Assembly (NCBI RefSeq): GCF_014230085.1
Contig: NZ_JACHVB010000012.1
Span: 124,001 to 188,000, forward strand
Reading direction: 5' to 3'
Origin: Ruficoccus amylovorans
Lineage (GTDB): Bacteria; Verrucomicrobiota; Verrucomicrobiia; Opitutales; Cerasicoccaceae
Length of the DNA: 64,000 nucleotides
Below the pieces are notes generated by a model. The model was not told the origin of the DNA. It did no database searches and saw only the letters and a list, made by a program, of their open reading frames with translations. The stretch's first letter is position 1. Each line of letters starts with the position of its first letter. Below are positions 1-64,000 of the stretch, in pieces. The position numbers and the translations under genes were made by a program.

Positions 1-533
1 GCAGCTTCGCAGGCGGCCTGGTAGCCGCTCTTTTTCGTACCCTTGAAGCCGGGCGAATCGACCTGGATGCAGTCGATGCCGGTTTCCTTTGTGACCTGCT
101 TGCAGACCGCTTCGACATCGTCACCGATGAGGCCGACGATGCAGGTCGAGTAAACAAAGGTTGCCTTGGGGCGGTAATAATGGATCAGCTCGATGAGCGA
201 AGCCTTGAGCTTTTTCTCGCCGCCGAAGATGACTTCCTTTTCCGCCAGGTCGGTCGAGAAGCTGTTGCGGTTGAGCTGCGGACCGGATGAAAGGGAGCCG
301 CGGATGTCCCAGTTATAAACCGCGCACCCGATCGGGCCGTGGACGATGTGCAGCGCGTCGGCGATGGGGTAGAGCACGACTCGCGAGCCGCAGAAGGCGC
401 ACGCGCGCTGGGTGACGGAACCGGCGGCGCTCTTTTTGTCGCAAGAAAATTCCTTGCCCGACCCCTTGGTCCAGACCTGGCCCGACCGCTCCTCAAGTAC
501 GCGAATTGAACTGGGTGTGTTGACGCTGTTCAT
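1..533 (-). CDS. nifE: Nitrogenase FeMo-cofactor scaffold NifE, partial (runs off window start)
   Basis: The leftward frame opens at an ATG at 533 and stays open to base 1, so the C-terminal part is missing. NifE pairs with NifN as the scaffold on which the NifB-derived precursor matures into FeMo-cofactor. The sequence shows typical NifE features. There is an N-terminal stretch ILEERSGQVW-like in form (here RVLEERSGQVWTKG), then ACAFCGSRVVLYPIADALH, HGPIGCAVYNWDIRGSLSSG, and further on TCIVGLIGDD and GFKGTKKSGYQAACEA. These carry the cysteines that bind the cluster. It is the fifth gene of the leftward nif operon, 102 bp after the ferritin gene. No clear Shine-Dalgarno site precedes the ATG, but no other start keeps the conserved N-terminus. 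The WDIRGS motif separates it from NifD, which has YSWLSRRN here. Confidence 0.93.
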   Translation of the reverse strand, partial: MNSVNTPSSIRVLEERSGQVWTKGSGKEFSCDKKSAAGSVTQRACAFCGSRVVLYPIADALHIVHGPIGCAVYNWDIRGSLSSGPQLNRNSFSTDLAEKEVIFGGEKKLKASLIELIHYYRPKATFVYSTCIVGLIGDDVEAVCKQVTKETGIDCIQVDSPGFKGTKKSGYQAACEA

Positions 534-635
534 CGGTAATTAAGGTTAAGCTTTAAGCGTGCCTGATGTTCGTTGTTTTAGGTTTTTTGTCTTATTTATA
601 AAATTATAATAGAGCTATAATTTTTCGGTCATGAA

Positions 636-1127
636 TCAGCCGTCTTCGAACTCCTTGACTATATGCCGATCAAGGGCGTAAATGGAGCCGGCGCACTCGG
701 CGCGGGCTACCAGGGTGATCATTTTTGCGGCCCAGGCTTCCTCCTCTACCTGCTCGCCGATGAACCACATCAGCATGGGCTGTGAGTCGAAGTCCTTCGC
801 CTCCAGGGCGAGCGAATAGCACTGGCGGATGTTGGAGCTGTTCTGCTGCTCCAGCTTCTGCGCGTAGCAGGCAAGCTCGTTGAGGGAGGTGAACTCACCC
901 CGCGGCGCCTCGATGGAACCGACCTTTGGCTGGACACCGCGGTCCAGCAGATGTTTGAAGAATCTGGCCCCGTGTTCACGTTCTTCGGCTGCCTGGGCGA
1001 AGAAGAATTTGGCAAAACCGGTGTAGTCACGTGACTGACACCAGTAGGCCATAGCTTCATAACAGTGGGCTGAAAGAAGTTCGTGATTAGCCTGATCGTT
1101 GAGGACTGTTATTATAGACGGTTCCAT
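636..1127 (-). CDS. Ferritin (non-haem, FtnA type) embedded in the nif operon
   Basis: This 163-residue four-helix ferritin oxidises Fe(II) at a di-iron centre and stores ferric mineral. The ferroxidase residues are visible: an early glutamate in NHELLSAHCYEAMAYW, the pair in AAEEREHGARFF (E-x-x-H), and the late helix GEQVEEEAWAAKM (Q and E ligands). The length is normal for bacterial FtnA and shorter than Dps-free bacterioferritin families with haem methionine. It lies between nifK (77 bp upstream in transcription) and nifE (102 bp downstream), all on one strand, so co-transcription with nitrogenase genes is likely. The context suggests an iron reservoir for building nitrogenase metalloclusters, or protection from iron-driven oxidative damage. 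That role is inferred; the ferritin identity itself is clear. The ATG is weakly preceded by CCGAG. Confidence 0.92.
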   Translation of the reverse strand: MEPSIITVLNDQANHELLSAHCYEAMAYWCQSRDYTGFAKFFFAQAAEEREHGARFFKHLLDRGVQPKVGSIEAPRGEFTSLNELACYAQKLEQQNSSNIRQCYSLALEAKDFDSQPMLMWFIGEQVEEEAWAAKMITLVARAECAGSIYALDRHIVKEFEDG

Positions 1128-1204
1128 CTCGGCGTAGGGCGGATTATGGTTATCTGATTATCTCAGTTTTGATTGCATGTATTATCTGGCGTAAACGGTC
1201 CTAA

Positions 1205-2578
1205 TCAGAGCACCAGCTCGACTTCGTGGTCAGGGTCCTCGCGGTCGCGCTTGTCGAAGACCGCGTCCGTGATCTTCTCGATGATGCGCATGCCGCCCGC
1301 GTAGCCGACCGTGGGAAAGGCCCGGTGGCCGACGCGGTCGAGGATGGGGAAGCCGAAGCGCACATAGGGAAGGTTTTCCGTGCGCGCGACGTACTTGCCG
1401 AAGGTGTTGCCCATGATCAGATCGACCGGGTTGTTTTTGATCCACTGGTGCATGTAGTGGATGTCGCTGAAGGCGAGGAACTGCGTGTCGGGATTGGTCT
1501 CGGCGCAGATTTCCTGCATCTTGGTTTCCCACTTTTTGCCGGGCGTGCCGGTGATGACGATCATGGGCTTGGCGCCCATTTCGACCAAAAAGCTGACCAT
1601 GCTCGTGAGGTGGTCCGGATCGCCGAAGATCGCCACCCGTAGGTTGTGCAGGTACTGGGACATGTCGCTGATCATGTCGATCAGACGGCCGCGCTCTTTC
1701 TCCAGAGCGGAGGGGACTGTGGTGTCCCCGGCCAGGCGCAGGGCGTTGACGTACTCGTCGGTCGCCTTTACCCCGATTGGAAGTTCGAGCACCTTGTTCG
1801 GTACTTTGCACTTCTTTTCCAGCTCAGTGGCGGCGGGACCGCTGGCGAGCGGGCCGAGGGCGATGGTGAGGAAACTGTCACCCATGGCCTTGAGCTGGGC
1901 AATGGTGGTACCGCCGTCCGGATACATGTGGTACTTGCCGTCATGCGGGGAGTCGAGCACGTCGGAGGTGTCGGGTGCGAGGATGTACTCGACACCGACC
2001 ATCTCCGCGATGCGTTTGATCTCGCGCATGTCCGCCGGCTCGACCCAGCCGGGCATGATGTTGACCACGTTTTTGGTTTCGCCGGCGGACTCAGCCAAGT
2101 ACTTGACGAAGGCAGTGCACTGGTTGGCGAAGCCCGTCACATGGCTGCCCGCGAAGCTCGGGGTGTTGGTGTGGATGACCAGCTTGCCCTCGGGGATGAT
2201 GCCATCCTCGGCGGACTTTTTGATAATCATCGGAATGTCGTCACCGATGACCTCGGAGAGGCAGGTCGTGTGGACCGCGATGATGTCCGGCTCGTAGATG
2301 GTAAAGATATTGTTGATCGCGGTTTTCAGGTTGGCCATACCGCCGAAGACTGACGCGCCCTCGGTAAAGGAACTGGTGGTGGCGACGACCGGGTCCTTAT
2401 GGTGGCGGGTGAGCTGGCTGCGATGGTAGGCGCAGCAGCCCTGCGAGCCGTGCGAATGCGGCATGCACTTGTTAATGCCCAGAGCGGCGTACATGGCACC
2501 GATGGGCTGGCAGGTCTTGGCAGGATTGATGCGGAGCGCCTTGCGCTCGCGGATTTCTGAGGTGGTTCCGTCTAACAT
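1205..2578 (-). CDS. nifK: Nitrogenase MoFe protein beta subunit NifK
   Basis: NifK forms the alpha2-beta2 MoFe protein with NifD and supplies half of the P-cluster ligands. The three P-cluster cysteines are present: C23 (KTCQPIGAMYAALG), C48 (HGSQGCCAYHRS) and C106 (HTTCLSEVIGDD). The TPSFAGSHVTGF segment carries the serine that also contacts the P-cluster. At 457 residues it lacks the long N-terminal extension of the Azotobacter type, as in clostridial group II proteins. The start is well supported: AGGAGA lies about 9 bases before the ATG, one of the few good ribosome binding sites in this window. It follows nifD with a 41-bp gap. Confidence 0.97.
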   Translation of the reverse strand: MLDGTTSEIRERKALRINPAKTCQPIGAMYAALGINKCMPHSHGSQGCCAYHRSQLTRHHKDPVVATTSSFTEGASVFGGMANLKTAINNIFTIYEPDIIAVHTTCLSEVIGDDIPMIIKKSAEDGIIPEGKLVIHTNTPSFAGSHVTGFANQCTAFVKYLAESAGETKNVVNIMPGWVEPADMREIKRIAEMVGVEYILAPDTSDVLDSPHDGKYHMYPDGGTTIAQLKAMGDSFLTIALGPLASGPAATELEKKCKVPNKVLELPIGVKATDEYVNALRLAGDTTVPSALEKERGRLIDMISDMSQYLHNLRVAIFGDPDHLTSMVSFLVEMGAKPMIVITGTPGKKWETKMQEICAETNPDTQFLAFSDIHYMHQWIKNNPVDLIMGNTFGKYVARTENLPYVRFGFPILDRVGHRAFPTVGYAGGMRIIEKITDAVFDKRDREDPDHEVELVL

Positions 2579-2619
2579 GATAAGTGTCTCCTGTTGCTTG
2601 TTGTTGAGGGGCTATCGGA

Positions 2620-4281
2620 TCAGGCGCCGGCGGTGGCGGGCTCTTTCTCCGCGGCGGGTGCGGAGCCTCCCTCGTGCCAGGGGGCGCGGGCGAGTTTCCA
2701 GACCTTGGTCGAGGTCATGCGATCTATGTCCTTATAGAAGTTAGCAGCCCCCTTGAATCCGGCGTAGGGGCCACCGTAGTCGTAGGAGTGGAGCTGCTTG
2801 CAGGGCACGCCCATCTTTTCGATAACGTACTTGTCCTTGATGCCCGAGCCGATTACGTCGGGGTGGTACATCTCGATCAGCTTCTCCATCTCGTGGTGCG
2901 AGATGTCGTCGATGACGAGCGTGTCCTTGGCCATCTGGCGCATCATGCCCTCGTAGTCGCTGAAGGTGAAACCGCTCTCTTCGAGCGCTTTTTTCTTCTC
3001 GGGCTTGGCGGCGTCGAAGCGCGTTTCATCGGCCGTGACAACGAGCTCCTCGATGTTGCGGGAGTCGGCGTCGATCTTGATGTGCGGGAGCACGTCGCGG
3101 CCTTCGTAGTCGTCACGGTGGGCGAACTCGTAACCGGCGGCGATGACCTGCATGTCCATGTCGTTGAACAGGTCCTGGTAGTGGTGGGCGCGGCTGCCTC
3201 CGACGAAGAGCGCGGCGGTCTTCCCGGTGGTACGGGTGCGGATGTCGTCGAGTACGGGGCGGACTTCGGCCATCTCGGCGGCGATGACTTCCTCGACGCG
3301 GTCGATGAGCTCCTTGTCCCCGAAGTACTGGGCGATCTTGCGCAGGGACTTCTTCGTGCCCTCAAGGCCGATGAAGTTGACCTTGAACCACGGGATGCCG
3401 AACTTTTCCTCCATCATCTCGGCCATGTAGTTGATGGAGCGGTGGCACATGACGACGTTGAGGTCGGCCATGTGGCAGTTGCAGATCTCGTCGTAGCTGA
3501 CCCCGCCCGAGAGGGTGCCGATGATGTGGATGCCGCAGAGCTTGAGCACGCGGTCGATCTCCCAGGCGTCCCCGCCGATGTTGTACTCGCCGAGAATGTT
3601 GATCTTGTACTTCGCCTCGACGGGGGAGTCGTCCAGCCCGATCATGTGCTTGAAGACCCCGTTGTTGGCGATGTGGTGACCGGCTGACTGGCTGACGCCC
3701 TTGTAGCCCTCGCAGGAGAACCCGAAGATGTTGATCCCGAGCTTTTCCTTCATCTGGCGACAGACGGTGTGGATATCGTCGCCGATGAGCCCGACCGGGC
3801 AGGTGGCGTACACGCTGATCGCCTTCGGGTGGAACTCGTCGTAAGCCTCCTGAATGGCGGCGGCGAGCTGCTTCTCCCCGCCGAAGACAATGTGGTCCTC
3901 CTGCATGTCGGTGGACATGCTGTACTGGAGGAAGTTAACTTCGCCGTCGGCGCGGATCTTGGTGATGTTACGACGTGAGAGCCAGCTGTACCACCCGCAG
4001 CCGATGGGACCGTGAGTGATGTGCAGGATGTCGTAAATGGGGCCGATGACGACCCCCTTACAACCGGCATAGGAGCACCCGCGCTGGGTGATGATGCCGG
4101 GGACGGTGCGGCTGTTGGCCCCGATCTCCGCCGGAGTGGCGGGGTTTTCGTTGACCAGCATCTGCTTGCCGCGCTTGCGCTGGGTCTTTCGCGGATAGAC
4201 CTTCAGCATTTCCTCGCGGGCGGTCGCGGCATCCGGGCCGTATCTCCCCATCGGGGAGGTGTTGCTGTTTTCTTCAGACAT
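2620..4281 (-). CDS. nifD: Nitrogenase MoFe protein alpha subunit NifD (group II, clostridial-like)
   Basis: NifD binds FeMo-cofactor and shares the P-cluster with NifK. P-cluster cysteines are C69 (RGCSYAGCKGVV), C95 (GPIGCGWYSW) and C161 (ATCPVGLIGDD). The cofactor cysteine is C279 in VVMCHRSINYM, and the homocitrate-side histidine is in LHSYDYGGPY. Active-site residues known from Azotobacter alpha-Val70, Gln191 and His195 are kept (GVVIGP and GVSQSAGHH, the latter giving Q198 and H202). At 553 residues it is longer than Azotobacter NifD because of about 50 extra residues around 395-450, a feature of the Clostridium pasteurianum type. The Mo type rather than V or Fe-only type is supported by these motifs and the absence of an anfG/vnfG gene. 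It lies 112 bp after nifH. Confidence 0.96.
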   Translation of the reverse strand: MSEENSNTSPMGRYGPDAATAREEMLKVYPRKTQRKRGKQMLVNENPATPAEIGANSRTVPGIITQRGCSYAGCKGVVIGPIYDILHITHGPIGCGWYSWLSRRNITKIRADGEVNFLQYSMSTDMQEDHIVFGGEKQLAAAIQEAYDEFHPKAISVYATCPVGLIGDDIHTVCRQMKEKLGINIFGFSCEGYKGVSQSAGHHIANNGVFKHMIGLDDSPVEAKYKINILGEYNIGGDAWEIDRVLKLCGIHIIGTLSGGVSYDEICNCHMADLNVVMCHRSINYMAEMMEEKFGIPWFKVNFIGLEGTKKSLRKIAQYFGDKELIDRVEEVIAAEMAEVRPVLDDIRTRTTGKTAALFVGGSRAHHYQDLFNDMDMQVIAAGYEFAHRDDYEGRDVLPHIKIDADSRNIEELVVTADETRFDAAKPEKKKALEESGFTFSDYEGMMRQMAKDTLVIDDISHHEMEKLIEMYHPDVIGSGIKDKYVIEKMGVPCKQLHSYDYGGPYAGFKGAANFYKDIDRMTSTKVWKLARAPWHEGGSAPAAEKEPATAGA

Positions 4282-4393
4282 GATGAAACTTGTCGTTTGG
4301 TGGTTGTTCGCTAAGAAGGGCGCGTACGCGCTCGTCCCAGAGCAGGGAGCTTGGTTCGCCCTCGGTGTGGTTTGAACTGGAGAGGTGCCTGTC

Positions 4394-5284
<891 letters not shown>

Positions 5285-5329
5285 TTATAGTTGTGAGTTC
5301 GGAGTCAGTTGTTTGGTGCCAGTTCTATC

Positions 5330-5344
5330 GCAAAGGGCGTGCCA
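5330..5344 (-). promoter_or_regulatory. Sigma-54 (-24/-12) promoter of nifHDK
   Basis: Read on the minus strand the sequence is TGGCAC-GCCCT-TTGC, an exact match to the consensus TGGCAC-N5-TTGC with the invariant GG and GC ten bases apart. Transcription would start near 5318, leaving about 49 bases of leader before the nifH ATG. NifA, encoded divergently from 5707, is the expected activator. Confidence 0.88.
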
Positions 5345-5474
5345 ATGGTTGTTGTGGATTTTGTAACTATTTGAATATCAATACATAGTTTGATTATAAA
5401 TTTAAAGTAACTGGCCGTGGTTAACGCTGTTCTGGCCGAAAAACCTACGTCGATGTGCGATGCCGGGAACGAAT

Positions 5475-5490
5475 CCTACATAAATGTAGG
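5475..5490. promoter_or_regulatory. Palindrome upstream of nifH, possible activator site
   Basis: CCTACATAAATGTAGG is a perfect inverted repeat with 7-base arms and a 2-base centre. It lies about 135-140 bp upstream of the -24 element, a normal distance for a sigma-54 enhancer. A related half-site CCTACGT occurs 31 bp away at 5444-5450, roughly three helical turns. The classical NifA site TGT-N10-ACA was sought across 5270-5706 and not found. The palindrome is therefore the best visible candidate for the NifA or another regulator site, but the link is inferred from position only. Confidence 0.45.
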
Positions 5491-5706
5491 TTCACTTGGG
5501 TTTGTTTTTGTTAAGCCTTCCTAATTGACAGATGATGCAAATCTAATCGAATCCGCGGGCATCCCTATGTCCCGCTGCTCATACCTATCAGATACTGTTA
5601 AGCGGATTGGAGACGGCTTTATAACTGCGTATATCGGCGCAGTAATTGGCTGAAATTTTCACAGCCAGCGGATTCGGCACCGGGTAAGCTACACCCGTGA
5701 TGACTT

Positions 5707-7338
5707 ATGACTGAGCTGGATCGCTGTAAAAATGTGGGATGCGTGTTGGCGAGGGAGGGCCCCTCGCTGGAGTTGCTGAATCGTACCATGGGGGTGAGCT
5801 GCCGTTCCGTGCAGGAGCTGAGCCTGATGTTTGCGATCAGCCAGACCCTCGAAAAGAGCTTTGACCTGACCGATATTGTAAAGCCCGTGCTGCGTCGTTT
5901 GCAGGACATGATCGGCCTCGAGCGCGGGACCATCGCGATCCTCAACCGCGAGACGGGGGCTTTCATGCTTTCCGAGGCCGTGGGGCTTCCGCGCGGGGTG
6001 CGCTCGAACGATTATCTTGGACTGATCCGCCCGCAGTTGCAGGAAACAGTCAAGAAGGGCAACCCCGTCATCGTGCCCCGGTTCGCGAGTTGGCTCCGGG
6101 AGCAGGGGACCGAACCCGAGCTGCTGGAAGCGCTCAACATCGCCCCACAGGCCGGGCTGATGAGCGTGCCACTGAAGTTCGAAAACGAGGCCATCGGCAC
6201 GCTGAGCATCGAGCGGCCACACGACCCGGAAGTGGGCTGGGAGGCGGACCTGCGTATCCTGAGCATGATTGCCTCGATCATCGCCCAGGCCGCGCGCGTG
6301 CGTCAGCAGGCCGCCGAGCGTATCCAGAGCCTGCGGGAGGAGAACGACCGTCTCCAGAAGGAGATCGCGCACAGTTTCCGCCCGCGAAACATGATCGGCA
6401 ACTCCAGCCTCATGCAGTCGGTTTACTACCACATCGAGCAGGTGGCCACCAGTGTGACCTCGGTGCTCATTCGCGGGGAGAGCGGCACGGGCAAGGAACT
6501 CGTGGCCAAGGCGCTCCACGAAAAAAGCCCTCGCAAGAAACAGCCCTTTGTCAAATTCAACTGCGCGGCGCTGCCGGACTCAATCATCGAGAGTGAGCTT
6601 TTCGGGCACGAGAAAGGCGCCTTCACCGGAGCGCTGGCCATGCGCAAGGGGCGCTTCGAGTTGGCGCACGGCGGCACGATCTTTCTCGACGAGATCGGGG
6701 ACATTTCCATCTCCACGCAGATCAAGCTCCTGCGCGTCCTGCAGGAACGCGAGTTCGAGCGCGTGGGCAGTCAGAAGACGCAGAAGGTGGACGTGCGCAT
6801 CATCGCCGCCACCAGTCGCGACCTGGAGGCGATGATGGAGGAGGGGACTTTTCGCGAGGACCTTTACTACCGGCTCAATGTCTTCCCGATCTACATGCCG
6901 CCGCTGCGGGAACGCACCTGCGACATTCTCATGCTGGCCGACCACTTTATCGACAAGTACACCGCCCGCGCCGGGGGCAAGCCGGTGCGTATCTCCTCGG
7001 CGGCGATTGACCTGCTGATGAGCTACCACTGGCCCGGCAACGTCCGCGAGCTGGAGAACTGCGTCGAGCGTGCCGTGCTGCTCTCCAAGGGGCAGTCGAT
7101 CAAGGCGCACCACCTGCCGCCTACGCTTCAGAAAAAGAACGCCGCCGAACGCCGAGAATCGGAATCGTCCACGCTGGAAGATGCCATCCAGGCGGTGGAG
7201 CGGGAGATGATCGTCGATACGCTCAAGGAAACCGGCAGCAACATGGCCGAAGCCGCCCGCCGTCTCGGCCTGACCGAACGCAAGATGGGCCTGCGCGTGA
7301 AGAAGTACGGCATCGATCTCAAACGCTACGCCAAGTAG
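5707..7338 (+). CDS. nifA: Nif-specific sigma-54 activator NifA
   Basis: This 543-residue enhancer-binding protein activates sigma-54 RNA polymerase at nif promoters. It has a GAF sensor domain at about 40-185, a linker coiled coil (around 205-225), an AAA+ domain from about 228 with Walker A GESGTGKE near 257 and the sigma-54 contact motif GAFTGA near 304, and a C-terminal Fis-type helix-turn-helix (MAEAARRLGLTERKMGLRV). The inter-domain cysteine motif of oxygen-sensing rhizobial NifA is absent, so control by a NifL-type or GlnB-type partner, or by the GAF domain, is more likely. The ATG at 5700 is out of frame and stops at once, so 5707 is the start. It is divergent from nifH and ends before a bidirectional terminator. 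Confidence 0.93.
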   Translation: MTELDRCKNVGCVLAREGPSLELLNRTMGVSCRSVQELSLMFAISQTLEKSFDLTDIVKPVLRRLQDMIGLERGTIAILNRETGAFMLSEAVGLPRGVRSNDYLGLIRPQLQETVKKGNPVIVPRFASWLREQGTEPELLEALNIAPQAGLMSVPLKFENEAIGTLSIERPHDPEVGWEADLRILSMIASIIAQAARVRQQAAERIQSLREENDRLQKEIAHSFRPRNMIGNSSLMQSVYYHIEQVATSVTSVLIRGESGTGKELVAKALHEKSPRKKQPFVKFNCAALPDSIIESELFGHEKGAFTGALAMRKGRFELAHGGTIFLDEIGDISISTQIKLLRVLQEREFERVGSQKTQKVDVRIIAATSRDLEAMMEEGTFREDLYYRLNVFPIYMPPLRERTCDILMLADHFIDKYTARAGGKPVRISSAAIDLLMSYHWPGNVRELENCVERAVLLSKGQSIKAHHLPPTLQKKNAAERRESESSTLEDAIQAVEREMIVDTLKETGSNMAEAARRLGLTERKMGLRVKKYGIDLKRYAK

Positions 7339-7430
7339 AGGCGTTCTCTGCCCGCGTTCTGTGTGAACAGGGCTGCCCGCCTGCCAAACGTGAAGCCACT
7401 GAGATACAAAAAAACTCGCGCCCAAAGACG

Positions 7431-7463
7431 AAAAAAGGAGAGGGAATTTCCCTCTCCTTTTTT
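7431..7463. terminator. Bidirectional terminator between nifA and the large PEPCK-like gene
   Basis: Two 16-base arms (7431-7446 and 7448-7463) pair perfectly around a single T, with A-run and T-run at the outer ends. It lies between the convergent nifA and the gene at 7515-10967 and can stop transcription from either side. Confidence 0.88.
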
Positions 7464-7514
7464 GGTAAACGGATGACTGCTCCGGCTGGTTCGCGCCTCC
7501 GCACCACGAGCCGG

Positions 7515-10500
7515 TTATGCGCGGTGGGCGTAGGGGTCTGTGCCGAGGGTGCCGATGAGCTGCTTGAGGTGGTCCGGCGAGGAGTAAACCTCCAGCGTGT
7601 TGTGGGCGTCGGCGAGCATTTCACCGATGCCGAGCCGTTCAGCTTCGCGCAGATGGCTGGGCTTGTGCTGGAAGCTCTCCAGGTAGGAGATGTGCTTCTT
7701 CCACAGGTCCACTTCGATCTGCTGGCGGGTTTCCAGACGCTTCTTGTACCAGTCGCTCTGGATCAGTGCCTCGCGCGTAAACTGCTGGCGGAAGGACTCG
7801 TCACCCAGCGCGGCGAAATCGCCCTCGGCCATGATCTTGAGCAGGGCGCGCAGGGGCGGGCAGGCGCCTTCGATGGTGCCATCCTCGAAGTAGCTCTTGG
7901 CCACCCGCTCGTGGGTGGCGATGATGTTGTCCATGCCGTCGGCGAAGAGGTCCAGCCCCTGAAGTTCGGGCTTGAGCATCTCCTCGGTGAAGACCGAGCC
8001 GGGGTTGGCGAAAACGCGTCCAAAGAAAGTCCGCACAAAGCGGTCGGTCAGACGGTAGCCCAGGATGGACGAGGGGATGGTTTTGCCCTCGAATTCCACG
8101 TCCGGGCACTTCTCCAGGTAGCCGTGCTCGATCATGAACTGCGGGCAACGCTCCTCGGGCTTGAGGCGGCACCAGATCTCGGGCACCAGCAGGCTGATGT
8201 CGTGATCGACGCGGCACTTCGGGCCGACGTACCCGGCCGCCGTGATGAACGGCTGGTAGCCGGTGAGCACGAAGCTGACCAGCGCGTTGTTCAAGTCGAT
8301 GATCTGCGGCAGGCAGTTGAAGGGGCCCTTGGTCAGCGCGCCTTCGGAACCGGCCCCCGTGGTCGAGGGGGACTTGCCCGTCATGCTGGAGATGACCTCC
8401 ATGAAGAACTCCGGCAGCGGCAGGTAGTGCACGGGGTTAAAGACGGCCAGCGGGCGGATGCCCGGCTCGGGCGGGTTGTTCCGGCGGCCCGGCAGCACGG
8501 CGTTGACCGGGCGCGGCACGCCTTCGCTCGTCGGGATGGTGCGGTAGAGCCGCGTGCCGACATCGCCGAGGTAGAAGCGGCGCGGGTTGACGAGGTCGTC
8601 GCGGTCCTGCAGGTAGCGCGGGTTCTTGGTCGGCTTGCCGTCCACCAGGCGTGGGTGCGAGGGGATGACGAGGTAGTCCGGCTTGTCCGCGGCCAGGAAG
8701 CTGTTGATCAGCTCCTTAATTGGCTTGGTGTACTGGTCGAAGCGGATGCTGTCCTGACGGATCGCCTGCACCTCTTCGCGGCTGAGCGGCTGGTAGTTAC
8801 TAAAGAAATTGCCGGGCAGGGACATATCCAGCTCGGTGCGCTTGTCGTAGCCGCGGTGGATGGCTTCGTCGGGGCGCTGGAAGAGCCGGAACTCGCAGTT
8901 GTCGATGAACTTGAGCGACTCGTTTGGCAGCCCGGCGGGAAGGCCGGGGATGCGCTCGCGTGGCATCACGATTGAGGCCGAAATATCGTCTTCGGTCTGG
9001 AGCTTGAAGGACGGGTAAAAGTCCTTGCGCAGCCCGAAGGTACGCCAGGCACCCGTCTCGGTGAAGCCGATGCGCAGGTACTGGGTGACGAGGAGGTTCT
9101 CGCGGTAGCGAAGCTGGTTGCCGCCGACGCCGTTGACGAGGTCAACATGGAAACGCTCGCGCCAGTTCTTGCCCCAGTCGGGCTTGTAGTGCCGCTTGAC
9201 GATGAAGACCAGCTCCTTGATGTAGTAGGGGATGCTCTTGAGCCACTCGTTGTACTCCTCGGTGTAGTCGGCGGAGGGGGTCAAGAGCTTGATGACGGAG
9301 CCCAGCGAGCGCTCGTTGCCGAGGATGGGGCGTCCGTGTTCGCGGTTGCGCGAGGCGTCCTTGAACCGCATGCCGTACTCCTTGTTGACGATCTCCTCGA
9401 CCTTGTCGAAGTCGCTCTTGAAGTCCGTCACGATGACCGGGCCGTAAATGATGGCGTCGGAAATGGACTTGGAGATTTCGGACTTGCCGCCGCCGGAGAC
9501 GGTGCAGGGCTTATGGCAATAGGTGCCCTCGGCAGTCGTGCCGATGAGACGCCAGCGACGGCCTTCGGCGGGCTTGACCATCTCGACCCGGTAGCCGGAG
9601 GGCAGCACGTAGGTGATGCCGGGGCTGAGGCGGATGGCGTGCTCCTCGCCGTCCTTGGTCCAGGTGATGGACTGCTCGGCGAGCGAGAAAAAGGCGTCCT
9701 CGGGCACGTAGTAAACGTCCGGGTAATGCCGGTCGATGGCGTAGCCTTGCGGCTGCGGCTCAAGCAGGTCGGCGAAGCGGCTGATAACGTCCTCATAGGT
9801 GTGGTCGAGGTCGTGCAGCACGGTGGCCAGGCGGAAGTCTTCCCCGAGGTCATAGCTGGGGAAGGCGAGAGCACCGCCGGCGTGCTCCTCTTCGGCCAAG
9901 CCGTAGAGGTTAGCCGAGTAGCTGATCTGCGTTTTGACTTCCTTCTTGCAGTAGCCGAAGTAGTTGTCCGCGATGATGGTGACAACCACGCCTGTGCTGT
10001 TGCGGCAGGTGAGCTTGAAGGCGCTGCCGCCGTTGTAAATCTCGTCCTCTTTCTCCCAGCACATGCCTTCCTTCTTCTGGCGTTCGGTGGCTTCGGAGAT
10101 GTTGGGCAGGCCGAGCTCCTTCTTGGTCATGCCAATGAGGTGCGGGGCGAGAATGACACAGCCGGTGTGGCCGGTCCAGCCCTTGGCGTCGAGGCCGGAG
10201 TCGTTCTCGGGCAGGACGGGGTCCCCGGCGTTGCCGAAGATCGACTCGACGAAATCGAGGTTGCTGACGAGGTTGCCGGGGGCGAAGAAGCGGCACTCGT
10301 AGCGCTTTTTGGCAATGGTGCCGGGAATGTCCGGGCTGACCGTCGGGCGCAGCATGAGCGACACCCAGACCTCGGCCTGCTGCTCTTGACAGGAGGTCAA
10401 CGGCAGGCGCATCAAGTCGCTGGGTGGGTTGAGCGCGGCCTTGAGCATGCGCGCGAAAGTGACCTTCGGCACGGCCACTTTGTCTGCCGTGATGGGCAGC

Positions 10501-10967
10501 CCGCCCTCGGTCACGTGGAAGACGCCCTTGGTCGTGCGGCGGTCGCTCTTGGGGTTGTGGAGGACGCCCTGCTGCACGCGGAAAGAGTCCACAATGTCGG
10601 ACTGGAACTCGTCTTTGTTCGGCGGGATGGAGAGCATACGGGCCAGGCCGTGGCGGTCGAGTACGAGAGTGTTCTCGGGCAGGCGCGGGCGCGGCTCGGC
10701 CTCGTCCAGTTCGGAGAGGTAGGCGTCGATAAAGGCCTGGATGCGCATGTCCACCGGGCAGAGGTGTCCGCTCAGCAGGCGGCTCTTCTCCTGATAATCC
10801 CCGAGCAGGGCTCCGGCCAGCGGCATGAACTGGTAATCAGTGGGCTTGCCGTAAATGGGTTGCCCCAGCGAGGCGAGCTTGACGTTGACGTATTCGAGCA
10901 AAAAGGGATCGCGCAATGGCGTCTCACGTTTACCCGCTTCAATTCCAATCGCTTTTTTCAAGTCCAT
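7515..10967 (-). CDS. Probable PPi-dependent phosphoenolpyruvate carboxykinase (large PEPCK-like protein)
   Basis: The protein is 1150 residues when started at the ATG at 10967 (MDLKKAIGIEAGKRETPLRD); a longer reading to 11063 adds only low-complexity sequence. Its length fits the PPi-type PEP carboxykinases known from Entamoeba and Propionibacterium, which interconvert oxaloacetate plus PPi with PEP plus CO2 plus phosphate. Visible landmarks are a glycine-rich phosphate-binding-like loop VSGGGKSEISKS near residues 487-500, followed by VIVTDFKSDFDKVEE, and a second loop TTGAGSEGALTKGPFN in the C-terminal half. No signal peptide or membrane segment is present, so it is cytosolic. The assignment comes from family length and remembered motifs, not a search. 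A separate GTP-type PEPCK lies at 38190-39998. It stands alone, convergent with nifA. Confidence 0.62.
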   Translation of the reverse strand: MDLKKAIGIEAGKRETPLRDPFLLEYVNVKLASLGQPIYGKPTDYQFMPLAGALLGDYQEKSRLLSGHLCPVDMRIQAFIDAYLSELDEAEPRPRLPENTLVLDRHGLARMLSIPPNKDEFQSDIVDSFRVQQGVLHNPKSDRRTTKGVFHVTEGGLPITADKVAVPKVTFARMLKAALNPPSDLMRLPLTSCQEQQAEVWVSLMLRPTVSPDIPGTIAKKRYECRFFAPGNLVSNLDFVESIFGNAGDPVLPENDSGLDAKGWTGHTGCVILAPHLIGMTKKELGLPNISEATERQKKEGMCWEKEDEIYNGGSAFKLTCRNSTGVVVTIIADNYFGYCKKEVKTQISYSANLYGLAEEEHAGGALAFPSYDLGEDFRLATVLHDLDHTYEDVISRFADLLEPQPQGYAIDRHYPDVYYVPEDAFFSLAEQSITWTKDGEEHAIRLSPGITYVLPSGYRVEMVKPAEGRRWRLIGTTAEGTYCHKPCTVSGGGKSEISKSISDAIIYGPVIVTDFKSDFDKVEEIVNKEYGMRFKDASRNREHGRPILGNERSLGSVIKLLTPSADYTEEYNEWLKSIPYYIKELVFIVKRHYKPDWGKNWRERFHVDLVNGVGGNQLRYRENLLVTQYLRIGFTETGAWRTFGLRKDFYPSFKLQTEDDISASIVMPRERIPGLPAGLPNESLKFIDNCEFRLFQRPDEAIHRGYDKRTELDMSLPGNFFSNYQPLSREEVQAIRQDSIRFDQYTKPIKELINSFLAADKPDYLVIPSHPRLVDGKPTKNPRYLQDRDDLVNPRRFYLGDVGTRLYRTIPTSEGVPRPVNAVLPGRRNNPPEPGIRPLAVFNPVHYLPLPEFFMEVISSMTGKSPSTTGAGSEGALTKGPFNCLPQIIDLNNALVSFVLTGYQPFITAAGYVGPKCRVDHDISLLVPEIWCRLKPEERCPQFMIEHGYLEKCPDVEFEGKTIPSSILGYRLTDRFVRTFFGRVFANPGSVFTEEMLKPELQGLDLFADGMDNIIATHERVAKSYFEDGTIEGACPPLRALLKIMAEGDFAALGDESFRQQFTREALIQSDWYKKRLETRQQIEVDLWKKHISYLESFQHKPSHLREAERLGIGEMLADAHNTLEVYSSPDHLKQLIGTLGTDPYAHRA

Positions 10968-11040
10968 CAAAGCTGACAAGATGCAGGACGCGGGCCAACG
11001 TGCAACCAGTTTCGACAGAAACAGGCACCGAAAGCGGTAT

Positions 11041-11185
11041 AAATAGAGTCGTAGCCGCCACAAAAAGGCCGAATGGCTAAATGGTTAAAATGGCTAATTG
11101 TTGTTTTTCCCGTTCCGCATCCAACAATTAACAATTGGCCATTTAACCATTTAACGGTTGTGGCTACAGTATTTCTTAAACCGCT
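11041..11185 (+). repeat. Family A palindromic repeat, copy 1
   Basis: A near-palindromic intergenic element of about 145 bp. The left arm iterates ATGGCTAA, ATGGTTAA and ATGGCTAA and then reads TTGTTG; the right arm carries the inverse (CAACAATTAACAATTGGCC and TTTAACCAT twice). The core is bounded by GTAGCC at 11051 and GGCTAC at 11167. Copies with the same ends occur at 26544-26671, 34891-35036 and 48920-49023. With a gyrA terminator at 11287-11324 it fills the 379-bp gap between gyrA and the PEPCK-like gene. Confidence 0.85.
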
Positions 11186-11286
11186 TGTAGGGCTATAAGT
11201 TTGCATTCATGTGACAGGCTGGGGCAGTAGAACGCTTCATCTTACCGGGGGGGGGCGCGGGAGAATGCTGTCCTCGGCGCGGAGCG

Positions 11287-11324
11287 AAAAAAGCCCCGTG
11301 GCCACAAACGGCGCACGGGGCTTT
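11287..11324 (-). terminator. Terminator of gyrA
   Basis: Arms AAAGCCCCGTG (11290-11300) and CACGGGGCTTT (11314-11324) form an 11-bp stem with a 13-base loop. On the minus strand it is followed by a T-run, just after the gyrA stop codon at 11347. Confidence 0.85.
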
Positions 11325-11346
11325 GAAAGCGTTTCTATGGATGGGT

Positions 11347-13848
11347 TCAGGATTCGTCGGACTCGTCGTCTCCGGCAGCCTCGGCAGAGTCATCGGCTCC
11401 CTCGTACTCGGCGTCGGCCTTGTCGTCCTCGACTTCCACGATGCGGGAGATGCCCACCAGGGTGTCGCCGTCGGCGAGGTTGATCAGGCGCACGCCCTGG
11501 GTGGCGCGGCCGATGACGCGGATGTCCTTGACGGGGCTGCGAACGGCCTGGCCGCCGAGCGTGAACATCATGATCTCGTCCTCTTCGCGCACGCTGAGCG
11601 CCCCGGCGACATTGCCCTGGGTCTTCGTGGCGATGATGCCCGAGCCGCCGCGGCTCTGCACGCGGTATTCGTCGTAGCTGGTGCGCTTGCCGATGCCGTT
11701 CTCGCCTGCGATGAGCAGGGCGGCGTTGGGATCGACCAGTTCGATGGCCTCGACGAAATCGTCCGCCTTCTTCAGGGTGATGCCCTTGACCCCGCGCGTG
11801 GCGCGGCCCATGGCGCGGACGTTGCTTTCGTTGATGGTAAAGCGGATGCTCATGGCGTGGTGCGTGACGAGCACCACATCGTCGCCGTCCTTGACCAGCT
11901 TGCAGCCGATCAGTTCGTCATCCTCGTCGATCTTGATGCCGATGATGCCGCCCTTGCGGTAGTTCTGGTAGTCGATGAGCATGGTGCGCTTCACGATGCC
12001 CTTCTTCGTGCACATGATGAGGCTGTCCTCGCCCTCGAACTCCTTGACGCAGATCATGGCGGCGATGGATTCGCCCTTTTGCATCTGGAGCACGTTGACG
12101 ATGGAGCGGCCCTTGGAGGTGCGGGTGCCTTCGGGGATCTCGTAAACCTTCTCCACATAGACGCGGCCATTGTTCATGAAGAACATGATGTAGTCGTGGG
12201 TGGAGGCGGTGAAGAGGTGCTCGGTGAAATCCTCCTCATGCTGGCCGGAGCCGATCACACCCTTGCCGCCGCGACGCTGCGAACGGTACGAGCTGACGGG
12301 GGTGCGTTTGATGAAGCCCTTGTGCGAGACGGTGATGATGCAGCCCTCGTTGGCGATGACGTCCTCCATGCGGAATTCGCCTTCCTCGCCGATGATCTGG
12401 GTCTTGCGCGGGGACTCGTACTTGATTTTGAGTTCGTGCAGCTCGGTCTTGATGACGGCAAGCAGCTTGTGTTCGCTGGCCAGGATGGAGCGGTACTCCT
12501 CGATGGTAATCATGAGTTGGCGGTACTCCTCCTCGATCTTCTCGCGCTCCAGCCCGGTGAGCTGGTACAGGCGCATGTCGAGGATGGCGTTGGCCTGGCG
12601 CTCGGAGAGGGCGTACTTGTCGATCAACTTTTCGCGGGCTTCGTCGCGGTTGCTGCACGAGCGGATGATCTTGACGAAGTCGTCCAGGTTGTTGAGCGCG
12701 ATCTTGTAGCCTTCGAGGATGTGCGCGCGGTCTTCGGCCTTCTGGAGCAGGAACTGCGTGCGGCGGTAAACCACCTCGCGCCGGTGCTCGATGTAACAGC
12801 TGATCATCTCCTTGATGTTCATCTGCTTGGGGCGGCGCTTGTCCAGGGCCAGCAGGATCACACCAAAGGAGCTCTCGAACGGCGTGTGCTTGGAAATCTT
12901 GTTGATGACGACGCGGGTGGACTCGTCGCGCTTGAGTTCGATGACGATGCGGGTGTTTTCGTCAGACTCGTCGCGCAGGTCGGAGACCTCATTAATCGTC
13001 TTGTCGTGCACGAGCTCGGCGATCTTCGTTACGAGGTTGGCGCGGTTGACGTTGTAGGGGATCTCCGTGATGACGATCTGTTCCTTGCCGCCCTTGACCT
13101 CCTCGACGTGCGCGGTGCCCTTGATGCGGACAATGCCGCGCCCGGTGCGCATGTAGCTGTCGATGCCGCCGCGACCGGCGATGGTGCCGCCGGTGGGGAA
13201 GTCCGGGCCGGGGATGATGCGGATCAGCTCATCGACGGTGATGTTCGGGTTGTCAATGATGGCGCAGGTGGCGTCGATCAGCTCCCCGAGGTTGTGCGGG
13301 GGGATGTTCGTGGTCATACCCACGGCGATCCCGGTCGAACCGTTCATCAGAAGGTTCGGCAGGCCGGAGGGGACGACGGAGGGCTCGACGGTTTCCTCGT
13401 TGTAGTTGGGGACGAAATCGACCGTGTCCTTGTCAATGTCGCGCATGAGGTCCTCGGCCATGGCGGCGAGGCGGCACTCGGTATAACGGTAGGCCGCGGG
13501 CGGGTCACCGTCGATGGACCCGAAGTTACCCTGCGGGTCGATCAGGCCGTAGCGCATGACCCAGCTCTGGCCCATACGCACGAGGGCGTCATAGACGGAC
13601 TGGTCACCGTGAGGGTGGTATTTACCCAGAACCTCACCGACGACGGCGGCGCACTTTTTAAAGGGGCGGTTGTGCGCCAGGCCGATGTCCTGCATGGCGT
13701 AGAGGATGCGGCGCTGGACGGGCTTGAGGCCGTCACGGGCGTCGGGCAGGGCGCGCGAAACAATGACCGACATCGAGTAGTCGATGTAGGCCGTCTCCAT
13801 AATCTGCGTGATGGAGCGCGGTTCGAGGCGTTCGTTTTCGGTGTACAT
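11347..13848 (-). CDS. gyrA: DNA gyrase subunit A
   Basis: GyrA is the breakage-reunion subunit of type II topoisomerase that introduces negative supercoils with GyrB. The catalytic tyrosine is Y122 in [11 protein letters not shown]. The C-terminal beta-pinwheel domain has the GyrA box as [10 protein letters not shown], which marks gyrase rather than topoisomerase IV. The protein is 833 residues, normal for the family, with an acidic C-terminal tail rich in E and D. The quinolone-resistance region reads [18 protein letters not shown]. Counting from the start, the residue equivalent to E. coli Ser83 is Q83, while D87 is conserved. It follows gyrB by 151 bp, with an inverted repeat in the gap. 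Confidence 0.98.
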
Positions 13849-13870
13849 GGGAAATAATCAGTTAAAGAGG

Positions 13871-13985
13871 GTCACAAAGGACACAAAGAAGACACCAAGT
13901 TCACAAAGAGGAGAGGCCGGTTTTCACATCGAGCATGCTTGTAAATACTTCGTGCTCTTCGTGCCTTCTTTGTGTCCTTCGTGAC
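13871..13985. repeat. Family B inverted repeat without gene, between gyrB and gyrA
   Basis: Outer arms 13871-13891 and 13965-13985 are inverted copies matching at 20 of 21 positions. The left side is built of octamers CACAAAGG, CACAAAGA, CACCAAGT and CACAAAGA spaced by 1-3 bases. The 73 bases between the arms hold no gene. It almost fills the gyrB-gyrA gap, so transcripts crossing it could fold into a long hairpin. Confidence 0.85.
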
Positions 13986-13999
13986 TTAAAATTATATTG

Positions 14000-16543
<2,544 letters not shown>

Positions 16544-16649
16544 TCAAAAATAGGGAAACGGCGTTCTCAAGGCGAACAAAAAGTTTAGAACAGGCCGGAA
16601 ACACCTGTGGCGGAGGGGGATTTTTGAGCGCAAAACGCGCAGAAGGCGT

Positions 16650-17480
16650 TTAAGAGACGCTCTCGCCGCCCCGCATGCGCACCTCGTAGGGGGGCACGGC
16701 CAAGGGAATCCCCGCCGAGCGGAAAGCCGCGTCAATCGCGCCGTTGACCTGATAGCGGAGCTGATGATAGCGCTCGGTCGGCAGCCAGTAGCGGTAGCCG
16801 AGCTGGATCGTGCCGTCGCGGAACTCATCGATCCCGATCATGGGAGCGGGCGTGCTGGCCACGCCCTCTACGGCGCTGATCGCTTCGGTCATGACCTGGC
16901 AGGCCCGCTGCGCGTCGGCGCTGGCGGGAATGTTCAGAGTGGCCTCGACAATGCGGTTGGCGCGCGAATTAGTAAAAATCTCCCCCATGATGAGCTTGTT
17001 GGGGATGGAGATGACTTCGTTGTCCTCGGTGATGAGTCGGGTGACGCCCAGTGTAACCTCGTGCACGATTCCGTACTGGCCCTGGACGAGGATCGTGTCG
17101 TGGACGACAAAGGGCCGCGTCAGGATGATGGCCAGGCCCGCGCCGTAGTTCGAGATCGGCCCCTGGATGGCGAGGGTGGCCCCAAAGGCGATGGCCCCCA
17201 GACCGGCGATGAGCGGCGCTATATTATAGAACTTCGCCACGGCGAAGGTGACGCCGACGGCCAATATCATGACCCGTGCGCTCCCGGCGAAGAACCGCGA
17301 AAGGGTGGGGTCGAGGTTGCGCCTCTCGAAGCGCTTCAGCAGGAAGCCCTTCAGCCAGCCCGACAGGATCCACCCGATCAGCAGGATGATGAACGCGCTG
17401 AGTATCTTGGAGCCGTTCTCGACCAGAAATTGGACAATAAACTCCGTGTGCTGCTGGATTTGCTCGATTTCCTCGTTCAT
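16650..17480 (-). CDS. Small-conductance mechanosensitive channel, MscS family
   Basis: Started at the ATG at 17480 the protein is 276 residues, close to E. coli MscS (286). The frame is open further upstream but that part is arginine-rich and overlaps the divergent Rrf2 region. It has an N-terminal helix with two predicted membrane spans (about 22-43 and 65-85), then the glycine- and alanine-rich pore helix (GLGAIAFGATLAIQGPISNYGAG), then the cytoplasmic beta domain (FVVHDTILVQGQYGIVHEV and NKLIMGEIFTNSR). It should act as a pressure-release valve in the inner membrane under osmotic downshock. It precedes gyrB by 124 bp on the same strand. Confidence 0.9.
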   Translation of the reverse strand: MNEEIEQIQQHTEFIVQFLVENGSKILSAFIILLIGWILSGWLKGFLLKRFERRNLDPTLSRFFAGSARVMILAVGVTFAVAKFYNIAPLIAGLGAIAFGATLAIQGPISNYGAGLAIILTRPFVVHDTILVQGQYGIVHEVTLGVTRLITEDNEVISIPNKLIMGEIFTNSRANRIVEATLNIPASADAQRACQVMTEAISAVEGVASTPAPMIGIDEFRDGTIQLGYRYWLPTERYHQLRYQVNGAIDAAFRSAGIPLAVPPYEVRMRGGESVS

Positions 17481-17622
17481 CGCTTCTGTCGGGGATAAAC
17501 TTTTTCTGGCGCAACGGAGGCTGCTTGCCAAGCTTATAGCAAGCGGCGGCTGACTTCGCCTGCGGCGGGGCTTTCCTGTCTTGCCTTTGTTGGGTAGCTC
17601 GCTCAAGAATGGGGTTTTTCCC

Positions 17623-18033
17623 GTGAAACTCTCTCTCAAAATCGAATACGCCTGTCGCGTCCTGGCTCAACTGGCGCGCAGCCACGGGAGCCAGCAACTG
17701 GCTCATATCGAAGATCTTGCCGAGGCTGAAAACGTGCCGGCCAACTACCTCGTCCAGATCCTGAACGAGTTGCGCAACGGCGGACTTATCATCAGCCGCC
17801 GGGGCAAGCAGGGGGGCTACGCGCTGGCCCAGGCCCCGGGGGAAATTTCCCTCTTCGACATTATCCGTATCGTTGACGCCGAGATGCTGGAGAACTCCGT
17901 CTCCGCCAACGGCCAGTCCGGACAGGCCGTGCAGGCGGTCTGGGCCGAGATCGGAGAAACCTTCGCCGAGCAGACGCGGAAAATCCGCCTGTCGGACCTG
18001 GCTGCCGAGACCGGCCCCATGTACTATATCTGA
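17623..18033 (+). CDS. Rrf2-family transcriptional regulator without iron-sulfur cysteines
   Basis: The GTG at 17623 (MKLSLKIEYACRVLAQLARS) gives 136 residues and begins exactly at the conserved Rrf2 N-terminus. A TTG at 17581 would add an unlikely 14-residue extension. The winged helix-turn-helix is visible as IEDLAEAENVPANYLVQILNELRNGGLIISRRGKQGGYALA. IscR and NsrR use three cysteines near residue 90-110 to hold an Fe-S cluster. Here that region (LENSVSANGQSGQAV) has none, so cluster sensing is unlikely and a small ligand or protein partner, as in CymR, is more plausible. It is divergent from the MscS gene; the target is unknown. Confidence 0.88.
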   Translation: MKLSLKIEYACRVLAQLARSHGSQQLAHIEDLAEAENVPANYLVQILNELRNGGLIISRRGKQGGYALAQAPGEISLFDIIRIVDAEMLENSVSANGQSGQAVQAVWAEIGETFAEQTRKIRLSDLAAETGPMYYI

Positions 18034-18179
18034 GGACCGGAAATTTCTGTCAGGCGGAGAGGGATAGGCTTGCCCGGTGCGGGGCTATTGACCAGTTTCG
18101 AGGTGCTGCTGCGCCCGGCGTGTGTTTTTCCGCAGAGGGCAGGGCAGTTTTTAGCAAACTGAAAACCGACCCATTACCC

Positions 18180-18629
18180 ATGATTTACGATCATTTGGAA
18201 CAACAGTTCCGCTACCGCAACTGCCACCCCGGCCTTGACCTGGCCTTCGATTACCTGGCCGGATTCGACCCCGGCACCCCGGATGGTCGCGTCGATCTGG
18301 ACGGTGACCGCGTTTTCGCGCTGGTGCAGAGCTACACGACTTCGCCGGCGGACGGACGGCAGTTCGAGTCCCACTACAACTACGTGGACCTCCAGTACAT
18401 GGTCAGTGGCGAGGAAATCATCTACCACAGCCCGCTGGACGTGCTCAGCGAATCCATCCCCTACGATGCCGAGCGCGACGTGATCTTTTACAGTGGGGCG
18501 GCCAGCCAGGCACTCATCCTGACGCCCGGCATGTTCACCGTGCTTTTCCCGCAGGACGGGCACCTGCCCTGCTGCTCGCATCAGGCCGATGTGGAATCTA
18601 AAAAGGTGGTCATCAAGTTGCGGGTTTAA
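18180..18629 (+). CDS. YhcH/YjgK/YiaL family protein (DUF386)
   Basis: The ATG at 18180 (MIYDHLEQQFRYRNCHPGLD) gives 149 residues, typical of the family; the frame upstream is not conserved. YhcH-type proteins have a cupin-like beta-barrel and are linked to sugar and sialic acid catabolism, with proposed isomerase or mutarotase roles. Motifs seen are SHYNYVDLQYMVSGEEIIYH, FYSGAASQALILTPGMFTVLFPQDGHLPCC and the C-terminal KKVVIKLRV. A histidine-glutamate set that binds metal in the family is present (HYNYVDLQ and PQDGHLP). No sugar genes are adjacent, so the substrate cannot be inferred. A terminator follows at 18681. Confidence 0.85.
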   Translation: MIYDHLEQQFRYRNCHPGLDLAFDYLAGFDPGTPDGRVDLDGDRVFALVQSYTTSPADGRQFESHYNYVDLQYMVSGEEIIYHSPLDVLSESIPYDAERDVIFYSGAASQALILTPGMFTVLFPQDGHLPCCSHQADVESKKVVIKLRV

Positions 18630-18680
18630 CGAGTCACCGCACCAGCCCCGAAGGTGGCCCTTGCGACTGCCAGTGCTTTG

Positions 18681-18717
18681 AAAAGAGGACGCAACCTGTG
18701 CGTCCTCTTTTTTTGTC
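18681..18717 (+). terminator. Rho-independent terminator after the YhcH-type gene
   Basis: AAAAGAGGACGCA pairs with TGCGTCCTCTTTT around a five-base loop and is followed by a T-run. The remaining 200 bp up to nhaD is AT-rich, with no gene that I can support. Confidence 0.88.
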
Positions 18718-18919
18718 TCTATTTGGTGACTTTTCTGCCGCGACCATAAGCTGTTATCGGGAAATGGCTTTTTTTGGGCAATCCCCCGGCATATTGCGTG
18801 TCCATGTCATTAGGCGGGCAAATACAGCAACGCACACGGGCTTAAAATCACCCATTCAATTAGATATTTATATTCTGGGATTGTGTTGAATTAGAATATG
18901 TAATTTAAGTGCAGGTGGT

Positions 18920-20281
18920 ATGGAACCTGTATTGGTGCTTATTTTTGTATTGGGCTATCTGGCGATTACGCTGGAGCATCCGCTCAAGCTCGATAAAACC
19001 GTCCCCGCGCTGCTGATGGCGGTGATCATGTGGGCGGTCTTGACCTGCGGTTTTCGGGAGGGCTGGTTTTCAATCATTAACGGGGAAGGAGAGGTATTCA
19101 GTTTTACGCCGGAGACGGCGGAGGCCTCGATGGCCGGGCTGAACGCGATTATCCTGCATCACCTCGGCAAGGCGGCGGAGATCCTGATTTTCCTGATCGG
19201 GGCGATGACTATCGTGGAGATCATCGACTTGCACCAGGGCTTTGGCATCCTCAAGGGGGCCGTACGCACCCAGAGTAAGTGCAAGCTGCTGTGGATCACC
19301 GGGATTGGCGGGTTTGTCCTCTCCTCGGTCATCGACAACCTGACCGCCACGATCATCCTCGTGACGCTCCTGCGCAAGCTCATCTCCTCCCGCGAGGAGC
19401 GCATCTGGTACGTGAGCCTGGTTGTGATTGCAGCCAATGCCGGGGGCGCCTGGTCTCCGATCGGTGACGTGACGACGACCATGCTCTGGATCGCGAACAA
19501 GGTCTCTGCCACGCATCTGGTGCTCTACACCGTGCTGCCGTCTGTTATCTGCTTCGCGGTGCCGTTCGGGATCGCCTCGTTCCTGCCGGTGTTCCGGGGA
19601 AACCTCTCGGTGGACAACGAGTCCGACCTCGAAGAGGAACGCCTGCTCAGCAGCCGGACGATGCTCTGGCTCGGCCTCGGGGCGATTGTCTCGGTGCCGG
19701 TGTTCAAGGCGCTGGTCCACCTGCCCCCCTACATGGGGATCATGCTGGGACTGGGAATTGTCTGGGCGGTGTCGGAGAGCATCCACCCGGAAAGGGATTT
19801 CAAGCAGGCCCGGCGCTACCTGTACTCCTCCAACCGCGCACTCTCGAAGATCGAGATGTCGAGCATTCTGTTTTTCTGGGGTATCCTGATGGCGGTCGGC
19901 GTGCTGGAGTCGCTGGTCTATGGCTCGGTCGGCGGTGAGCCGATGGGGGCGCTGCGCTACATGGCCGAAAGCCTGCGGACCGTCATCCCCAACGAAAATA
20001 TCGTCGTGCTTTTGTTGGGGATGCTCTCGTCGGTGGTGGACAACGTGCCGCTGGTGGCCGCCTCGATTGGGATGTACAACGATCCGCTGAACGCGCCGGT
20101 CTGGCAGTTTATCGCTCTCTCGGCGGGCACGGGCGGGAGCCTGCTCATTATCGGCTCGGCCGCCGGGGTCGCCGCCATGGGCATGGAGAAGATCGACTTC
20201 CTGTGGTACCTGAAGCGGGTGTCCTGGCTGGCGCTGATCGGCTTCTTCGCCGGGGCGGGTGTCTTTCTCGCTATGGCCTGA
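18920..20281 (+). CDS. nhaD: NhaD-type sodium/proton antiporter
   Basis: This 453-residue membrane protein has about 11-13 hydrophobic segments across its length. It carries the ion transporter superfamily signatures of NhaD: HHLGKAAEILIFLIGAMTIVE, SSVIDNLTATIILVTLL, the loop AANAGGAWSPIGDVTTTMLW, and a second-half repeat MLSSVVDNVPLVAAS followed by SAGTGGSLLIIGSAAGV. The two helical hairpins with DN motifs form the transport site in this family. The expected role is Na+ (or Li+) export in exchange for protons, consistent with a marine or halotolerant lifestyle. The ATG follows GGTGGT, a weak ribosome site. It stands alone, followed by an aldo-keto reductase. Confidence 0.92.
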   Translation: MEPVLVLIFVLGYLAITLEHPLKLDKTVPALLMAVIMWAVLTCGFREGWFSIINGEGEVFSFTPETAEASMAGLNAIILHHLGKAAEILIFLIGAMTIVEIIDLHQGFGILKGAVRTQSKCKLLWITGIGGFVLSSVIDNLTATIILVTLLRKLISSREERIWYVSLVVIAANAGGAWSPIGDVTTTMLWIANKVSATHLVLYTVLPSVICFAVPFGIASFLPVFRGNLSVDNESDLEEERLLSSRTMLWLGLGAIVSVPVFKALVHLPPYMGIMLGLGIVWAVSESIHPERDFKQARRYLYSSNRALSKIEMSSILFFWGILMAVGVLESLVYGSVGGEPMGALRYMAESLRTVIPNENIVVLLLGMLSSVVDNVPLVAASIGMYNDPLNAPVWQFIALSAGTGGSLLIIGSAAGVAAMGMEKIDFLWYLKRVSWLALIGFFAGAGVFLAMA

Positions 20282-20371
20282 GCGGGGTCAGAAAACCTGT
20301 TGCCCCCGAAAAATAGGGTAAGCTGCGTGCCCGTGGTTGCACGTGGAGTTGAGCGCGCTATACTGGTTGCT

Positions 20372-21331
20372 ATGAACAAGCGACCTCTCGGTAATTCTGG
20401 CATGGAAATCACGCCCGTGGGCTTCGGGGCCTGGGCGGTCGGCGGCAACTGGAAATACGGCTGGGGCGACCAGGAGGACAAGGACTCGGTCGCGGCTATC
20501 CACAAGGCGCTCGAACTCGGCGTGAACTGGATCGACACCGCCGCGGCCTACGGCCTGGGACACTCCGAGGAGGTCGTGGCGCGCGCGTTGGCCGACTGGC
20601 CGGGCGAGCGGCCCTACGTTTTTACCAAGTGCGGGATCGTCTGGGATGAAAAAGGGGAGGTGGATTTCAAGGTTCCGGCGCAGTCGGTCCGCCGCGAGAT
20701 CGAGGCCAGCCTGAAGCGGCTCAAGGTCGATGTGATCGACCTTTACCAGATGCACTGGCCCGCCGACGAACTGGACGAAACGCTCGAAGGCTGGGCCGAG
20801 ATGGCCAAGCTGAAAGCCGAGGGCAAAGTCCGCTGGATCGGGGCCTCGAACTTTAGTCGTGAAGAGCTGGAGAAGGCGTCGGAAATCGCACCCGTCACCT
20901 CCTTGCAACCGCCGTATTCGCTCCTGCGCCGCGAGATTGAACAGGACGTGCTGCCGTACTGCGGCCAACACGGGATCGGCGTGATTGTTTACTCGCCGAT
21001 GGGCTCGGGGATGCTCACTGGTGCCATGACGCGCGAGCGTGCCGCCAAGCTCCCCAAGGCCGACTGGCGCAGCGGCAACGCCGAGTTTCAGGAGCCGAAG
21101 CTTTCCGAAAACCTGCGTCTGGTCGAGCGTTTGCGCGAAGTCGCCGCCGCCCACGGTCGCACTCCCGGCGAGGCCGCCATCGCCTGGACCCTGCGGCGTC
21201 CGGAAGTGACCGGGGCCATCGTCGGCGGGCGCAACGCCGCCCAGGTGGAAGGCATCATCGGGGCGATGGATTTCCGACTCAGCGACAGCGAAATCGCCCA
21301 TATAGAGGGTCCGGTTTGTGCACGCGGATAG
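20372..21331 (+). CDS. Aldo/keto reductase
   Basis: The ATG at 20372 (MNKRPLGNSGMEITPVGFGA) starts at the conserved first strand, giving 319 residues. The catalytic tetrad is visible: Asp and Tyr in NWIDTAAAYGLGHSEE, Lys in VFTKCG, and His in YQMHWP. The C-terminal part has the NADPH-binding signature (SPMGSGMLTG and EAAIAWTLRRPEVTGAIVGGRNAAQV). It should reduce carbonyl compounds with NADPH. The overall pattern is close to the YajO/general stress protein 69 group, but the substrate is not predictable from sequence. It begins 90 bp after nhaD and may be read through from it. Confidence 0.9.
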   Translation: MNKRPLGNSGMEITPVGFGAWAVGGNWKYGWGDQEDKDSVAAIHKALELGVNWIDTAAAYGLGHSEEVVARALADWPGERPYVFTKCGIVWDEKGEVDFKVPAQSVRREIEASLKRLKVDVIDLYQMHWPADELDETLEGWAEMAKLKAEGKVRWIGASNFSREELEKASEIAPVTSLQPPYSLLRREIEQDVLPYCGQHGIGVIVYSPMGSGMLTGAMTRERAAKLPKADWRSGNAEFQEPKLSENLRLVERLREVAAAHGRTPGEAAIAWTLRRPEVTGAIVGGRNAAQVEGIIGAMDFRLSDSEIAHIEGPVCARG

Positions 21332-21738
21332 GCGGGGGCGGGGCAGGCACCCCGGAGCATGCGCAGGCTCTGCTTCTTCGGCAGGTGTGTGCTATGTGGA
21401 TGGCACCTGGCACGAGGACTTTCGTCGCTTGCCCGACCCGAACAGCCACCGACCAGCGCACATCGCGAGCGACGAAAAATGACGGCGTCTTTATGCCATT
21501 TACCCGATAGCGCTTCGTGGTCAGGGGGTTGGGGATTTTTCAATTTTGGGCGGAAGGAGATGGCTGGATTAGGGGGGCTAATGAAGAGCTAAACCGGCGT
21601 TTGAAAGTGCGGACGGGTGGCCGTTTCCGCGTGCCATTGTGTTTGGATCGGTTTTACTCGACTACTAGATTTAGCGGCTTTACGCTAAAAACACCCCACA
21701 TGTAGTAAGTTGTTCACCGCTATTCACATTTTATTCGC
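21332..21738. other. 407-bp intergenic region upstream of nrdJ
   Basis: No gene is supported here. A small inverted repeat TTAGCG-GCTTTA-CGCTAA lies at 21671-21688. ACACCCCACATGTAGT at 21691-21706 partly resembles an NrdR box, the usual repressor site before ribonucleotide reductase genes, but no second box at the normal spacing was found. No cobalamin riboswitch core was recognised. Confidence 0.4.
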
Positions 21739-24633
21739 ATGAAAGACCAATCCTCCACCCGCAACCAGACTCCCAGGCACGCGCTCACCATCAACCGCTG
21801 CTTTTCCTCTTCGGACGTCCACCCCTATGGTCAGTTGACCTGGGAATACCGCACTGCCGAAATCACCGACGATAAGGGCAAGGCCATCTTCAAGCAGGAC
21901 AACATCGAAGTCCCGGCCGCCTTCTCCGACCTGGCGACAAAAATCCTCGCCTCGAAATACCTCTACGGCGACATCGACAACGGTACCGATCCGAAAAACG
22001 GGGGCCGCGAAAGCTCTTTTAAGCAGGTGATTGACCGCGTGGCGGGCACCATCACCGATTGGGGCCTGGCCGACGGCTACTTCAAGGACGAGCAACAGGC
22101 GAACATCTTCCGAGACGAGCTGACCTGGCTGCTTGCCAACCAGTACGGCGCCTTCAATTCGCCGGTCTGGTTCAACCTCGGCCTCTACCACGCCTACGGA
22201 ATCGGCAAGGACTCGTGCAAGGGCAACTTTTACTGGAACCAGCAGCACGATGTCGTCATGCGGGCCGAGAGCCAGTACGAGTACCCGCAGTGCTCGGCCT
22301 GCTTCATCCAGCACGTCGAGGACAACATGGAGTCGATCATGGACCTGGCCCGCGCCGAGGCCATGCTGTTCAAGTTCGGCTCGGGCTCGGGCACGGACCT
22401 TTCCAGCATCCGCTCGACCCGCGAAAAACTCTCCGGCGGCGGACGCCCAAGCGGCCCTCTCAGCTTCCTGGCCGTGTACGACGCGGTGGCCGGGGTGGTC
22501 AAGAGCGGCGGCAAGACCCGCCGGGCCGCCAAGATGAACACCCTCAAGGACTGGCACCCGGACATCGAGGAGTTTATCAAGGCCAAGCAGGTCGAGGAGC
22601 GCAAGGCCTGGGCGTTGATCGAGGAGGGCTACGACCCGTCCTTTAACGGTGATGCCTACGCCTCGATCAAGTACCAGAACGAAAACCTCTCCATCCGCGC
22701 CTCTGACTCGTTCATGCAGGCCGCCATCGACGGGAAAAAGTTTTTCACCCGCCGCGTGACCGACGGGCAGCCCTGCGAGGAGAAAGACGCGTCCTTCCTC
22801 CTGGACAAGATCGCCGAGGGCACCCATATCTGCGGCGACCCCGGCATGCAGTTCGACGACACCATCCACAAGTGGCACACCTGCAAGGGTTCGGGCCGTC
22901 AGAACTGCACCAACCCGTGCAGCGAGTACCTCTTCCTCGACAACTCCGCCTGCAACCTCGCCTCGCTCAACCTGATGAAGTTCCGCACGCCAGAGGGCTT
23001 CGACGTGGAGCGCTTCGCCGCTGCCGCCCGTATCTTCATCATCGCGCAGGAGATCATCGTGGACCGCTCCTCGTACCCGACCGAGGGCATCACCTACAAT
23101 AGCCACTGGTTCCGCACGCTCGGGCTCGGCTACGCCAACCTCGGTGCGCTCCTCATGTCCTACGGTTACGCGTATGCCTCGCCGGAGGGACTCGGGCTGG
23201 CCAAGGCCATCACCGCCGCCATGACCGGCGTGGCCTACAAGACTTCCGCCGAAATGGCCGCGCTCAAGGGGCCGTTCCCCGGCTACCACGAGGCCGCCCA
23301 CTACGGCGTGCCCAACCCACCCGAAGCCGACAACGTCGCCTCCATGCAGGCCGTGATCGAACTGCATAAAAGCCATGTCGAGGCTCTCGACCACCACTCC
23401 CCCAAGCCCGTGGCCGAATACGCCGCCAGGGTCTGGAAGGAAGCCTCCGACCTGGGTAAACGCTACGGCTACCGCAACGCGCAGGTCACGGTCCTCGCGC
23501 CCACGGGCACGATCGGTTTTCTCATGGACTGCGACACCACGGGCGTCGAGCCCGCCATCGGCCTGGTCGCATACAAGACGCTCGCCGGCGGCGGTCTCAT
23601 GACCCTGCCAATCAAGTCCATCCCGCTGGCGCTGGAAACGCTCGGCTACGACAAGGCCGCGATTGAAAAAATCTGCGCCCACGTCAAGGAGTACGGCACG
23701 GTCGAGAACATCAAGATGGGCGAAAAGGTGCGCGAATCCGGCATCAAGGACGAGCATGTGGCGGTCTTTGACTCGGCCTTCCGCTCCGGTATGGGCAAGC
23801 GTTACCTGCCCTACACGGCGCACATCGACATGATGAGCGCGGTCCAGCCCTTCCTCTCCGGGGCGATCTCGAAGACGGTCAACATGCCCGAGGAGTGCTC
23901 GGTCAAGGACATCCGCCAGACCTACATCGAAGCCTGGAAAAAGGGCATCAAGGGCATCGCCATCTACCGCGACGGCTCGAAGCGTTCGGCCCCGATCAAG
24001 ACCCGCAAGGACACGCCAGAGGAAAAGCCGGTCGTGCAGGTCGTGACCGAGCCGTACCGCCGCAAGCTGCCTGACACGCGGCAGTCCATTACGCATAAAT
24101 TCTCCATCGCCGGGACCGAGGGCTACCTCACCATCGGCAAGTTCGACGACGGCAAGCCGGGCGAGGTCTTCATCCAGATGGCCAAGGCGGGCTCAACCAT
24201 CAACGGCCTGATGGACTCCGTCGGCACGCTGGTTTCGCTCTGCCTGCAATACGGGGTGCCGCTGGAAACGCTGGTGAAAAAGTTCAGCCACGTCCGCTTC
24301 GAGCCCGAGGGCATGACTCGCAACCCGCACATTCCCTTCGCCAAGAGTGTGGTTGATTACGTGGCCCGCCTGCTGGGCATGGAGTTTATCCCCGGCTACA
24401 AGGAGCGTATGTCGCCCGCCCTCCAGGCCGAAGGTGGCTTCGAGGACCAGCACCCCGGCAGCACGACCATCCCCAAGGAGGAAGAGGAGGCGCACATCGA
24501 CACCGAGCAGCTTGAGTTTCTGACTCAGTCCGAGGGCAACCTGACCTGCCCCGAATGCGGGTCGAGCAAGGTCAAGGTCACTGGCACCTGCGCCTGTTGC
24601 CTGAACTGCGGCACTTCGCTGGGGTGCAGTTGA
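21739..24633 (+). CDS. nrdJ: Adenosylcobalamin-dependent (class II) ribonucleotide reductase
   Basis: This 964-residue enzyme reduces ribonucleotides to deoxyribonucleotides using a cobalamin-generated thiyl radical, with or without oxygen. Catalytic features are the first redox cysteine in YPQCSACFIQHVEDN near residue 183, and the N-x-C-x-E active-site motif NPCSEYLFLDNSACNLASLN near 392. SGSGTDLSSIRS and LAPTGTIGFLMDCDTTG are typical of the vitamin B12-dependent family. The C-terminus ends in paired cysteine motifs (CPECGSSKVKVTGTCACCLNCG), the swinging redox tail. No nrdAB or nrdDG gene is in the window. A terminator follows at 24671. Confidence 0.96.
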   Translation: MKDQSSTRNQTPRHALTINRCFSSSDVHPYGQLTWEYRTAEITDDKGKAIFKQDNIEVPAAFSDLATKILASKYLYGDIDNGTDPKNGGRESSFKQVIDRVAGTITDWGLADGYFKDEQQANIFRDELTWLLANQYGAFNSPVWFNLGLYHAYGIGKDSCKGNFYWNQQHDVVMRAESQYEYPQCSACFIQHVEDNMESIMDLARAEAMLFKFGSGSGTDLSSIRSTREKLSGGGRPSGPLSFLAVYDAVAGVVKSGGKTRRAAKMNTLKDWHPDIEEFIKAKQVEERKAWALIEEGYDPSFNGDAYASIKYQNENLSIRASDSFMQAAIDGKKFFTRRVTDGQPCEEKDASFLLDKIAEGTHICGDPGMQFDDTIHKWHTCKGSGRQNCTNPCSEYLFLDNSACNLASLNLMKFRTPEGFDVERFAAAARIFIIAQEIIVDRSSYPTEGITYNSHWFRTLGLGYANLGALLMSYGYAYASPEGLGLAKAITAAMTGVAYKTSAEMAALKGPFPGYHEAAHYGVPNPPEADNVASMQAVIELHKSHVEALDHHSPKPVAEYAARVWKEASDLGKRYGYRNAQVTVLAPTGTIGFLMDCDTTGVEPAIGLVAYKTLAGGGLMTLPIKSIPLALETLGYDKAAIEKICAHVKEYGTVENIKMGEKVRESGIKDEHVAVFDSAFRSGMGKRYLPYTAHIDMMSAVQPFLSGAISKTVNMPEECSVKDIRQTYIEAWKKGIKGIAIYRDGSKRSAPIKTRKDTPEEKPVVQVVTEPYRRKLPDTRQSITHKFSIAGTEGYLTIGKFDDGKPGEVFIQMAKAGSTINGLMDSVGTLVSLCLQYGVPLETLVKKFSHVRFEPEGMTRNPHIPFAKSVVDYVARLLGMEFIPGYKERMSPALQAEGGFEDQHPGSTTIPKEEEEAHIDTEQLEFLTQSEGNLTCPECGSSKVKVTGTCACCLNCGTSLGCS

Positions 24634-24670
24634 GATGCGCCCGTAGATTAACGGTTCAATTTACCTGGCA

Positions 24671-24701
24671 AAAGCCGGTCCGTTGCGGACCGGCTTTTTT
24701 A
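24671..24701 (+). terminator. Terminator of nrdJ
   Basis: AAAGCCGGTCCG and CGGACCGGCTTT pair around TTG and are followed by six Ts, 38 bases after the nrdJ stop codon. Confidence 0.9.
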
Positions 24702-24719
24702 AACAAGAGGGTTGCCTGG

Positions 24720-24777
24720 TACGCCACGCGAAGGGGCCCGAAGTTCCTTTCCGCCTATTCGTGTCCTTCGCGGGCAC
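24720..24777. repeat. Degenerate family B repeat
   Basis: The segment holds CACGCGAAGG near its left end and CCTTCGCGGGCA at its right end, the same octamer motifs as the arms around the GxxExxY gene at 45424-45872. The two halves pair only partly, so it is probably a decayed copy. Confidence 0.5.
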
Positions 24778-24874
24778 CGCTTTCATTTTATCCTTCTTTT
24801 CAGAAAGTGATATAACTGGATGCTGGAGAGACCCTTAAATAGAATAACCGGCTGAGGCTCCGGGTGGGGGCGGG

Positions 24875-25534
24875 TCAGAGTTCGACCCAGATTTTACCTG
24901 CGGCGGACAGGCCGATTTCTCTGGGGGCCTGGCCGGGGATTTCGATGGTGAAGACTCCCGAGGGGGTGTGGACTTTGCTGACCTTGAACGGCGTGCCGGG
25001 CAACAGCCCGAGCGAGCGTACGTGTTCGAGAAAATCGGGCTGCTGGTCGGCGATGTGGGCGACTTTGGCCCGCTGGCCGGGAGTCAGGTGCGTCATCTGA
25101 TGCATGTGGCGACGGTGCATGTGACCTTCGCGCGTCGGGATGGGGTCGCCGTGCGGATCAAAGCGTGGTTCGCCGAGAAAGGCGTCCAAATGTTCGAGCA
25201 AGCGGTCCGAGACGGCGTGTTCGAGGGTCTCGGCTTCGTGATGGACGTCGGCGAGGTTCATTTTCAGCACTTCGGCCAGGAAATATTCCAGCAGGCGGTG
25301 GCGGCGGATCATGCCCACAGCCAGTTCCTTGCCCTTGGAGGTGAGCCGAACTGTTTGCGGGGGCTCTTCGGTGACGAGTTCCGCCTTGGCCAGCCCGCTG
25401 ACGATGGATGAGACCGTGCCGGGGATGAGGTCGAGGCTGTCCGCGATCTCCTCGACCGTAACGGTTCCATGTTCAGCCCGGTCCGCGAGCAGGTAAATGT
25501 TTCGGATGTAGTTCTCAACCGTTCGGCTCGGCAT
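24875..25534 (-). CDS. DtxR/MntR-family metal-dependent repressor
   Basis: This 219-residue regulator has an N-terminal winged helix (VEEIADSLDLIPGTVSSIVSGLAKAELV), a dimerisation and metal domain (MIRRHRLLEYFLAEVL and VHHEAETLEHAVSD), a histidine-rich linker (HMHRRHMHQM) and a C-terminal SH3-like FeoA domain (GLLPGTPFKVSKVHTPSG). The AETLEH motif places Glu where DtxR has Cys102, as in MntR. The first-helix ligand position is Asn8 in ENYIRN rather than the Asp8 and Glu11 of MntR or Met10 of DtxR. It would repress metal uptake genes when Fe(II) or Mn(II) is plentiful. No metal transporter is adjacent. Confidence 0.9.
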   Translation of the reverse strand: MPSRTVENYIRNIYLLADRAEHGTVTVEEIADSLDLIPGTVSSIVSGLAKAELVTEEPPQTVRLTSKGKELAVGMIRRHRLLEYFLAEVLKMNLADVHHEAETLEHAVSDRLLEHLDAFLGEPRFDPHGDPIPTREGHMHRRHMHQMTHLTPGQRAKVAHIADQQPDFLEHVRSLGLLPGTPFKVSKVHTPSGVFTIEIPGQAPREIGLSAAGKIWVEL

Positions 25535-25867
25535 GATAAATGTCTCTAGTGAGGAAGTGGGCGAATTGCAAAGAAAAGCGTGCGCGCAGGCGAAAGGTTG
25601 TGCGGAGGCGGCGAAACAAGGTCCAGACGGAGATCGGCAGCAGGGCTTTCGTTGTCTTTTTACCTGATTTTAACTGTTGTGTGATGAAAGCTAACTATGT
25701 TCATAAGTTATTGTAATCTAAATGTAAAGGGACGCTGCTCACGCGCTTAAAGCTTGCTTTCGAGGCCTGTTTAAATAGTCTTACCTATCGAAACTAGGGA
25801 AAACCCATGAGTGACGAATAGTTGCTTACGAGGTGCTATCGACTTCCCCGGTTGTTGTTTTTATCAT
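25535..25867. other. 333-bp region between divergent DtxR-type and HAD genes
   Basis: No coding region or strong palindrome is seen. AACTATGTTCATAAGTT near 25695 is an imperfect inverted repeat that could be an autoregulatory site for the divergent metal regulator; this is a guess from position. Confidence 0.3.
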
Positions 25868-26359
25868 ATGAAGTCCATACTCCAGCGGCTGACGGGTCAC
25901 GCAGCCAAGGTTGAGGCTTCTCTGGCATCGACGGAAGTGATTCCGCCGCTCACGGAGAAGGCTTGGATCGGAGTGGACCTGGACGGCACGTTAGCCAGAT
26001 TCAAGAGCTGGAAAGGGCTGAAGCATGTGGGGCGCCCCATCCCCTTGATGCTGGCCCGTATCCATCGCTGGCGGGCCGCCGGTTACCAGGTGAAAATCGT
26101 GACTGCGCGGGCAACCCTGCCGGAGTCTCTCCCTCCGATTGAGAAGTGGCTGCGCAAACAAGGCCTGGAAGGCCTGGAGATCACCAATCGTGTCGATATG
26201 GACATGGTTGAGCTCTGGGATGACCGCGCCGTCCATATCCAGCCAAACAGCGGGCGACTCTCACGCAGCCCGTCGGTACTGGCCCGACCCCGCGCTCCTC
26301 TGCTTGAAGAGGCTTTTCCGCAAGAAAATCGTCCCCGTCTCTCGTTTCTGACCTCCTAA
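25868..26359 (+). CDS. HAD-superfamily phosphatase-like protein
   Basis: The ATG at 25868 (MKSILQRLTGHAAKVEAS) gives 163 residues. HAD motif I is GVDLDGTLARF with D37 and D39 as nucleophile and acid, motif II is KIVTARATLPES, and a late motif LWDDRAVHIQPN supplies acidic metal ligands. The compact fold with no large cap resembles polynucleotide-phosphatase-like HAD proteins. It should hydrolyse a phosphoester; the substrate is not inferable. A 50-residue membrane protein follows 12 bp downstream and is probably co-transcribed. Confidence 0.78.
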   Translation: MKSILQRLTGHAAKVEASLASTEVIPPLTEKAWIGVDLDGTLARFKSWKGLKHVGRPIPLMLARIHRWRAAGYQVKIVTARATLPESLPPIEKWLRKQGLEGLEITNRVDMDMVELWDDRAVHIQPNSGRLSRSPSVLARPRAPLLEEAFPQENRPRLSFLTS

Positions 26360-26371
26360 CGATTCTTTCTC

Positions 26372-26524
26372 ATGTATAAACTTGTCAGGAACAAAATGAC
26401 TACGCCCGGCATTCTTCTCACTATTGCCGTGGCTATCGCTTTTGTCGTCGGTGCTGTCGTCAGCCACCGTGCGCAATCACGCAACGAAGCGCCAGTGGCC
26501 GAGGCCACGACTACGCTCCGGTAA
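26372..26524 (+). CDS. Small single-pass membrane protein (50 residues)
   Basis: An ATG at 26372 opens a frame of 50 codons ending in TAA at 26522. The product starts MYKLVRNKMTTPG, has one hydrophobic span (ILLTIAVAIAFVVGAVVS) and a short polar tail. It sits 12 bp after the HAD gene in the same direction. The codon use is like the neighbours, which supports a real gene, but no family is recognised. An internal ATG at codon 9 is an alternative start. Confidence 0.55.
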   Translation: MYKLVRNKMTTPGILLTIAVAIAFVVGAVVSHRAQSRNEAPVAEATTTLR

Positions 26525-26543
26525 ATGTAGCTCGTTTATTGTT

Positions 26544-26671
26544 AGGTGTTTAAGAAAACCTGTAGCCATAGTGGTTAAGTAGCCAATTGTTAATTGTTGG
26601 ATGCGAAATCTAGAAAACAACAATTAGCCATTTAACCATTCGCTCTTTTAGTGGCGGCTACGGCTTTATTT
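26544..26671 (-). repeat. Family A palindromic repeat, copy 2 (inverted orientation)
   Basis: Reverse-complemented, this segment matches copy 1 from its AAATAAAG left flank through GTAGCCGCCAC, ATGGTTAA, ATGGCTAA, TTGTTG, and the ACAATTAACAATTGGCT right arm to the TTTCTTAAAC flank. The central 15 bases differ. It fills the gap between the convergent small membrane protein gene and the nucleotidase gene, where it could serve as a terminator-like hairpin. Confidence 0.85.
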
Positions 26672-26683
26672 AAACCGCCCCGG

Positions 26684-27676
26684 TTATGCCGGGGTGGCCG
26701 CTTGGATGGCGGCGATGACCTGGTCGTGCCAGCGTCCGTTGGTGGCGACGACACCGCTGTTGTGCCGGAGCGTGCGCCCGGCGCTGAAGTCGAGCGGCTT
26801 GCCGCGGATATCGGTGACAGTGCCACCCGCTTCCTCCACCACGAGGCAGCCGGCGGCGTGGTCCCAGATCTTCTCCTCGTAGCCGGGGCGGGTGGGCAGG
26901 CGCAGGTAGATGTCCGCGTCTCCGCGTGCGATGGAGGCGTACTTACACTGGCTGTCCATCCGGACCGAAGGCCGGGTGATGCCGAGTTTCTCCGCCACGG
27001 TGGCAGACCAGTCATGGCGGGAGTGTCCGCTCTCGACCGATTCGCAGAAGCAGGCGAGGGCGGTGTCGGCGGTCGATGAGACCTTGACCGGAGCGGCTTC
27101 GCCTGCGTCGAGCGGGTAGAGCCAGGCCCCTTCTCCGCGACAGGCGGCGAGCAGGCATCCGGTTTTGGCCGTTGCTTCATGGCCGCAGGGGAGTTCGGGG
27201 CAGCCGAGCACGCCCATCACGGGCTGCCCGTCTTCGACCAGCGCAAGGGCGATGGCGTACTGGTCGTTGCGCAGGAAGCCCTTGGTCCCGTCGATGGGGT
27301 CGAGGGTCCAGAAGCGTCCGGCGGGACCGCCGGTATGGTTGCCGCGGTCGATGGCAGCGAGGATTTCCGGGTTTCCAAGCTGGGGCAGGATACGCCTGAC
27401 CTCGGCGAAGACCTGGGCGCGCAGAGCGGCGTTGTCGTCGGCGCGAAGGGCGTCGGCGTCTTCCTCGGCTACCACCGGGATATCCGGGGTGGCGGCCTGG
27501 AGCAGGTGGAGGATGACGGCCTGCGAGCCGTAGTCGGCAATCGTGACCGGCGATTTGTCGTTTTTGGCCAGCGCACCGTCCGCAGTCAGGTTTGCCCGGA
27601 CGTGTGCGCATAAAAGTGCGGCCTTGCGCACGGCGTCGATTGCCATTTGTGCTGAAAAGTGCTCAAACTTGCTCAT
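26684..27676 (-). CDS. 3'(2'),5'-bisphosphate nucleotidase (CysQ/HAL2 type)
   Basis: A 330-residue member of the inositol monophosphatase superfamily. The metal and phosphate site is seen as DKSPVTIADYGSQA, VVAEEDADALR, FWTLDPIDGTKGFLRNDQY and KIWDHAAGCLVVEEAGGTVTD. The DPIDGTKGF motif and the length point to the HAL2/SAL1 branch, which converts PAP to AMP, rather than simple inositol phosphatases (about 260 residues). Its role would be removing PAP formed during sulfate assimilation or sulfation. It is divergent from the hybrid kinase gene; no sulfate genes are adjacent. Confidence 0.88.
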   Translation of the reverse strand: MSKFEHFSAQMAIDAVRKAALLCAHVRANLTADGALAKNDKSPVTIADYGSQAVILHLLQAATPDIPVVAEEDADALRADDNAALRAQVFAEVRRILPQLGNPEILAAIDRGNHTGGPAGRFWTLDPIDGTKGFLRNDQYAIALALVEDGQPVMGVLGCPELPCGHEATAKTGCLLAACRGEGAWLYPLDAGEAAPVKVSSTADTALACFCESVESGHSRHDWSATVAEKLGITRPSVRMDSQCKYASIARGDADIYLRLPTRPGYEEKIWDHAAGCLVVEEAGGTVTDIRGKPLDFSAGRTLRHNSGVVATNGRWHDQVIAAIQAATPA

Positions 27677-27798
27677 GAGAGGGAATTTTGCAGGGAATTA
27701 AGGCTTCTTCTTCGGTGTTGCAGATTTATTATCGTCTGCAAATATAGGGTAAAGTCCTCTGTTTAGTTTTTACTGTAATTTACCGATACAAAGCACGC

Positions 27799-30700
27799 TT
27801 GCAAAAAGAACAAGAAAAGACTGGGGTCCGTTTCGGACCGGCCGCACTCGGGCTATTGGTTGCCGGGATGATCTTTGCGGTCGGGTGCATTGTCGTGGCC
27901 TATGTGTATTACCAGGCGCGCAGCACGCAAGTCTCAAGCATCCGGGGCGACCTGGAGCGCCTGGCACGTCTGGTGGCGGCCCAGATTGACGGAGACAAGC
28001 ACCGGCAGATCCTTTCTCCGCAGCAGCAGGACAGCTTCATGCACGAGTTGCTGCTGGAGCCGATGATCGCCTTTCACAACGCGGCGCCCGACATCGAGCG
28101 GGTTTACACCATGACGCCCCGAAGCCAGGGCGGCTACAGCATCGTGCTCGACACGAGCCAGAAGATCGACCTGCTCAAACGCAAGCCGGGCAACCTGAAG
28201 CCCATCGCCATCATGGAGCCCTATTCGGGCAATTTTGCGCCGGAGGACCAGGAGGCGATCCGCAAACTCGGCCCGAATGAAGTTTATTCGACCAGCGAAC
28301 CCTACACGGACCGTTTCGGCACATATATGTCGGGGCTGGCGCCAGTGGTGGACTCGTCCGGCAATACTGTGGCCTATGCGGGGGTCGATCTGCCGATCGA
28401 CGTCTATAACCAGCGCATGGCCGAAGTACGGGGGGTGGCGACCGGAGGCATTATCCTCTCCCTGATCCTGAGCGGGATGCTCGGCAGTGTTGCGGCCTGG
28501 ATTCAGTTTATCCTGATCAAGGCCGAGGCGGTCAAGAACCAGGCGCGTCGCCGCTCGCTGCAGTCGCTGGAAGAGCTGGAGTACAACCAGAAGCTGCTCA
28601 AGTCGATCGCCGAGATGAACCGGATCATCCTGAGCGAGCCGGACCTCTCGCGGTCCATTAACGAGGCGCTCCGTCTGGTGGGGAAAACCGCCGGGGTGGA
28701 CCGCGTGTACCTGATGCACCATCCGGCGGGTATGTCGCCTGACAAGCCCCAGGCCGAGGAGCACTACGAGTGGGCGCGTACCGGGATGACCTCGCACATG
28801 GACAACCGGGAATTCCAGCCTTTTTCCTACAATCAGTTTGGGCTCAGGCATTGGTACGAGCGCTTTGTCGAGGAGCGGGAGGTTTTCTGTTCGCTGCCGG
28901 GCGCGGAACGCGCCGATGCCGATTTCCTGGCCCGTTTCGGCATCCGTTCGCTTTTTTGCTGCCCGATTGTTTTCGACAATACCTGCTGGGGCTTCATGGC
29001 CTTTGAGGATTGCCGCCGGGAGCGCAACTGGACCGAGGAGCAGCGGGCGATTTTCGCCGCGTCGGCGCGTAATCTGGGCGCTGCCATCAAGCGCAACGTG
29101 GAGGAGGACGCCCGCCGTGTGGCCGACGAACGCTTCCGCGCCATTTTCCGCCAGTCTCCCATCGGCATGGTGATCCAGACCGCGGACGGGATCATGCTCC
29201 ACAGCAACCAGGCCTTTCTCGGAGTCATTGGCTGCACGGAGGAAGACATCGCCCAGCGTTCATACCGTGAACTCTTTCCCGAGGACCGACTGGAGGAGGT
29301 TGAGCAGGAACGGGCGCTGATGATGGAAAAGGGCTGGAGCGGGCCTTTCCAGAGCGAGCTTTTCCATAAAAACGGGCACCGGGTCTCCGTCGTCTTTCAG
29401 AACATCATGATCGACGGCCGCGAGGGCGAAAAGCAGGTCGTGACCTTTATTGAAGACATCACCCGGCGTCTCGAACACGAAAGGGAGATGCGCAAGGCCC
29501 TCGCCGACGCCGACGCCGCCAACCGCGCCAAGAGCGAGTTCCTGGCCACCATGAGCCATGAAATCCGTACTCCGATGAACGGGGTGGTCGGCATGACCGG
29601 CCTGCTGATGGAGTCCGAGCTGACCGCCCAGCAGCGCGACTACGTGGAGACGATCCAGCTCAGCGGCGAGTCGCTCCTGGCCATTATCAGCGACATCCTC
29701 GACTTCTCCAAGATCGAGGCCGGGCGCATGGACTTTGACAAGGCCCCCTTCAGCGTGCGCGACTGCGTCGAGAGCACCCTGGAGTTGCTCGGCCCCAAGG
29801 CGGCCGAAAAGGGCCTGCGCATGGCCTATCGCCTTGCCGACGGCATGCCCGAGACTTTCCTCGGCGACGCCACCCGCATCCGCCAGGTGCTTTTCAACCT
29901 GGTGGGCAACGCCGTCAAGTTCACCGAAGAGGGTGAAGTGTCGATCCTGGTTAACGCCCGGCTGCAAAATTCCGGCTTCCACGAGGTCACGATTGACGTG
30001 CACGACACCGGGATCGGGATTTCGCAGGAGCAGATGACCCGGCTGTTCAAGTCCTTCAGCCAGTTGGACACGTCCTCGACGCGGCGGCATGGCGGGACCG
30101 GCCTGGGGCTGGTCATCAGCCAGAAGCTGCTGGAGCGGATGGGCGGGCGGATATGGGTCGATAGTGTGGTGGAGAAGGGGACCGTTTTCCATGTCGTCGT
30201 GCCCATGAAAAGCGTCCACAACAATTCGGACGAGGTGAAGGAACCCGCCGCCGTGCCGTATGCGGGCAAGTCCGTCATGATCGTGGAGAGCCACACCCTG
30301 ACACGCGAATACTACACCCGGCAGCTCAAAACCCTCGGATTGCGGGTGGAGGCCTTTCGCTCGGCCCACGAGTGCCTGGCCTGGTCCAAGCTTAACGGGA
30401 ACATCGACCTGGTGCTTATCGCGCAGGACCTGAAAAATTACGATGCCTGCCGATTGGCCATTGAGCTTGACCGCATCTACGAGGGGAAACTCAGCTTGGT
30501 GCTGCTGCGTGCGAGCAATGCCAGGCTGAGCCAGAACTACACCGAGACCTTTGAACTGGCGCTCCCTCCAACCTACCGGTTGAATACGCTCTCAAAGTAT
30601 ATGGCCGACGCGCTCAAGCTCTCCACCCGTCCGCTGCCGCCTGTCAGGCAGGCTCCTTCCGCGCAGTCCTCTGCGGAGGGCGAGGAGCGACGGCAGTTGA

Positions 30701-31098
30701 ACATCCTCATGGCCGAGGACAACAAGGTGAACCAGAAGGTGACGGGCTTGTTGTTGAAAAAAATGGGCTACTCCGCCGACATCGCCAACAACGGGCTGGA
30801 GGTGCTCGACGCCATGCGCAAGCGCCACTACGACGTTATCCTGATGGACATGCACATGCCCGAAATGGACGGGCTGGAGGCCACACGCAACATCCGCGAG
30901 AGCTACGCGCGGGACCGGCAACCTTACATCATCGCGCTCACGGCCAGCGCGTTTCAGGACTTCAAGCAGGAGTGCCACGAGGCCGGGGTCAACGCCTTCC
31001 TGACGAAGCCCCTGCGCTCCGAAGAGTTGAAAAAATACCTGACCCGCCTTCAGGACGGCCAGATGGGCAGCACAGCTACAGGTTCTCCTCAGACTTGA
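27799..31098 (+). CDS. Hybrid sensor histidine kinase (extracytoplasmic sensor, GAF, PAS, HisKA, HATPase, two REC)
   Basis: The TTG at 27799 is taken as start because the next methionine would cut the first membrane span. The 1099-residue product has a membrane helix at about 13-38, a periplasmic sensor to about 210, a second helix at about 213-236, a GAF domain at about 264-427 and a PAS domain at about 440-560. The HisKA motif [10 protein letters not shown] is near 586, the ATPase domain lies at 654-804, and two receiver domains follow. The first (about 824-934) lacks the phospho-acceptor aspartate (VLIAQDL) and looks degenerate. The second is intact, with [13 protein letters not shown] near 1016. 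It should sense an external signal and pass phosphate to an unlinked partner. Its 3' end overlaps the convergent Fur-type gene by 23 bp. Confidence 0.93.
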
Positions 31099-31489
31099 GG
31101 GGGCAGAGCTTTTTTACGCAGCGGCCGAAGATGATGACCTCTTCGCCCTCGAACTCGAATTCCGGGGGCTGCTGCACCTTGTCCATGACCGCCGGGGTCT
31201 CGCCGGGCAGGACGAAGACCTGGTTGCACTCGCGGCAGATGAAGTGCGGGTGGTGGCCGCCGTCGGGGTTGGGTAACTCGTAGCGCACGGGCTGGCCGGG
31301 GAAGTTGACCCGGATGAGCATGTGCTCGCGGATCATCTCGGCCAGGTTGCGGAAAATCGTCCGCTGGCCGATACCGGGGCAGTCCTGGCGGGCCGAGGTG
31401 AGGATATCGTCCAGGCTCAGCGGGCGCTGGGCCTGCTGCAAGGCGTGGATGATGGCATCGCGCTGTTTGGTTTTTCTTTTCCCGTGCAT
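31076..31489 (-). CDS. Fur-family metalloregulator
   Basis: The ATG at 31489 (MHGKRKTKQRDAIIHALQQ) gives 137 residues; the frame upstream to 31543 is not Fur-like. The winged helix (LSLDDILTSARQDCPGIGQRTIFRNLAEM) and the dimerisation domain (GGHHPHFICRECNQVFVLP) are clear. Two cysteine pairs, CREC and CVKKLC, are placed as for the structural zinc site of Fur, Zur and PerR. The regulatory site cannot be assigned to iron, zinc or peroxide from these residues alone. It is divergent from a PEP-CTERM surface operon 98 bp away, a possible target. Its stop codon lies inside the end of the hybrid kinase gene. Confidence 0.9.
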   Translation of the reverse strand: MHGKRKTKQRDAIIHALQQAQRPLSLDDILTSARQDCPGIGQRTIFRNLAEMIREHMLIRVNFPGQPVRYELPNPDGGHHPHFICRECNQVFVLPGETPAVMDKVQQPPEFEFEGEEVIIFGRCVKKLCPLKSEENL

Positions 31490-31587
31490 GCTTGGTGGCG
31501 TTATGGGGCAGCTTAGGGAAATAAACCGCCGTGCAAAGTACATTTTCTAATTGACACTCGCATGCCAAAAACGTCCTCTAATCTACT

Positions 31588-32607
31588 ATGCTACGAGGGA
31601 CCAAGATTATTGTATTTATGGTGGCGGCCCTGCTGGCCGCAAGTGCCCAGGGGGCGATCACGCCGGGGGCCGGGTACACCGGTTCGACGGTGTTGACGGG
31701 GCGTTCCTTCGGGGCCTTTGACATTTACACCGATGCCGGAAGCGGCTCAAGCTACGCCTACGGCTGGACCGGTGGCGCGCTCAAGCAGTACTCCATGAGC
31801 AGCGGAGCCGAGACGGGCAACCTGGGCGCTCCCGATGCTGATCTTGGCTCGGCAGCTTCGCCCTCCTTTGTCAGCTACAACCCCTCGGACGGTTCCGTCT
31901 GGGTCGGCTTCACCAACTGGCAGAATCCCGCAATCGACCGGATCTACAAGGTCAGCTCGTCCGGCGAGTGGACCCAGGTGAACAGCCTGACCAACAACTA
32001 CAGCCTCGCTTTCTACAACACGGAAGCCTTCGTCATGGCCGGGAACACAGTTTACTGGATCGATGGCGAGACTGGCAGCACCACCGCCTTTGCCCAGTTC
32101 GGGACGAATTCGGCTCAGCTTACCTTCGGGGACTCCGGCATGGTCGTGGGGACCTACGGCCTCACGGGGGATAATTACATCCTCGGCTACAGCAACGCGC
32201 AGCTCAACAGCTTCCTCCAGACCATGGAGCTTGGTGGCACCTGGACGCCGCTGCTGGTCGGCGATGGCGATATCCTTGAGACCTACTCCATGACGGGTAA
32301 CAACGGCGGTATCGGCGGTGTTGCCGTGGGCGAAGACGGCACCATCTATTACTCCGGCAATGATTACTCGACCTACGAAACTCTAATCACCGACTCAGAC
32401 GGCAATGTGATCGGGACCGCCCTCTATGACGGAATCGTCTATCTGGACGAGCTGGACGGGAAGCTCTACTACACGACCTGGAGCCAGGACGGCATCTCGG
32501 TGCTGGAGGCGGTGCCCGAACCGAGCGTTTACGCCCTGGCCGGTGGGATCTTCATGCTCGCGTTTTCACTTTATTATCGCCGCCGCGTGACCCGGTTGAG
32601 GGAATAA
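31588..32607 (+). CDS. PEP-CTERM sorting-domain surface protein
   Basis: The 339-residue product has a signal peptide (IIVFMVAALLAASAQGA) and a C-terminal sorting signal VPEPSVYALAGG followed by a hydrophobic span and an arginine cluster (YYRRRVTRLRE). Such proteins are processed by an exosortase and anchored in or released to the surface or exopolysaccharide matrix. The central part is Gly-, Ser- and Tyr-rich with WxxG-like repeats suggesting a beta-propeller (DGSVWVGFTNWQNPAIDRIYKV; EDGTIYYSGNDYST), but no named family is recognised. It is the first gene of an operon with a secreted protein and a pseudopilin, divergent from the Fur-family gene. Confidence 0.88.
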   Translation: MLRGTKIIVFMVAALLAASAQGAITPGAGYTGSTVLTGRSFGAFDIYTDAGSGSSYAYGWTGGALKQYSMSSGAETGNLGAPDADLGSAASPSFVSYNPSDGSVWVGFTNWQNPAIDRIYKVSSSGEWTQVNSLTNNYSLAFYNTEAFVMAGNTVYWIDGETGSTTAFAQFGTNSAQLTFGDSGMVVGTYGLTGDNYILGYSNAQLNSFLQTMELGGTWTPLLVGDGDILETYSMTGNNGGIGGVAVGEDGTIYYSGNDYSTYETLITDSDGNVIGTALYDGIVYLDELDGKLYYTTWSQDGISVLEAVPEPSVYALAGGIFMLAFSLYYRRRVTRLRE

Positions 32608-32619
32608 GACCTGGAATGT

Positions 32620-34020
32620 ATGGTGGCTTGGAATAATAGACAAATGCTGGTTTCGGCCTTGTGCCTGCTGGCGCTGATGTCCCCGCTATTGCATGGCGGG
32701 GACTATTCGCGTGGCAAGTACGACCCCGACAACGCCTACGACGCACCCATCCCCGGCTGGGTCGGCCCGGCAGGTGAGGGCGGCGTGCCCCTGCCGGACG
32801 AGTACGGCAACCCCACCGTCAACATCGGCAACTACATCAACCCGGTCTTTGTCGGCTGGGCTTATTACTACGATGAAGAAGGCACGATCTATCCGGGGGT
32901 GGCCTATGAGCCGAGCGTGGAGGGATATTACTGGCCCTGGTCCGAGCCGGTGATGGCCGAGGGGCCGCTGTTTCCCTATATCAACGATGTCTGCTCGCTG
33001 GGGGGCTATGCGCCGGGCCAGGATACCGCAGAAGTTGAACCGGGCTACATCACCCTTTATTTTCGCAAGCCGGTGCGCGATGTGCCCGGCGCGGATCTCG
33101 TCGTGTTCGAGAACGCGATTTTTTCCGAATCCGAACTGGGCGAGGATGGCGGAGATCCCGGCGAGGGGATTGGTGGCGTTTTCGCCGAACTGGCCTACGT
33201 CGAGGTTTCCTCGGACGGGGTGCATTTCGCGCGCTTCCCTTCGGTCTCGTTGACCGAGGCCGCCTACGGCCCCAACGGTTCGCTCGACCCGACGAATGTT
33301 TACAACCTCGCCGGTAAACACGTCAACAATCAGGGCGAATGCTGGGGAACGCCCTTTGACCTCGCCAGCTTGCGTCAGGAAGACCTGACCTATTTGGACG
33401 ACGAAGACATTGAGCGTCAGGTGGACATTAACAACATCCGCTATATCAGAATCGTCGATATCCCCGGCGACGGTTCGCGGCTGGATTCTCTCGGCAACTC
33501 GATTTACGACCCGTACCCGACCAACATCTATAACGAGGGCACGGGCGGCTTCGATCTGGACGCCATCGGGGTTATCGGGCAGGAGCGCGGCTTTTACGAC
33601 TGGAGCGGTACGACGGCGATGAACCCGCTCGACGATGACGACGGCGACGGCGTCGTTAACCTGCTCGAATACGCCTTCGATATGAACCCTGCCGCCCCCG
33701 ACGCCGGTAATCTCCCCCGGATGCAACTGGTGGACGGCAAGCCGCAGCTTAGCTTCCGCCGCGACGTGCGCAACAGCGACATCACCTACGTGCTGGAGGC
33801 GACCGACAGCCTGAGCCCCGTTGCCTGGTACGAGGTTGCGCGGGTTGAAGCCTTTTCCGACCCCGTGGTCTCGCTCCCCGGCCTGGAGGCGACCACTTCT
33901 GCCGAATCTCGTCACACTCAAGCCACGCTCGGTGTCTGGCAAACTGTCAGCTTCACCGACTTGTCCGCCGACACCACGCGTTTCTATCGCGTGCGCATCG
34001 ACTGGGTTGACGCACAATGA
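32620..34020 (+). CDS. Secreted surface protein with EF-hand-like calcium loop
   Basis: The 466-residue product has an N-terminal signal (MLVSALCLLALMSPLLHG) with a likely start at 32620 or at the second ATG at 32644. The main part has a repeating pattern seen in verrucomicrobial cell-surface proteins: DLVVFENAIFSESE, LAYVEVSSDGVHFARFPS, NIRYIRIVDIPGDGS and GGFDLDAIGVI. This is followed by a dockerin-like loop DDDDGDGVVNLLEYAFDMNP that probably binds calcium, and a C-terminal beta domain. It has no PEP-CTERM tail of its own. It lies 12 bp after the PEP-CTERM gene and overlaps the next gene by four bases (ATGA), so the three genes are one transcription unit. Function unknown; ligand capture at the surface is a guess. 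Confidence 0.8.
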   Translation: MVAWNNRQMLVSALCLLALMSPLLHGGDYSRGKYDPDNAYDAPIPGWVGPAGEGGVPLPDEYGNPTVNIGNYINPVFVGWAYYYDEEGTIYPGVAYEPSVEGYYWPWSEPVMAEGPLFPYINDVCSLGGYAPGQDTAEVEPGYITLYFRKPVRDVPGADLVVFENAIFSESELGEDGGDPGEGIGGVFAELAYVEVSSDGVHFARFPSVSLTEAAYGPNGSLDPTNVYNLAGKHVNNQGECWGTPFDLASLRQEDLTYLDDEDIERQVDINNIRYIRIVDIPGDGSRLDSLGNSIYDPYPTNIYNEGTGGFDLDAIGVIGQERGFYDWSGTTAMNPLDDDDGDGVVNLLEYAFDMNPAAPDAGNLPRMQLVDGKPQLSFRRDVRNSDITYVLEATDSLSPVAWYEVARVEAFSDPVVSLPGLEATTSAESRHTQATLGVWQTVSFTDLSADTTRFYRVRIDWVDAQ

Positions 34021-34880
34021 CACTAAAGACAAAGACTTCCGGGCGGCTCCGCCGCGCCTTTTCCCTGATTGAACTGCTCAGCGCTATGGCAGTCCTCGCC
34101 ATTCTTGGCACGCTCGTGGTCAACGTGGTGGGCAGTGTCCGGCAGCAGGCCATGACCTCGCGTTCGATGGGGAGCATCCGCGCCCTCGTCACTGCCAATT
34201 ACGCCTGTGCCGCCGACACCGGGCGCTTCGCCAAGGCTGAAAACCTGGCCGATACGGTTCACTGGCACGGCAAGCAGAAGAGCTCCAACAACTGGGTTGG
34301 TTACGGCGGCTACCTGACGCCTTATCTGGGAGAGGACCGCAAGGTGAGCCTGTGCCCGGTCTTTGAGCAGATCCTCGAAGAGGACGAGGGCAACCAGTTC
34401 AACAAGGGCACCGGTGGCTACGGCTACAACGGGATTTACCTAGGCAACGATCCCGCCGCAACGATTGCTCCTTCCGGTTCGTCGGGGGGTGGAAACACGC
34501 GTCCAACCCGCCCAGTTCGCACGGAGACAGCGGCTAACCGCCCCAGCGCACTCATCGATCCGGCCAATACCGTCATGTTCACCTCGGCCGCGCTGGTCAA
34601 GGAGGGCGGAGTGGTGGAGACCTATCTTTCCGCGCCCTACCATGCGCTTTCCGGCACCGAACTGGGGCAGAGACTGACCCCGACCACGCATTTCCGCTTC
34701 AACGGCAAGGCGCTCGTGGCCTGGTGCGACGGTCACGTCACGCTGGAGGCGCCCAACGACGCCGACACCAGCCAGAATGCCTACGGCGACGACAACGGCA
34801 AGTACACCGTCGGCTGGTTTGGCCCGACCGACAACAACGGCTACTGGAACCCGCATTACAAGCTCGGGACCGCGTATTAG
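34017..34880 (+). CDS. Type II secretion/type IV pilin-like prepilin protein with large C-terminal domain
   Basis: The N-terminus RRAFSLIELLSAMAVLAILG is a class III prepilin signal: cleavage would fall between A14 and F15, leaving glutamate E19 at mature position 5, followed by a hydrophobic helix. The 287-residue product ends in the domain common in Verrucomicrobia and Planctomycetes pseudopilins (FRFNGKALVAWCDGHVTLE, then KYTVGWFGPTDNNGYWNP). The repertoire of such genes in these phyla is large and roles are mostly unknown. The start codon overlaps the previous stop (ATGA), so translation is probably coupled. A family A repeat follows it. Confidence 0.88.
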   Translation: MTLKTKTSGRLRRAFSLIELLSAMAVLAILGTLVVNVVGSVRQQAMTSRSMGSIRALVTANYACAADTGRFAKAENLADTVHWHGKQKSSNNWVGYGGYLTPYLGEDRKVSLCPVFEQILEEDEGNQFNKGTGGYGYNGIYLGNDPAATIAPSGSSGGGNTRPTRPVRTETAANRPSALIDPANTVMFTSAALVKEGGVVETYLSAPYHALSGTELGQRLTPTTHFRFNGKALVAWCDGHVTLEAPNDADTSQNAYGDDNGKYTVGWFGPTDNNGYWNPHYKLGTAY

Positions 34881-34890
34881 GGGGCGGAGT

Positions 34891-35036
34891 AAATAAAGTC
34901 GTTACCAACCGTTGAAAGGCCGAATGACCAAATGGTTAAATGGTTAATTGTTATTTCCCGGGTTCAAACAGCCAACAATTAACAATCAGCCATTTAGCCA
35001 TTTAACCATTGTGGCTATAATATTTCTTCAAACGCT
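34891..35036 (+). repeat. Family A palindromic repeat, copy 3
   Basis: Same orientation as copy 1, matching the AAATAAAGTCGT left flank, the ATGGTTAA units, TTAATTGTT, CCAACAATTAACAATC, TTTAACCATTGTGGCTA and the TATTTCTTCAAACGCT right flank. The left end is GTTACC instead of GTAGCC. It starts 10 bp after the pseudopilin stop codon. Confidence 0.85.
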
Positions 35037-35062
35037 CTATGCGTCCCCGCACGTTTTGGCTT

Positions 35063-35087
35063 GCCCCGGTGTGGTCCGGGGCGTTTT
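35063..35087 (+). terminator. GC-rich hairpin just upstream of trpS
   Basis: GCCCCGG (35063-35069) pairs with CCGGGGC (35076-35082), followed by G and four Ts, only 10 bases before the trpS ATG. It may end the surface operon or act as a leader element of trpS. No tryptophan-rich leader peptide was seen. Confidence 0.6.
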
Positions 35088-35096
35088 CCCTTAAAA

Positions 35097-36128
35097 ATGG
35101 CTGAACAAACCGCCGACAAACCCGTCGTTCTCACCTGCGCCCAACCCACCGGGAAAATCCATCTCGGCAATTACCTCGGGGCGGTCAAAAACTGGGTGCG
35201 CTTTCAGGACGATTACGAATGCTTTTTCGGCATCGTGGACATGCACTCGATCACCGTGCCTTATGTCCCCGCGGACCTGCGCAAGAATACTTTCGATCTC
35301 CTGGCGACTTACATCGCCTGCGGCCTCGACCCGGAGCGCTGCCACCTCTTTTTGCAGTCGCATGTGACCGGTCACGCCGAGCTGACCTGGGTGCTCGGCT
35401 GCCTGACCCCTCTGGGCCGCCTGGAGCGCATGACCCAGTTCAAGGAAAAGTCCCGCAAGCAGCAGGACTCCGGCAGCGCGGGCTTCATCGGCAGCGGGCT
35501 GCTCTACTACCCGGTCCTGATGGCCGCCGACATCCTCCTTTACAACGCCGACCGCGTCCCGGTGGGCGAGGACCAGACGCAGCACCTGGAAATCACCCGC
35601 GACATCGCCCAGAAGTTCAACGAGACCTACTCGCCGACCTTCAAAGTGCCCGAGATCGACGTTCCGAAAACCGGGGCGCGCATCATGTCGCTCCAGTCGC
35701 CCGAGTCGAAGATGTCGAAGTCCGATACCAACCAGAACGGCACGATCTACCTCATCGACGACCCCAAGACGATCCGCAAGAAAATCGGCAGTGCCGTGAC
35801 CGACTCCGGCAGCGAGATCCGCGCCGGGGCCGACAAGCCCGGCATCACCAATTTGCTGAACATCTTTTCCGCCGCCAGCGGCCAGCCGGTCGAGATGCTG
35901 GAAAGGGACTTCGCGGGCAAGACCTACGCCGATTTCAAAGGGGCTGTGGCCGAGGCCGTAGTCGAAATGCTCACCCCGGTGCGTGAGCGCTACGAGGCCA
36001 TTCACGGCGACAAGGACTACCTCCTGTCCGTCCTGCGCGACGGCAGCGCCGCCGCCCAGAAGCGCGCCTACAAGACCCTCTCCAAGGTCTGGCGCAAGGC
36101 CGGTTTCGTCGAAGTCCCCCGGGGCTAA
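35097..36128 (+). CDS. trpS: Tryptophanyl-tRNA synthetase
   Basis: The ATG at 35097 (MAEQTADKPVVLTCAQPTGK) gives 343 residues, usual for bacterial TrpRS; the longer reading frame to 35061 would run through the upstream hairpin. Class I signatures are PTGKIHLGNYLGA (HIGH-like) and SPESKMSKSDTNQNGT (KMSKS). The Trp-binding region is seen in GFIGSGLLYYPVLMAADILLY and VPVGEDQTQHLEITRDIA. It charges tRNA-Trp in the cytosol. An acidic membrane protein gene follows 124 bp downstream. Confidence 0.96.
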   Translation: MAEQTADKPVVLTCAQPTGKIHLGNYLGAVKNWVRFQDDYECFFGIVDMHSITVPYVPADLRKNTFDLLATYIACGLDPERCHLFLQSHVTGHAELTWVLGCLTPLGRLERMTQFKEKSRKQQDSGSAGFIGSGLLYYPVLMAADILLYNADRVPVGEDQTQHLEITRDIAQKFNETYSPTFKVPEIDVPKTGARIMSLQSPESKMSKSDTNQNGTIYLIDDPKTIRKKIGSAVTDSGSEIRAGADKPGITNLLNIFSAASGQPVEMLERDFAGKTYADFKGAVAEAVVEMLTPVRERYEAIHGDKDYLLSVLRDGSAAAQKRAYKTLSKVWRKAGFVEVPRG

Positions 36129-36252
36129 AAGCGGGGAAAACGCCCGCGATGACATGAAAGAAAAGATCGCCAGCGTGGCCCGTCTGGCGACTCTTGCGAT
36201 AGGTTCTTGTCAGCGGGCACTTTATCCTGCAAACTGGCTGCAAATTATCAGA

Positions 36253-37863
36253 ATGGAGGACCTAAACAATTTCCGGCTTCAGAAGATCAGCATGATCGTC
36301 GCCGACGTCCTTCTCGTCGCGTTCGGCTTGATCTTTGCCTTCAGCGGCGATGGCCCCATGAGCCCCATGCAGTTCTTCTGGGTGGTGGTCAGTGTTGGGC
36401 TCGGCGGCGTGCTTGCGTTCATTCCCTTTTTCCTGGAGTTCAAGATCCGGGCGAACCTGATGGAGTACGACCGCAGTCAGGCCAACCTGGAAAACGCCGA
36501 ACGCATCGAGCGGGTGCTGGCCGAGATCCACGAGATCGCGGCCATCGTCGCCCGCCAGACCGACCGCGCCGAGGAGGCCCTGGCCAAGACGACCGAGGCT
36601 GCTGCCCGGCTGGAGGGGCACACGCCCGGCCAGCCCGGTGACAGCGGCGAGATCAAGGCGCTGTCCGACTCGGTCGAGTCCCTGCGCAAGGATGTGGCCC
36701 AGGCGCTTGAGAGCGTGGCCTCGGCGGAGGACACCGCAGCCCTCATTGGCGGAATCGAGGTGTCGCTGGTCAATCTCAGCGGCCAGCTTGAGCAGGTGCA
36801 GTATCAACTGACCCGCGACGCAGCCGCCCGCACAGCCCCGGATCAGGCCCCGGCTCACGCTTCCGACGCCGACGAGGCGGTCGAGCCCTCGGCGCTGGAG
36901 ACGGAAGGTGGTTTATCGCACGCCCACACGAAGTTCGCACTTGGCGATACGCTGCCCGCCGACATCGCCAACGACGAGACGGTCGAACCCGACGAGACCC
37001 TGTTGGCCGAGCAGGAAGTTCCCGGTGAGGAGACGCCTGAGGAGGAGCTCGAAGGGGCTGAGGATGTGCCCGAAGATTTGGCCGTCAAGGACGCCGCCTA
37101 CGAGGCCGAGATCGACGAGCTTGAAGCCGACTTGGCCGAGGCCGCCGAAGAATTGGCCGCCGAGGAAGGGGAGCTCTTGCCCGGCGACACCTTGCCCGGG
37201 GACGTGGCTGATGACGAAAGCGTGATTTCCGATGACGACCTGCTTGAGGCGGACGAGGAATCCGAGCCTGCACAGCCCTCCTGGGAGCCATCCGCCGAAG
37301 AGGAGCTTGAAGGGGCTGAGGACGTGCCCGAGGATTTGTCCGTCAAAGACGCGGCCTACGAAGCCGAGATCGACGAGCTTGAGTCCCGCCGCGAAGAAGC
37401 CGCCGCCGATCTCGCCCGCGAAGAGGGGCCGGTCTTTACCGACTCCCGCCCACTGGACGCCTCTGCCGGAGCCGCCTCAGCGGATGCCGCTGAGGGCACC
37501 AGCAGTGATGCCGATGACAATGACGCCGCCGAGGGCCTTTCTCAGCCGAACCTGATGGAGGAATTGCCTCCGTTGCGGGAAAAGCCCCGCAAGAGCCCGA
37601 AAGGCGCGACCGTTTTGGTTGCCCAGGTGCTGATCGGCATCGGCAACAAGCCGTACGTGCGCGGCATCGGCCCCGGTCTTTCGCCGGATGAGGGCGTGCC
37701 GATGGAGTTTCTCGAAATCGGAAAATGGCAGTGGACCGCGCCCGATGGCGAGGAGCCCATCAGTTGCCGCATCTACAAGAACGATGAAATCCCCGCTGAC
37801 GGGGACATGATCGAGCTTGAGCCCGGCCAGCGCCGTACGGTGTCGCCGACTTTCCAGGGCTGA
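36253..37863 (+). CDS. Acidic membrane-anchored protein with tandem internal duplication
   Basis: The frame is open from 35983 inside trpS. The ATG at 36253 (MEDLNNFRLQKISMIVADVLL) is the likely start, giving 536 residues; 36154 is an alternative. Two membrane helices (about 13-35 and 42-64) are followed by a coiled-coil stretch (ENAERIERVLAEIHEIAAIVARQ). A strongly acidic region then contains two copies of a unit of about 86 residues, each with GDTLP, DDE/NDE and EEELEGAEDVPEDL-x-VKDAAYEAEIDELE. The C-terminus holds a separate basic domain (KGATVLVAQVLIGIGNKPYVRG, PMEFLEIGKWQW). I know no named function. The layout suggests an inner-membrane protein with a long flexible cytoplasmic spacer. 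A terminator follows at 37895. Confidence 0.75.
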   Translation: MEDLNNFRLQKISMIVADVLLVAFGLIFAFSGDGPMSPMQFFWVVVSVGLGGVLAFIPFFLEFKIRANLMEYDRSQANLENAERIERVLAEIHEIAAIVARQTDRAEEALAKTTEAAARLEGHTPGQPGDSGEIKALSDSVESLRKDVAQALESVASAEDTAALIGGIEVSLVNLSGQLEQVQYQLTRDAAARTAPDQAPAHASDADEAVEPSALETEGGLSHAHTKFALGDTLPADIANDETVEPDETLLAEQEVPGEETPEEELEGAEDVPEDLAVKDAAYEAEIDELEADLAEAAEELAAEEGELLPGDTLPGDVADDESVISDDDLLEADEESEPAQPSWEPSAEEELEGAEDVPEDLSVKDAAYEAEIDELESRREEAAADLAREEGPVFTDSRPLDASAGAASADAAEGTSSDADDNDAAEGLSQPNLMEELPPLREKPRKSPKGATVLVAQVLIGIGNKPYVRGIGPGLSPDEGVPMEFLEIGKWQWTAPDGEEPISCRIYKNDEIPADGDMIELEPGQRRTVSPTFQG

Positions 37864-37894
37864 AATAAACAGAGCTTTTCTCCCTTTGACTACA

Positions 37895-37924
37895 CCCCGC
37901 ACCTGCACTGGTGCGGGGTTTTTT
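37895..37924 (+). terminator. Terminator of the acidic membrane protein gene
   Basis: CCCCGCACC and GGTGCGGGG pair around a six-base loop, followed by six Ts. Confidence 0.9.
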
Positions 37925-37963
37925 CTGGCTTCCGAAAGCGCCAGGCATGGCTTGTTGTCGGGT

Positions 37964-38077
37964 ATGGTTAATTATTATGACCGTGCTTTTCAGGGGAAGT
38001 ATCAGCTCTTGTTTTGGATTGTCCTGTCGGTGTTTTTTATTAGATTTGTAAATGGAAGCCATAAGTCGCATGCGTAA
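37964..38077 (+). CDS. Possible 37-residue membrane peptide upstream of pckG
   Basis: An ATG at 37964 opens 37 codons with one hydrophobic span (LLFWIVLSVFFIRFV). There is no clear ribosome site and no family match, so this may be chance. The rest of the 326-bp gap before pckG is AT-rich and shows no other structure. Confidence 0.25.
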   Translation: MVNYYDRAFQGKYQLLFWIVLSVFFIRFVNGSHKSHA

Positions 38078-38189
38078 TTAGAGGATCGGGACGCGTTTGC
38101 TCGTCTGGATTTAAATTAGTGTTGCTATTCATTTCAGTTTTTGTGGATTAGTTTTTTTAATTTTACGACACCCAGCAACTAACTTAATC

Positions 38190-39998
38190 ATGAGTACTGC
38201 CACAGAATCCCAACCCAAAACCGAGAACGCCGCCCTGCTCAAGTGGGTCGACAAGATGGTCGAGATGTGCAAGCCCGACAAGGTGCACTGGTGCGATGGT
38301 TCTCAGGAGGAAGCAGACCGCCTCTTCGCCGAAATGGTTGAAGCCGGCACCTGTATCCGCCTTAACGAGGAGAAGCGCCCGAACAGCTATCTGTTCCGCT
38401 CCGATCCCCGCGACGTCGCCCGCGTCGAATCCCGTACCTTTATCTGCTCGCAGAACAAGGACGATGCCGGTCCCACCAACAACTGGGAAGAACCCCGCAA
38501 GATGCGCCGCCAGATGAAGGAACTCTTCGAAGGCTGCATGAAGGGGCGCACGATGTACATCATCCCCTTCAGCATGGGCCCCGTGGGCGGCCCGATTTCT
38601 CAGATCGGCGTCGAAGTCACCGACTCGGCCTATGTCGTGGTCAACATGCGTATCATGGCCCGCGTCGGCCAGAAGGTGCTGGACGCCCTCGGCACGGACG
38701 GCTTCTTCGTCCCCTGCCTGCACTCTGTCGGCCAGCCGCTGAAGGATGGCGAAAAGAGCGCCGCCTGGCCCTGCAACCCGGAAAATACGTACATCGTTCA
38801 CTTCCCCGAAGAGCGCACGATCGTCTCCTTCGGCTCGGGTTACGGCGGTAACGCCTTGCTCGGCAAGAAGTGCTTCGCCCTGCGCATCGCCTCCACCATG
38901 GCCCGCGACGAGGGCTGGATGGCCGAGCACATGCTCATCCTCGGTGTGGAAGAGCCCTGCGGCAAGAAGACCTACGTCACCGCTGCCTTCCCGAGCGCCT
39001 GCGGCAAGACCAACTTCGCGATGGTCATCCCGCCCAAGGAAATGGAAGGCTACAAGGTCACCTGCGTAGGCGATGACATCGCCTGGATCAAGCCCGACGC
39101 CAACGGCAAGCTCCGCGCCATCAACCCGGAAGCCGGTTTCTTCGGCGTGGCCCCCGGTACCTCCTACGACACCAACCCGAGTGCGATGGACTCCTGCTCG
39201 CGTGACACCATCTTCACCAACGTCGCGCTGACCGACGACGGCGACGTGTGGTGGGAAGGCATGACTGCGGAAGCCCCGGCGCACCTGATCGACTGGCAGG
39301 GCAACGACTGGACCCCCGACTGTGGCCGTCCTTCCTCGCACCCGAACAGCCGCTTCACCGCCCCGGCCCGCAACTGCCCGGTCATCGACCCGGATTGGGA
39401 GCGCCTCGACGGTGTTGAAATCAAGGCCATGGTCTTCGGTGGCCGCCGCATGAGCGACATTCCGCTCGTCTTCCAGAGCTTCACCTGGAGTCACGGGGTG
39501 TACCTCGGTGCCACCATGGGCTCCGAGCGCACCGCCGCCGCCGAAGGTAAGGCCGGTGAACTGCGCCGCGACCCGATGGCCATGCTGCCGTTCTGCGGTT
39601 ACCACATGGGTGACTACTTCCGCCACTGGCTCAAGATGCAGAAGGACCTGGACGAAACCCCGCGTATCTTCCACGTCAACTGGTTCCGCCGCAACGCCGA
39701 CGGCAAGTGGCTCTGGCCGGGCTTTGGCCAGAACATGCGCGTCCTGCGCTGGATCGTCGAGCGTGCCAACGGCCGCGGTTTCGCCAAGGAAACCCCGATC
39801 GGCTGGGTGCCCCGCTACTGCGACCTCGACTGGCGCGGCCTGGACTTCTCCGAAGATCAGTGGAAGGAACTCATGAGCATCGACCGCGAAAAGATGAAGA
39901 TGCAGACCCTGCAGCACGAAGAGCTCTTCCTCCAACTCTTCGACCACCTGCCCAAGGAACTGATCTTCGAACGCGAACTGCTCATTTCCCGCCTTTAA
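38190..39998 (+). CDS. pckG: GTP-dependent phosphoenolpyruvate carboxykinase
   Basis: This 602-residue enzyme converts oxaloacetate and GTP to PEP, GDP and CO2, the first committed step of gluconeogenesis. The P-loop with the reactive cysteine is [13 protein letters not shown] (C271). Other family signatures are [40 protein letters not shown] (metal site), [12 protein letters not shown] and the GTP-specific [11 protein letters not shown]. Length and motifs match the GTP class rather than the ATP class. A terminator follows at 40027. A second, unrelated-looking large PEPCK candidate sits at 7515-10967. Confidence 0.97.
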
Positions 39999-40026
39999 GA
40001 TTTCGCGATCTTAACGAACAACCCCG

Positions 40027-40058
40027 AGACGTCCGGCTTCTACGCCGGGCGTCTTTTT
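40027..40058 (+). terminator. Terminator of pckG
   Basis: AGACGTCCGGC and GCCGGGCGTCT pair with one G-T wobble and are followed by five Ts, 28 bases after the pckG stop. Confidence 0.88.
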
Positions 40059-40062
40059 ATAG

Positions 40063-40120
40063 CTTAAACGCTTGTGCGTTTAAGAGTTTGAGAGTTTCGG
40101 GTTTGAGAGTTTGAGAGTTA
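40063..40120. repeat. Hairpin plus tandem octamer repeat GTTTGAGA
   Basis: A short hairpin (CTTAAACGC, loop TTGT, GCGTTTAAG) at 40063-40084 leads directly into octamer units: GTTTAAGA, GTTTGAGA, a 7-base variant GTTTCGG, GTTTGAGA, GTTTGAGA and GTT. The octamer periodicity resembles the arms of the other intergenic repeats of this window. The rest of the gap to 40260 shows no gene. Confidence 0.65.
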
Positions 40121-40276
40121 AAGGGGCGGGAGCGTTGGGAGAGGAATAGCACCTCTCATCCGGATCAAAGCGCCGAACCCTTGCGCTGGGGAGCTGTCCT
40201 TGTCCCGCCGAATCGTGCTCTCCGAGCAGACTTGCTTACCTGCGAAACCCGCACTCTCCGGCGGGGGAGGGGTAGC

Positions 40277-40376
40277 GGCCTTTCTGGACTTTGAGGGGGC
40301 GTCGCCCCCTCAAAGTCCAGAAAGGCCACGCACCGTAGGGGCATCGCCCCTCAATGCCAGCGGGTGTAACCCGCTA
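40277..40376. repeat. Multi-hairpin module, copy 1, ending at a stop codon
   Basis: The first element is a perfect 24-bp inverted repeat (40277-40300 and 40304-40327) with loop GTC. It is followed by CGTA, a hairpin GGGGC-ATC-GCCCC, TCAATGCC and a third hairpin AGCGGGT-GTA-ACCCGCT. The TAG stop of the leftward CAP gene (40374-40376) lies at the edge of the third hairpin. A second module with the same layout occurs at 50754-50939. Confidence 0.8.
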
Positions 40377-42200
40377 GTCTTGGATGAGGATGCGGAAGAA
40401 AAGGTCTTCGCCGGGGGCGTGCTGATAGGTGTAGATGTAGGCGTTGTCGGGGCCGCTGGGGCCGGAAGGCGTGGCCTCGGGGACGGCGGAGTAGGGGCCG
40501 CCGGGGGCGGTTGCCTTGAGAAGTGTGAAGGTCGCGCCGGGGCTTTCGTTCTCCGGGTCAAAGGTGATGCTGGTCAGGCCGCCGGGGCTGTGCGTAACGG
40601 TCTCGACGTTCAGGCGCAGGCGTCGCCAGTCCACTTTCACATTTTGCAGATTGGTCACGGTTACGGTGCGCGTTTGCACGGGGTAGCCCGGTGCAGTGAA
40701 GGTGACGGTATAGGTGCCGTCGCGGTACACCGGGACGGCGTAGCCGCCGCTGGTGGTGCTGATCGCGTAGTAAACACTGCCGTCCACATCAACGCGGACG
40801 CCGCCCGCACCCTCGCCGGTAGCGTAGGACTTGCCGCCGTCGGAATCGTCAAAGATGACGCCGGTGATGTAGGCGGTGTCCGCCTGCGGCTGACCGAAGT
40901 CCTGCGTCACGACCTGGGGGCCGGCGAGAGGGCCGGTTGTATTCAAAATCCCGATACCGGCCTCTTTGAAAAGCGGGTTGTGGAGGTTGAGCCTATGGCC
41001 GGGCGCGTCCTGCATGCCGTCATTGTCGTGGACCGTGCCGGCGTAGGCGGGGGCGTCATTGGCGTCGTCGCCCCAGTCCACCTCAAAGGCGGCGTGCCCG
41101 TGGGTGACGGAAAGCGCGTTGAGATAGATGTTTTCGCCGATGTAGGAAAAATCGTAGCCCTGGCGGGTGGCGCGGTCGCCGGGCGTGTCGCCGGGCTGGT
41201 TCGGAGCGGGCGCATCGGGGGAACTGGTGTGGTCCTGAAAGACATGGTCGCGCATGTCCTGCGTGTGCAGGCGGGCGGAGGCGAGGAGCTTTTTGTTAAA
41301 AGCGAGGGGCTGGACGTTGTTCTCCAGATCGGCGAACTCGACGATCATCTGCGGGATGCTGACGCCGAAGTGGTTCATGGCGGCAATGACATCGGGGTCG
41401 GTCGGGGCGGCCAGTCGCTGGGCTTCGGCGTTGGCGTCAGCACGGGCGCGGTTGATGAGTTCGAGGTAGTACTGTTCGTCGTCGCTGGGATCACCGATGG
41501 AGTAGGGGCGCTTGATGAAACTCGTGCCAACCTGGATGTTGTCAAAGAACCAGCCGACGAGAGGTTCGTGCTCGGGGGCGGTGAGTGGATAGTAGCTGCC
41601 GGTGCTTTCGTAAAGGAAGCGCAGGCGCACGGTTTCCCCGGCGTAGGGAGAGAGGTCGAGCTGTTGCAGGGAGGGGGATAGCTCGGTCTCGCCACCGCTG
41701 CCGGGAAGGCTGTAGAGCGTGACAGGCCAGGTGGCCCCGTCGTCGGTGGAGAGCTGGACGCGGGCGATCTGCGACTGAGTCGAGTAACGGAGCCAGCTTT
41801 CAAAAAAGAGCTTCATCCCGGCGGTGACGGCGACCGGGCTGGCCAGTGTCAGGCTCGAGTCGGTGCCGTCGCTGTGGAACAGGTGGAAGCTGTGTTCGCC
41901 TTCGAGCGCGATCAGATCCTGCACGACCTCGAAGCTCTCGCTGCTGATGTCGATACTGAAGCCCGTAGTGCCGCCCTCGGCATTCTCGGCCAGGGTGCTG
42001 GCGCTTTCGCCTGTGCTGGCGGCGCGGAAGCCGAACGAGGTGAGAAAGAACGTCTCCTCTTCCTGGTAGTGCAGCGGCAGCGCGGGGTCGGGGTAGGACA
42101 TGCGCCAGGCGGGCGGAGGCGCGCTCACCGGGGTGGCGAAGACTGCCGGGAAAGAGGCGGGCAGGATGCAGAAAGCCGTCAGCAGCGCTAGTTTTGTCAT
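40374..42200 (-). CDS. Secreted CAP/SCP-domain protein
   Basis: The 608-residue product begins with a signal peptide (MTKLALLTAFCILPASFPAVFA). An N-terminal jelly-roll-like domain (about 45-225: FFLTSFGFRA, LFFESWLRYSTQSQIARVQLS, VGWFFDNIQVG) is followed by a CAP domain of the SCP/PR1 type (about 240-420). The CAP domain carries YYLELINRARADANAEAQRL, ARLHTQDMRDHVFQDH, YIGENIYL and APGHRLNLHNPLFKEAGIG. A carboxypeptidase-regulatory-like beta domain comes next (ITGVIFDDSDGGKSYATGEGAGGV), then a small C-terminal domain. CAP proteins are exported and act in binding or hydrolysis; the target here is unknown. It is divergent from the DUF4139 gene, and its stop codon lies in a multi-hairpin module. 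Confidence 0.87.
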   Translation of the reverse strand: MTKLALLTAFCILPASFPAVFATPVSAPPPAWRMSYPDPALPLHYQEEETFFLTSFGFRAASTGESASTLAENAEGGTTGFSIDISSESFEVVQDLIALEGEHSFHLFHSDGTDSSLTLASPVAVTAGMKLFFESWLRYSTQSQIARVQLSTDDGATWPVTLYSLPGSGGETELSPSLQQLDLSPYAGETVRLRFLYESTGSYYPLTAPEHEPLVGWFFDNIQVGTSFIKRPYSIGDPSDDEQYYLELINRARADANAEAQRLAAPTDPDVIAAMNHFGVSIPQMIVEFADLENNVQPLAFNKKLLASARLHTQDMRDHVFQDHTSSPDAPAPNQPGDTPGDRATRQGYDFSYIGENIYLNALSVTHGHAAFEVDWGDDANDAPAYAGTVHDNDGMQDAPGHRLNLHNPLFKEAGIGILNTTGPLAGPQVVTQDFGQPQADTAYITGVIFDDSDGGKSYATGEGAGGVRVDVDGSVYYAISTTSGGYAVPVYRDGTYTVTFTAPGYPVQTRTVTVTNLQNVKVDWRRLRLNVETVTHSPGGLTSITFDPENESPGATFTLLKATAPGGPYSAVPEATPSGPSGPDNAYIYTYQHAPGEDLFFRILIQD

Positions 42201-42321
42201 AATTAGAGTTTGAGGTTCTTAGGCGGGGCGGCTGGGCGGTGCAAGCCTTCGGCGGGCATGACAAAACTTTTACAGCTTTTGGGTTTCACGCTGAGAACCG
42301 ATTCCGTTATAAACTGTCACT

Positions 42322-43989
42322 ATGCCGATGACCCGACTATCCCCCTTCTTGTTCGCCGCTCTGGCGGCACCGTTCTCACTGCCTGCCGCGCAGGAGCAAG
42401 TCCTCGATTCGCACCTCAACGCGGTTACGGTTTACACCGACCGGGCCGAGGTCGTCCGCCAGGCCGGGCTCAAGCTCGACCCCGGCGTCCACACGCTGAT
42501 CTTTACCGATCTGCCCGCGCAGACCGACGCCGGGAGCCTTCAGGTGGACGGCACTGGCGGCTTCACTTTGCAGGACGTACGCTTTGAGACGCGGCAGCTC
42601 ACCGACCTGCCCGAAGGGCGGCTCAAGGAGCTGACCGACGAACTGCAAAAAGCCGACACCCAGGCCAAGGCGCTCGGGATGACGGCCACCCGCCTGAAGG
42701 ACCGTCGTGCCGCGCTGGAGGCGGTGCTGGCCCGCGTCACCGCCACGCCCAAGGACAGTAGTGCCCCCGCGCCGATGGATGCCGTGCAGTGGACCGAGAT
42801 GCTGACTTTTTATAACACGCAGTTGGAAAAGATCGACCAGTCCACGATGGAGAACGACGCCGCGCTCCAGCAGGTCAGTGAAATCCAGAACCGCCTGCGC
42901 CGCGAGATTTCCCAGCTCAACGCCAACGCCCGCAAGCAGAGCAACGTGGCCAAGGTGGTGGTTTCACTCGACCGCTCCTCGGAGGTCGTCGTTGAGTTGA
43001 CGAGCATCGTCTATGGCCCGCGCTGGACCCCCAGCTACGACATCCGCGCCAACACCACGGACAAGCAGGTGACGCTCGCCAGCTACGGCAGCGTGACCCA
43101 GAACACCGGCGAGGACTGGACCGATGTGCGTCTGAGCCTCTCGACCGCGCAGCCGCAGGTCGGCGGACGCGAGCCTGAGTTGAACCCGTGGTTCGTCAAT
43201 GTGTTCAAGCCGATGCCGGTCGAGCCGCCCTTTGCCTATGAATCCGCCCGCGCCAAGCAGGCTCGCCCGGCGATGGCCAGCGGCCTTACCAACGAGATCA
43301 TGGCCGATTCGTTCGTCGCCTCGGCTCCGATGCAGGTGCAGGAGGCGACCGTGCAGAGCGGAGCGACTGCCGTGGTGTATCAGATTCCCAATACAGCCTC
43401 CATCCCCAGCGACAACCAGCCGGTGCGCGTGTCCATCACCACGCAGAGCTTCCCGGGCGAGTTCCGCTACTCGGCCGTGCCGAAGCTCTCTCCGCACGTT
43501 TACCTGAAGACGAAAGTCACCAACGCCAGCGAATACGCCTTCCTGCCGGGGCCGGGGAATATCTACCTCGACGGCAGCTTCGTGGGTCAGTCCGCGCTCG
43601 ATCTGGTGCCGCCGGGACAGGAGTTCTGGACGTGGCTCGGGATCGACCAGGGCGTGACGGTCGAGCGCAAGCTCCTCGACCGCAAGGAGGGCGAAGCCGG
43701 GTTCTTCGGCGGGAGCAAAAGCATGACCTGGCGCTACGAGTTCGAGATCAAGAACAACAAGCAGACGCCGATCACGCTCTCGGTCTGGGACCAGATCCCC
43801 GTCTCGGAAAACGACGACATCGCCGTCGAGCTGATCCAGCCGAAGTATTCCGCCGACACCGCCTCGCTGAAGATGACTTCGCAGAAATTCATCGAGTGGA
43901 TCTACAACCTCAACCCCGGCCAGGAGGTCAAGACGCCCTTCGAGTTCAGCGTCACCTGGCCCGAAGACGTGCAGGTCTCGGGGCTCTAA
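42322..43989 (+). CDS. MuiA-like protein with DUF4140 and DUF4139 domains
   Basis: The 555-residue product has a signal peptide (LSPFLFAALAAPFSLPAA). The N-terminal DUF4140 region (LNAVTVYTDRAEVVRQAGLKLDPGVHTLIFTDLP) is followed by a coiled coil (about 95-215), then the DUF4139 domain (VELTSIVYGPRWTPSYDIRAN, GSVTQNTGEDWTDVRLSLST) through to the C-terminus (IEWIYNLNPGQEVKTPFEFSVTWP). The family includes the bacterial mucoidy inhibitor MuiA and eukaryotic F37C4.5-like proteins; the biochemical role is unknown. It stands alone with a terminator at 44053. Confidence 0.88.
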   Translation: MPMTRLSPFLFAALAAPFSLPAAQEQVLDSHLNAVTVYTDRAEVVRQAGLKLDPGVHTLIFTDLPAQTDAGSLQVDGTGGFTLQDVRFETRQLTDLPEGRLKELTDELQKADTQAKALGMTATRLKDRRAALEAVLARVTATPKDSSAPAPMDAVQWTEMLTFYNTQLEKIDQSTMENDAALQQVSEIQNRLRREISQLNANARKQSNVAKVVVSLDRSSEVVVELTSIVYGPRWTPSYDIRANTTDKQVTLASYGSVTQNTGEDWTDVRLSLSTAQPQVGGREPELNPWFVNVFKPMPVEPPFAYESARAKQARPAMASGLTNEIMADSFVASAPMQVQEATVQSGATAVVYQIPNTASIPSDNQPVRVSITTQSFPGEFRYSAVPKLSPHVYLKTKVTNASEYAFLPGPGNIYLDGSFVGQSALDLVPPGQEFWTWLGIDQGVTVERKLLDRKEGEAGFFGGSKSMTWRYEFEIKNNKQTPITLSVWDQIPVSENDDIAVELIQPKYSADTASLKMTSQKFIEWIYNLNPGQEVKTPFEFSVTWPEDVQVSGL

Positions 43990-44052
43990 ATAAGAGGCCG
44001 CGAGGGGCGCATCAACCGTCCTGGGTGGCTCCGGTTGTTTCCGTTTTTCTCA

Positions 44053-44083
44053 AGCCGTCCGGTTCCCGCCGGGCGGCTTTTTC
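44053..44083 (+). terminator. Terminator after the DUF4139 gene
   Basis: AGCCGTCCGG pairs with CCGGGCGGCT across a six-base loop and is followed by Ts. The 143 bp from here to metK holds no gene, and I recognise no SAM-riboswitch class in it. Confidence 0.85.
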
Positions 44084-44226
44084 GTGCCGGAGGGAACACT
44101 TTTTGCCGGGCCGTTACGAAGGTCAACGCGGGTCTTGTTATTGAAACTAAGTCTCATATCAATAAATCTGGATGTTTTGATGATTTGACTTGCGGGCGCT
44201 GTGAGATTGTGCAGATTTAGCGGCTT

Positions 44227-45414
44227 ATGAACAAAAGTTTCATCTTCTCCTCTGAATCGGTGGGCGAAGGCCATCCGGACAAAGTTGCCGACTATATCTC
44301 TGACAGCATCCTCGACGCTTGCCTCAAGGACGACCCCAAGAGCCGCGTTGCCTGCGAAACCCTCGTCAAGAGCAACTGCGTGTTCGTCGCCGGAGAAATC
44401 ACCACCAACTCGAAGTTCAACTACGAGCAGGTCGTGCGTGACGCCATCCGCGACATCGGCTACATCGATGCCAAGGACGACGCCGTTTTTCACGCCGACG
44501 AAGTTTTCATTTCCAACTGCCTGACCACCCAGTCCCCCGACATCAAGCAGGGCGTTGACGCCGCTGCGGCCGATGGCAAGGACACTGCCGAGCAGGGCGC
44601 CGGGGACCAGGGGATCATGTTCGGCTACGCCTGCAATCAGACCGAGGAGCTGATGCCCGCCCCGATCATGTTCGCGCACCGTCTGCTGCGCGAGATGGCC
44701 TACCAGCGCAAGGAAGTCGGCGTCGAGTGGCTCCGCCCCGACGTGAAGAGCCAGGTCGCCGTTGAATACGTGGACGGTGAGATCAAGGGCATCCGCAATG
44801 TCGTCATTTCCACGCAGCACATCGAGGACGTGAAGCACAGCACGATCCGCGAGTTTTGCATCGACGAGGTCATCCGCAAGGTGCTCCCGGCTGAGCTGAT
44901 CACGGACGAAACCGAGTTTCTCATCAACCCGACGGGCAAGTTCGTCGTCGGCGGCCCGCAGGGCGACGCCGGCCTGACCGGGCGCAAGATCATCGTCGAT
45001 ACCTACGGCGGTTGGGCTCGCCACGGTGGCGGCGCCTTCTCCGGCAAGGACCCCTCGAAGGTTGACCGCTCCGCCGCGTACTTCTGCCGTTGGGTGGCCA
45101 AGAACATCGTCGCCGCCGGACTGGCCGACGAGTGCGAGCTCCAGGTCGCCTACGCCATCGGTTATCCGTACCCGACGAGCATCCACGTGGACACCTTTGG
45201 CACGGCCAAGGATGGCCTCTCTGACGCGGAAATCTCCGCCGCCGCGCAGCGGGTTTTCTCCTTCAAGCCTGCCGATATCGTTGGCCAGCTCAACCTGCTC
45301 CAGCCGATTTACCGCCAGTCCACCAACTACGGCCACTTCGCCAAGGCGGACCTGCCCTGGGAAAGCACCGCCCGCGCCGCCGAACTCAAGGCCGCTCTCG
45401 GCGCCGCCGTTTAA
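44227..45414 (+). CDS. metK: S-adenosylmethionine synthetase
   Basis: MetK makes S-adenosylmethionine from methionine and ATP. At 395 residues it has the normal length. Signatures are [20 protein letters not shown] (N-terminal ATP/metal site), [16 protein letters not shown] and the P-loop-like [19 protein letters not shown], with the catalytic [10 protein letters not shown] context. With ahcY downstream it forms the methyl cycle pair (SAM formation and S-adenosylhomocysteine removal). A GxxExxY cassette has been inserted between the two genes, starting 9 bp after the metK stop. Confidence 0.97.
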
Positions 45415-45423
45415 GGGGGGAAA

Positions 45424-45872
45424 TTGCCCGCGAAGCTACGCGAAGGAACGCGAAGATGAGCGAAGTGATCTTTAAGCAGGAATGCTACGAGATCATTGGG
45501 GCTTGTATGAGGGTTCATTCCGCGATGGGGAGCGGCTTTTTGGAAAGAGTTTATCAGGAATGTCTGCGGATTGAGTTTGATCAGACCGGGATACCGTTCA
45601 GGGAACAGGCACCTATCGCCATTCACTACCGGGGGCGCCAACTGGAAAGCCAATACTTTGCAGACTTTCTCCTCTATAACTCGATTCTCCTGGAAATTAA
45701 ATCGCTGAAATCACTCTTGGCGGAACATGAAGCTCAACTGCTCAATTACCTTTCCGCCACCCGGCTTCCGCTCGGACTGCTGGTTAATTTCGGCTCCCTC
45801 GGCAAACTAGAATACAAACGCTTAGCACACTCCCGCTGACCTTCGCGCCTCTTCGCGTGTCTTCGCGGGCAA
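45424..45872. mobile_element. Family B inverted-repeat cassette carrying a GxxExxY gene
   Basis: The outer arms at 45424-45455 and 45840-45872 are inverted copies. Both start TTGCCCGCGAAG and continue as octamers CGCGAAGR separated by two bases. The enclosed gene starts at the inner edge of the left arm and its stop codon abuts the right arm, so the cassette is a gene plus its two arms with nothing else. It lies between metK and ahcY, which would otherwise be adjacent. The gene is visibly more AT-rich than its neighbours. No target-site duplication can be called with confidence. Mobility is inferred from structure. Confidence 0.7.
45456..45839 (+). CDS. GxxExxY protein
   Basis: The 127-residue product has the family signature GSGFLERVYQECL (G-x-x-E-x-x-Y) near residue 26, followed by REQAPIAIHYRGRQLESQYFADFLLYNSILLEIKS, which resembles the catalytic core strand pattern of PD-(D/E)XK nucleases (D in FADFLL, E-x-K in LEIKS). 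The family is common in Verrucomicrobia and Bacteroidetes, often in several copies per genome, and its function is unknown. Base composition is lower in GC than metK and ahcY on either side. The ATG lies in the last unit of the left inverted-repeat arm. Confidence 0.9.
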   Translation: MSEVIFKQECYEIIGACMRVHSAMGSGFLERVYQECLRIEFDQTGIPFREQAPIAIHYRGRQLESQYFADFLLYNSILLEIKSLKSLLAEHEAQLLNYLSATRLPLGLLVNFGSLGKLEYKRLAHSR

Positions 45873-45886
45873 CTTAATTAAAGATC

Positions 45887-47326
45887 ATGTCTACAGATAC
45901 ACTGACCACGACCGACTACAAGGTGAAGGACATCTCGCTGGCCGACTTCGGCCGCAAGGAGGTCGAGATCGCCCAGTTTGAAATGCCCGGCCTCATGGCC
46001 ACCCGCGAGAAGTATGCGGCGGAAAAGCCCCTCGATGGCATCCGCATCATGGGCTCGCTGCACATGACGATCCAGACCGCCGTGCTGATCGAGACCCTTC
46101 AGGCTCTCGGCGCCGACGTGCGCTGGTGCTCGTGCAACATCTTCTCCACCCAGGACCACGCCGCCGCCTACGTGGCGAAGAACCTCGGCATCCCGGTCTT
46201 CGCCTGGAAGGGCGAGACGCTGGAGGAGTACTGGTGGTGCACCTATCAGGCGCTGACCTGGCCGGACGGCAAGGGCCCGCAACTGATCGTTGACGACGGC
46301 GGCGACGCCACGCTCCTGATCCACAAGGGCTACGAACTCGAAAACGGCTCCGACTGGGTCGAAGGCGAATCCTCCAGCCACGAGGAGAAGGTCATCAAGG
46401 ACCTGCTCAAGCAGGTCAAGGGTGAGTCCCCGACCCGCTGGCACGAAGTGGTCAAGGAGTGGAAGGGCGTCTCCGAGGAAACCACGACCGGCGTGCACCG
46501 TCTCTACGAGATGCACAAGAAGGGCTCGCTGCTGATCCCCGCGATCAACGTGAACGACTCCGTCACCAAGTCCAAGTTTGACAACCTCTACGGCTGCCGC
46601 GAATCCCTCATCGATGGCATCAAGCGTGCCACTGACGTGATGATCTCCGGCAAGGTCGCGGTCATCTGCGGCTACGGCGACGTGGGCAAGGGCTGCGCCC
46701 AGGCCATGCGCGCCCAGGGTGCGAACGTCGTGGTGACCGAAGTTGACCCGATCTGCGCGCTCCAGGCCGCGATGGAAGGCTTCCGCGTGCTGACGGTCGA
46801 GGACACCCTCGGCTTCGGCGATATCTACGTTACCACCACGGGTAACAAGGACATCATCACCGCCGCCCACATGGCGAAGATGAAGGACCAGGCCATCGTC
46901 TGCAATATTGGCCACTTTGACAACGAGATCCAGGTGGACCAGTTGGCGAAGCTCCCCGGCGTGCAGGTCGAAGAGATCAAGCCCGACCACATGGGCGCGG
47001 TGGACAAGTACACCTTCGAGAACGGCAACAGCATTTACCTGCTGGCCAAGGGCCGTCTGGTCAACCTCGGTTGCGCCACGGGTCACCCCTCGTTTGTGAT
47101 GTCCAACAGCTTCACCAACCAGGTGCTGGCCCAGGTCGAGCTGTGGAAGAAGCGCGAGACCTATAAGCCCGGCGTTTACATCCTGCCCAAGCACCTCGAC
47201 GAGGAAGTCGCCCGCCTGCACCTGCAAAAGATCGGCTGCAAGCTGACCAAGCTCTCGCAGACCCAGGCCGACTACATCGGTGTTCAGGTCGAAGGCCCCT
47301 ACAAGCCCGACCACTACCGCTACTAG
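45887..47326 (+). CDS. ahcY: Adenosylhomocysteinase
   Basis: AhcY hydrolyses S-adenosylhomocysteine to adenosine and homocysteine using bound NAD. The 479-residue length matches the longer bacterial form. Signatures are [34 protein letters not shown], the NAD-binding [29 protein letters not shown] and the C-terminal KPDHYRY. It follows metK functionally; the GxxExxY cassette ends 14 bp before its ATG, so its promoter or transcript now passes through or starts within that cassette. Confidence 0.97.
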
Positions 47327-47388
47327 GCGGGTCGCATTCTTCGGGGTGATTCATTCACTCCCGAAGAGCCGAATTCCATATACATTTC

Positions 47389-47420
47389 AAAGTGCGCCAG
47401 TTTGCTGGCGCACTTTTTTT
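47389..47420 (+). terminator. Terminator of ahcY
   Basis: AAAGTGCGCCAG and CTGGCGCACTTT pair around TTTG and are followed by a T-run. Confidence 0.9.
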
Positions 47421-47478
47421 GTTTTAACCGAAGGCGTTTTTAACCCAAGCTGGGGTGACCTTCCGCAACGGGGCAGTC

Positions 47479-48129
47479 ATGTTTGCAATAAGAAAGCGAA
47501 TCCTCATCAAGTGGGGTGGTCTGGTGGCCGCGCTGTTGGTATTGGCCGGGGCGCTGTGGTTTTTCTGGCCGCGCCCGTGCACGTACCGCGACTTTGACCC
47601 GCGCGAGATGGCGCGGCTGGAGACGAAGATGTGGCAGGCCTATTACGCGAAGGATTACGTGGACTTGGGGGCCGGGCTTTGGCGGACGGTTCGCACGCAG
47701 TTCGGGTGCTCGCCGTGGGTGGATACCCGGATCGCCTACTACGGGGTGCAGGCTGCCCGCGTTTTCCAGAAATCCACCAGCCGGGAAAAGGCCGAACTGG
47801 CCCTGCCGTATCTGGTGGACTATTACCGGGTGATCTCGGACTCCTTTGATAACAGTTTCGACTACGAGGAGGCCGCCCGGCTGGAGCTTGAGTGGTGGCA
47901 GCTTCGGCGGGAAAAGGCTACCGGGGACGAAGTCGCCGCCGTGCTCGCCCGGCTGTATGCGCTGCTCAACGACCAGCCGGTGGACGATATGCTCCCGGCG
48001 GCGCAACTGCGGGTGACGGCGATGCGCTACCGTGATGACCGTCGCGACACCGGGCTTAGCCCGGAGGAGTGGGATACGCTGGAGGAGCAGTTGTACGCCT
48101 CTTACCACAGCTTGCAGGCGACGTTGTAA
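47479..48129 (+). CDS. Membrane-anchored protein of unknown function
   Basis: The ATG at 47479 (MFAIRKRILIKWGGLVAALL) gives 216 residues. A basic N-terminus and one hydrophobic helix (about 12-31) anchor a helical domain rich in Trp and Tyr (MWQAYYAKDYVDLGAGLWRTVRTQFG; EEAARLELEWWQLRREKATGDEV). The pattern suggests an alpha-helical repeat or a heme-free four-helix bundle outside the membrane, but I recognise no family. It stands alone between the ahcY terminator and the nitroreductase gene. Confidence 0.75.
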   Translation: MFAIRKRILIKWGGLVAALLVLAGALWFFWPRPCTYRDFDPREMARLETKMWQAYYAKDYVDLGAGLWRTVRTQFGCSPWVDTRIAYYGVQAARVFQKSTSREKAELALPYLVDYYRVISDSFDNSFDYEEAARLELEWWQLRREKATGDEVAAVLARLYALLNDQPVDDMLPAAQLRVTAMRYRDDRRDTGLSPEEWDTLEEQLYASYHSLQATL

Positions 48130-48272
48130 GCTTCGGGGCGGGGGAGGTTTCGCACTTGGAAAGGGGGTGCCGGTGTTGTTGTGGAGGCGACGGCGTTGTT
48201 GCCGCAAAATGCGAGGCCCGGCTTGCCGGAGGGTGGATTTTGCTATAAGCTGGGCGTTTTCTTTTACACGAA

Positions 48273-48902
48273 ATGGAAAACAGTACCGCCACCAGTCCCC
48301 TGGACACCTTTACCGCCATCCGCGAACGCCGCTCGGTCAAGCTCTACGACCCGGAGTTTGTCATGCCGCAGCAGGACATCGACCGCCTGCTGGAGCTGGC
48401 TACTCTCTCGCCGACCTCGTTCAACATCCAGAACTGGCGCTTCGTCGTGATCCGCGACAAGGAACTGCGCGAGCAACTGTGCGCGGCGGCCTGGAACCAG
48501 GCGCAGGTGCGTGAAGCCTCCGCGCTCATTATGGTCTGCGCCGACCTCAACGCCTGGGGCCTGCGGACCGAGCGCTACTGGGCCAATGCTCCCGAAGAGA
48601 CCCGCAAGATGCTGGTCGGGATGATCCACCAGTTTTACAAGGACGACAAGCAGCTCCAGCGCGACGAGGCGCTGCGCTCCTCCGGCATGGCCGCGCAGAC
48701 GATCATGGTCGCCGCCAAGGCCATGGGCTACGACACCTGCCCGATGATCGGCTTCGACATGGAGACGGTCTCCCGGCTGATCAAGCTGCCGAAGGACCAC
48801 GTCATCGGTATGATGATCGCCGTCGGCAAGGCCGTCCAGCCCGCCCGCCCGCGCGGCGGCCAGCTCCCGCTCGACGAGATCGTGTTCGAGGACACGTTTT
48901 AA
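48273..48902 (+). CDS. Nitroreductase-family FMN oxidoreductase
   Basis: The 209-residue product has the FMN-binding start AIRERRSVKLYDPEFVMP, the LSPTSFNIQNWRFVVIRD segment that contacts the flavin phosphate, SGMAAQTIMVAAKAMGYDTCPMIGFD in the middle, and the C-terminal GMMIAVGKAVQPARPRGGQLP. It should be a dimeric flavoprotein reducing nitro compounds, quinones or similar acceptors with NAD(P)H; the physiological substrate is unknown. It stands alone and is followed by a family A repeat. Confidence 0.9.
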   Translation: MENSTATSPLDTFTAIRERRSVKLYDPEFVMPQQDIDRLLELATLSPTSFNIQNWRFVVIRDKELREQLCAAAWNQAQVREASALIMVCADLNAWGLRTERYWANAPEETRKMLVGMIHQFYKDDKQLQRDEALRSSGMAAQTIMVAAKAMGYDTCPMIGFDMETVSRLIKLPKDHVIGMMIAVGKAVQPARPRGGQLPLDEIVFEDTF

Positions 48903-48919
48903 GAGCTTTTGTGAGATCC

Positions 48920-49023
48920 GGCTGCCACGAAGGGCAAATGGTTAAATGGCTGATTGCTAATTGTTGGATGTAGAATCCGGAAAATAACAATTAGCCCTTA
49001 TATCCTTTTAACGGTAGCGACCT
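48920..49023 (-). repeat. Family A palindromic repeat, copy 4 (shortened)
   Basis: It has GGCTGCCACGAA, ATGGTTAA, ATGGCTGA, CTAATTGTTGGATG and a right arm AACAATTAGCC, in the same orientation as copy 2. The ends are more diverged than in copies 1-3. It lies between two convergent genes. Confidence 0.75.
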
Positions 49024-49067
49024 CTCGTCTTTGAGCATTCGAGGAGGGAAGTTTGCCCCTCTCTTGT

Positions 49068-49098
49068 GCCCGGTGCGTTATGCGCCGGGCTTTTTTTT
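49068..49098 (+). terminator. Terminator overlapping the stop codon of the leftward gene
   Basis: GCCCGGTGC (49068-49076) pairs with GCGCCGGGC (49082-49090) with one wobble, followed by eight Ts on the plus strand. The loop contains the TAA stop of the minus-strand gene at 49078, so the last coding bases double as a terminator for rightward transcripts. Confidence 0.82.
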
Positions 49099-49446
49099 GC
49101 GCTTTCGGGGCTTGGGGACGACGCCGAAGCGCGGGTCTTCGGCCAGGAGGTACTCGACGATGCGCCCGGCCACGGTCTCGAAGGCGTCGTCTTCGGCGTG
49201 CAGCATGAGCCATTTGGGCAGGACGGGGTGGTTCGTCAGCATAGGGAATTCTGCTACGATGGCGGCGTGCTGGTCGCGCTCGGCGGGCACGAGAAAGGCG
49301 TTCCAGGGGTCTTCGCCCTCGGCCAGCACGGCGACGATTTTACCCCGGTAGTAGCAGCCGAGGCAGCCGAACATGTGCTTGCGCTCGTAGCCGGGGCGTT
49401 CGGCCAGGGGCTCCATCAGGTACTCGTAGGGGTGTCGCCGGGACAT
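49078..49446 (-). CDS. Conserved protein of unknown function (TfoX-like size)
   Basis: The ATG at 49446 (MSRRHPYEYLMEPLAERPGY) gives 122 residues; the frame continues upstream across obgE but that part is the antisense of obgE. Conserved-looking features are RKHMFGCLGCYYRGKIVAVLAEG, PWNAFLVPAERDQHAAI, HPVLPKWLMLHAEDD and a basic C-terminal tail (PKPRKRKKKPGA). The MFGC start and small alpha-beta layout recall TfoX N-terminal domains, but the match is weak. It is divergent from obgE by 99 bp. Confidence 0.7.
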   Translation of the reverse strand: MSRRHPYEYLMEPLAERPGYERKHMFGCLGCYYRGKIVAVLAEGEDPWNAFLVPAERDQHAAIVAEFPMLTNHPVLPKWLMLHAEDDAFETVAGRIVEYLLAEDPRFGVVPKPRKRKKKPGA

Positions 49447-49545
49447 GGAAGCAGGGTAGTTTCGGCGAAAAAACCGGCAAGCCCGAAGCTCAGCCCTTGC
49501 TTTGGCCCTTGACCCGCCGCCCCCGAGCGCAGACAAATCAGCGGC

Positions 49546-50547
49546 ATGTTTGTGGATGAAGTCACTATTCGCCTCAAGGCCGGAGACGGCGGCAACGGCT
49601 GCATGAGCTTCCGGCGCGTGGCGCACAACCCCAAGGGCGGACCCGACGGCGGCAACGGCGGCAAGGGCGGGGATATTATCCTCGTGTGCGACCCGAACAC
49701 GGCGGACTTCACCGACTACAAGTTCAAGCCCCACGCCGCCGCCAAGAACGGTGTTCCCGGCAAGGGCTCGGACAAGGACGGTGCCAACGGCGATTCGCTC
49801 AAGCTGAAAATGCCCCCCGGCACGGTCGTGATCGACGAGGAGACGGGCAACACCGTGCTTGAGCTGATCGAGTACGGCAAGGAGTACCTCCTGCTCAAGG
49901 GCGGCAAGGGCGGCAAGGGGAACACGACCTTTAAGTCGTCCACCAACCAGGCCCCGCGCAAGTACACCCCCGGGCAGGAAGGCGAGCAGGGCACCTACAA
50001 GCTCGTACTCAAGTCCATCGCCGACATCGGGCTGGTCGGCTTCCCCAACGCGGGCAAGTCCACGCTCATCGGCCTGCTGACCGGCGCCGAGCCGAAGACC
50101 GCCAGCTACCCCTTTACCACGCTCCAGCCGACCGTGGCCGTGATCGAGTACCCGCAGACCTACGAGCGCCTGACCATGGCCGACATCCCCGGACTGATCG
50201 AGGGCGCGCACGAGAACCGCGGACTCGGGCACCGCTTCCTGCGCCACATCGAGCGCTGCAACCTGCTGCTGTTTCTCGTGGACATGGCCGGGACCGACGG
50301 GCGCGACCCGGTGGACGACTACCGGCAACTGGTGCGCGAACTGCGCTACTACGACGAGGCCATGCTCGACAAGCCGCAGCTCATCGTGGCCAACAAGATG
50401 GACGAGCCGGAGTCGCCGGAAAACCTCGCCCGCTTCAAAAAGAAGATCCGCCGCAAGGTGCACCAGCTTTCCTGCCTGAGCGAGGAGGGCCTGCCCGAAC
50501 TCAAGGCCATCCTGCGCGAGCGCGTCCTGCTGGGGAAAACGCGCTGA
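49546..50547 (+). CDS. obgE: Obg/CgtA GTPase
   Basis: The 333-residue product starts with the glycine-rich Obg fold (MFVDEVTIRLKAGDGGNGCM, GGPDGGNGGKGGDI), then the GTPase domain with G1 GFPNAGKST, G3 DIPGLIEGAHENRGLG and G4 NKMD. It lacks the extra C-terminal OCT domain. Obg acts in late 50S ribosome assembly and the stringent response. The usual rplU-rpmA partners are not next to it. The Obg fold and G-motifs make this certain. Confidence 0.97.
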   Translation: MFVDEVTIRLKAGDGGNGCMSFRRVAHNPKGGPDGGNGGKGGDIILVCDPNTADFTDYKFKPHAAAKNGVPGKGSDKDGANGDSLKLKMPPGTVVIDEETGNTVLELIEYGKEYLLLKGGKGGKGNTTFKSSTNQAPRKYTPGQEGEQGTYKLVLKSIADIGLVGFPNAGKSTLIGLLTGAEPKTASYPFTTLQPTVAVIEYPQTYERLTMADIPGLIEGAHENRGLGHRFLRHIERCNLLLFLVDMAGTDGRDPVDDYRQLVRELRYYDEAMLDKPQLIVANKMDEPESPENLARFKKKIRRKVHQLSCLSEEGLPELKAILRERVLLGKTR

Positions 50548-50619
50548 GCATGTGCGGCCGCGTCGTCTGCGGTTAAGCCGGTCCCGTCAGGTTTTTTAAG
50601 TCCTTGGTGGTTTGATTTA

Positions 50620-50647
50620 TTAACCACAAAGGCACGAAGACACAAAG
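50620..50647 (+). repeat. Solo arm of family B repeat
   Basis: TTAACC is followed by the octamers CACAAAGG, CACGAAGA and CACAAAGT. No matching inverted arm was seen before 50754, so this is a single arm or a remnant, 73 bases after the obgE stop codon. Confidence 0.7.
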
Positions 50648-50753
50648 TGGTGTTGGCCACGCCGAGAGACTTGCACGTCTCTGGTTTCCCTTCTCCGGTG
50701 GCGTCCACTTCGTTATTTCTACAAGTTTGGGTACGCTTCAGTTTGGATGCCCC

Positions 50754-50939
50754 TCAGGGATTGCGGCTTTCAGTTTCACTGAAAGCCGCAATCCCTGACG
50801 CGATGCGCAGCAACGAAAGTGCAGGCTTCGGCTGCTCGTTCCGTATTTTGTCCACGCGGCCTAAAGCAGCACTGGGGCCAGGAGCCTTTCTGGCTCCGTA
50901 GGGGCAGCGCCCCTCAATGTCCAGTGCGGCCACGCACTA
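50754..50939. repeat. Multi-hairpin module, copy 2, ending at the ilvB stop codon
   Basis: A perfect 21-bp inverted repeat (50754-50774 and 50778-50798, loop TTC) comes first. After a 70-base spacer come hairpins GGAGCC-TTTCT-GGCTCC, GGGGC-AGC-GCCCC, then TCAATGTCC and AGTGCG-GCCA-CGCACT. The last hairpin runs into the stop codon of ilvB (50937-50939), exactly as copy 1 runs into the CAP gene stop. With the solo arm at 50620 this fills the 389-bp gap between obgE and ilvB. Confidence 0.78.
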
Positions 50940-52613
50940 GCGGGCGCAGGCTGTGCGGATCATTTCACGGTTTGCGCCGCCGGGGGGGACCATGGGCAGG
51001 ACGTGTTGTTCGACGCCGGTGGGGGCGTTGATGAGGACCGGGCCGGGGCGAGCGAAGGCTTCGGCCAGCGCGGCGTCGATGTCCGGTTCCCCGGCCAGAT
51101 CGACGGCCTCCATGCCCATGGCCCGCGCCATCATGGCGAAGTCCGGCCCCTGCTCGAACTTCGAGGCGATGAGGCGCTTGCCGAAGAACAGGGTCTGCTG
51201 CTGGTGGACGAGCCCGAGCGACTGGTTGTTCATGATGACGACCTTGATGTCGGCCCCGGCTTCGGCGGCGGTGATCATTTCCTGGTTGTTCATCAGGAAG
51301 CTGCCGTCGCCGCTGATGCAGACGACGGGGCAACCCGGCTCGGAGAGAGCCGCGCCCAGTGCCGCCGGCAACCCGAAGCCCATCGTCCCGAGGCCGCCGC
51401 TGGTCAGCCATTGGCGGGGGCGGCAGAAGGGAAACGCCTGTGCCGTCCACATCTGGTGCTGGCCGACGTCGGTGGCGACGATAGCGTCGCGCCCGGCGTG
51501 GCGGGCGATGGCGTGGATCAGCCCGTAAGGCGTGGAGGGATCTTCCGCGCCGGGCATTTCCATCGGGTGGGTGGCTTTCAGCTCGGCGATGCGGGCGTTC
51601 CAGTCCGGGCGCTGGCGCTCGGGCAGGATGGCCAGCAGGCTTTCCAGAAAACGTCCCGCGTCGGCACGAACGGACAGTGTGGGCATGCGGATTTTGCCCA
51701 GTTCGGAGGCGTCGATATCGACATGGATGACGCGGGCGTGGGGGCAGAATTCGGCAACCTTGCCCGTGGCCCGGTCGTCGAAGCGCGCGCCCAACGCGAT
51801 CAGCAGGTCGCACTCCTCCAGGGCCAGATTTGTGTAAGGGGCGGCGTGCATGCCCAGCATCCCGAGGGATTGCGGGTGATCGGTCGGCAGCGCCCCCAAC
51901 GCCATCAGCGTGCTGACGGTGGGCAGGTGCGAACGCTCGGCCAGCGCGCGTGCGGCGGCGCTGGATTCGCTGTGGATGATGCCCCCGCCCAGATAGAGAA
52001 TCGGCTGGCGGGCCTCCTCGATCATGGCGGCGGCCTGCGCGACGGCTTCGGCCTCGGGCTCGGCGGGCGCGTCGGCGGTGCCGGGCTCGGGCCAGGCGTC
52101 GAACTCGATAGAGGCCAGTTGGACATCCTTGGGGATGTCGATCCAGACCGGGCCAGGGCGTCCGCTGGCGGCCAGACGGAATGCCTCGGGGATGACGCTC
52201 AGTAACTCCTCGGCGGACTGGACGAGGTAGTTGTGCTTGGTCACGGGCAGGCTCATCCCGAAGACATCGACCTCCTGAAAGGCGTCCGTGCCGATGAGCG
52301 CCTGCGGGACCTGCCCGGTGATGCAGACCAGCGGGATGGAGTCCAGCTTGGCGTCGGCGATGGCCGTGAGGATGTTGGTCGCGCCGGGGCCGCTGGTGGC
52401 GAAGCACACGGCGGGTCGTCCCGTCGTGCGGGCCAGTCCCTGCGCGATGAAGCCCGCTCCCTGCTCATGGCGGGAGAGGACGTGGCGGATGACTGGCCGC
52501 CGGGCCAGCGCGTCGTAGAGGGGCAGGTTAGCTCCTCCGGGGATGCCCGCAATCAAGCGGATACCCTGGCGTTCCAGCAGGCGGATAACGAGGTCGGCTC
52601 CGGTCATTTTCAT
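50937..52613 (-). CDS. ilvB: Acetolactate synthase large subunit, IlvB type, without adjacent small subunit
   Basis: This TPP- and FAD-dependent enzyme makes acetolactate or acetohydroxybutyrate in branched-chain amino acid synthesis. Started at the ATG at 52613 (MKMTGADLVIRLLERQG) it is 558 residues. Motifs follow E. coli IlvB closely: IAGIPGGANLPLYDAL, the catalytic glutamate in RHEQGAGFIAQGLAR, CITGQVPQALIGTDAFQEVDVFG, RPGPVWIDIPKDVQ, the TPP site GDGSFLMNNQEM and the end PMVPPGGANREMI. A leader peptide and attenuator lie upstream. Most such genes are followed by ilvN or ilvH; here the downstream 389 bp has no small-subunit frame. It must act alone or use a subunit encoded elsewhere. Confidence 0.94.
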   Translation of the reverse strand: MKMTGADLVIRLLERQGIRLIAGIPGGANLPLYDALARRPVIRHVLSRHEQGAGFIAQGLARTTGRPAVCFATSGPGATNILTAIADAKLDSIPLVCITGQVPQALIGTDAFQEVDVFGMSLPVTKHNYLVQSAEELLSVIPEAFRLAASGRPGPVWIDIPKDVQLASIEFDAWPEPGTADAPAEPEAEAVAQAAAMIEEARQPILYLGGGIIHSESSAAARALAERSHLPTVSTLMALGALPTDHPQSLGMLGMHAAPYTNLALEECDLLIALGARFDDRATGKVAEFCPHARVIHVDIDASELGKIRMPTLSVRADAGRFLESLLAILPERQRPDWNARIAELKATHPMEMPGAEDPSTPYGLIHAIARHAGRDAIVATDVGQHQMWTAQAFPFCRPRQWLTSGGLGTMGFGLPAALGAALSEPGCPVVCISGDGSFLMNNQEMITAAEAGADIKVVIMNNQSLGLVHQQQTLFFGKRLIASKFEQGPDFAMMARAMGMEAVDLAGEPDIDAALAEAFARPGPVLINAPTGVEQHVLPMVPPGGANREMIRTACAR

Positions 52614-52672
52614 AATTTTTATCTGGTTGGCTTGGTTGGCCCTCCGGAAGCGCTCGACATGGCTGGGTAAAC

Positions 52673-52710
52673 AAAAACCCCCTGTCGAACGCATTCGGCA
52701 GGGGGTTTTT
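52673..52710 (-). terminator. Attenuator hairpin of ilvB
   Basis: The arms 52673-52684 and 52699-52710 pair perfectly, and the inner CGAA and TTCG extend the stem to 17 bp with a four-base loop. In the minus-strand transcript it ends in a T-run, 60 bases before the ilvB ATG and 28 bases after the leader peptide stop. Leader codons GCA-CGG-G (52743-52749) can pair with its 5' arm at six of seven positions, a possible antiterminator. It is symmetrical, so it may also stop rightward transcription. Confidence 0.82.
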
Positions 52711-52737
52711 AGAAATTTTAGTGGGAAGTTCTAATCT

Positions 52738-52815
52738 CTAGGCCCGTGCGGATGCGGTCGAGGTCACGAGGACTACGACTACGTTTACGAGCACGGCTAC
52801 GAGGTTGAACTTCAT
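52738..52815 (-). CDS. Val/Leu-rich leader peptide of ilvB
   Basis: An ATG at 52815 opens 25 codons ending in TAG at 52738. The peptide starts MKFNLVAVLVNVVVVLV and holds eight valines and three leucines in its first 17 residues, then a short Ser/Ala/Arg tail. This composition parallels the IvbL leader of E. coli ilvBN, where ribosome stalling at Val and Leu codons prevents termination. It lies just upstream of an attenuator hairpin and ilvB, which fits the same control. The gene is too short for standard gene finders. The peptide sequence itself is not expected to be conserved. Confidence 0.85.
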   Translation of the reverse strand: MKFNLVAVLVNVVVVLVTSTASARA

Positions 52816-52908
52816 TATCGGTTGCAATGAAGAGACGAAAAATCCGCGTTTGTCAAAGCCTAAATTTTCTCCGGCGGGTGGGGGAGTGGCCGGGGGGATG
52901 TTTTTTTA

Positions 52909-53049
52909 TTAACCGCAGAGGCGCAAAGACGCAGAGAGCAAACGTGGGCAAATAGGATCATAAATGGAGAAGAGGTTGCCCGCGAAGTCAGGCGAAGGAG
53001 CGCGAAGTGAAAACAAAAAAACTCTGCGTCTTTGCGCCTCTGCGGTTAA
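52909..53049. repeat. Family B inverted repeat with nested cassette fragment
   Basis: Arms 52909-52936 and 53022-53049 are perfect 28-base inverted copies: TTAAC plus octamers CGCAGAGG, CGCAAAGA and CGCAGAG. Between them, at about 52976-53009, lies GTTGCCCGCGAAG followed by GCGAAGG and CGCGAAGT. That is the left-arm pattern of the GxxExxY cassette, suggesting one repeat nested in another. No gene is inside. It ends 73 bp before the DUF2071 gene stop. Confidence 0.85.
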
Positions 53050-53122
53050 AAAGACAACTTCCCGCTCCGCTGCGGGTTGCGAGCCGCGAGCCCCACGGAA
53101 AAGGGCGGGACTTTTTCCCTGC

Positions 53123-53878
53123 TTACTGGAGGCCGTACACATCGACCTTGACCTTGTCCACGTAGTGCTTGAGGTCGGGCGGAGTGGAGGGCAGGGGAAG
53201 GTCGTCCAAACAGAGCGGGATGGTGTCGAAGGTGGCGACATCGGCGTCCTGATAGCGGTAGGGGCTGTGGGCGACCTGCGCCCGGCGGACTCGTTGCCCG
53301 TCCCAGGCGTAGAAGTAATAACGCTCCATGAGGAAGAAGGGGAGCCCTTCGGGGTCTTCGCAGAGGCGGACCTGGCCCTCGCCGCTGTAGCGGTAGACCG
53401 AGAGGCGATAGCTGCCGTAGGGAGCGCCGCCGTAGCGGTCGGCGCGTCGGCAGGTGTAGTGCACATCGTCGGTGATGGCGGCCTTCATCCGGGCCTGGAA
53501 GTAGGGGAGCTTGAAAAACTTCCGCCCGAGCCAGGCGGCGGGGCCGCTGCCGCAGTCCAGCGAGTAGAACCACACGCCAGGCTTGCCCTCGTCGTCGTAC
53601 ACGTAGGTGCGGACGTTGAGCTGGAGGAAGTGGGAGATAAAGGGCAGGGCGGGCAGGCGGCGCAGGCGTGCCCACGACATGGCAAAGGGCACGATGCTCA
53701 GCCAGGCGCTGTCCTGGGCGGTATCGACATGGAGGCCGGGCGGGAGGGTGGCCTGGATCTGCTCCGGATCGACTTTCCAATGCAACAGGAGCAGGTGCTC
53801 CCAGTTTTGGAGGAATACCAGAGGCGCTTTGCCGTCCGGGGTTCTGGCTGCCAGTCGCTGATCCGTGGTTGGTGGCAT
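53123..53878 (-). CDS. DUF2071 (YqjF-like) family protein
   Basis: The 251-residue product matches the YqjF/DUF2071 pattern: FLQNWEHLLLLHWKVDPEQIQATLPPGLHVDT, AWLSIVPFAMSW, FLQLNVRTYVYDDEGKPGVWFYSLDCGSGPAAWLGRKFFKLPY and a C-terminal half with GQVRLCEDPEGLPFFLMERYYFYA. The fold is acetoacetate-decarboxylase-like; the function is not established. No signal peptide is seen. It stands alone between repeats. Confidence 0.87.
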   Translation of the reverse strand: MPPTTDQRLAARTPDGKAPLVFLQNWEHLLLLHWKVDPEQIQATLPPGLHVDTAQDSAWLSIVPFAMSWARLRRLPALPFISHFLQLNVRTYVYDDEGKPGVWFYSLDCGSGPAAWLGRKFFKLPYFQARMKAAITDDVHYTCRRADRYGGAPYGSYRLSVYRYSGEGQVRLCEDPEGLPFFLMERYYFYAWDGQRVRRAQVAHSPYRYQDADVATFDTIPLCLDDLPLPSTPPDLKHYVDKVKVDVYGLQ

Positions 53879-54022
53879 TTTCAGGGAAAAAATGAGAGGA
53901 TATCCGCTGTCGTGCAGCCTTTAAGTCTTTGCCGCCGAAGGCCAGCAAAAATTGTTAATTAGTTATCGGTCAGCGCCTACCCGGACCTAATACCATTACT
54001 CACTTTTTTTTGGCTCCATGAA

Positions 54023-54105
54023 TTTTTAAACAGGCAGGACGGAAAGAACAGCAAGCAATCGCAGGAACGCGTCTTCCTGTTCTTCCCGTCCTTCCTGTTT
54101 AAAAA
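54023..54105. repeat. Family C inverted repeat next to the aminotransferase stop
   Basis: The left arm (54023-54055) reads TTTTTAAACAGGCAGGACGG then AAAGAACAGCAAG. The right arm (54073-54105) is its inverse with three mismatches. Each arm contains iterated units of 8-9 bases (ACAGGMAGG, ACGGRAAGA, ACAGSAAG). The flanking A and T runs would allow it to act as a bidirectional terminator. The rest of the 251-bp gap shows no gene. Confidence 0.8.
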
Positions 54106-54129
54106 ATCTAGCGGAGACGTGAAAAAGGC

Positions 54130-55536
54130 TCAGGCCTGGGCGGTCTGCTTCTGGCGCTTCTGGCCGATGGCGGTCTTGACCAGGTTGGTGCCGAATTCCC
54201 ACATCGGGCCGGGGAAGCGCGTGACCTGCTGGAGCACGTCGTCGAAGCCCTGCACGCAGCGGTCGATCTCCTTCTGGCCGATGATGAGCGGGGGCAGGAG
54301 CTTGACCACGTCCATGTTGTGTCCGGCCACATGGGTGAGGATGCGGTGGCGGTCCAGCAGTGAGCTGACCACCATCTGCGCGAAGAGGCCCTTGTCCACC
54401 TTGTGAATGGCCTTCCAGGCCATCTTCAGCTTGAGCGAACGCGGCTGCTGGAACTCAATGGCGATCATGCAGCCCTTGCCGCGCACTTCCTTGATCAGGT
54501 CGTGCCTGGAGGCGAGCGCGCGCAGGCCCTCCATCAGCTTTTCGCCCATCACACGGCTGTTTTCGACCAGATTTTCCGACTTGATGACTTCAATCGAGGC
54601 CAGGCCGCAGGCCATGGCCAGGTTGTTCCGGCCGAAGGTGGTCGAGTGGACCACGCAGCGGTCGAGCCGGGAGAAGACGCCCTGGTAAATCTTGCGGGTG
54701 GTGACGATGGCCGCGCAGGGGACATAGCCGCCGGAGAGGGCCTTGGCCATCGTGATGATGTCCGGCTCCAGGTCCCAGTGCTGGAACCCGAAGAGCTTAC
54801 CGGTGCGGCCGAGGCCGGTCTGGACCTCGTCGGCGATAAAGAGCGCGCCGTACTTGCGGCACAGGTCCTGGGCGGCGGGGAAGTAGTGCTCGTCGGGGAT
54901 GTGGACGCCCTTGCCCTGCACGGGCTCGGCGATAAAGGCCGCCACGTCGCCCTGCTTGAGTTTTTCCTCCAGGTCGGCCACATCGTTGTAGGCGACTTTC
55001 TCCACGCCGGGCAGGAGCGGCCCGAAGCCCTCCTGGAACTGTGCGTTATGAGTCGCACTGAGAGAGCCGTAGCTGAGGCCGTGGTAAGACCCGGCCAAGC
55101 TGAGGATGCGCGTGCGGCCGGTGGAGGCGCGGGCAAATTTCATCGCGCCCTCGACGGCTTCGGTGCCCGAGTTGCAGAAGAAGCACGCGTCCAGGTGGGG
55201 CGGGGTGATCTCGGCCACCTTCTCGGCCAACAGGCCGCTGAGCAGGGCGCAGTCCATCTGCACCATGTTCGGGAGGTCCATCGAGAGCACGTCCTCGATC
55301 GCCTTGCGGATGACCGGGTGGTTGCGCCCCATATTATAGACGCCGTAGCCGCTGAGAAAGTCCAGGTAGTCGCGCCCGTCCATATCGTAGAGATAGGAGC
55401 CCTCGGCGCGGGCATAGACCTTGTCAAAACCGATCGTACCCAGGACTTTGGCCAGGGTGCGGTTGACGTATTTGTGGTGCAGGTCGTAGTTTTCGCCCTG
55501 CCGTTCGGTGATAATCGCTTTCAGATCGAAGGCCAT
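54130..55536 (-). CDS. Class III PLP-dependent aminotransferase
   Basis: The ATG at 55536 (MAFDLKAIITERQG) gives 468 residues; the in-frame TTG at 55548 adds four. PLP-binding features are FFCNSGTEAVEGAMKFAR, AGSYHGLSYGSLSATH, the aspartate in ALFIADEVQTGLGRTG and the lysine in ITMAKALSGGYVP. The early segment YLYDMDGRDYLDFLSGYGVYNMGRNHP and DLPNMVQMD recall aminotransferases linked to hopanoid side-chain amination (HpnO), but no hopanoid genes are in the window, so that is only a suggestion. Other class III substrates such as ornithine or diamines remain possible. It stands alone. Confidence 0.88.
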   Translation of the reverse strand: MAFDLKAIITERQGENYDLHHKYVNRTLAKVLGTIGFDKVYARAEGSYLYDMDGRDYLDFLSGYGVYNMGRNHPVIRKAIEDVLSMDLPNMVQMDCALLSGLLAEKVAEITPPHLDACFFCNSGTEAVEGAMKFARASTGRTRILSLAGSYHGLSYGSLSATHNAQFQEGFGPLLPGVEKVAYNDVADLEEKLKQGDVAAFIAEPVQGKGVHIPDEHYFPAAQDLCRKYGALFIADEVQTGLGRTGKLFGFQHWDLEPDIITMAKALSGGYVPCAAIVTTRKIYQGVFSRLDRCVVHSTTFGRNNLAMACGLASIEVIKSENLVENSRVMGEKLMEGLRALASRHDLIKEVRGKGCMIAIEFQQPRSLKLKMAWKAIHKVDKGLFAQMVVSSLLDRHRILTHVAGHNMDVVKLLPPLIIGQKEIDRCVQGFDDVLQQVTRFPGPMWEFGTNLVKTAIGQKRQKQTAQA

Positions 55537-55814
55537 GGTTTTGTCCAATCTGCCAGTTATAGCGTGCGGCTGTTAAAATGCAATGCCAGGGAGCGCTTTG
55601 GCCACCACCGGAAAACGGTGATAGCAGGTTTTATGACAACTATCATATTCATCGATAGCCGCGGTGTTAAAAAGTAAGGAGCTTGAGTCGTCCTGCGGGC
55701 GAAAATGTTCCCGCCGGAATTTGGGATGCTGGTTTTTACAGTAAATTCAAAATAGCTTGAAAACGGCGGGCAAACTGCCTGGCCGCCGGATGGAGAATCG
55801 GAGGCGGCGCAGAC

Positions 55815-56705
55815 TTAGTTGGAATTGCCGCCGTGGGCTTTAGTGACGCGAGCGGAGAAACGCCCGGCCCAGGTCTGGATGGCCTGGGCGATGTCGCCCC
55901 ATTTGTTCAGGCTCTGGCGCACTTCGAGCTTCTTGCCCGCCAGGGTGTCGATCACGGCTGCTTCGCGCGCGCCGGTCAAAGAATCGAGCAGTTCGGCCTC
56001 GATGGAAATCGAGCCCACGCCCATAGAGGTGCCCCCGGTGGCCTGCTGAGCGGCGTCGGCCAGGCGGGCGTAGGGCATCCACGAGCCGGCGTACATGACC
56101 GGGTTGCCGGGGACGACGCCGACGATGGCGATGCGGACCACGGCGACGCCCTTGCCCGGCTGGTAAACCACGGGATACCCGGCCTGGTCGAGCGCCTTGG
56201 TCAGCTCGGCACGGAAATAATCGGTCAGTTTTTTGAGTTCGTCGGGGTTGACCCCTTTGAATTCGGCGTCATCCGCGGGATAGACGACGATGGGCGAGAG
56301 GATGAAGCGGTTGTAGTCGGCAAGCACGCCCTTTTCCTTGACCCAGACCCACGCGCCGGTGTCGGGATCTTCCTGAAAGCCGTCGTAGCTGGGAAGAAAA
56401 CCGGATTTGGTTATGGGTGCGGCCTTGGTCGGCATGATGTCGCTGAGGCCCTCCTTGACCGGATCGGTCACGGTGCTGACGACTTCCTGTGCCGGGCGGG
56501 GCTGGCTGTCGGCGTCGAGCGAAGAGGTGTTGCTCAGGATGGAGCTGTTGTCCGTAATCGTCTGGGTGCGCTGGTTGACGCGCTCCCGGATGTTGCCCAG
56601 CAAGCCGCCGTCAAGGATACCGCCACCGTCGTCGCTGCCCGAATCCTGGGCGTACGCGCAGGAAGCCCCCGCCAGAAGTGTGATCGCGAGTATCAACGGT
56701 TTCAT
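55815..56705 (-). CDS. DUF3313-like exported protein
   Basis: The ATG at 56705 (MKPLILAITLLAGASCAYAQ) gives 296 residues with a signal peptide, cleavage expected after AYA. A polar N-terminal region (GGGILDGGLLGNIRERVNQRTQ) precedes a domain resembling DUF3313: LPSYDGFQEDPDTGAWVWVKEKG, RFILSPIVVYPADDAEFKG, KLTDYFRAELTKALDQAGYPVV, VVRIAIVGVVPGN, SISIEAELLDSLTGAREAAVID. Such proteins are periplasmic or lipoprotein-like, with unknown role; here the cysteine is not in a clear lipobox. It follows ispH by 56 bp on the same strand. Confidence 0.8.
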   Translation of the reverse strand: MKPLILAITLLAGASCAYAQDSGSDDGGGILDGGLLGNIRERVNQRTQTITDNSSILSNTSSLDADSQPRPAQEVVSTVTDPVKEGLSDIMPTKAAPITKSGFLPSYDGFQEDPDTGAWVWVKEKGVLADYNRFILSPIVVYPADDAEFKGVNPDELKKLTDYFRAELTKALDQAGYPVVYQPGKGVAVVRIAIVGVVPGNPVMYAGSWMPYARLADAAQQATGGTSMGVGSISIEAELLDSLTGAREAAVIDTLAGKKLEVRQSLNKWGDIAQAIQTWAGRFSARVTKAHGGNSN

Positions 56706-56761
56706 GACGATAAAAAAAGAGCGTGTGTTGTCGGGTGAGAGCGCCGTCCATCCGTCGGGCT

Positions 56762-57634
56762 TCAGACGCGCTGAAGCTCTTCGACGACCTCCTGGATAAG
56801 GAACTCCGGGGTGGAGGCTCCGGCGGTGACGCCGACCTTTTTGTAGCGCTCCTTGAGGTGGCCGAAGTCCAGTTCGGAAGCGGTCTCGACGTGATAGGCG
56901 GGCAGGCCGGTCTTTTCGACCAGAGCGGCGAGCTTGCGGGTGTTGGCCGAATGACGGCCTCCGACCACGATAATGGCCTCGGCCCCGGCGTCCTTGAGTA
57001 CGTGGATGTCGCTCTGGCGTTCCTTGGTGGCCCCGCAAATGGTGTCAAAAACCTGGGCGTCCGGGTAGGTCTCGCGCAGGATGGCGGCGAGGCGCTCGAA
57101 CTCGTCCGTGAACATGGTGGACTGGGAGACGAAGCAGACCTTGTCGCCGAGGTTGGGCAGGGCGCGGATGTCTTCCTCGTTCTTGACCACATAGCCGCGG
57201 TCTTCGGTGTAGCCCATCAGGCCAATGACTTCGGGGTGCTTCGGGTCTCCGAAGATCACCGTGGTAAAGCCCTTGCGCGAGTGCAGCTTGATCTTGCCGG
57301 CGATGATGCCCACGTCGGGGCAGGTCGCGTCCTTGAAATCCATGCCGAGTTCCTTCAGGTAGCTGCGGCGCTCGGGGGAGATGCCGTGGGCACGCACGAC
57401 GAGCACGCCGTGCTCGCGGTCCTGCTCGGTGACTTTGACTTCGGTCTTGCTCTGGTAATCGCCGACTTCCTGGATGCCGACGGCTTCCAGTTTTTCCATC
57501 ATCTGCTTGTTGTGGATGAGGGGGCCGTCGGTATAGACGGGTCGCTTGCCTTCTTCGGCGAACTTGGCCGCGACGTTGATGGCGCGTTCCACTCCCCAGC
57601 AAAAGCCGGCACTTTGGGCTCGAATAACTTCCAT
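56762..57634 (-). CDS. ispH: 4-hydroxy-3-methylbut-2-enyl diphosphate reductase
   Basis: IspH performs the last step of the MEP pathway, making IPP and DMAPP with a [4Fe-4S] cluster. The ATG at 57634 (MEVIRAQSAGFCWGVERAIN) gives 290 residues; the upstream 18 residues of the open frame are not conserved. The three cluster cysteines are in AGFCWGVERA, DATCPDVG and TICGATKERQSD. Catalytic residues are in RAHGISPE, FGDPKHPEVIG and VVGGRHSANTRKL. The organism therefore uses the MEP route to isoprenoids. Confidence 0.96.
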   Translation of the reverse strand: MEVIRAQSAGFCWGVERAINVAAKFAEEGKRPVYTDGPLIHNKQMMEKLEAVGIQEVGDYQSKTEVKVTEQDREHGVLVVRAHGISPERRSYLKELGMDFKDATCPDVGIIAGKIKLHSRKGFTTVIFGDPKHPEVIGLMGYTEDRGYVVKNEEDIRALPNLGDKVCFVSQSTMFTDEFERLAAILRETYPDAQVFDTICGATKERQSDIHVLKDAGAEAIIVVGGRHSANTRKLAALVEKTGLPAYHVETASELDFGHLKERYKKVGVTAGASTPEFLIQEVVEELQRV

Positions 57635-57889
57635 GGTAAAATTTGGTCTGTAAACTATAAAGCCTGTTTCGCCATTGCAAATACGCAAGGGTATTTTTAA
57701 TGGTGGCTATTCGCTTTGTTTATAAGGAATACTGATCGACGTCGAATGTGAAAATGGTCAAATGGCTGGGGCGTATCGGGTGTGTCCGGGCGATTCCGGG
57801 CTTTACGGTAGCTCCGATTTTCCCAAAAAACAAGCATCCTGGCTATCAACCATTCAGCCATTCCATTTTATAACATTTTTCCCTTCCTC
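57635..57889. other. Region between divergent ispH and dus with possible decayed family A repeat
   Basis: AAAATGGTCAAATGGCT at 57751-57767 and ATCAACCATTCAGCCATT at 57845-57862 are inverted relatives of the family A arms, but the AATTGTT core is missing. It may be a decayed or partial copy. Confidence 0.4.
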
Positions 57890-58885
57890 ATGCCCGAGAC
57901 TTTACCCTGGTTCGCCGACGGGGCCTTCCCCCTGTACCTGGCGCCGATGGCCCGCTACACCGACTACGGCTTCCGGCAACTGTGCAAGGAACAGGGTGCG
58001 GACGTGATGGTAACGGAGTTCGTGCAGGCGGACGGCCTCCTGCGCGGCGGGCACCAGGCTTGGCGGGCGGTGGATTTTTCCGAGGAACAGCGCCCGATGG
58101 GCGTCCAGCTCTTCGGCTCAAGTCCGGACACGATGGCCGAGGCCGCCCGGCTGGTCTGGGAGCGCCACCGGCCCGACTTTATCGACATCAACTACGGCTG
58201 CCCGGCCTGCAAGGTCATCGACCAGAACGCCGGTTCGTCGCTCCTGCGGGATCTGGACCGGCTCGGCGCGGTGGCCGAAGCCGTGGTCAAGGCGTTGCCG
58301 GAGTGCCCCGTGACCGCGAAAATCCGTATCGGCTGGGACGAAAACTCTATCGTCGCGCTGGAAGTCGGGCGCATCCTGACCTCCGTCGGCATCCGGGCGC
58401 TGGCCGTCCACGGGCGCACGAAGGAGCAGGGCTACAGCGGCCAGGCCGACTGGGATGTGATCGAGGAGGTGGCCCGTGCGTTGCCCATCCCCGTCATCGG
58501 CAATGGCGACGTGCGCGACTGGCGCTTCGTGGCCCGCGTGCGCCGTGAGTCTGCTATCTCCGGCCTGATGATCGGGCGCGCCGCCCTTGGCTACCCGTGG
58601 ATTTTCAAGGAGATCAAAGAAACCCTCGCCACCGGCGAAGCCCCCGCCCCGCCGACTGTCCCCGAGCGCTGGGCCACGGTTTTTCGTTTTCTGGATCTGC
58701 TGCTGGAAGGCTCGTACAAGGGCAAGCCCGCTGACGACATCGCCTGGATGCGTTCCAAAGTCAAAGCCCTGACCAAAGACATGCCAGGCTCCCGCAAGCT
58801 CCGCCCCGCCATCGACCGCCTCAACACCATCGACGAACTCCGTACTCTCGCCAACGAGCACCTGACCCAGTTCGCGGAGCCGTGA
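57890..58885 (+). CDS. tRNA-dihydrouridine synthase
   Basis: This FMN enzyme reduces uridine to dihydrouridine in the D-loop or variable positions of tRNA. The 331-residue product has LYLAPMARYTDYGFRQLC, TEFVQADGLL, VQLFGSSPDTMAEAA, the catalytic cysteine in DINYGCPACKV, AVHGRTKEQGYSGQADW and IPVIGNGDVRD. GRAALGYPWIFKEI is close to the phosphate-binding motif of the DusB branch. It starts 34 bases after a possible degenerate family A repeat and is divergent from ispH. Confidence 0.93.
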   Translation: MPETLPWFADGAFPLYLAPMARYTDYGFRQLCKEQGADVMVTEFVQADGLLRGGHQAWRAVDFSEEQRPMGVQLFGSSPDTMAEAARLVWERHRPDFIDINYGCPACKVIDQNAGSSLLRDLDRLGAVAEAVVKALPECPVTAKIRIGWDENSIVALEVGRILTSVGIRALAVHGRTKEQGYSGQADWDVIEEVARALPIPVIGNGDVRDWRFVARVRRESAISGLMIGRAALGYPWIFKEIKETLATGEAPAPPTVPERWATVFRFLDLLLEGSYKGKPADDIAWMRSKVKALTKDMPGSRKLRPAIDRLNTIDELRTLANEHLTQFAEP

Positions 58886-58913
58886 GCCGCACAGGACGTT
58901 TTTAGAAGAAACT

Positions 58914-59454
58914 CACACGGAGGCACAGAGGCACGGAGTTGGAACGATTTGAGTGGGGGTGTTTTACTTGTTTTTGGTCAATATTAAGAGAATAATACGC
59001 GCTTATGCGTGAGCTTTTAACCCTCAGAGGCTTTCGGCTTATTTTGCTCGTCGTTGTCTTGGGCCTGATCGGTTTATTCCTGCTGAATCGCTATGGGCCA
59101 GCGGCGCGGCAGGGAAAAAATATGGCTTTGGCGCAGGGGTATGTTGACGTGAAAATGGAGGAGATTGCCGGGAGGAAGAATTTGCCCAAGTCAGCATCGT
59201 CGTGTCTCCGGCCGCCAATGGTTCAGTCCTTGTGCATGGCGTTGTTCGGGATGAGGCCAGTGAGAACCGGTTACGTGAGCTTGTTGAGAGTGATCCCCCG
59301 CCGACAGCTGTTCGCTGGCGGATTATGGTTGAAGCTGCGATGGCTAAAGAGCTGGAGGCAGGCGAGGCCACCTCCGCTCAATAGAGCATCTTCGCTTTTT
59401 GCGTATTGTCATTTTCTCAATACCACCCTCCGTGCCTTTGTGCCTCCGTGTGAG
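58914..59454. mobile_element. Family B inverted-repeat cassette with broken small gene
   Basis: Arms 58914-58940 and 59428-59454 are inverted copies matching at 26 of 27 positions, built from CTCA plus octamers CACGGAGG, CACAGAGG and CACGGAG. The 487 bases between them contain a single frameshifted gene for a membrane-anchored protein (59005-59384). The layout parallels the GxxExxY cassette at 45424. It accounts for most of the 618-bp gap between the dus and ABC genes. Confidence 0.65.
59005..59384 (+). pseudogene. Frameshifted gene for a membrane-anchored small protein
   Basis: The first frame gives MRELLTLRGFRLILLVVVLG and a hydrophobic anchor, then GYVDVKMEEIAG. Near 59165-59180 the sensible frame changes: the next frame continues as EEEFAQVSIVVSPAANGSVL, HGVVRDEASENRLREL, PPPTAVRWRIMVE and ends at TAA before 59385. 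One missing base in the GGG run near 59169-59172 would join the two parts into a product of about 126 residues. The C-terminal part resembles a small BON-like or FecR-like beta-alpha domain only weakly. Either a true mutation or a sequencing error explains it. Confidence 0.6.
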
Positions 59455-59503
59455 TAAATCCATATTTGCCAAGGCCGGGGGGCAGGCTTACACACTCATT
59501 GCG

Positions 59504-61192
59504 ATGATTCACTGCCGCGCGCTCACCGTCACGACTCCCGATGGCAAGACCACACTCCTGCGCGGGGCGACGGCGGATTTCCTGCCCGGCGGCATGAATG
59601 CCGTTATCGGCCCCTCCGGTTGTGGCAAGACGACGCTGATGAAGGCGGTTCTTGGCATCCTTCCGGCGCAAGGGGAGGCCTTCTGCGGCGGCGAAAGAAT
59701 CACCTGCCCGGAAGATTTGGTCGGGCGGGTTGGGTTCGCGCCGCAGTTCAGCATCGCCCAGCCAAAGCTGACGGTGGAGGAGTCGTTGCGCTACGCGCTG
59801 GAGTTGTGCGTCAGCGATCCGGGCGAGCGGTCGCGGCGGCTGGAGACGATTTTGACCGTCATCGGGCTGGCCGAGCACCGCAGCAAGCGCATCGAATCGC
59901 TCTCCGGCGGACAATTGCGGCGGATCGGCCTGGGGCTGGAGTTGACCCTCGACCCGCCCTGCCTGATCTGCGACGAGGTGACCTCGGGGCTGGACCCGCT
60001 CTCGGAGGACCAGATCCTCGCGCTCATGCGACGGCTCTGCCGGGAGCGGGGGAAGACCTTTCTGTGCATCATCCACAACCTGGCCAAGCTCGATTGTTTC
60101 GACCGGATCACGGTCGTGTACGAAGGGGACGTGGTTTTTCAGGGGACGCTGGAAGAACTGTGCGCGTTTTTTGAAATTCCCGACGCGCTCCATCTCTACG
60201 ACCGTCTCAACGCCGAGGAGCTCTCCCACTGGCAAGACAAATGGAGCGCGGCAAACACCGCCGCAGACGCCGCCCCGACCCCTGAAAACAGCCCTCAGCC
60301 CGCTTTTTCAACCGCCAACATTCCGGCCCCGGCACGGCGTCCGGGCGGAGTGGGGCAGTACCTGACGCTCCTGCGGCGGCGCTTTACGCTGTTTTTCCGC
60401 GACAGCGGTTACCTCTGGTTGACGCTCGCGATCACGTTCGGCTTTCCCTGTCTGGTGGTGATTTTCGCGCTCGACGGATTGCCGCAGATTCAGGGCATGG
60501 CGCTGGAGCGTTCGGTCAGCTTCATCGAGGAGATGCGCCAAAATATCGCCTTTAAAATTAACGCGATGGAGACGACCTCGCTGGTGACGGGGCTGATCAT
60601 GTTTCAGGTCATCCTGCTCACCCTGATGGGCTCGAACAACGGCGCGCGCGAAATCGCCGCCGAGCGCACGCTCTACGAAAAGGAGCGCCTGAGCGGGCTC
60701 GGGGTCATCCCCTACGCGCTGGCGAAAATTACCTTCGTGCTCCTGATCGCGTTTTTCCAGGGGGCGTGGATGACGTTTTTCGTCAAAGTAATCTGCCGCT
60801 TTCCGGGGCCGTGGTTGACGCAGTTTGCGGTGCTCATGCTCGTGTGCGGTTCGATGACGCTGGTCTGCCTCGGGTTCTCGGCACTCTTTAAGTCGGCGGA
60901 GAAAGCCAGCCTGCTGTCAATCTACTTGGTGGGATTCCAACTCCCACTCTCGGGGGTGGTGCTGGCCCTGCCGGATTCGCTGGTCTGGGTCTGCCGCCCG
61001 TTTATCAACAGCTACTGGGGCTGGGCCGGGTACCTGAGCTCGATGCTCGACACGCGCTTCTGGGACGCCTTCCGCGAGAACAACGCCCAGTGGGTGGCCT
61101 CGCCGGGACAGGCCGTTGCCGTGCTCGCCCTGCAAGGCGCGGTCGGGGTTGCCCTCGTCCTGTGGGGCTGCTCCCGTAAACAGTGGAACTAG
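59504..61192 (+). CDS. ABC transporter, ABCG-like fusion of ATPase and membrane domain
   Basis: The ATG at 59504 (MIHCRALTVTTPDGKTTLLRG) gives 562 residues; the frame upstream passes through the repeat arm and is not part of the gene. The ATPase has Walker A GPSGCGKTT near 36, the signature LSGGQLRR near 134, Walker B LICDEVTSGLDPLS near 154 and the switch histidine in CIIHNLAKLD. After a Pro/Ala-rich linker a six-helix ABC2-type membrane domain starts near 290 (LRRRFTLFFRDSGYLWLTLA) and includes AAERTLYEKERLSGLGVIPYA. This order, ATPase first, is that of ABCG half-transporters, which export lipids or drugs as dimers. The substrate is unknown. Confidence 0.9.
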   Translation: MIHCRALTVTTPDGKTTLLRGATADFLPGGMNAVIGPSGCGKTTLMKAVLGILPAQGEAFCGGERITCPEDLVGRVGFAPQFSIAQPKLTVEESLRYALELCVSDPGERSRRLETILTVIGLAEHRSKRIESLSGGQLRRIGLGLELTLDPPCLICDEVTSGLDPLSEDQILALMRRLCRERGKTFLCIIHNLAKLDCFDRITVVYEGDVVFQGTLEELCAFFEIPDALHLYDRLNAEELSHWQDKWSAANTAADAAPTPENSPQPAFSTANIPAPARRPGGVGQYLTLLRRRFTLFFRDSGYLWLTLAITFGFPCLVVIFALDGLPQIQGMALERSVSFIEEMRQNIAFKINAMETTSLVTGLIMFQVILLTLMGSNNGAREIAAERTLYEKERLSGLGVIPYALAKITFVLLIAFFQGAWMTFFVKVICRFPGPWLTQFAVLMLVCGSMTLVCLGFSALFKSAEKASLLSIYLVGFQLPLSGVVLALPDSLVWVCRPFINSYWGWAGYLSSMLDTRFWDAFRENNAQWVASPGQAVAVLALQGAVGVALVLWGCSRKQWN

Positions 61193-61231
61193 TGTGCCGT
61201 TAGCCAAGTGCTTGCACTAAATTTGGGGGCA

Positions 61232-61513
61232 TTACCACTGGAGGCGGTTCGGGGGGATGTCGGATTCGAGGGAGCGGTGGAAAAATTTCTCGGCCTGGCC
61301 GACGAGCCGCGAATACTGCCCGTAGCCGCCGCACCAGGCGTTTTCGGCGCAGACGCGTTTGAGGGTGCCGCCGGTGACTTTGCCCTCGGCGTCGAGGCGC
61401 GGTTCGAACTCGACCATCAGCCGTGGTTGGCCGAGGTGGTGGACCAGCACCGTCACCCGCCCCTCGTCATGATGCTCGACGATGAGGAAGCGGGGAAAGG
61501 CTTTGTTGTCCAT
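61232..61513 (-). CDS. Small conserved protein downstream of gpsA
   Basis: A 93-residue frame whose start codon overlaps the gpsA stop (TGATG), so translation is probably coupled. It begins MDNKAFPRFLIVEHHDEGRV and has an FEPRLDAEGKVTGGTLKRVCAEN segment and a Trp/Tyr/Gly-rich stretch (AWCGGYGQYSRLVGQAEKFF). No signal peptide or membrane span. I recognise no family; position suggests a link to the panB-gpsA operon. Confidence 0.75.
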   Translation of the reverse strand: MDNKAFPRFLIVEHHDEGRVTVLVHHLGQPRLMVEFEPRLDAEGKVTGGTLKRVCAENAWCGGYGQYSRLVGQAEKFFHRSLESDIPPNRLQW

Positions 61514-62517
61514 CAGGAGTGTTCGGGTTTCAGGCTGCGCGAGAGCAGGACACCCAGCGCCTGCCGGGGTTCGACTCCTTGATACAGGATGGCGTGGATT
61601 TGATCAAGGATAGGTGTGCGCGCGCCGCACTTTTTCACGATCCGGAAATAGCCGTCGGTGGCGTCGTAGCCCTCGACCACGGTCTTGCGGTGGTCGAGCA
61701 GGTCGGCCACGCGCTGGCCCTTGCCAACGGCTTCGCCGAAGCCCCGGTTGCGGCTCCACGCGCCGAAGCTCGTGGCCATGAGGTCGCCCACGCCGCTGAG
61801 CCCGTAAAAGGTTTCGGCCTGACCTCCGAGGGCGATACCGAGCCTCGCCATTTCGTGCAGGGAACGGGTGAGCAGGGCGGCTTTGGCGTTGTCGCCGAGT
61901 CGGAGTCCGTCGCACAGGCCCGCGCCGATGGCGTAAATGTTTTTCAACGCGCCCCCCAGTTCGACGCCGCGCAGGTCGGCGGAACGATACACGCGCAGCG
62001 AACCGCCGTTGAGCGCCTCCTGCATGCGGGCGGTCAGCTCCTCCCCGGCCTCGCTGGCAAGGACGACGGCGGTCGGACTTCCGGCGGCGACTTCCGCCGC
62101 ATTGGAGGGGCCGGAGAGAGCGCCCACCGCGATGCCGGGCACCAGCTCGGAAACAATTTCGCTCGGCGCGTGCAGGGAGCGCATTTCGACGCCCTTGCAC
62201 AGGGTCACGACCATCTTCGCCTGCCAGGCGGACTCGCGAGCGGCGGCCAGCTCCTGACAAAACTCGCGCAAGCCGCGGATCGGGCAGGCCAGGACGATCA
62301 TCTCGGCCTCCATCACGGCGGGCTTGAACTCGCAGCCGATCTGCATGTCCGGCCCCCAGGTGAAGCCCGGCAGGTAGTCGCGGTTCTCGCGTGCGCTGGC
62401 CAACTCCAGCGCGTGCTCCATGCGGCGCGGGCAGAGGGTGACGCGATGCCCCAGCCGGGACAGGTGAAGGGCCATGCCGGTGCCCCAGGCACCGGCTCCG
62501 AGGACGGCAATGTTCAT
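61513..62517 (-). CDS. gpsA: Glycerol-3-phosphate dehydrogenase [NAD(P)+]
   Basis: GpsA makes sn-glycerol 3-phosphate for phospholipid synthesis from dihydroxyacetone phosphate. The 334-residue product has the NAD(P) site AVLGAGAWGTGMALHLSRLG, the VTLCKGVEMRS segment, GALSGPSNAAEVAAGSPTAVV, the catalytic lysine in GGALKNIYAIGAGLCDGLRLGDNAKAAL and GLSGVGDLMATSFGAWSRNRGFGE. It overlaps panB by four bases (ATGA) and the next gene by one, so the three are a tight operon. Confidence 0.96.
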   Translation of the reverse strand: MNIAVLGAGAWGTGMALHLSRLGHRVTLCPRRMEHALELASARENRDYLPGFTWGPDMQIGCEFKPAVMEAEMIVLACPIRGLREFCQELAAARESAWQAKMVVTLCKGVEMRSLHAPSEIVSELVPGIAVGALSGPSNAAEVAAGSPTAVVLASEAGEELTARMQEALNGGSLRVYRSADLRGVELGGALKNIYAIGAGLCDGLRLGDNAKAALLTRSLHEMARLGIALGGQAETFYGLSGVGDLMATSFGAWSRNRGFGEAVGKGQRVADLLDHRKTVVEGYDATDGYFRIVKKCGARTPILDQIHAILYQGVEPRQALGVLLSRSLKPEHS

Positions 62518-63293
62518 GAGGGAAATTTCCTTTCGCGGACTTCTTCGGCGTAGGTGGAAAAGGCGTTTCTGACGGTTTCGCGCAGGTTGGCGTATTGCTT
62601 GGCGAAGGCCGGGACATAGCCCGGCGTGAGCCCGAGCAGATCGGTATAGACGAGCACCTGGCCGTCGCAGTCCACCCCGCAGCCGATCCCGATGAGGGGG
62701 ACGCCGGTGGCGGCACTGACGGCAGCGGCGGCCTCGGGGGCGATCATTTCGCCCACCATGGCGAAGGCGCCTGCTTTTTCCAGCGCCTGCGCGTCGCGGA
62801 TGAGCTGCTCCTTTTCGGCTTCGGTCTTGCCGAACTTGCGGTAGCCGCCGAGTTGGTAAACCTGTTGCGGGAGCAGGCCGATATGGCCGAGCACGGGGAT
62901 GCCGGAAGCGGTCAGCAGGGCAATGGTCGGGGCGACATCCTCGCCGCCCTCGATCTTCACGGCGTCGGCCCCGGCCTCCTGCATGAAGCGCGCGCAGGTC
63001 TCCAGCACAAAGTCCGGGCTGCGGCGGATGATGGCAAAGGGGATGTCCGCCACCACGAGGGCGTCGGGCTTGGCGCGGACGACGGAGGCGGTGGCCTGAA
63101 GCATCATGGGGACGGTCACGGGCACGGTGGTGTCGAAGCCCAGATGGGTCGTGCCCATGGAGTCACCGACGAGGATCAGGTCGATCCCGGCCTCGGAGGC
63201 GAGCCCGGCGATGATACTGTCGTAGGCGGTCACGCAGACGACAGGGCGCTTGCCCTTGAGTTGGCGGATGTGGCGGGTGCTCACTTTTCCCAT
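62514..63293 (-). CDS. panB: 3-methyl-2-oxobutanoate hydroxymethyltransferase
   Basis: PanB makes ketopantoate, the first step of pantothenate and CoA synthesis, from alpha-ketoisovalerate, a valine precursor. The 259-residue product has VVCVTAYDSIIAGLASEAGID, ILVGDSMGTTHLGFDTTVPVT, VVADIPFA, DAVKIEGGEDVAPT, VLGHIGLLPQQVYQLGGYR and the catalytic EMIAPEAAAAVSAATGVPLIGIGCG. All are typical. It is the first gene of the panB-gpsA-61232 operon. Confidence 0.97.
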   Translation of the reverse strand: MGKVSTRHIRQLKGKRPVVCVTAYDSIIAGLASEAGIDLILVGDSMGTTHLGFDTTVPVTVPMMLQATASVVRAKPDALVVADIPFAIIRRSPDFVLETCARFMQEAGADAVKIEGGEDVAPTIALLTASGIPVLGHIGLLPQQVYQLGGYRKFGKTEAEKEQLIRDAQALEKAGAFAMVGEMIAPEAAAAVSAATGVPLIGIGCGVDCDGQVLVYTDLLGLTPGYVPAFAKQYANLRETVRNAFSTYAEEVRERKFPS

Positions 63294-63500
63294 AGCGTGC
63301 CTATCGCAATCCCTGCCCGCCTCGCTGGCAAGCTGATTCCGGGAGCGGCTGAATCGATAGCCGGGTGGACCGCCAACTCATAGAGAAACTGCATGGGCGG
63401 TGTCATCCGTGCCCAGTGCGGCAGGTACCGCCTATAATGTTCGGTCATGGGCGCAGGTCGGGGTTGCATTTGCGCAAAGCGGGCCGATAATCCCGCTCTT

Positions 63501-63764
63501 GTGATCCGCAGGTTTTATCTCTGGCTTTACCATCGACGGCAGCAGCGCTCTTCGCGTCAGCGGCTGTCGGGGCGTCGGCGTCCGCCGTCGCGTTTCCGGC
63601 GGTTCACATACACGGCGTTTACGCGCGAAGGCTCCGGCAAGTACACGCCCTCGCAGTTGCGCAAGCACTGGATACGCACGGTACTGGCGCTGGCCTTGGC
63701 CTATGGGGTGGGGTGGTTTTTGTGGGAGAGCTTTCATGCGCTGTTTATCTTCCAGCCGAGCTGA
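63501..63764 (+). CDS. Small basic single-pass membrane protein
   Basis: The GTG at 63501 (MIRRFYLWLYHRRQQRSS) gives 87 residues; the frame is open to an ATG at 63447 but the added part is Cys/Lys-rich and less likely. A strongly basic N-terminal half (RQRLSGRRRPPSRFRRF) is followed by TREGSGKYTPSQLRKHWI and one membrane span (TVLALALAYGVGWFLWESF). It is divergent from panB. No family is recognised; the basic, proline-rich part could bind nucleic acid or acidic lipids. Confidence 0.6.
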   Translation: MIRRFYLWLYHRRQQRSSRQRLSGRRRPPSRFRRFTYTAFTREGSGKYTPSQLRKHWIRTVLALALAYGVGWFLWESFHALFIFQPS

Positions 63765-63949
63765 GTTATTGAAAGTGAAAGACACGCCAACCCGGCGGTG
63801 CGTTTAAAATCAACTGGGTGCGCTGCGAATAAATGTGCCGTCCGGAATCTGTGTTGCGGGGCGTTGTTGTCGCTTGAACGAGGAGGGGCGTTTTATCTTG
63901 CAAGGAAAGCTTGCGCTGCGGGCTGAGCGGGACAACTCTTGACCACTTT

Positions 63950-64000
63950 ATGGCAAAAAAGAACGAGGGCCAGTTGTGGGAACTGCGTAAGTCCACCATC
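63950..64000 (+). CDS. Gene start cut by the window end (possibly SET-domain protein)
   Basis: An ATG at 63950 opens MAKKNEGQLWELRKSTI before the window ends. The phrase WELRKSTI followed normally by HGTG is how short bacterial SET-domain lysine methyltransferases begin, so that is a possible identity, but 17 residues are too few to decide. The 185 bp before it hold no other gene. Confidence 0.35.
   Translation, partial: MAKKNEGQLWELRKSTI

Follow-up and report, generated by a model that had tools for sequence, protein, structure and literature searches.

A GxxExxY nuclease gene and its inverted heptamer arrays as candidate partners in a probably mobile genetic system

A gene of the GxxExxY family and the inverted arrays of short repeats that enclose it look, from their sequences, like partners in an undescribed and probably mobile genetic system. 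The cassette lies in a window of 64,000 nucleotides from Ruficoccus amylovorans (the whole stretch of DNA that was analysed), where positions 45421-45875 form a 455-bp (0.45-kb) box of two inverted arms around a single GxxExxY gene. By computation, gene and arms behave as a unit at orthologous intergenic sites, where they occur, are absent or are exchanged together; the arrays are also dispersed as solo arms and gene-free pairs, as a rule in genomes that carry the gene; and the lineage of the protein predicts the bases and the spacing of the repeat unit, also between phyla. The cassette is best read, with moderate confidence, as a REPIN/RAYT-like system that is built on a different nuclease and in which the arrays most likely consist of the nuclease's own recognition unit. 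The features of the cassette and its surroundings are as follows.

44227..45414, plus strand: metK, the upstream neighbour, a host gene (ORF)
45421..45462, plus strand: left arm, type D, CCGCGAAG CTA CGCGAAG GAA CGCGAAG ATG AGCG, with the unit CGCGAAG at period 10
45456..45839, plus strand: GxxExxY gene of 127 aa, encoding a RecB/Cas4-like PD-(D/E)XK nuclease (E30, D70, E80xK82, Q94xxxY98), from ORF, profiles, fold and a dN/dS of 0.116
45834..45875, minus strand: right arm, an inverted copy of the left arm with identical spacing
45887..47326, plus strand: ahcY, the downstream neighbour, a host gene (ORF)

The arms are 42 nt each, 81% complementary and separated by 371 nt. The pattern TTCGCG-N1..6-TTCGCG occurs 4 times in the 64-kb window, always inside the arms of this cassette, against an expectation of 0.28, and 4 occurrences were reached by no shuffle. 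An earlier note on this DNA had described a cassette of arms plus gene only, inserted between metK and ahcY and more AT-rich than both, and this description is borne out by the ORF coordinates, by the GC content (about 0.51 for the GxxExxY gene, 0.59-0.67 for metK and 0.59-0.64 for ahcY) and by the size of such boxes (median 459 bp, range 429-606, n=74). The tight fit that it had reported at both arm edges also stands, but the ATG actually lies 7 nt inside the full-length left arm, and the stop codon, which adjoins the right arm, sits inside that arm's inner edge when the arm is taken at full length; the box is therefore tighter than had been stated. Elsewhere in the window, positions 40277-40327 hold a perfect inverted repeat of 25 nt, GGCCTTTCTGGACTTTGAGGGGGCG, whose loop is 1 nt long.

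The protein belongs to the GxxExxY family by profile, by the G-x-x-E-x-x-Y motif and by its PD-(D/E)XK catalytic residues. It matches TIGR04256 at 140 bits (curated cut-off 35) and PF13366 (PDDEXK_3) at 136.8 bits (cut-off 22), the latter being its sole Pfam match, and G27, E30, Y33, D70, E80, K82 and Q94 are invariant across 40 sequences. The AlphaFold2 model (pLDDT 92.9) finds its best fold match in the Cas4 protein SSO0001 (Foldseek E 2.8e-4; Z 9.4), with lambda exonuclease among the next-best matches. The predicted fold is thus RecB/Cas4-like with the catalytic residues intact, and the earlier suggestion of a PD-(D/E)XK protein proves correct by profile and fold alike. The residues D70, E80xK82 and Q94xxxY98 agree with the motif set of the RecB family. 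The gene is under purifying selection, with a dN/dS of 0.116 at the window site (dS 0.52), close to the 0.088 of ahcY.

Arms of this kind accompany GxxExxY genes well beyond the window. The genome of R. amylovorans contains seven PF13366 genes, and each of the seven carries a terminal inverted repeat near its ORF; the arms match within a copy, whereas their sequences vary from one copy to the next. Within the order, 30 of 32 usable loci score at least 17 for arms (shuffled maximum 15), and across phyla 68 of 75 usable loci, from more than 15 phyla, score at least 16; the cross-phylum sample comprised Planctomycetota, Verrucomicrobiota, Lentisphaerae, Geobacter and other deltaproteobacteria, Chloroflexi, Cyanobacteria, Acidobacteria and others. 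The arm score between unrelated loci is itself raised (95th percentile 21), because most arms have one consensus in common, and a cleaner test is the orientation- and position-specific count of units in the flanks. Strict units in the expected orientation are found in 72/137 left and 79/137 right flanks, compared with 1/131 on either side when the same orientation is sought at a distance of 700 nt. The median distance from the stop codon to the right arm is 3 nt. The earlier note would have given up its proposal had other GxxExxY genes lacked such arms, and they carry them. Of the 289 genomes sampled in the phylum, more than half carry GxxExxY genes, which are also found in many other phyla; there are 7 copies in the genome studied here and up to 12 in others, and both copy number and position vary strongly between species. 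Recent, near-identical cassette copies within one genome, which would be the most direct sign of mobility, were sought in four genomes, where the closest within-genome pair is 84% identical.

Each arm is built from a 7-mer, most often CRCNRAG (also ..AT or ..AA), that occurs 3-4 times, every 8-11 nt, and runs forward upstream of the gene and inverted downstream of it. When the left and right arms of an element are compared, the mismatch rate is 39% in the spacers, 27% at unit position 4 and 1-8% at the other unit positions, and these rates carry a bias of about twofold at most from calling unit positions on the left arm. The mismatches show no G-U bias on the sense strand (78 wobble and 76 A.C pairs). 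From the mismatch pattern and the lack of this bias, selection appears to hold the 7-mer and not the stem as such; selection on an RNA stem was rejected for want of a G-U bias, and the arms point to a DNA site that is read unit by unit rather than an RNA stem. A search for a known RNA family gave no credible match, and a consensus scan found no promoter or terminator in the arms.

The arms also follow the protein. Left and right arms have a common spacing pattern in 34 of 41 cases, compared with a mean of 10.3 and a maximum of 19 in permutations. Arm similarity correlates with protein identity (rho 0.34, with 0/500 permutations as high), climbing from 0.19 below 30% protein identity to 0.80 above 85%, and the correlation persists when only pairs from other phyla are considered (0/1000 permutations). 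On a tree of 115 proteins, the class of unit end changes 6 times, against 14-19 times in shuffles, and unit positions 2 and 5 and the spacing each cluster on the tree as well, with 0/500 shuffles as low. These sequence relationships indicate that gene and arms travel or evolve together, and direct recognition of the arms by the protein would be the simplest reason for their co-variation, part of which reflects the common ancestry of the whole box. The specificity predicted from them concerns cognate versus non-cognate arrays and, at base level, unit positions 2, 5 and 7.

At orthologous sites, the cassettes both turn over and persist. The genes metK and ahcY are adjacent in 30/30 genomes checked, and the cassette is present in two congeners. 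In genome G001 the metK-ahcY junction measures 32 nt, in G005 it holds half an arm, and in G003, G007, G008, G009 and G026 it holds other period-7/8 repeats, mostly hairpins; sites empty of the cassette therefore exist, and the insertion is not fixed everywhere. At two further orthologous junctions, congeners have different hairpins or none. Cassette L002 has a counterpart in G001, where the left flank is 91% identical, the GxxExxY protein 55% identical and the arms different, while the counterpart in G005, from another genus, has a GxxExxY protein that is 79% identical. These identities indicate that the cassette was swapped as a unit, gene and arms together, and cassettes persist at the same site across genera. 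In four genomes from three families, a GxxExxY cassette (L010, L011, L022, L038) lies between gatA and gatB, as the flanking ORFs were read, and its arms and proteins differ between the four genomes. Inspection by eye of 38 inverted repeats together with their flanks revealed no target-site duplication, and exact empty sites are lacking at this divergence. Phage origin and membership in a defence library were rejected on searches of phage records and PADLOC: tblastn gave no match in 50,697 phage records, and PADLOC returned 0 families at E values up to 0.1, although absence from a library is no proof. The best PHROGs match reached only E 0.033, and tblastn of plasmid records gave a match in 7 of 72,556.

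Arrays are more numerous than genes, and those lacking the gene are common; the genome-wide figures for them rest on pattern searches and on 864 kb of genome sequence. In these 864 kb, 45 inverted repeats score at least 20, compared with 0 in a Markov-2 null; a good half of them are array hairpins and the remainder are other elements. Strict arrays number 49 (null 0.33), including 13 pairs and about 18 solo arrays that have no partner. One spacing class alone has 106 genome-wide copies, as solo arms and gene-free pairs, and none in the reversed control. Arm types A, D, E and F are common to gene-bearing and gene-free members, and one type D hairpin that has no gene, 19 kb downstream of the cassette, matches the window arms in 10 of 12 spacer letters (by eye) and keeps their left/right asymmetry. 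The following dispersed arms and pairs were located in the window.

13871..13985, no strand: gene-free pair with arms of type A, as in cassette L002, loop 39
50626..50648, plus strand: solo arm CACAAAGGCACGAAGACACAAAG, no partner within 1.5 kb
52895..53063, no strand: gene-free pair of type C arms (AACCGCAGAGGCGCAAAGACGCAGAG), loop 85, containing a solo type-D-like arm (GTTGCCCGCGAAGTCAGGCGAAGGAGCGCGAAG)
54020..54108, no strand: gene-free pair with arms of type F, as in cassette L006, loop 17
58911..59455, no strand: pair with arms of type E, as in cassettes L001 and L004, loop 489, containing a short gene that seems frameshifted

The site orthologous to the type F pair has no hairpin in G001 and a different one in G002. 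The loop of the type E pair (58939-59427) holds a short membrane-anchored ORF that is apparently frameshifted, and in G001 the same type E arms enclose an unrelated 115-nt loop. The hairpin of type C arms coincides with a synteny breakpoint: its two flanks are widely separated in G001 and fall on separate contigs in G002, and the hairpin may therefore mark a rearrangement. A larger dispersed element (G000:C12:209045-209613, C64:84843-86229 and C25:968-2129), with ends of the form CTAGTGTGC..., contains hairpins, TCAGGGATTGTTGCTTTTAGC among them, and at some locations also a solo arm of type C. A perfect hairpin of 21 nt, TCAGGGATTGCGGCTTTCAGT, occupies window positions 50754-50798 and has many dispersed relatives in the genus.

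With all filters off, hmmsearch found no GxxExxY remnant in those of the longer gene-free loops that were checked, so the gene-free pairs are not simple deletion derivatives, and an origin by internal deletion was rejected. The suggestion that these pairs could be non-autonomous forms of the cassette gains support from the arm subfamilies that they have in common with gene-bearing pairs. Across 289 genomes, arrays and gene co-occur with an odds ratio of 28 (p 1e-25, a value that overstates independence since the sampled genomes are related); among genomes with at least 2 arrays, 103 have a GxxExxY gene and 7 do not. In six genomes (G120, G186, G241, G244, G254 and G272) at least 5 arrays were found and no GxxExxY gene was detected; these genomes may have lost the gene, have gaps in the assembly or carry arrays that belong to the PF05635 family.

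A parallel set of cassettes was observed around PF05635 genes, which encode the four-helix-bundle protein of 23S intervening sequences (IVS). In the same genomes from which the GxxExxY loci were taken, such genes (L008, L237-L265) are intergenic and boxed by inverted tandem arrays of period 7-8; their arms have very diverse spellings, and 20 of 26 loci score at least 16.

Several other explanations have to be weighed against a nuclease that recognizes its own arrays. The arrays could be independent repeats, either mobilised by another agent or serving as host sites, into which GxxExxY, as a homing-type nuclease gene, inserts, with the arms as its landing site rather than its own ends. Gene-free pairs of the same arm types, solo arms and loops clear of gene remnants would all be expected under such a scheme; nevertheless, we consider it unlikely, given that, across phyla, the spelling and spacing of the arms track the lineage of the protein, that array-bearing genomes almost always have the gene, and that gene and arms were swapped together at the L002 site of G001. 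A host function, in which a domesticated nuclease serves DNA repair, defence or chromosome maintenance and the arrays are its sites, appears less probable still. Purifying selection and the persistence of cassettes at orthologous sites across genera and families agree with it, whereas the lack of a PADLOC match, the strong variation of copy number and position between species and the quick turnover of arrays at orthologous sites do not.

The least probable of these alternatives, to which we give very little weight, is an element acting at the RNA level, like the IVS of 23S rRNA, whose transcript would form a stem that is processed, with RNA pairing as what preserves the arms. The Coxiella IVS (PMC4990558) likewise combines terminal inverted repeats and tandem heptamers with a single ORF, and some cassettes sit inside operon junctions (metK-ahcY, gatA-gatB), but the even balance of wobble and A.C mismatches in the arms, the poor pairing of the spacers and the frequency of solo arms are difficult to reconcile with an RNA stem.

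Under the preferred reading of a nuclease partnered with its own arrays, the nuclease would bind the arrays on DNA, unit by unit, and would cut at or beside them, possibly when extrusion of both arms as a hairpin accompanies replication. Through host repair, the pair of arms might then be copied to a new intergenic location, either together with the gene or alone. By analogy with RAYT and REPINs, a slowly evolving nuclease, largely kept by vertical descent, could maintain a population of non-autonomous hairpins. The proposal of a minimal selfish unit is sound as regards its composition of arms and gene; a purely selfish nature and movement by its own nuclease are conjectural. Given the persistence of cassettes across genera, the longer loops devoid of any trace of the gene and the dN/dS of 0.116, a long-lived association of the RAYT/REPIN kind fits better than a short-lived selfish transposon; persistence at orthologous sites and the low dN/dS also fit a host function. 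The many solo arms, the loops clear of gene remnants, the failure to see target-site duplications and the six array-rich genomes with no detected gene count against the preferred reading. A broader claim, which we put forward tentatively and rate somewhat below an even chance, is that the cassettes form a new class of mobile element, spread over multiple phyla, whose sole protein, a PD-(D/E)XK nuclease of RecB/Cas4-like type, would recognise the tandem 7-mer arrays at the ends of the element and spread non-autonomous arrays, both solo and paired, with the four-helix-bundle cassettes as a sister class of the same architecture. GxxExxY, for which no role was found in the literature searched, and repeats of the CRCRRAG type, which fill the intergenic DNA of many of the same genomes with no known cause, would each gain a proposed partner, and if the nuclease moves the arrays, mobility would come from an enzyme family not known to mobilise DNA alone. 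Searches of the literature, which excluded bioRxiv and most subscription journals, found GxxExxY in 2 papers and PF13366 in 1, none of them apparently concerned with arms, and six arm sequences had no text match among 5.39 million papers.

Among known systems, Cas4/RecB-family nucleases (PDB 4ic1, lambda exonuclease) have in common with the GxxExxY protein the PD-(D/E)XK fold with the D, ExK and QxxxY motif, but the GxxExxY protein is shorter (127 aa), has no CRISPR context in the window and is linked to its own flanking arrays. The cassette resembles insertion sequences and MITEs (IS/MITE) in having a gene between terminal inverted repeats and gene-free relatives with the same ends. It differs from them in that its single ORF encodes a PD-(D/E)XK protein and no transposase or integrase, in that solo arms are many, and in that the arms vary widely between copies yet match within a copy. 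The TAACTGA heptamer arrays of Beggiatoaceae, cyanobacteria and Bacteroidetes (PMC4679880) are likewise intergenic tandem 7-mers with a patchy distribution across phyla, but they are direct repeats rather than inverted pairs, and no protein partner has been identified for them.

The likeness to REPIN/RAYT systems (PMC8049555, PMC3116915), the nearest working analogy, extends to inverted doublets with short, diverse and variable spacers, accompanied by solo singlets and dispersed between genes at high copy number, to many repeats per few enzyme genes, to an enzyme gene long kept vertically and to an enzyme type that matches the repeat type. However, RAYT is a REP-associated tyrosine transposase, while profile and fold make the enzyme here a PD-(D/E)XK nuclease, and because the enzyme differs the window cassette is not a member of REPIN/RAYT. 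As regards duplication of the repeats by the enzyme, a mark of REPIN/RAYT, the evidence here consists of the co-occurrence and co-variation of arrays and gene. The arms here are arrays of 3-4 short units, where REP is one imperfect palindrome each, and the GxxExxY gene, unlike the single-copy and vertically inherited RAYT, lies inside its own arm pair and is multi-copy (7 copies here, up to 12 per genome), though some copies are kept at orthologous sites.

An architectural parallel is the 23S IVS. In Coxiella, it has 28-bp terminal inverted repeats and tandem GACAGAT heptamers before the S23p ORF (PMC4990558), and the window cassette matches this plan in its terminal inverted repeats, in tandem repeats of 7-11 nt by the ORF, placed directly before the start codon, and in one small ORF within about 430 nt. 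The IVS, in contrast, sits in 23S rRNA, from which it is removed by RNase III, and its protein is a four-helix bundle unrelated to GxxExxY; the window cassette lies between metK and ahcY and not in a 23S rRNA gene, and the sole Pfam match of its ORF is PF13366, not PF05635. The cassette architecture thus has one known relative, whose intergenic form seems undescribed, and the PF05635 cassettes may show the origin of 23S intervening sequences.
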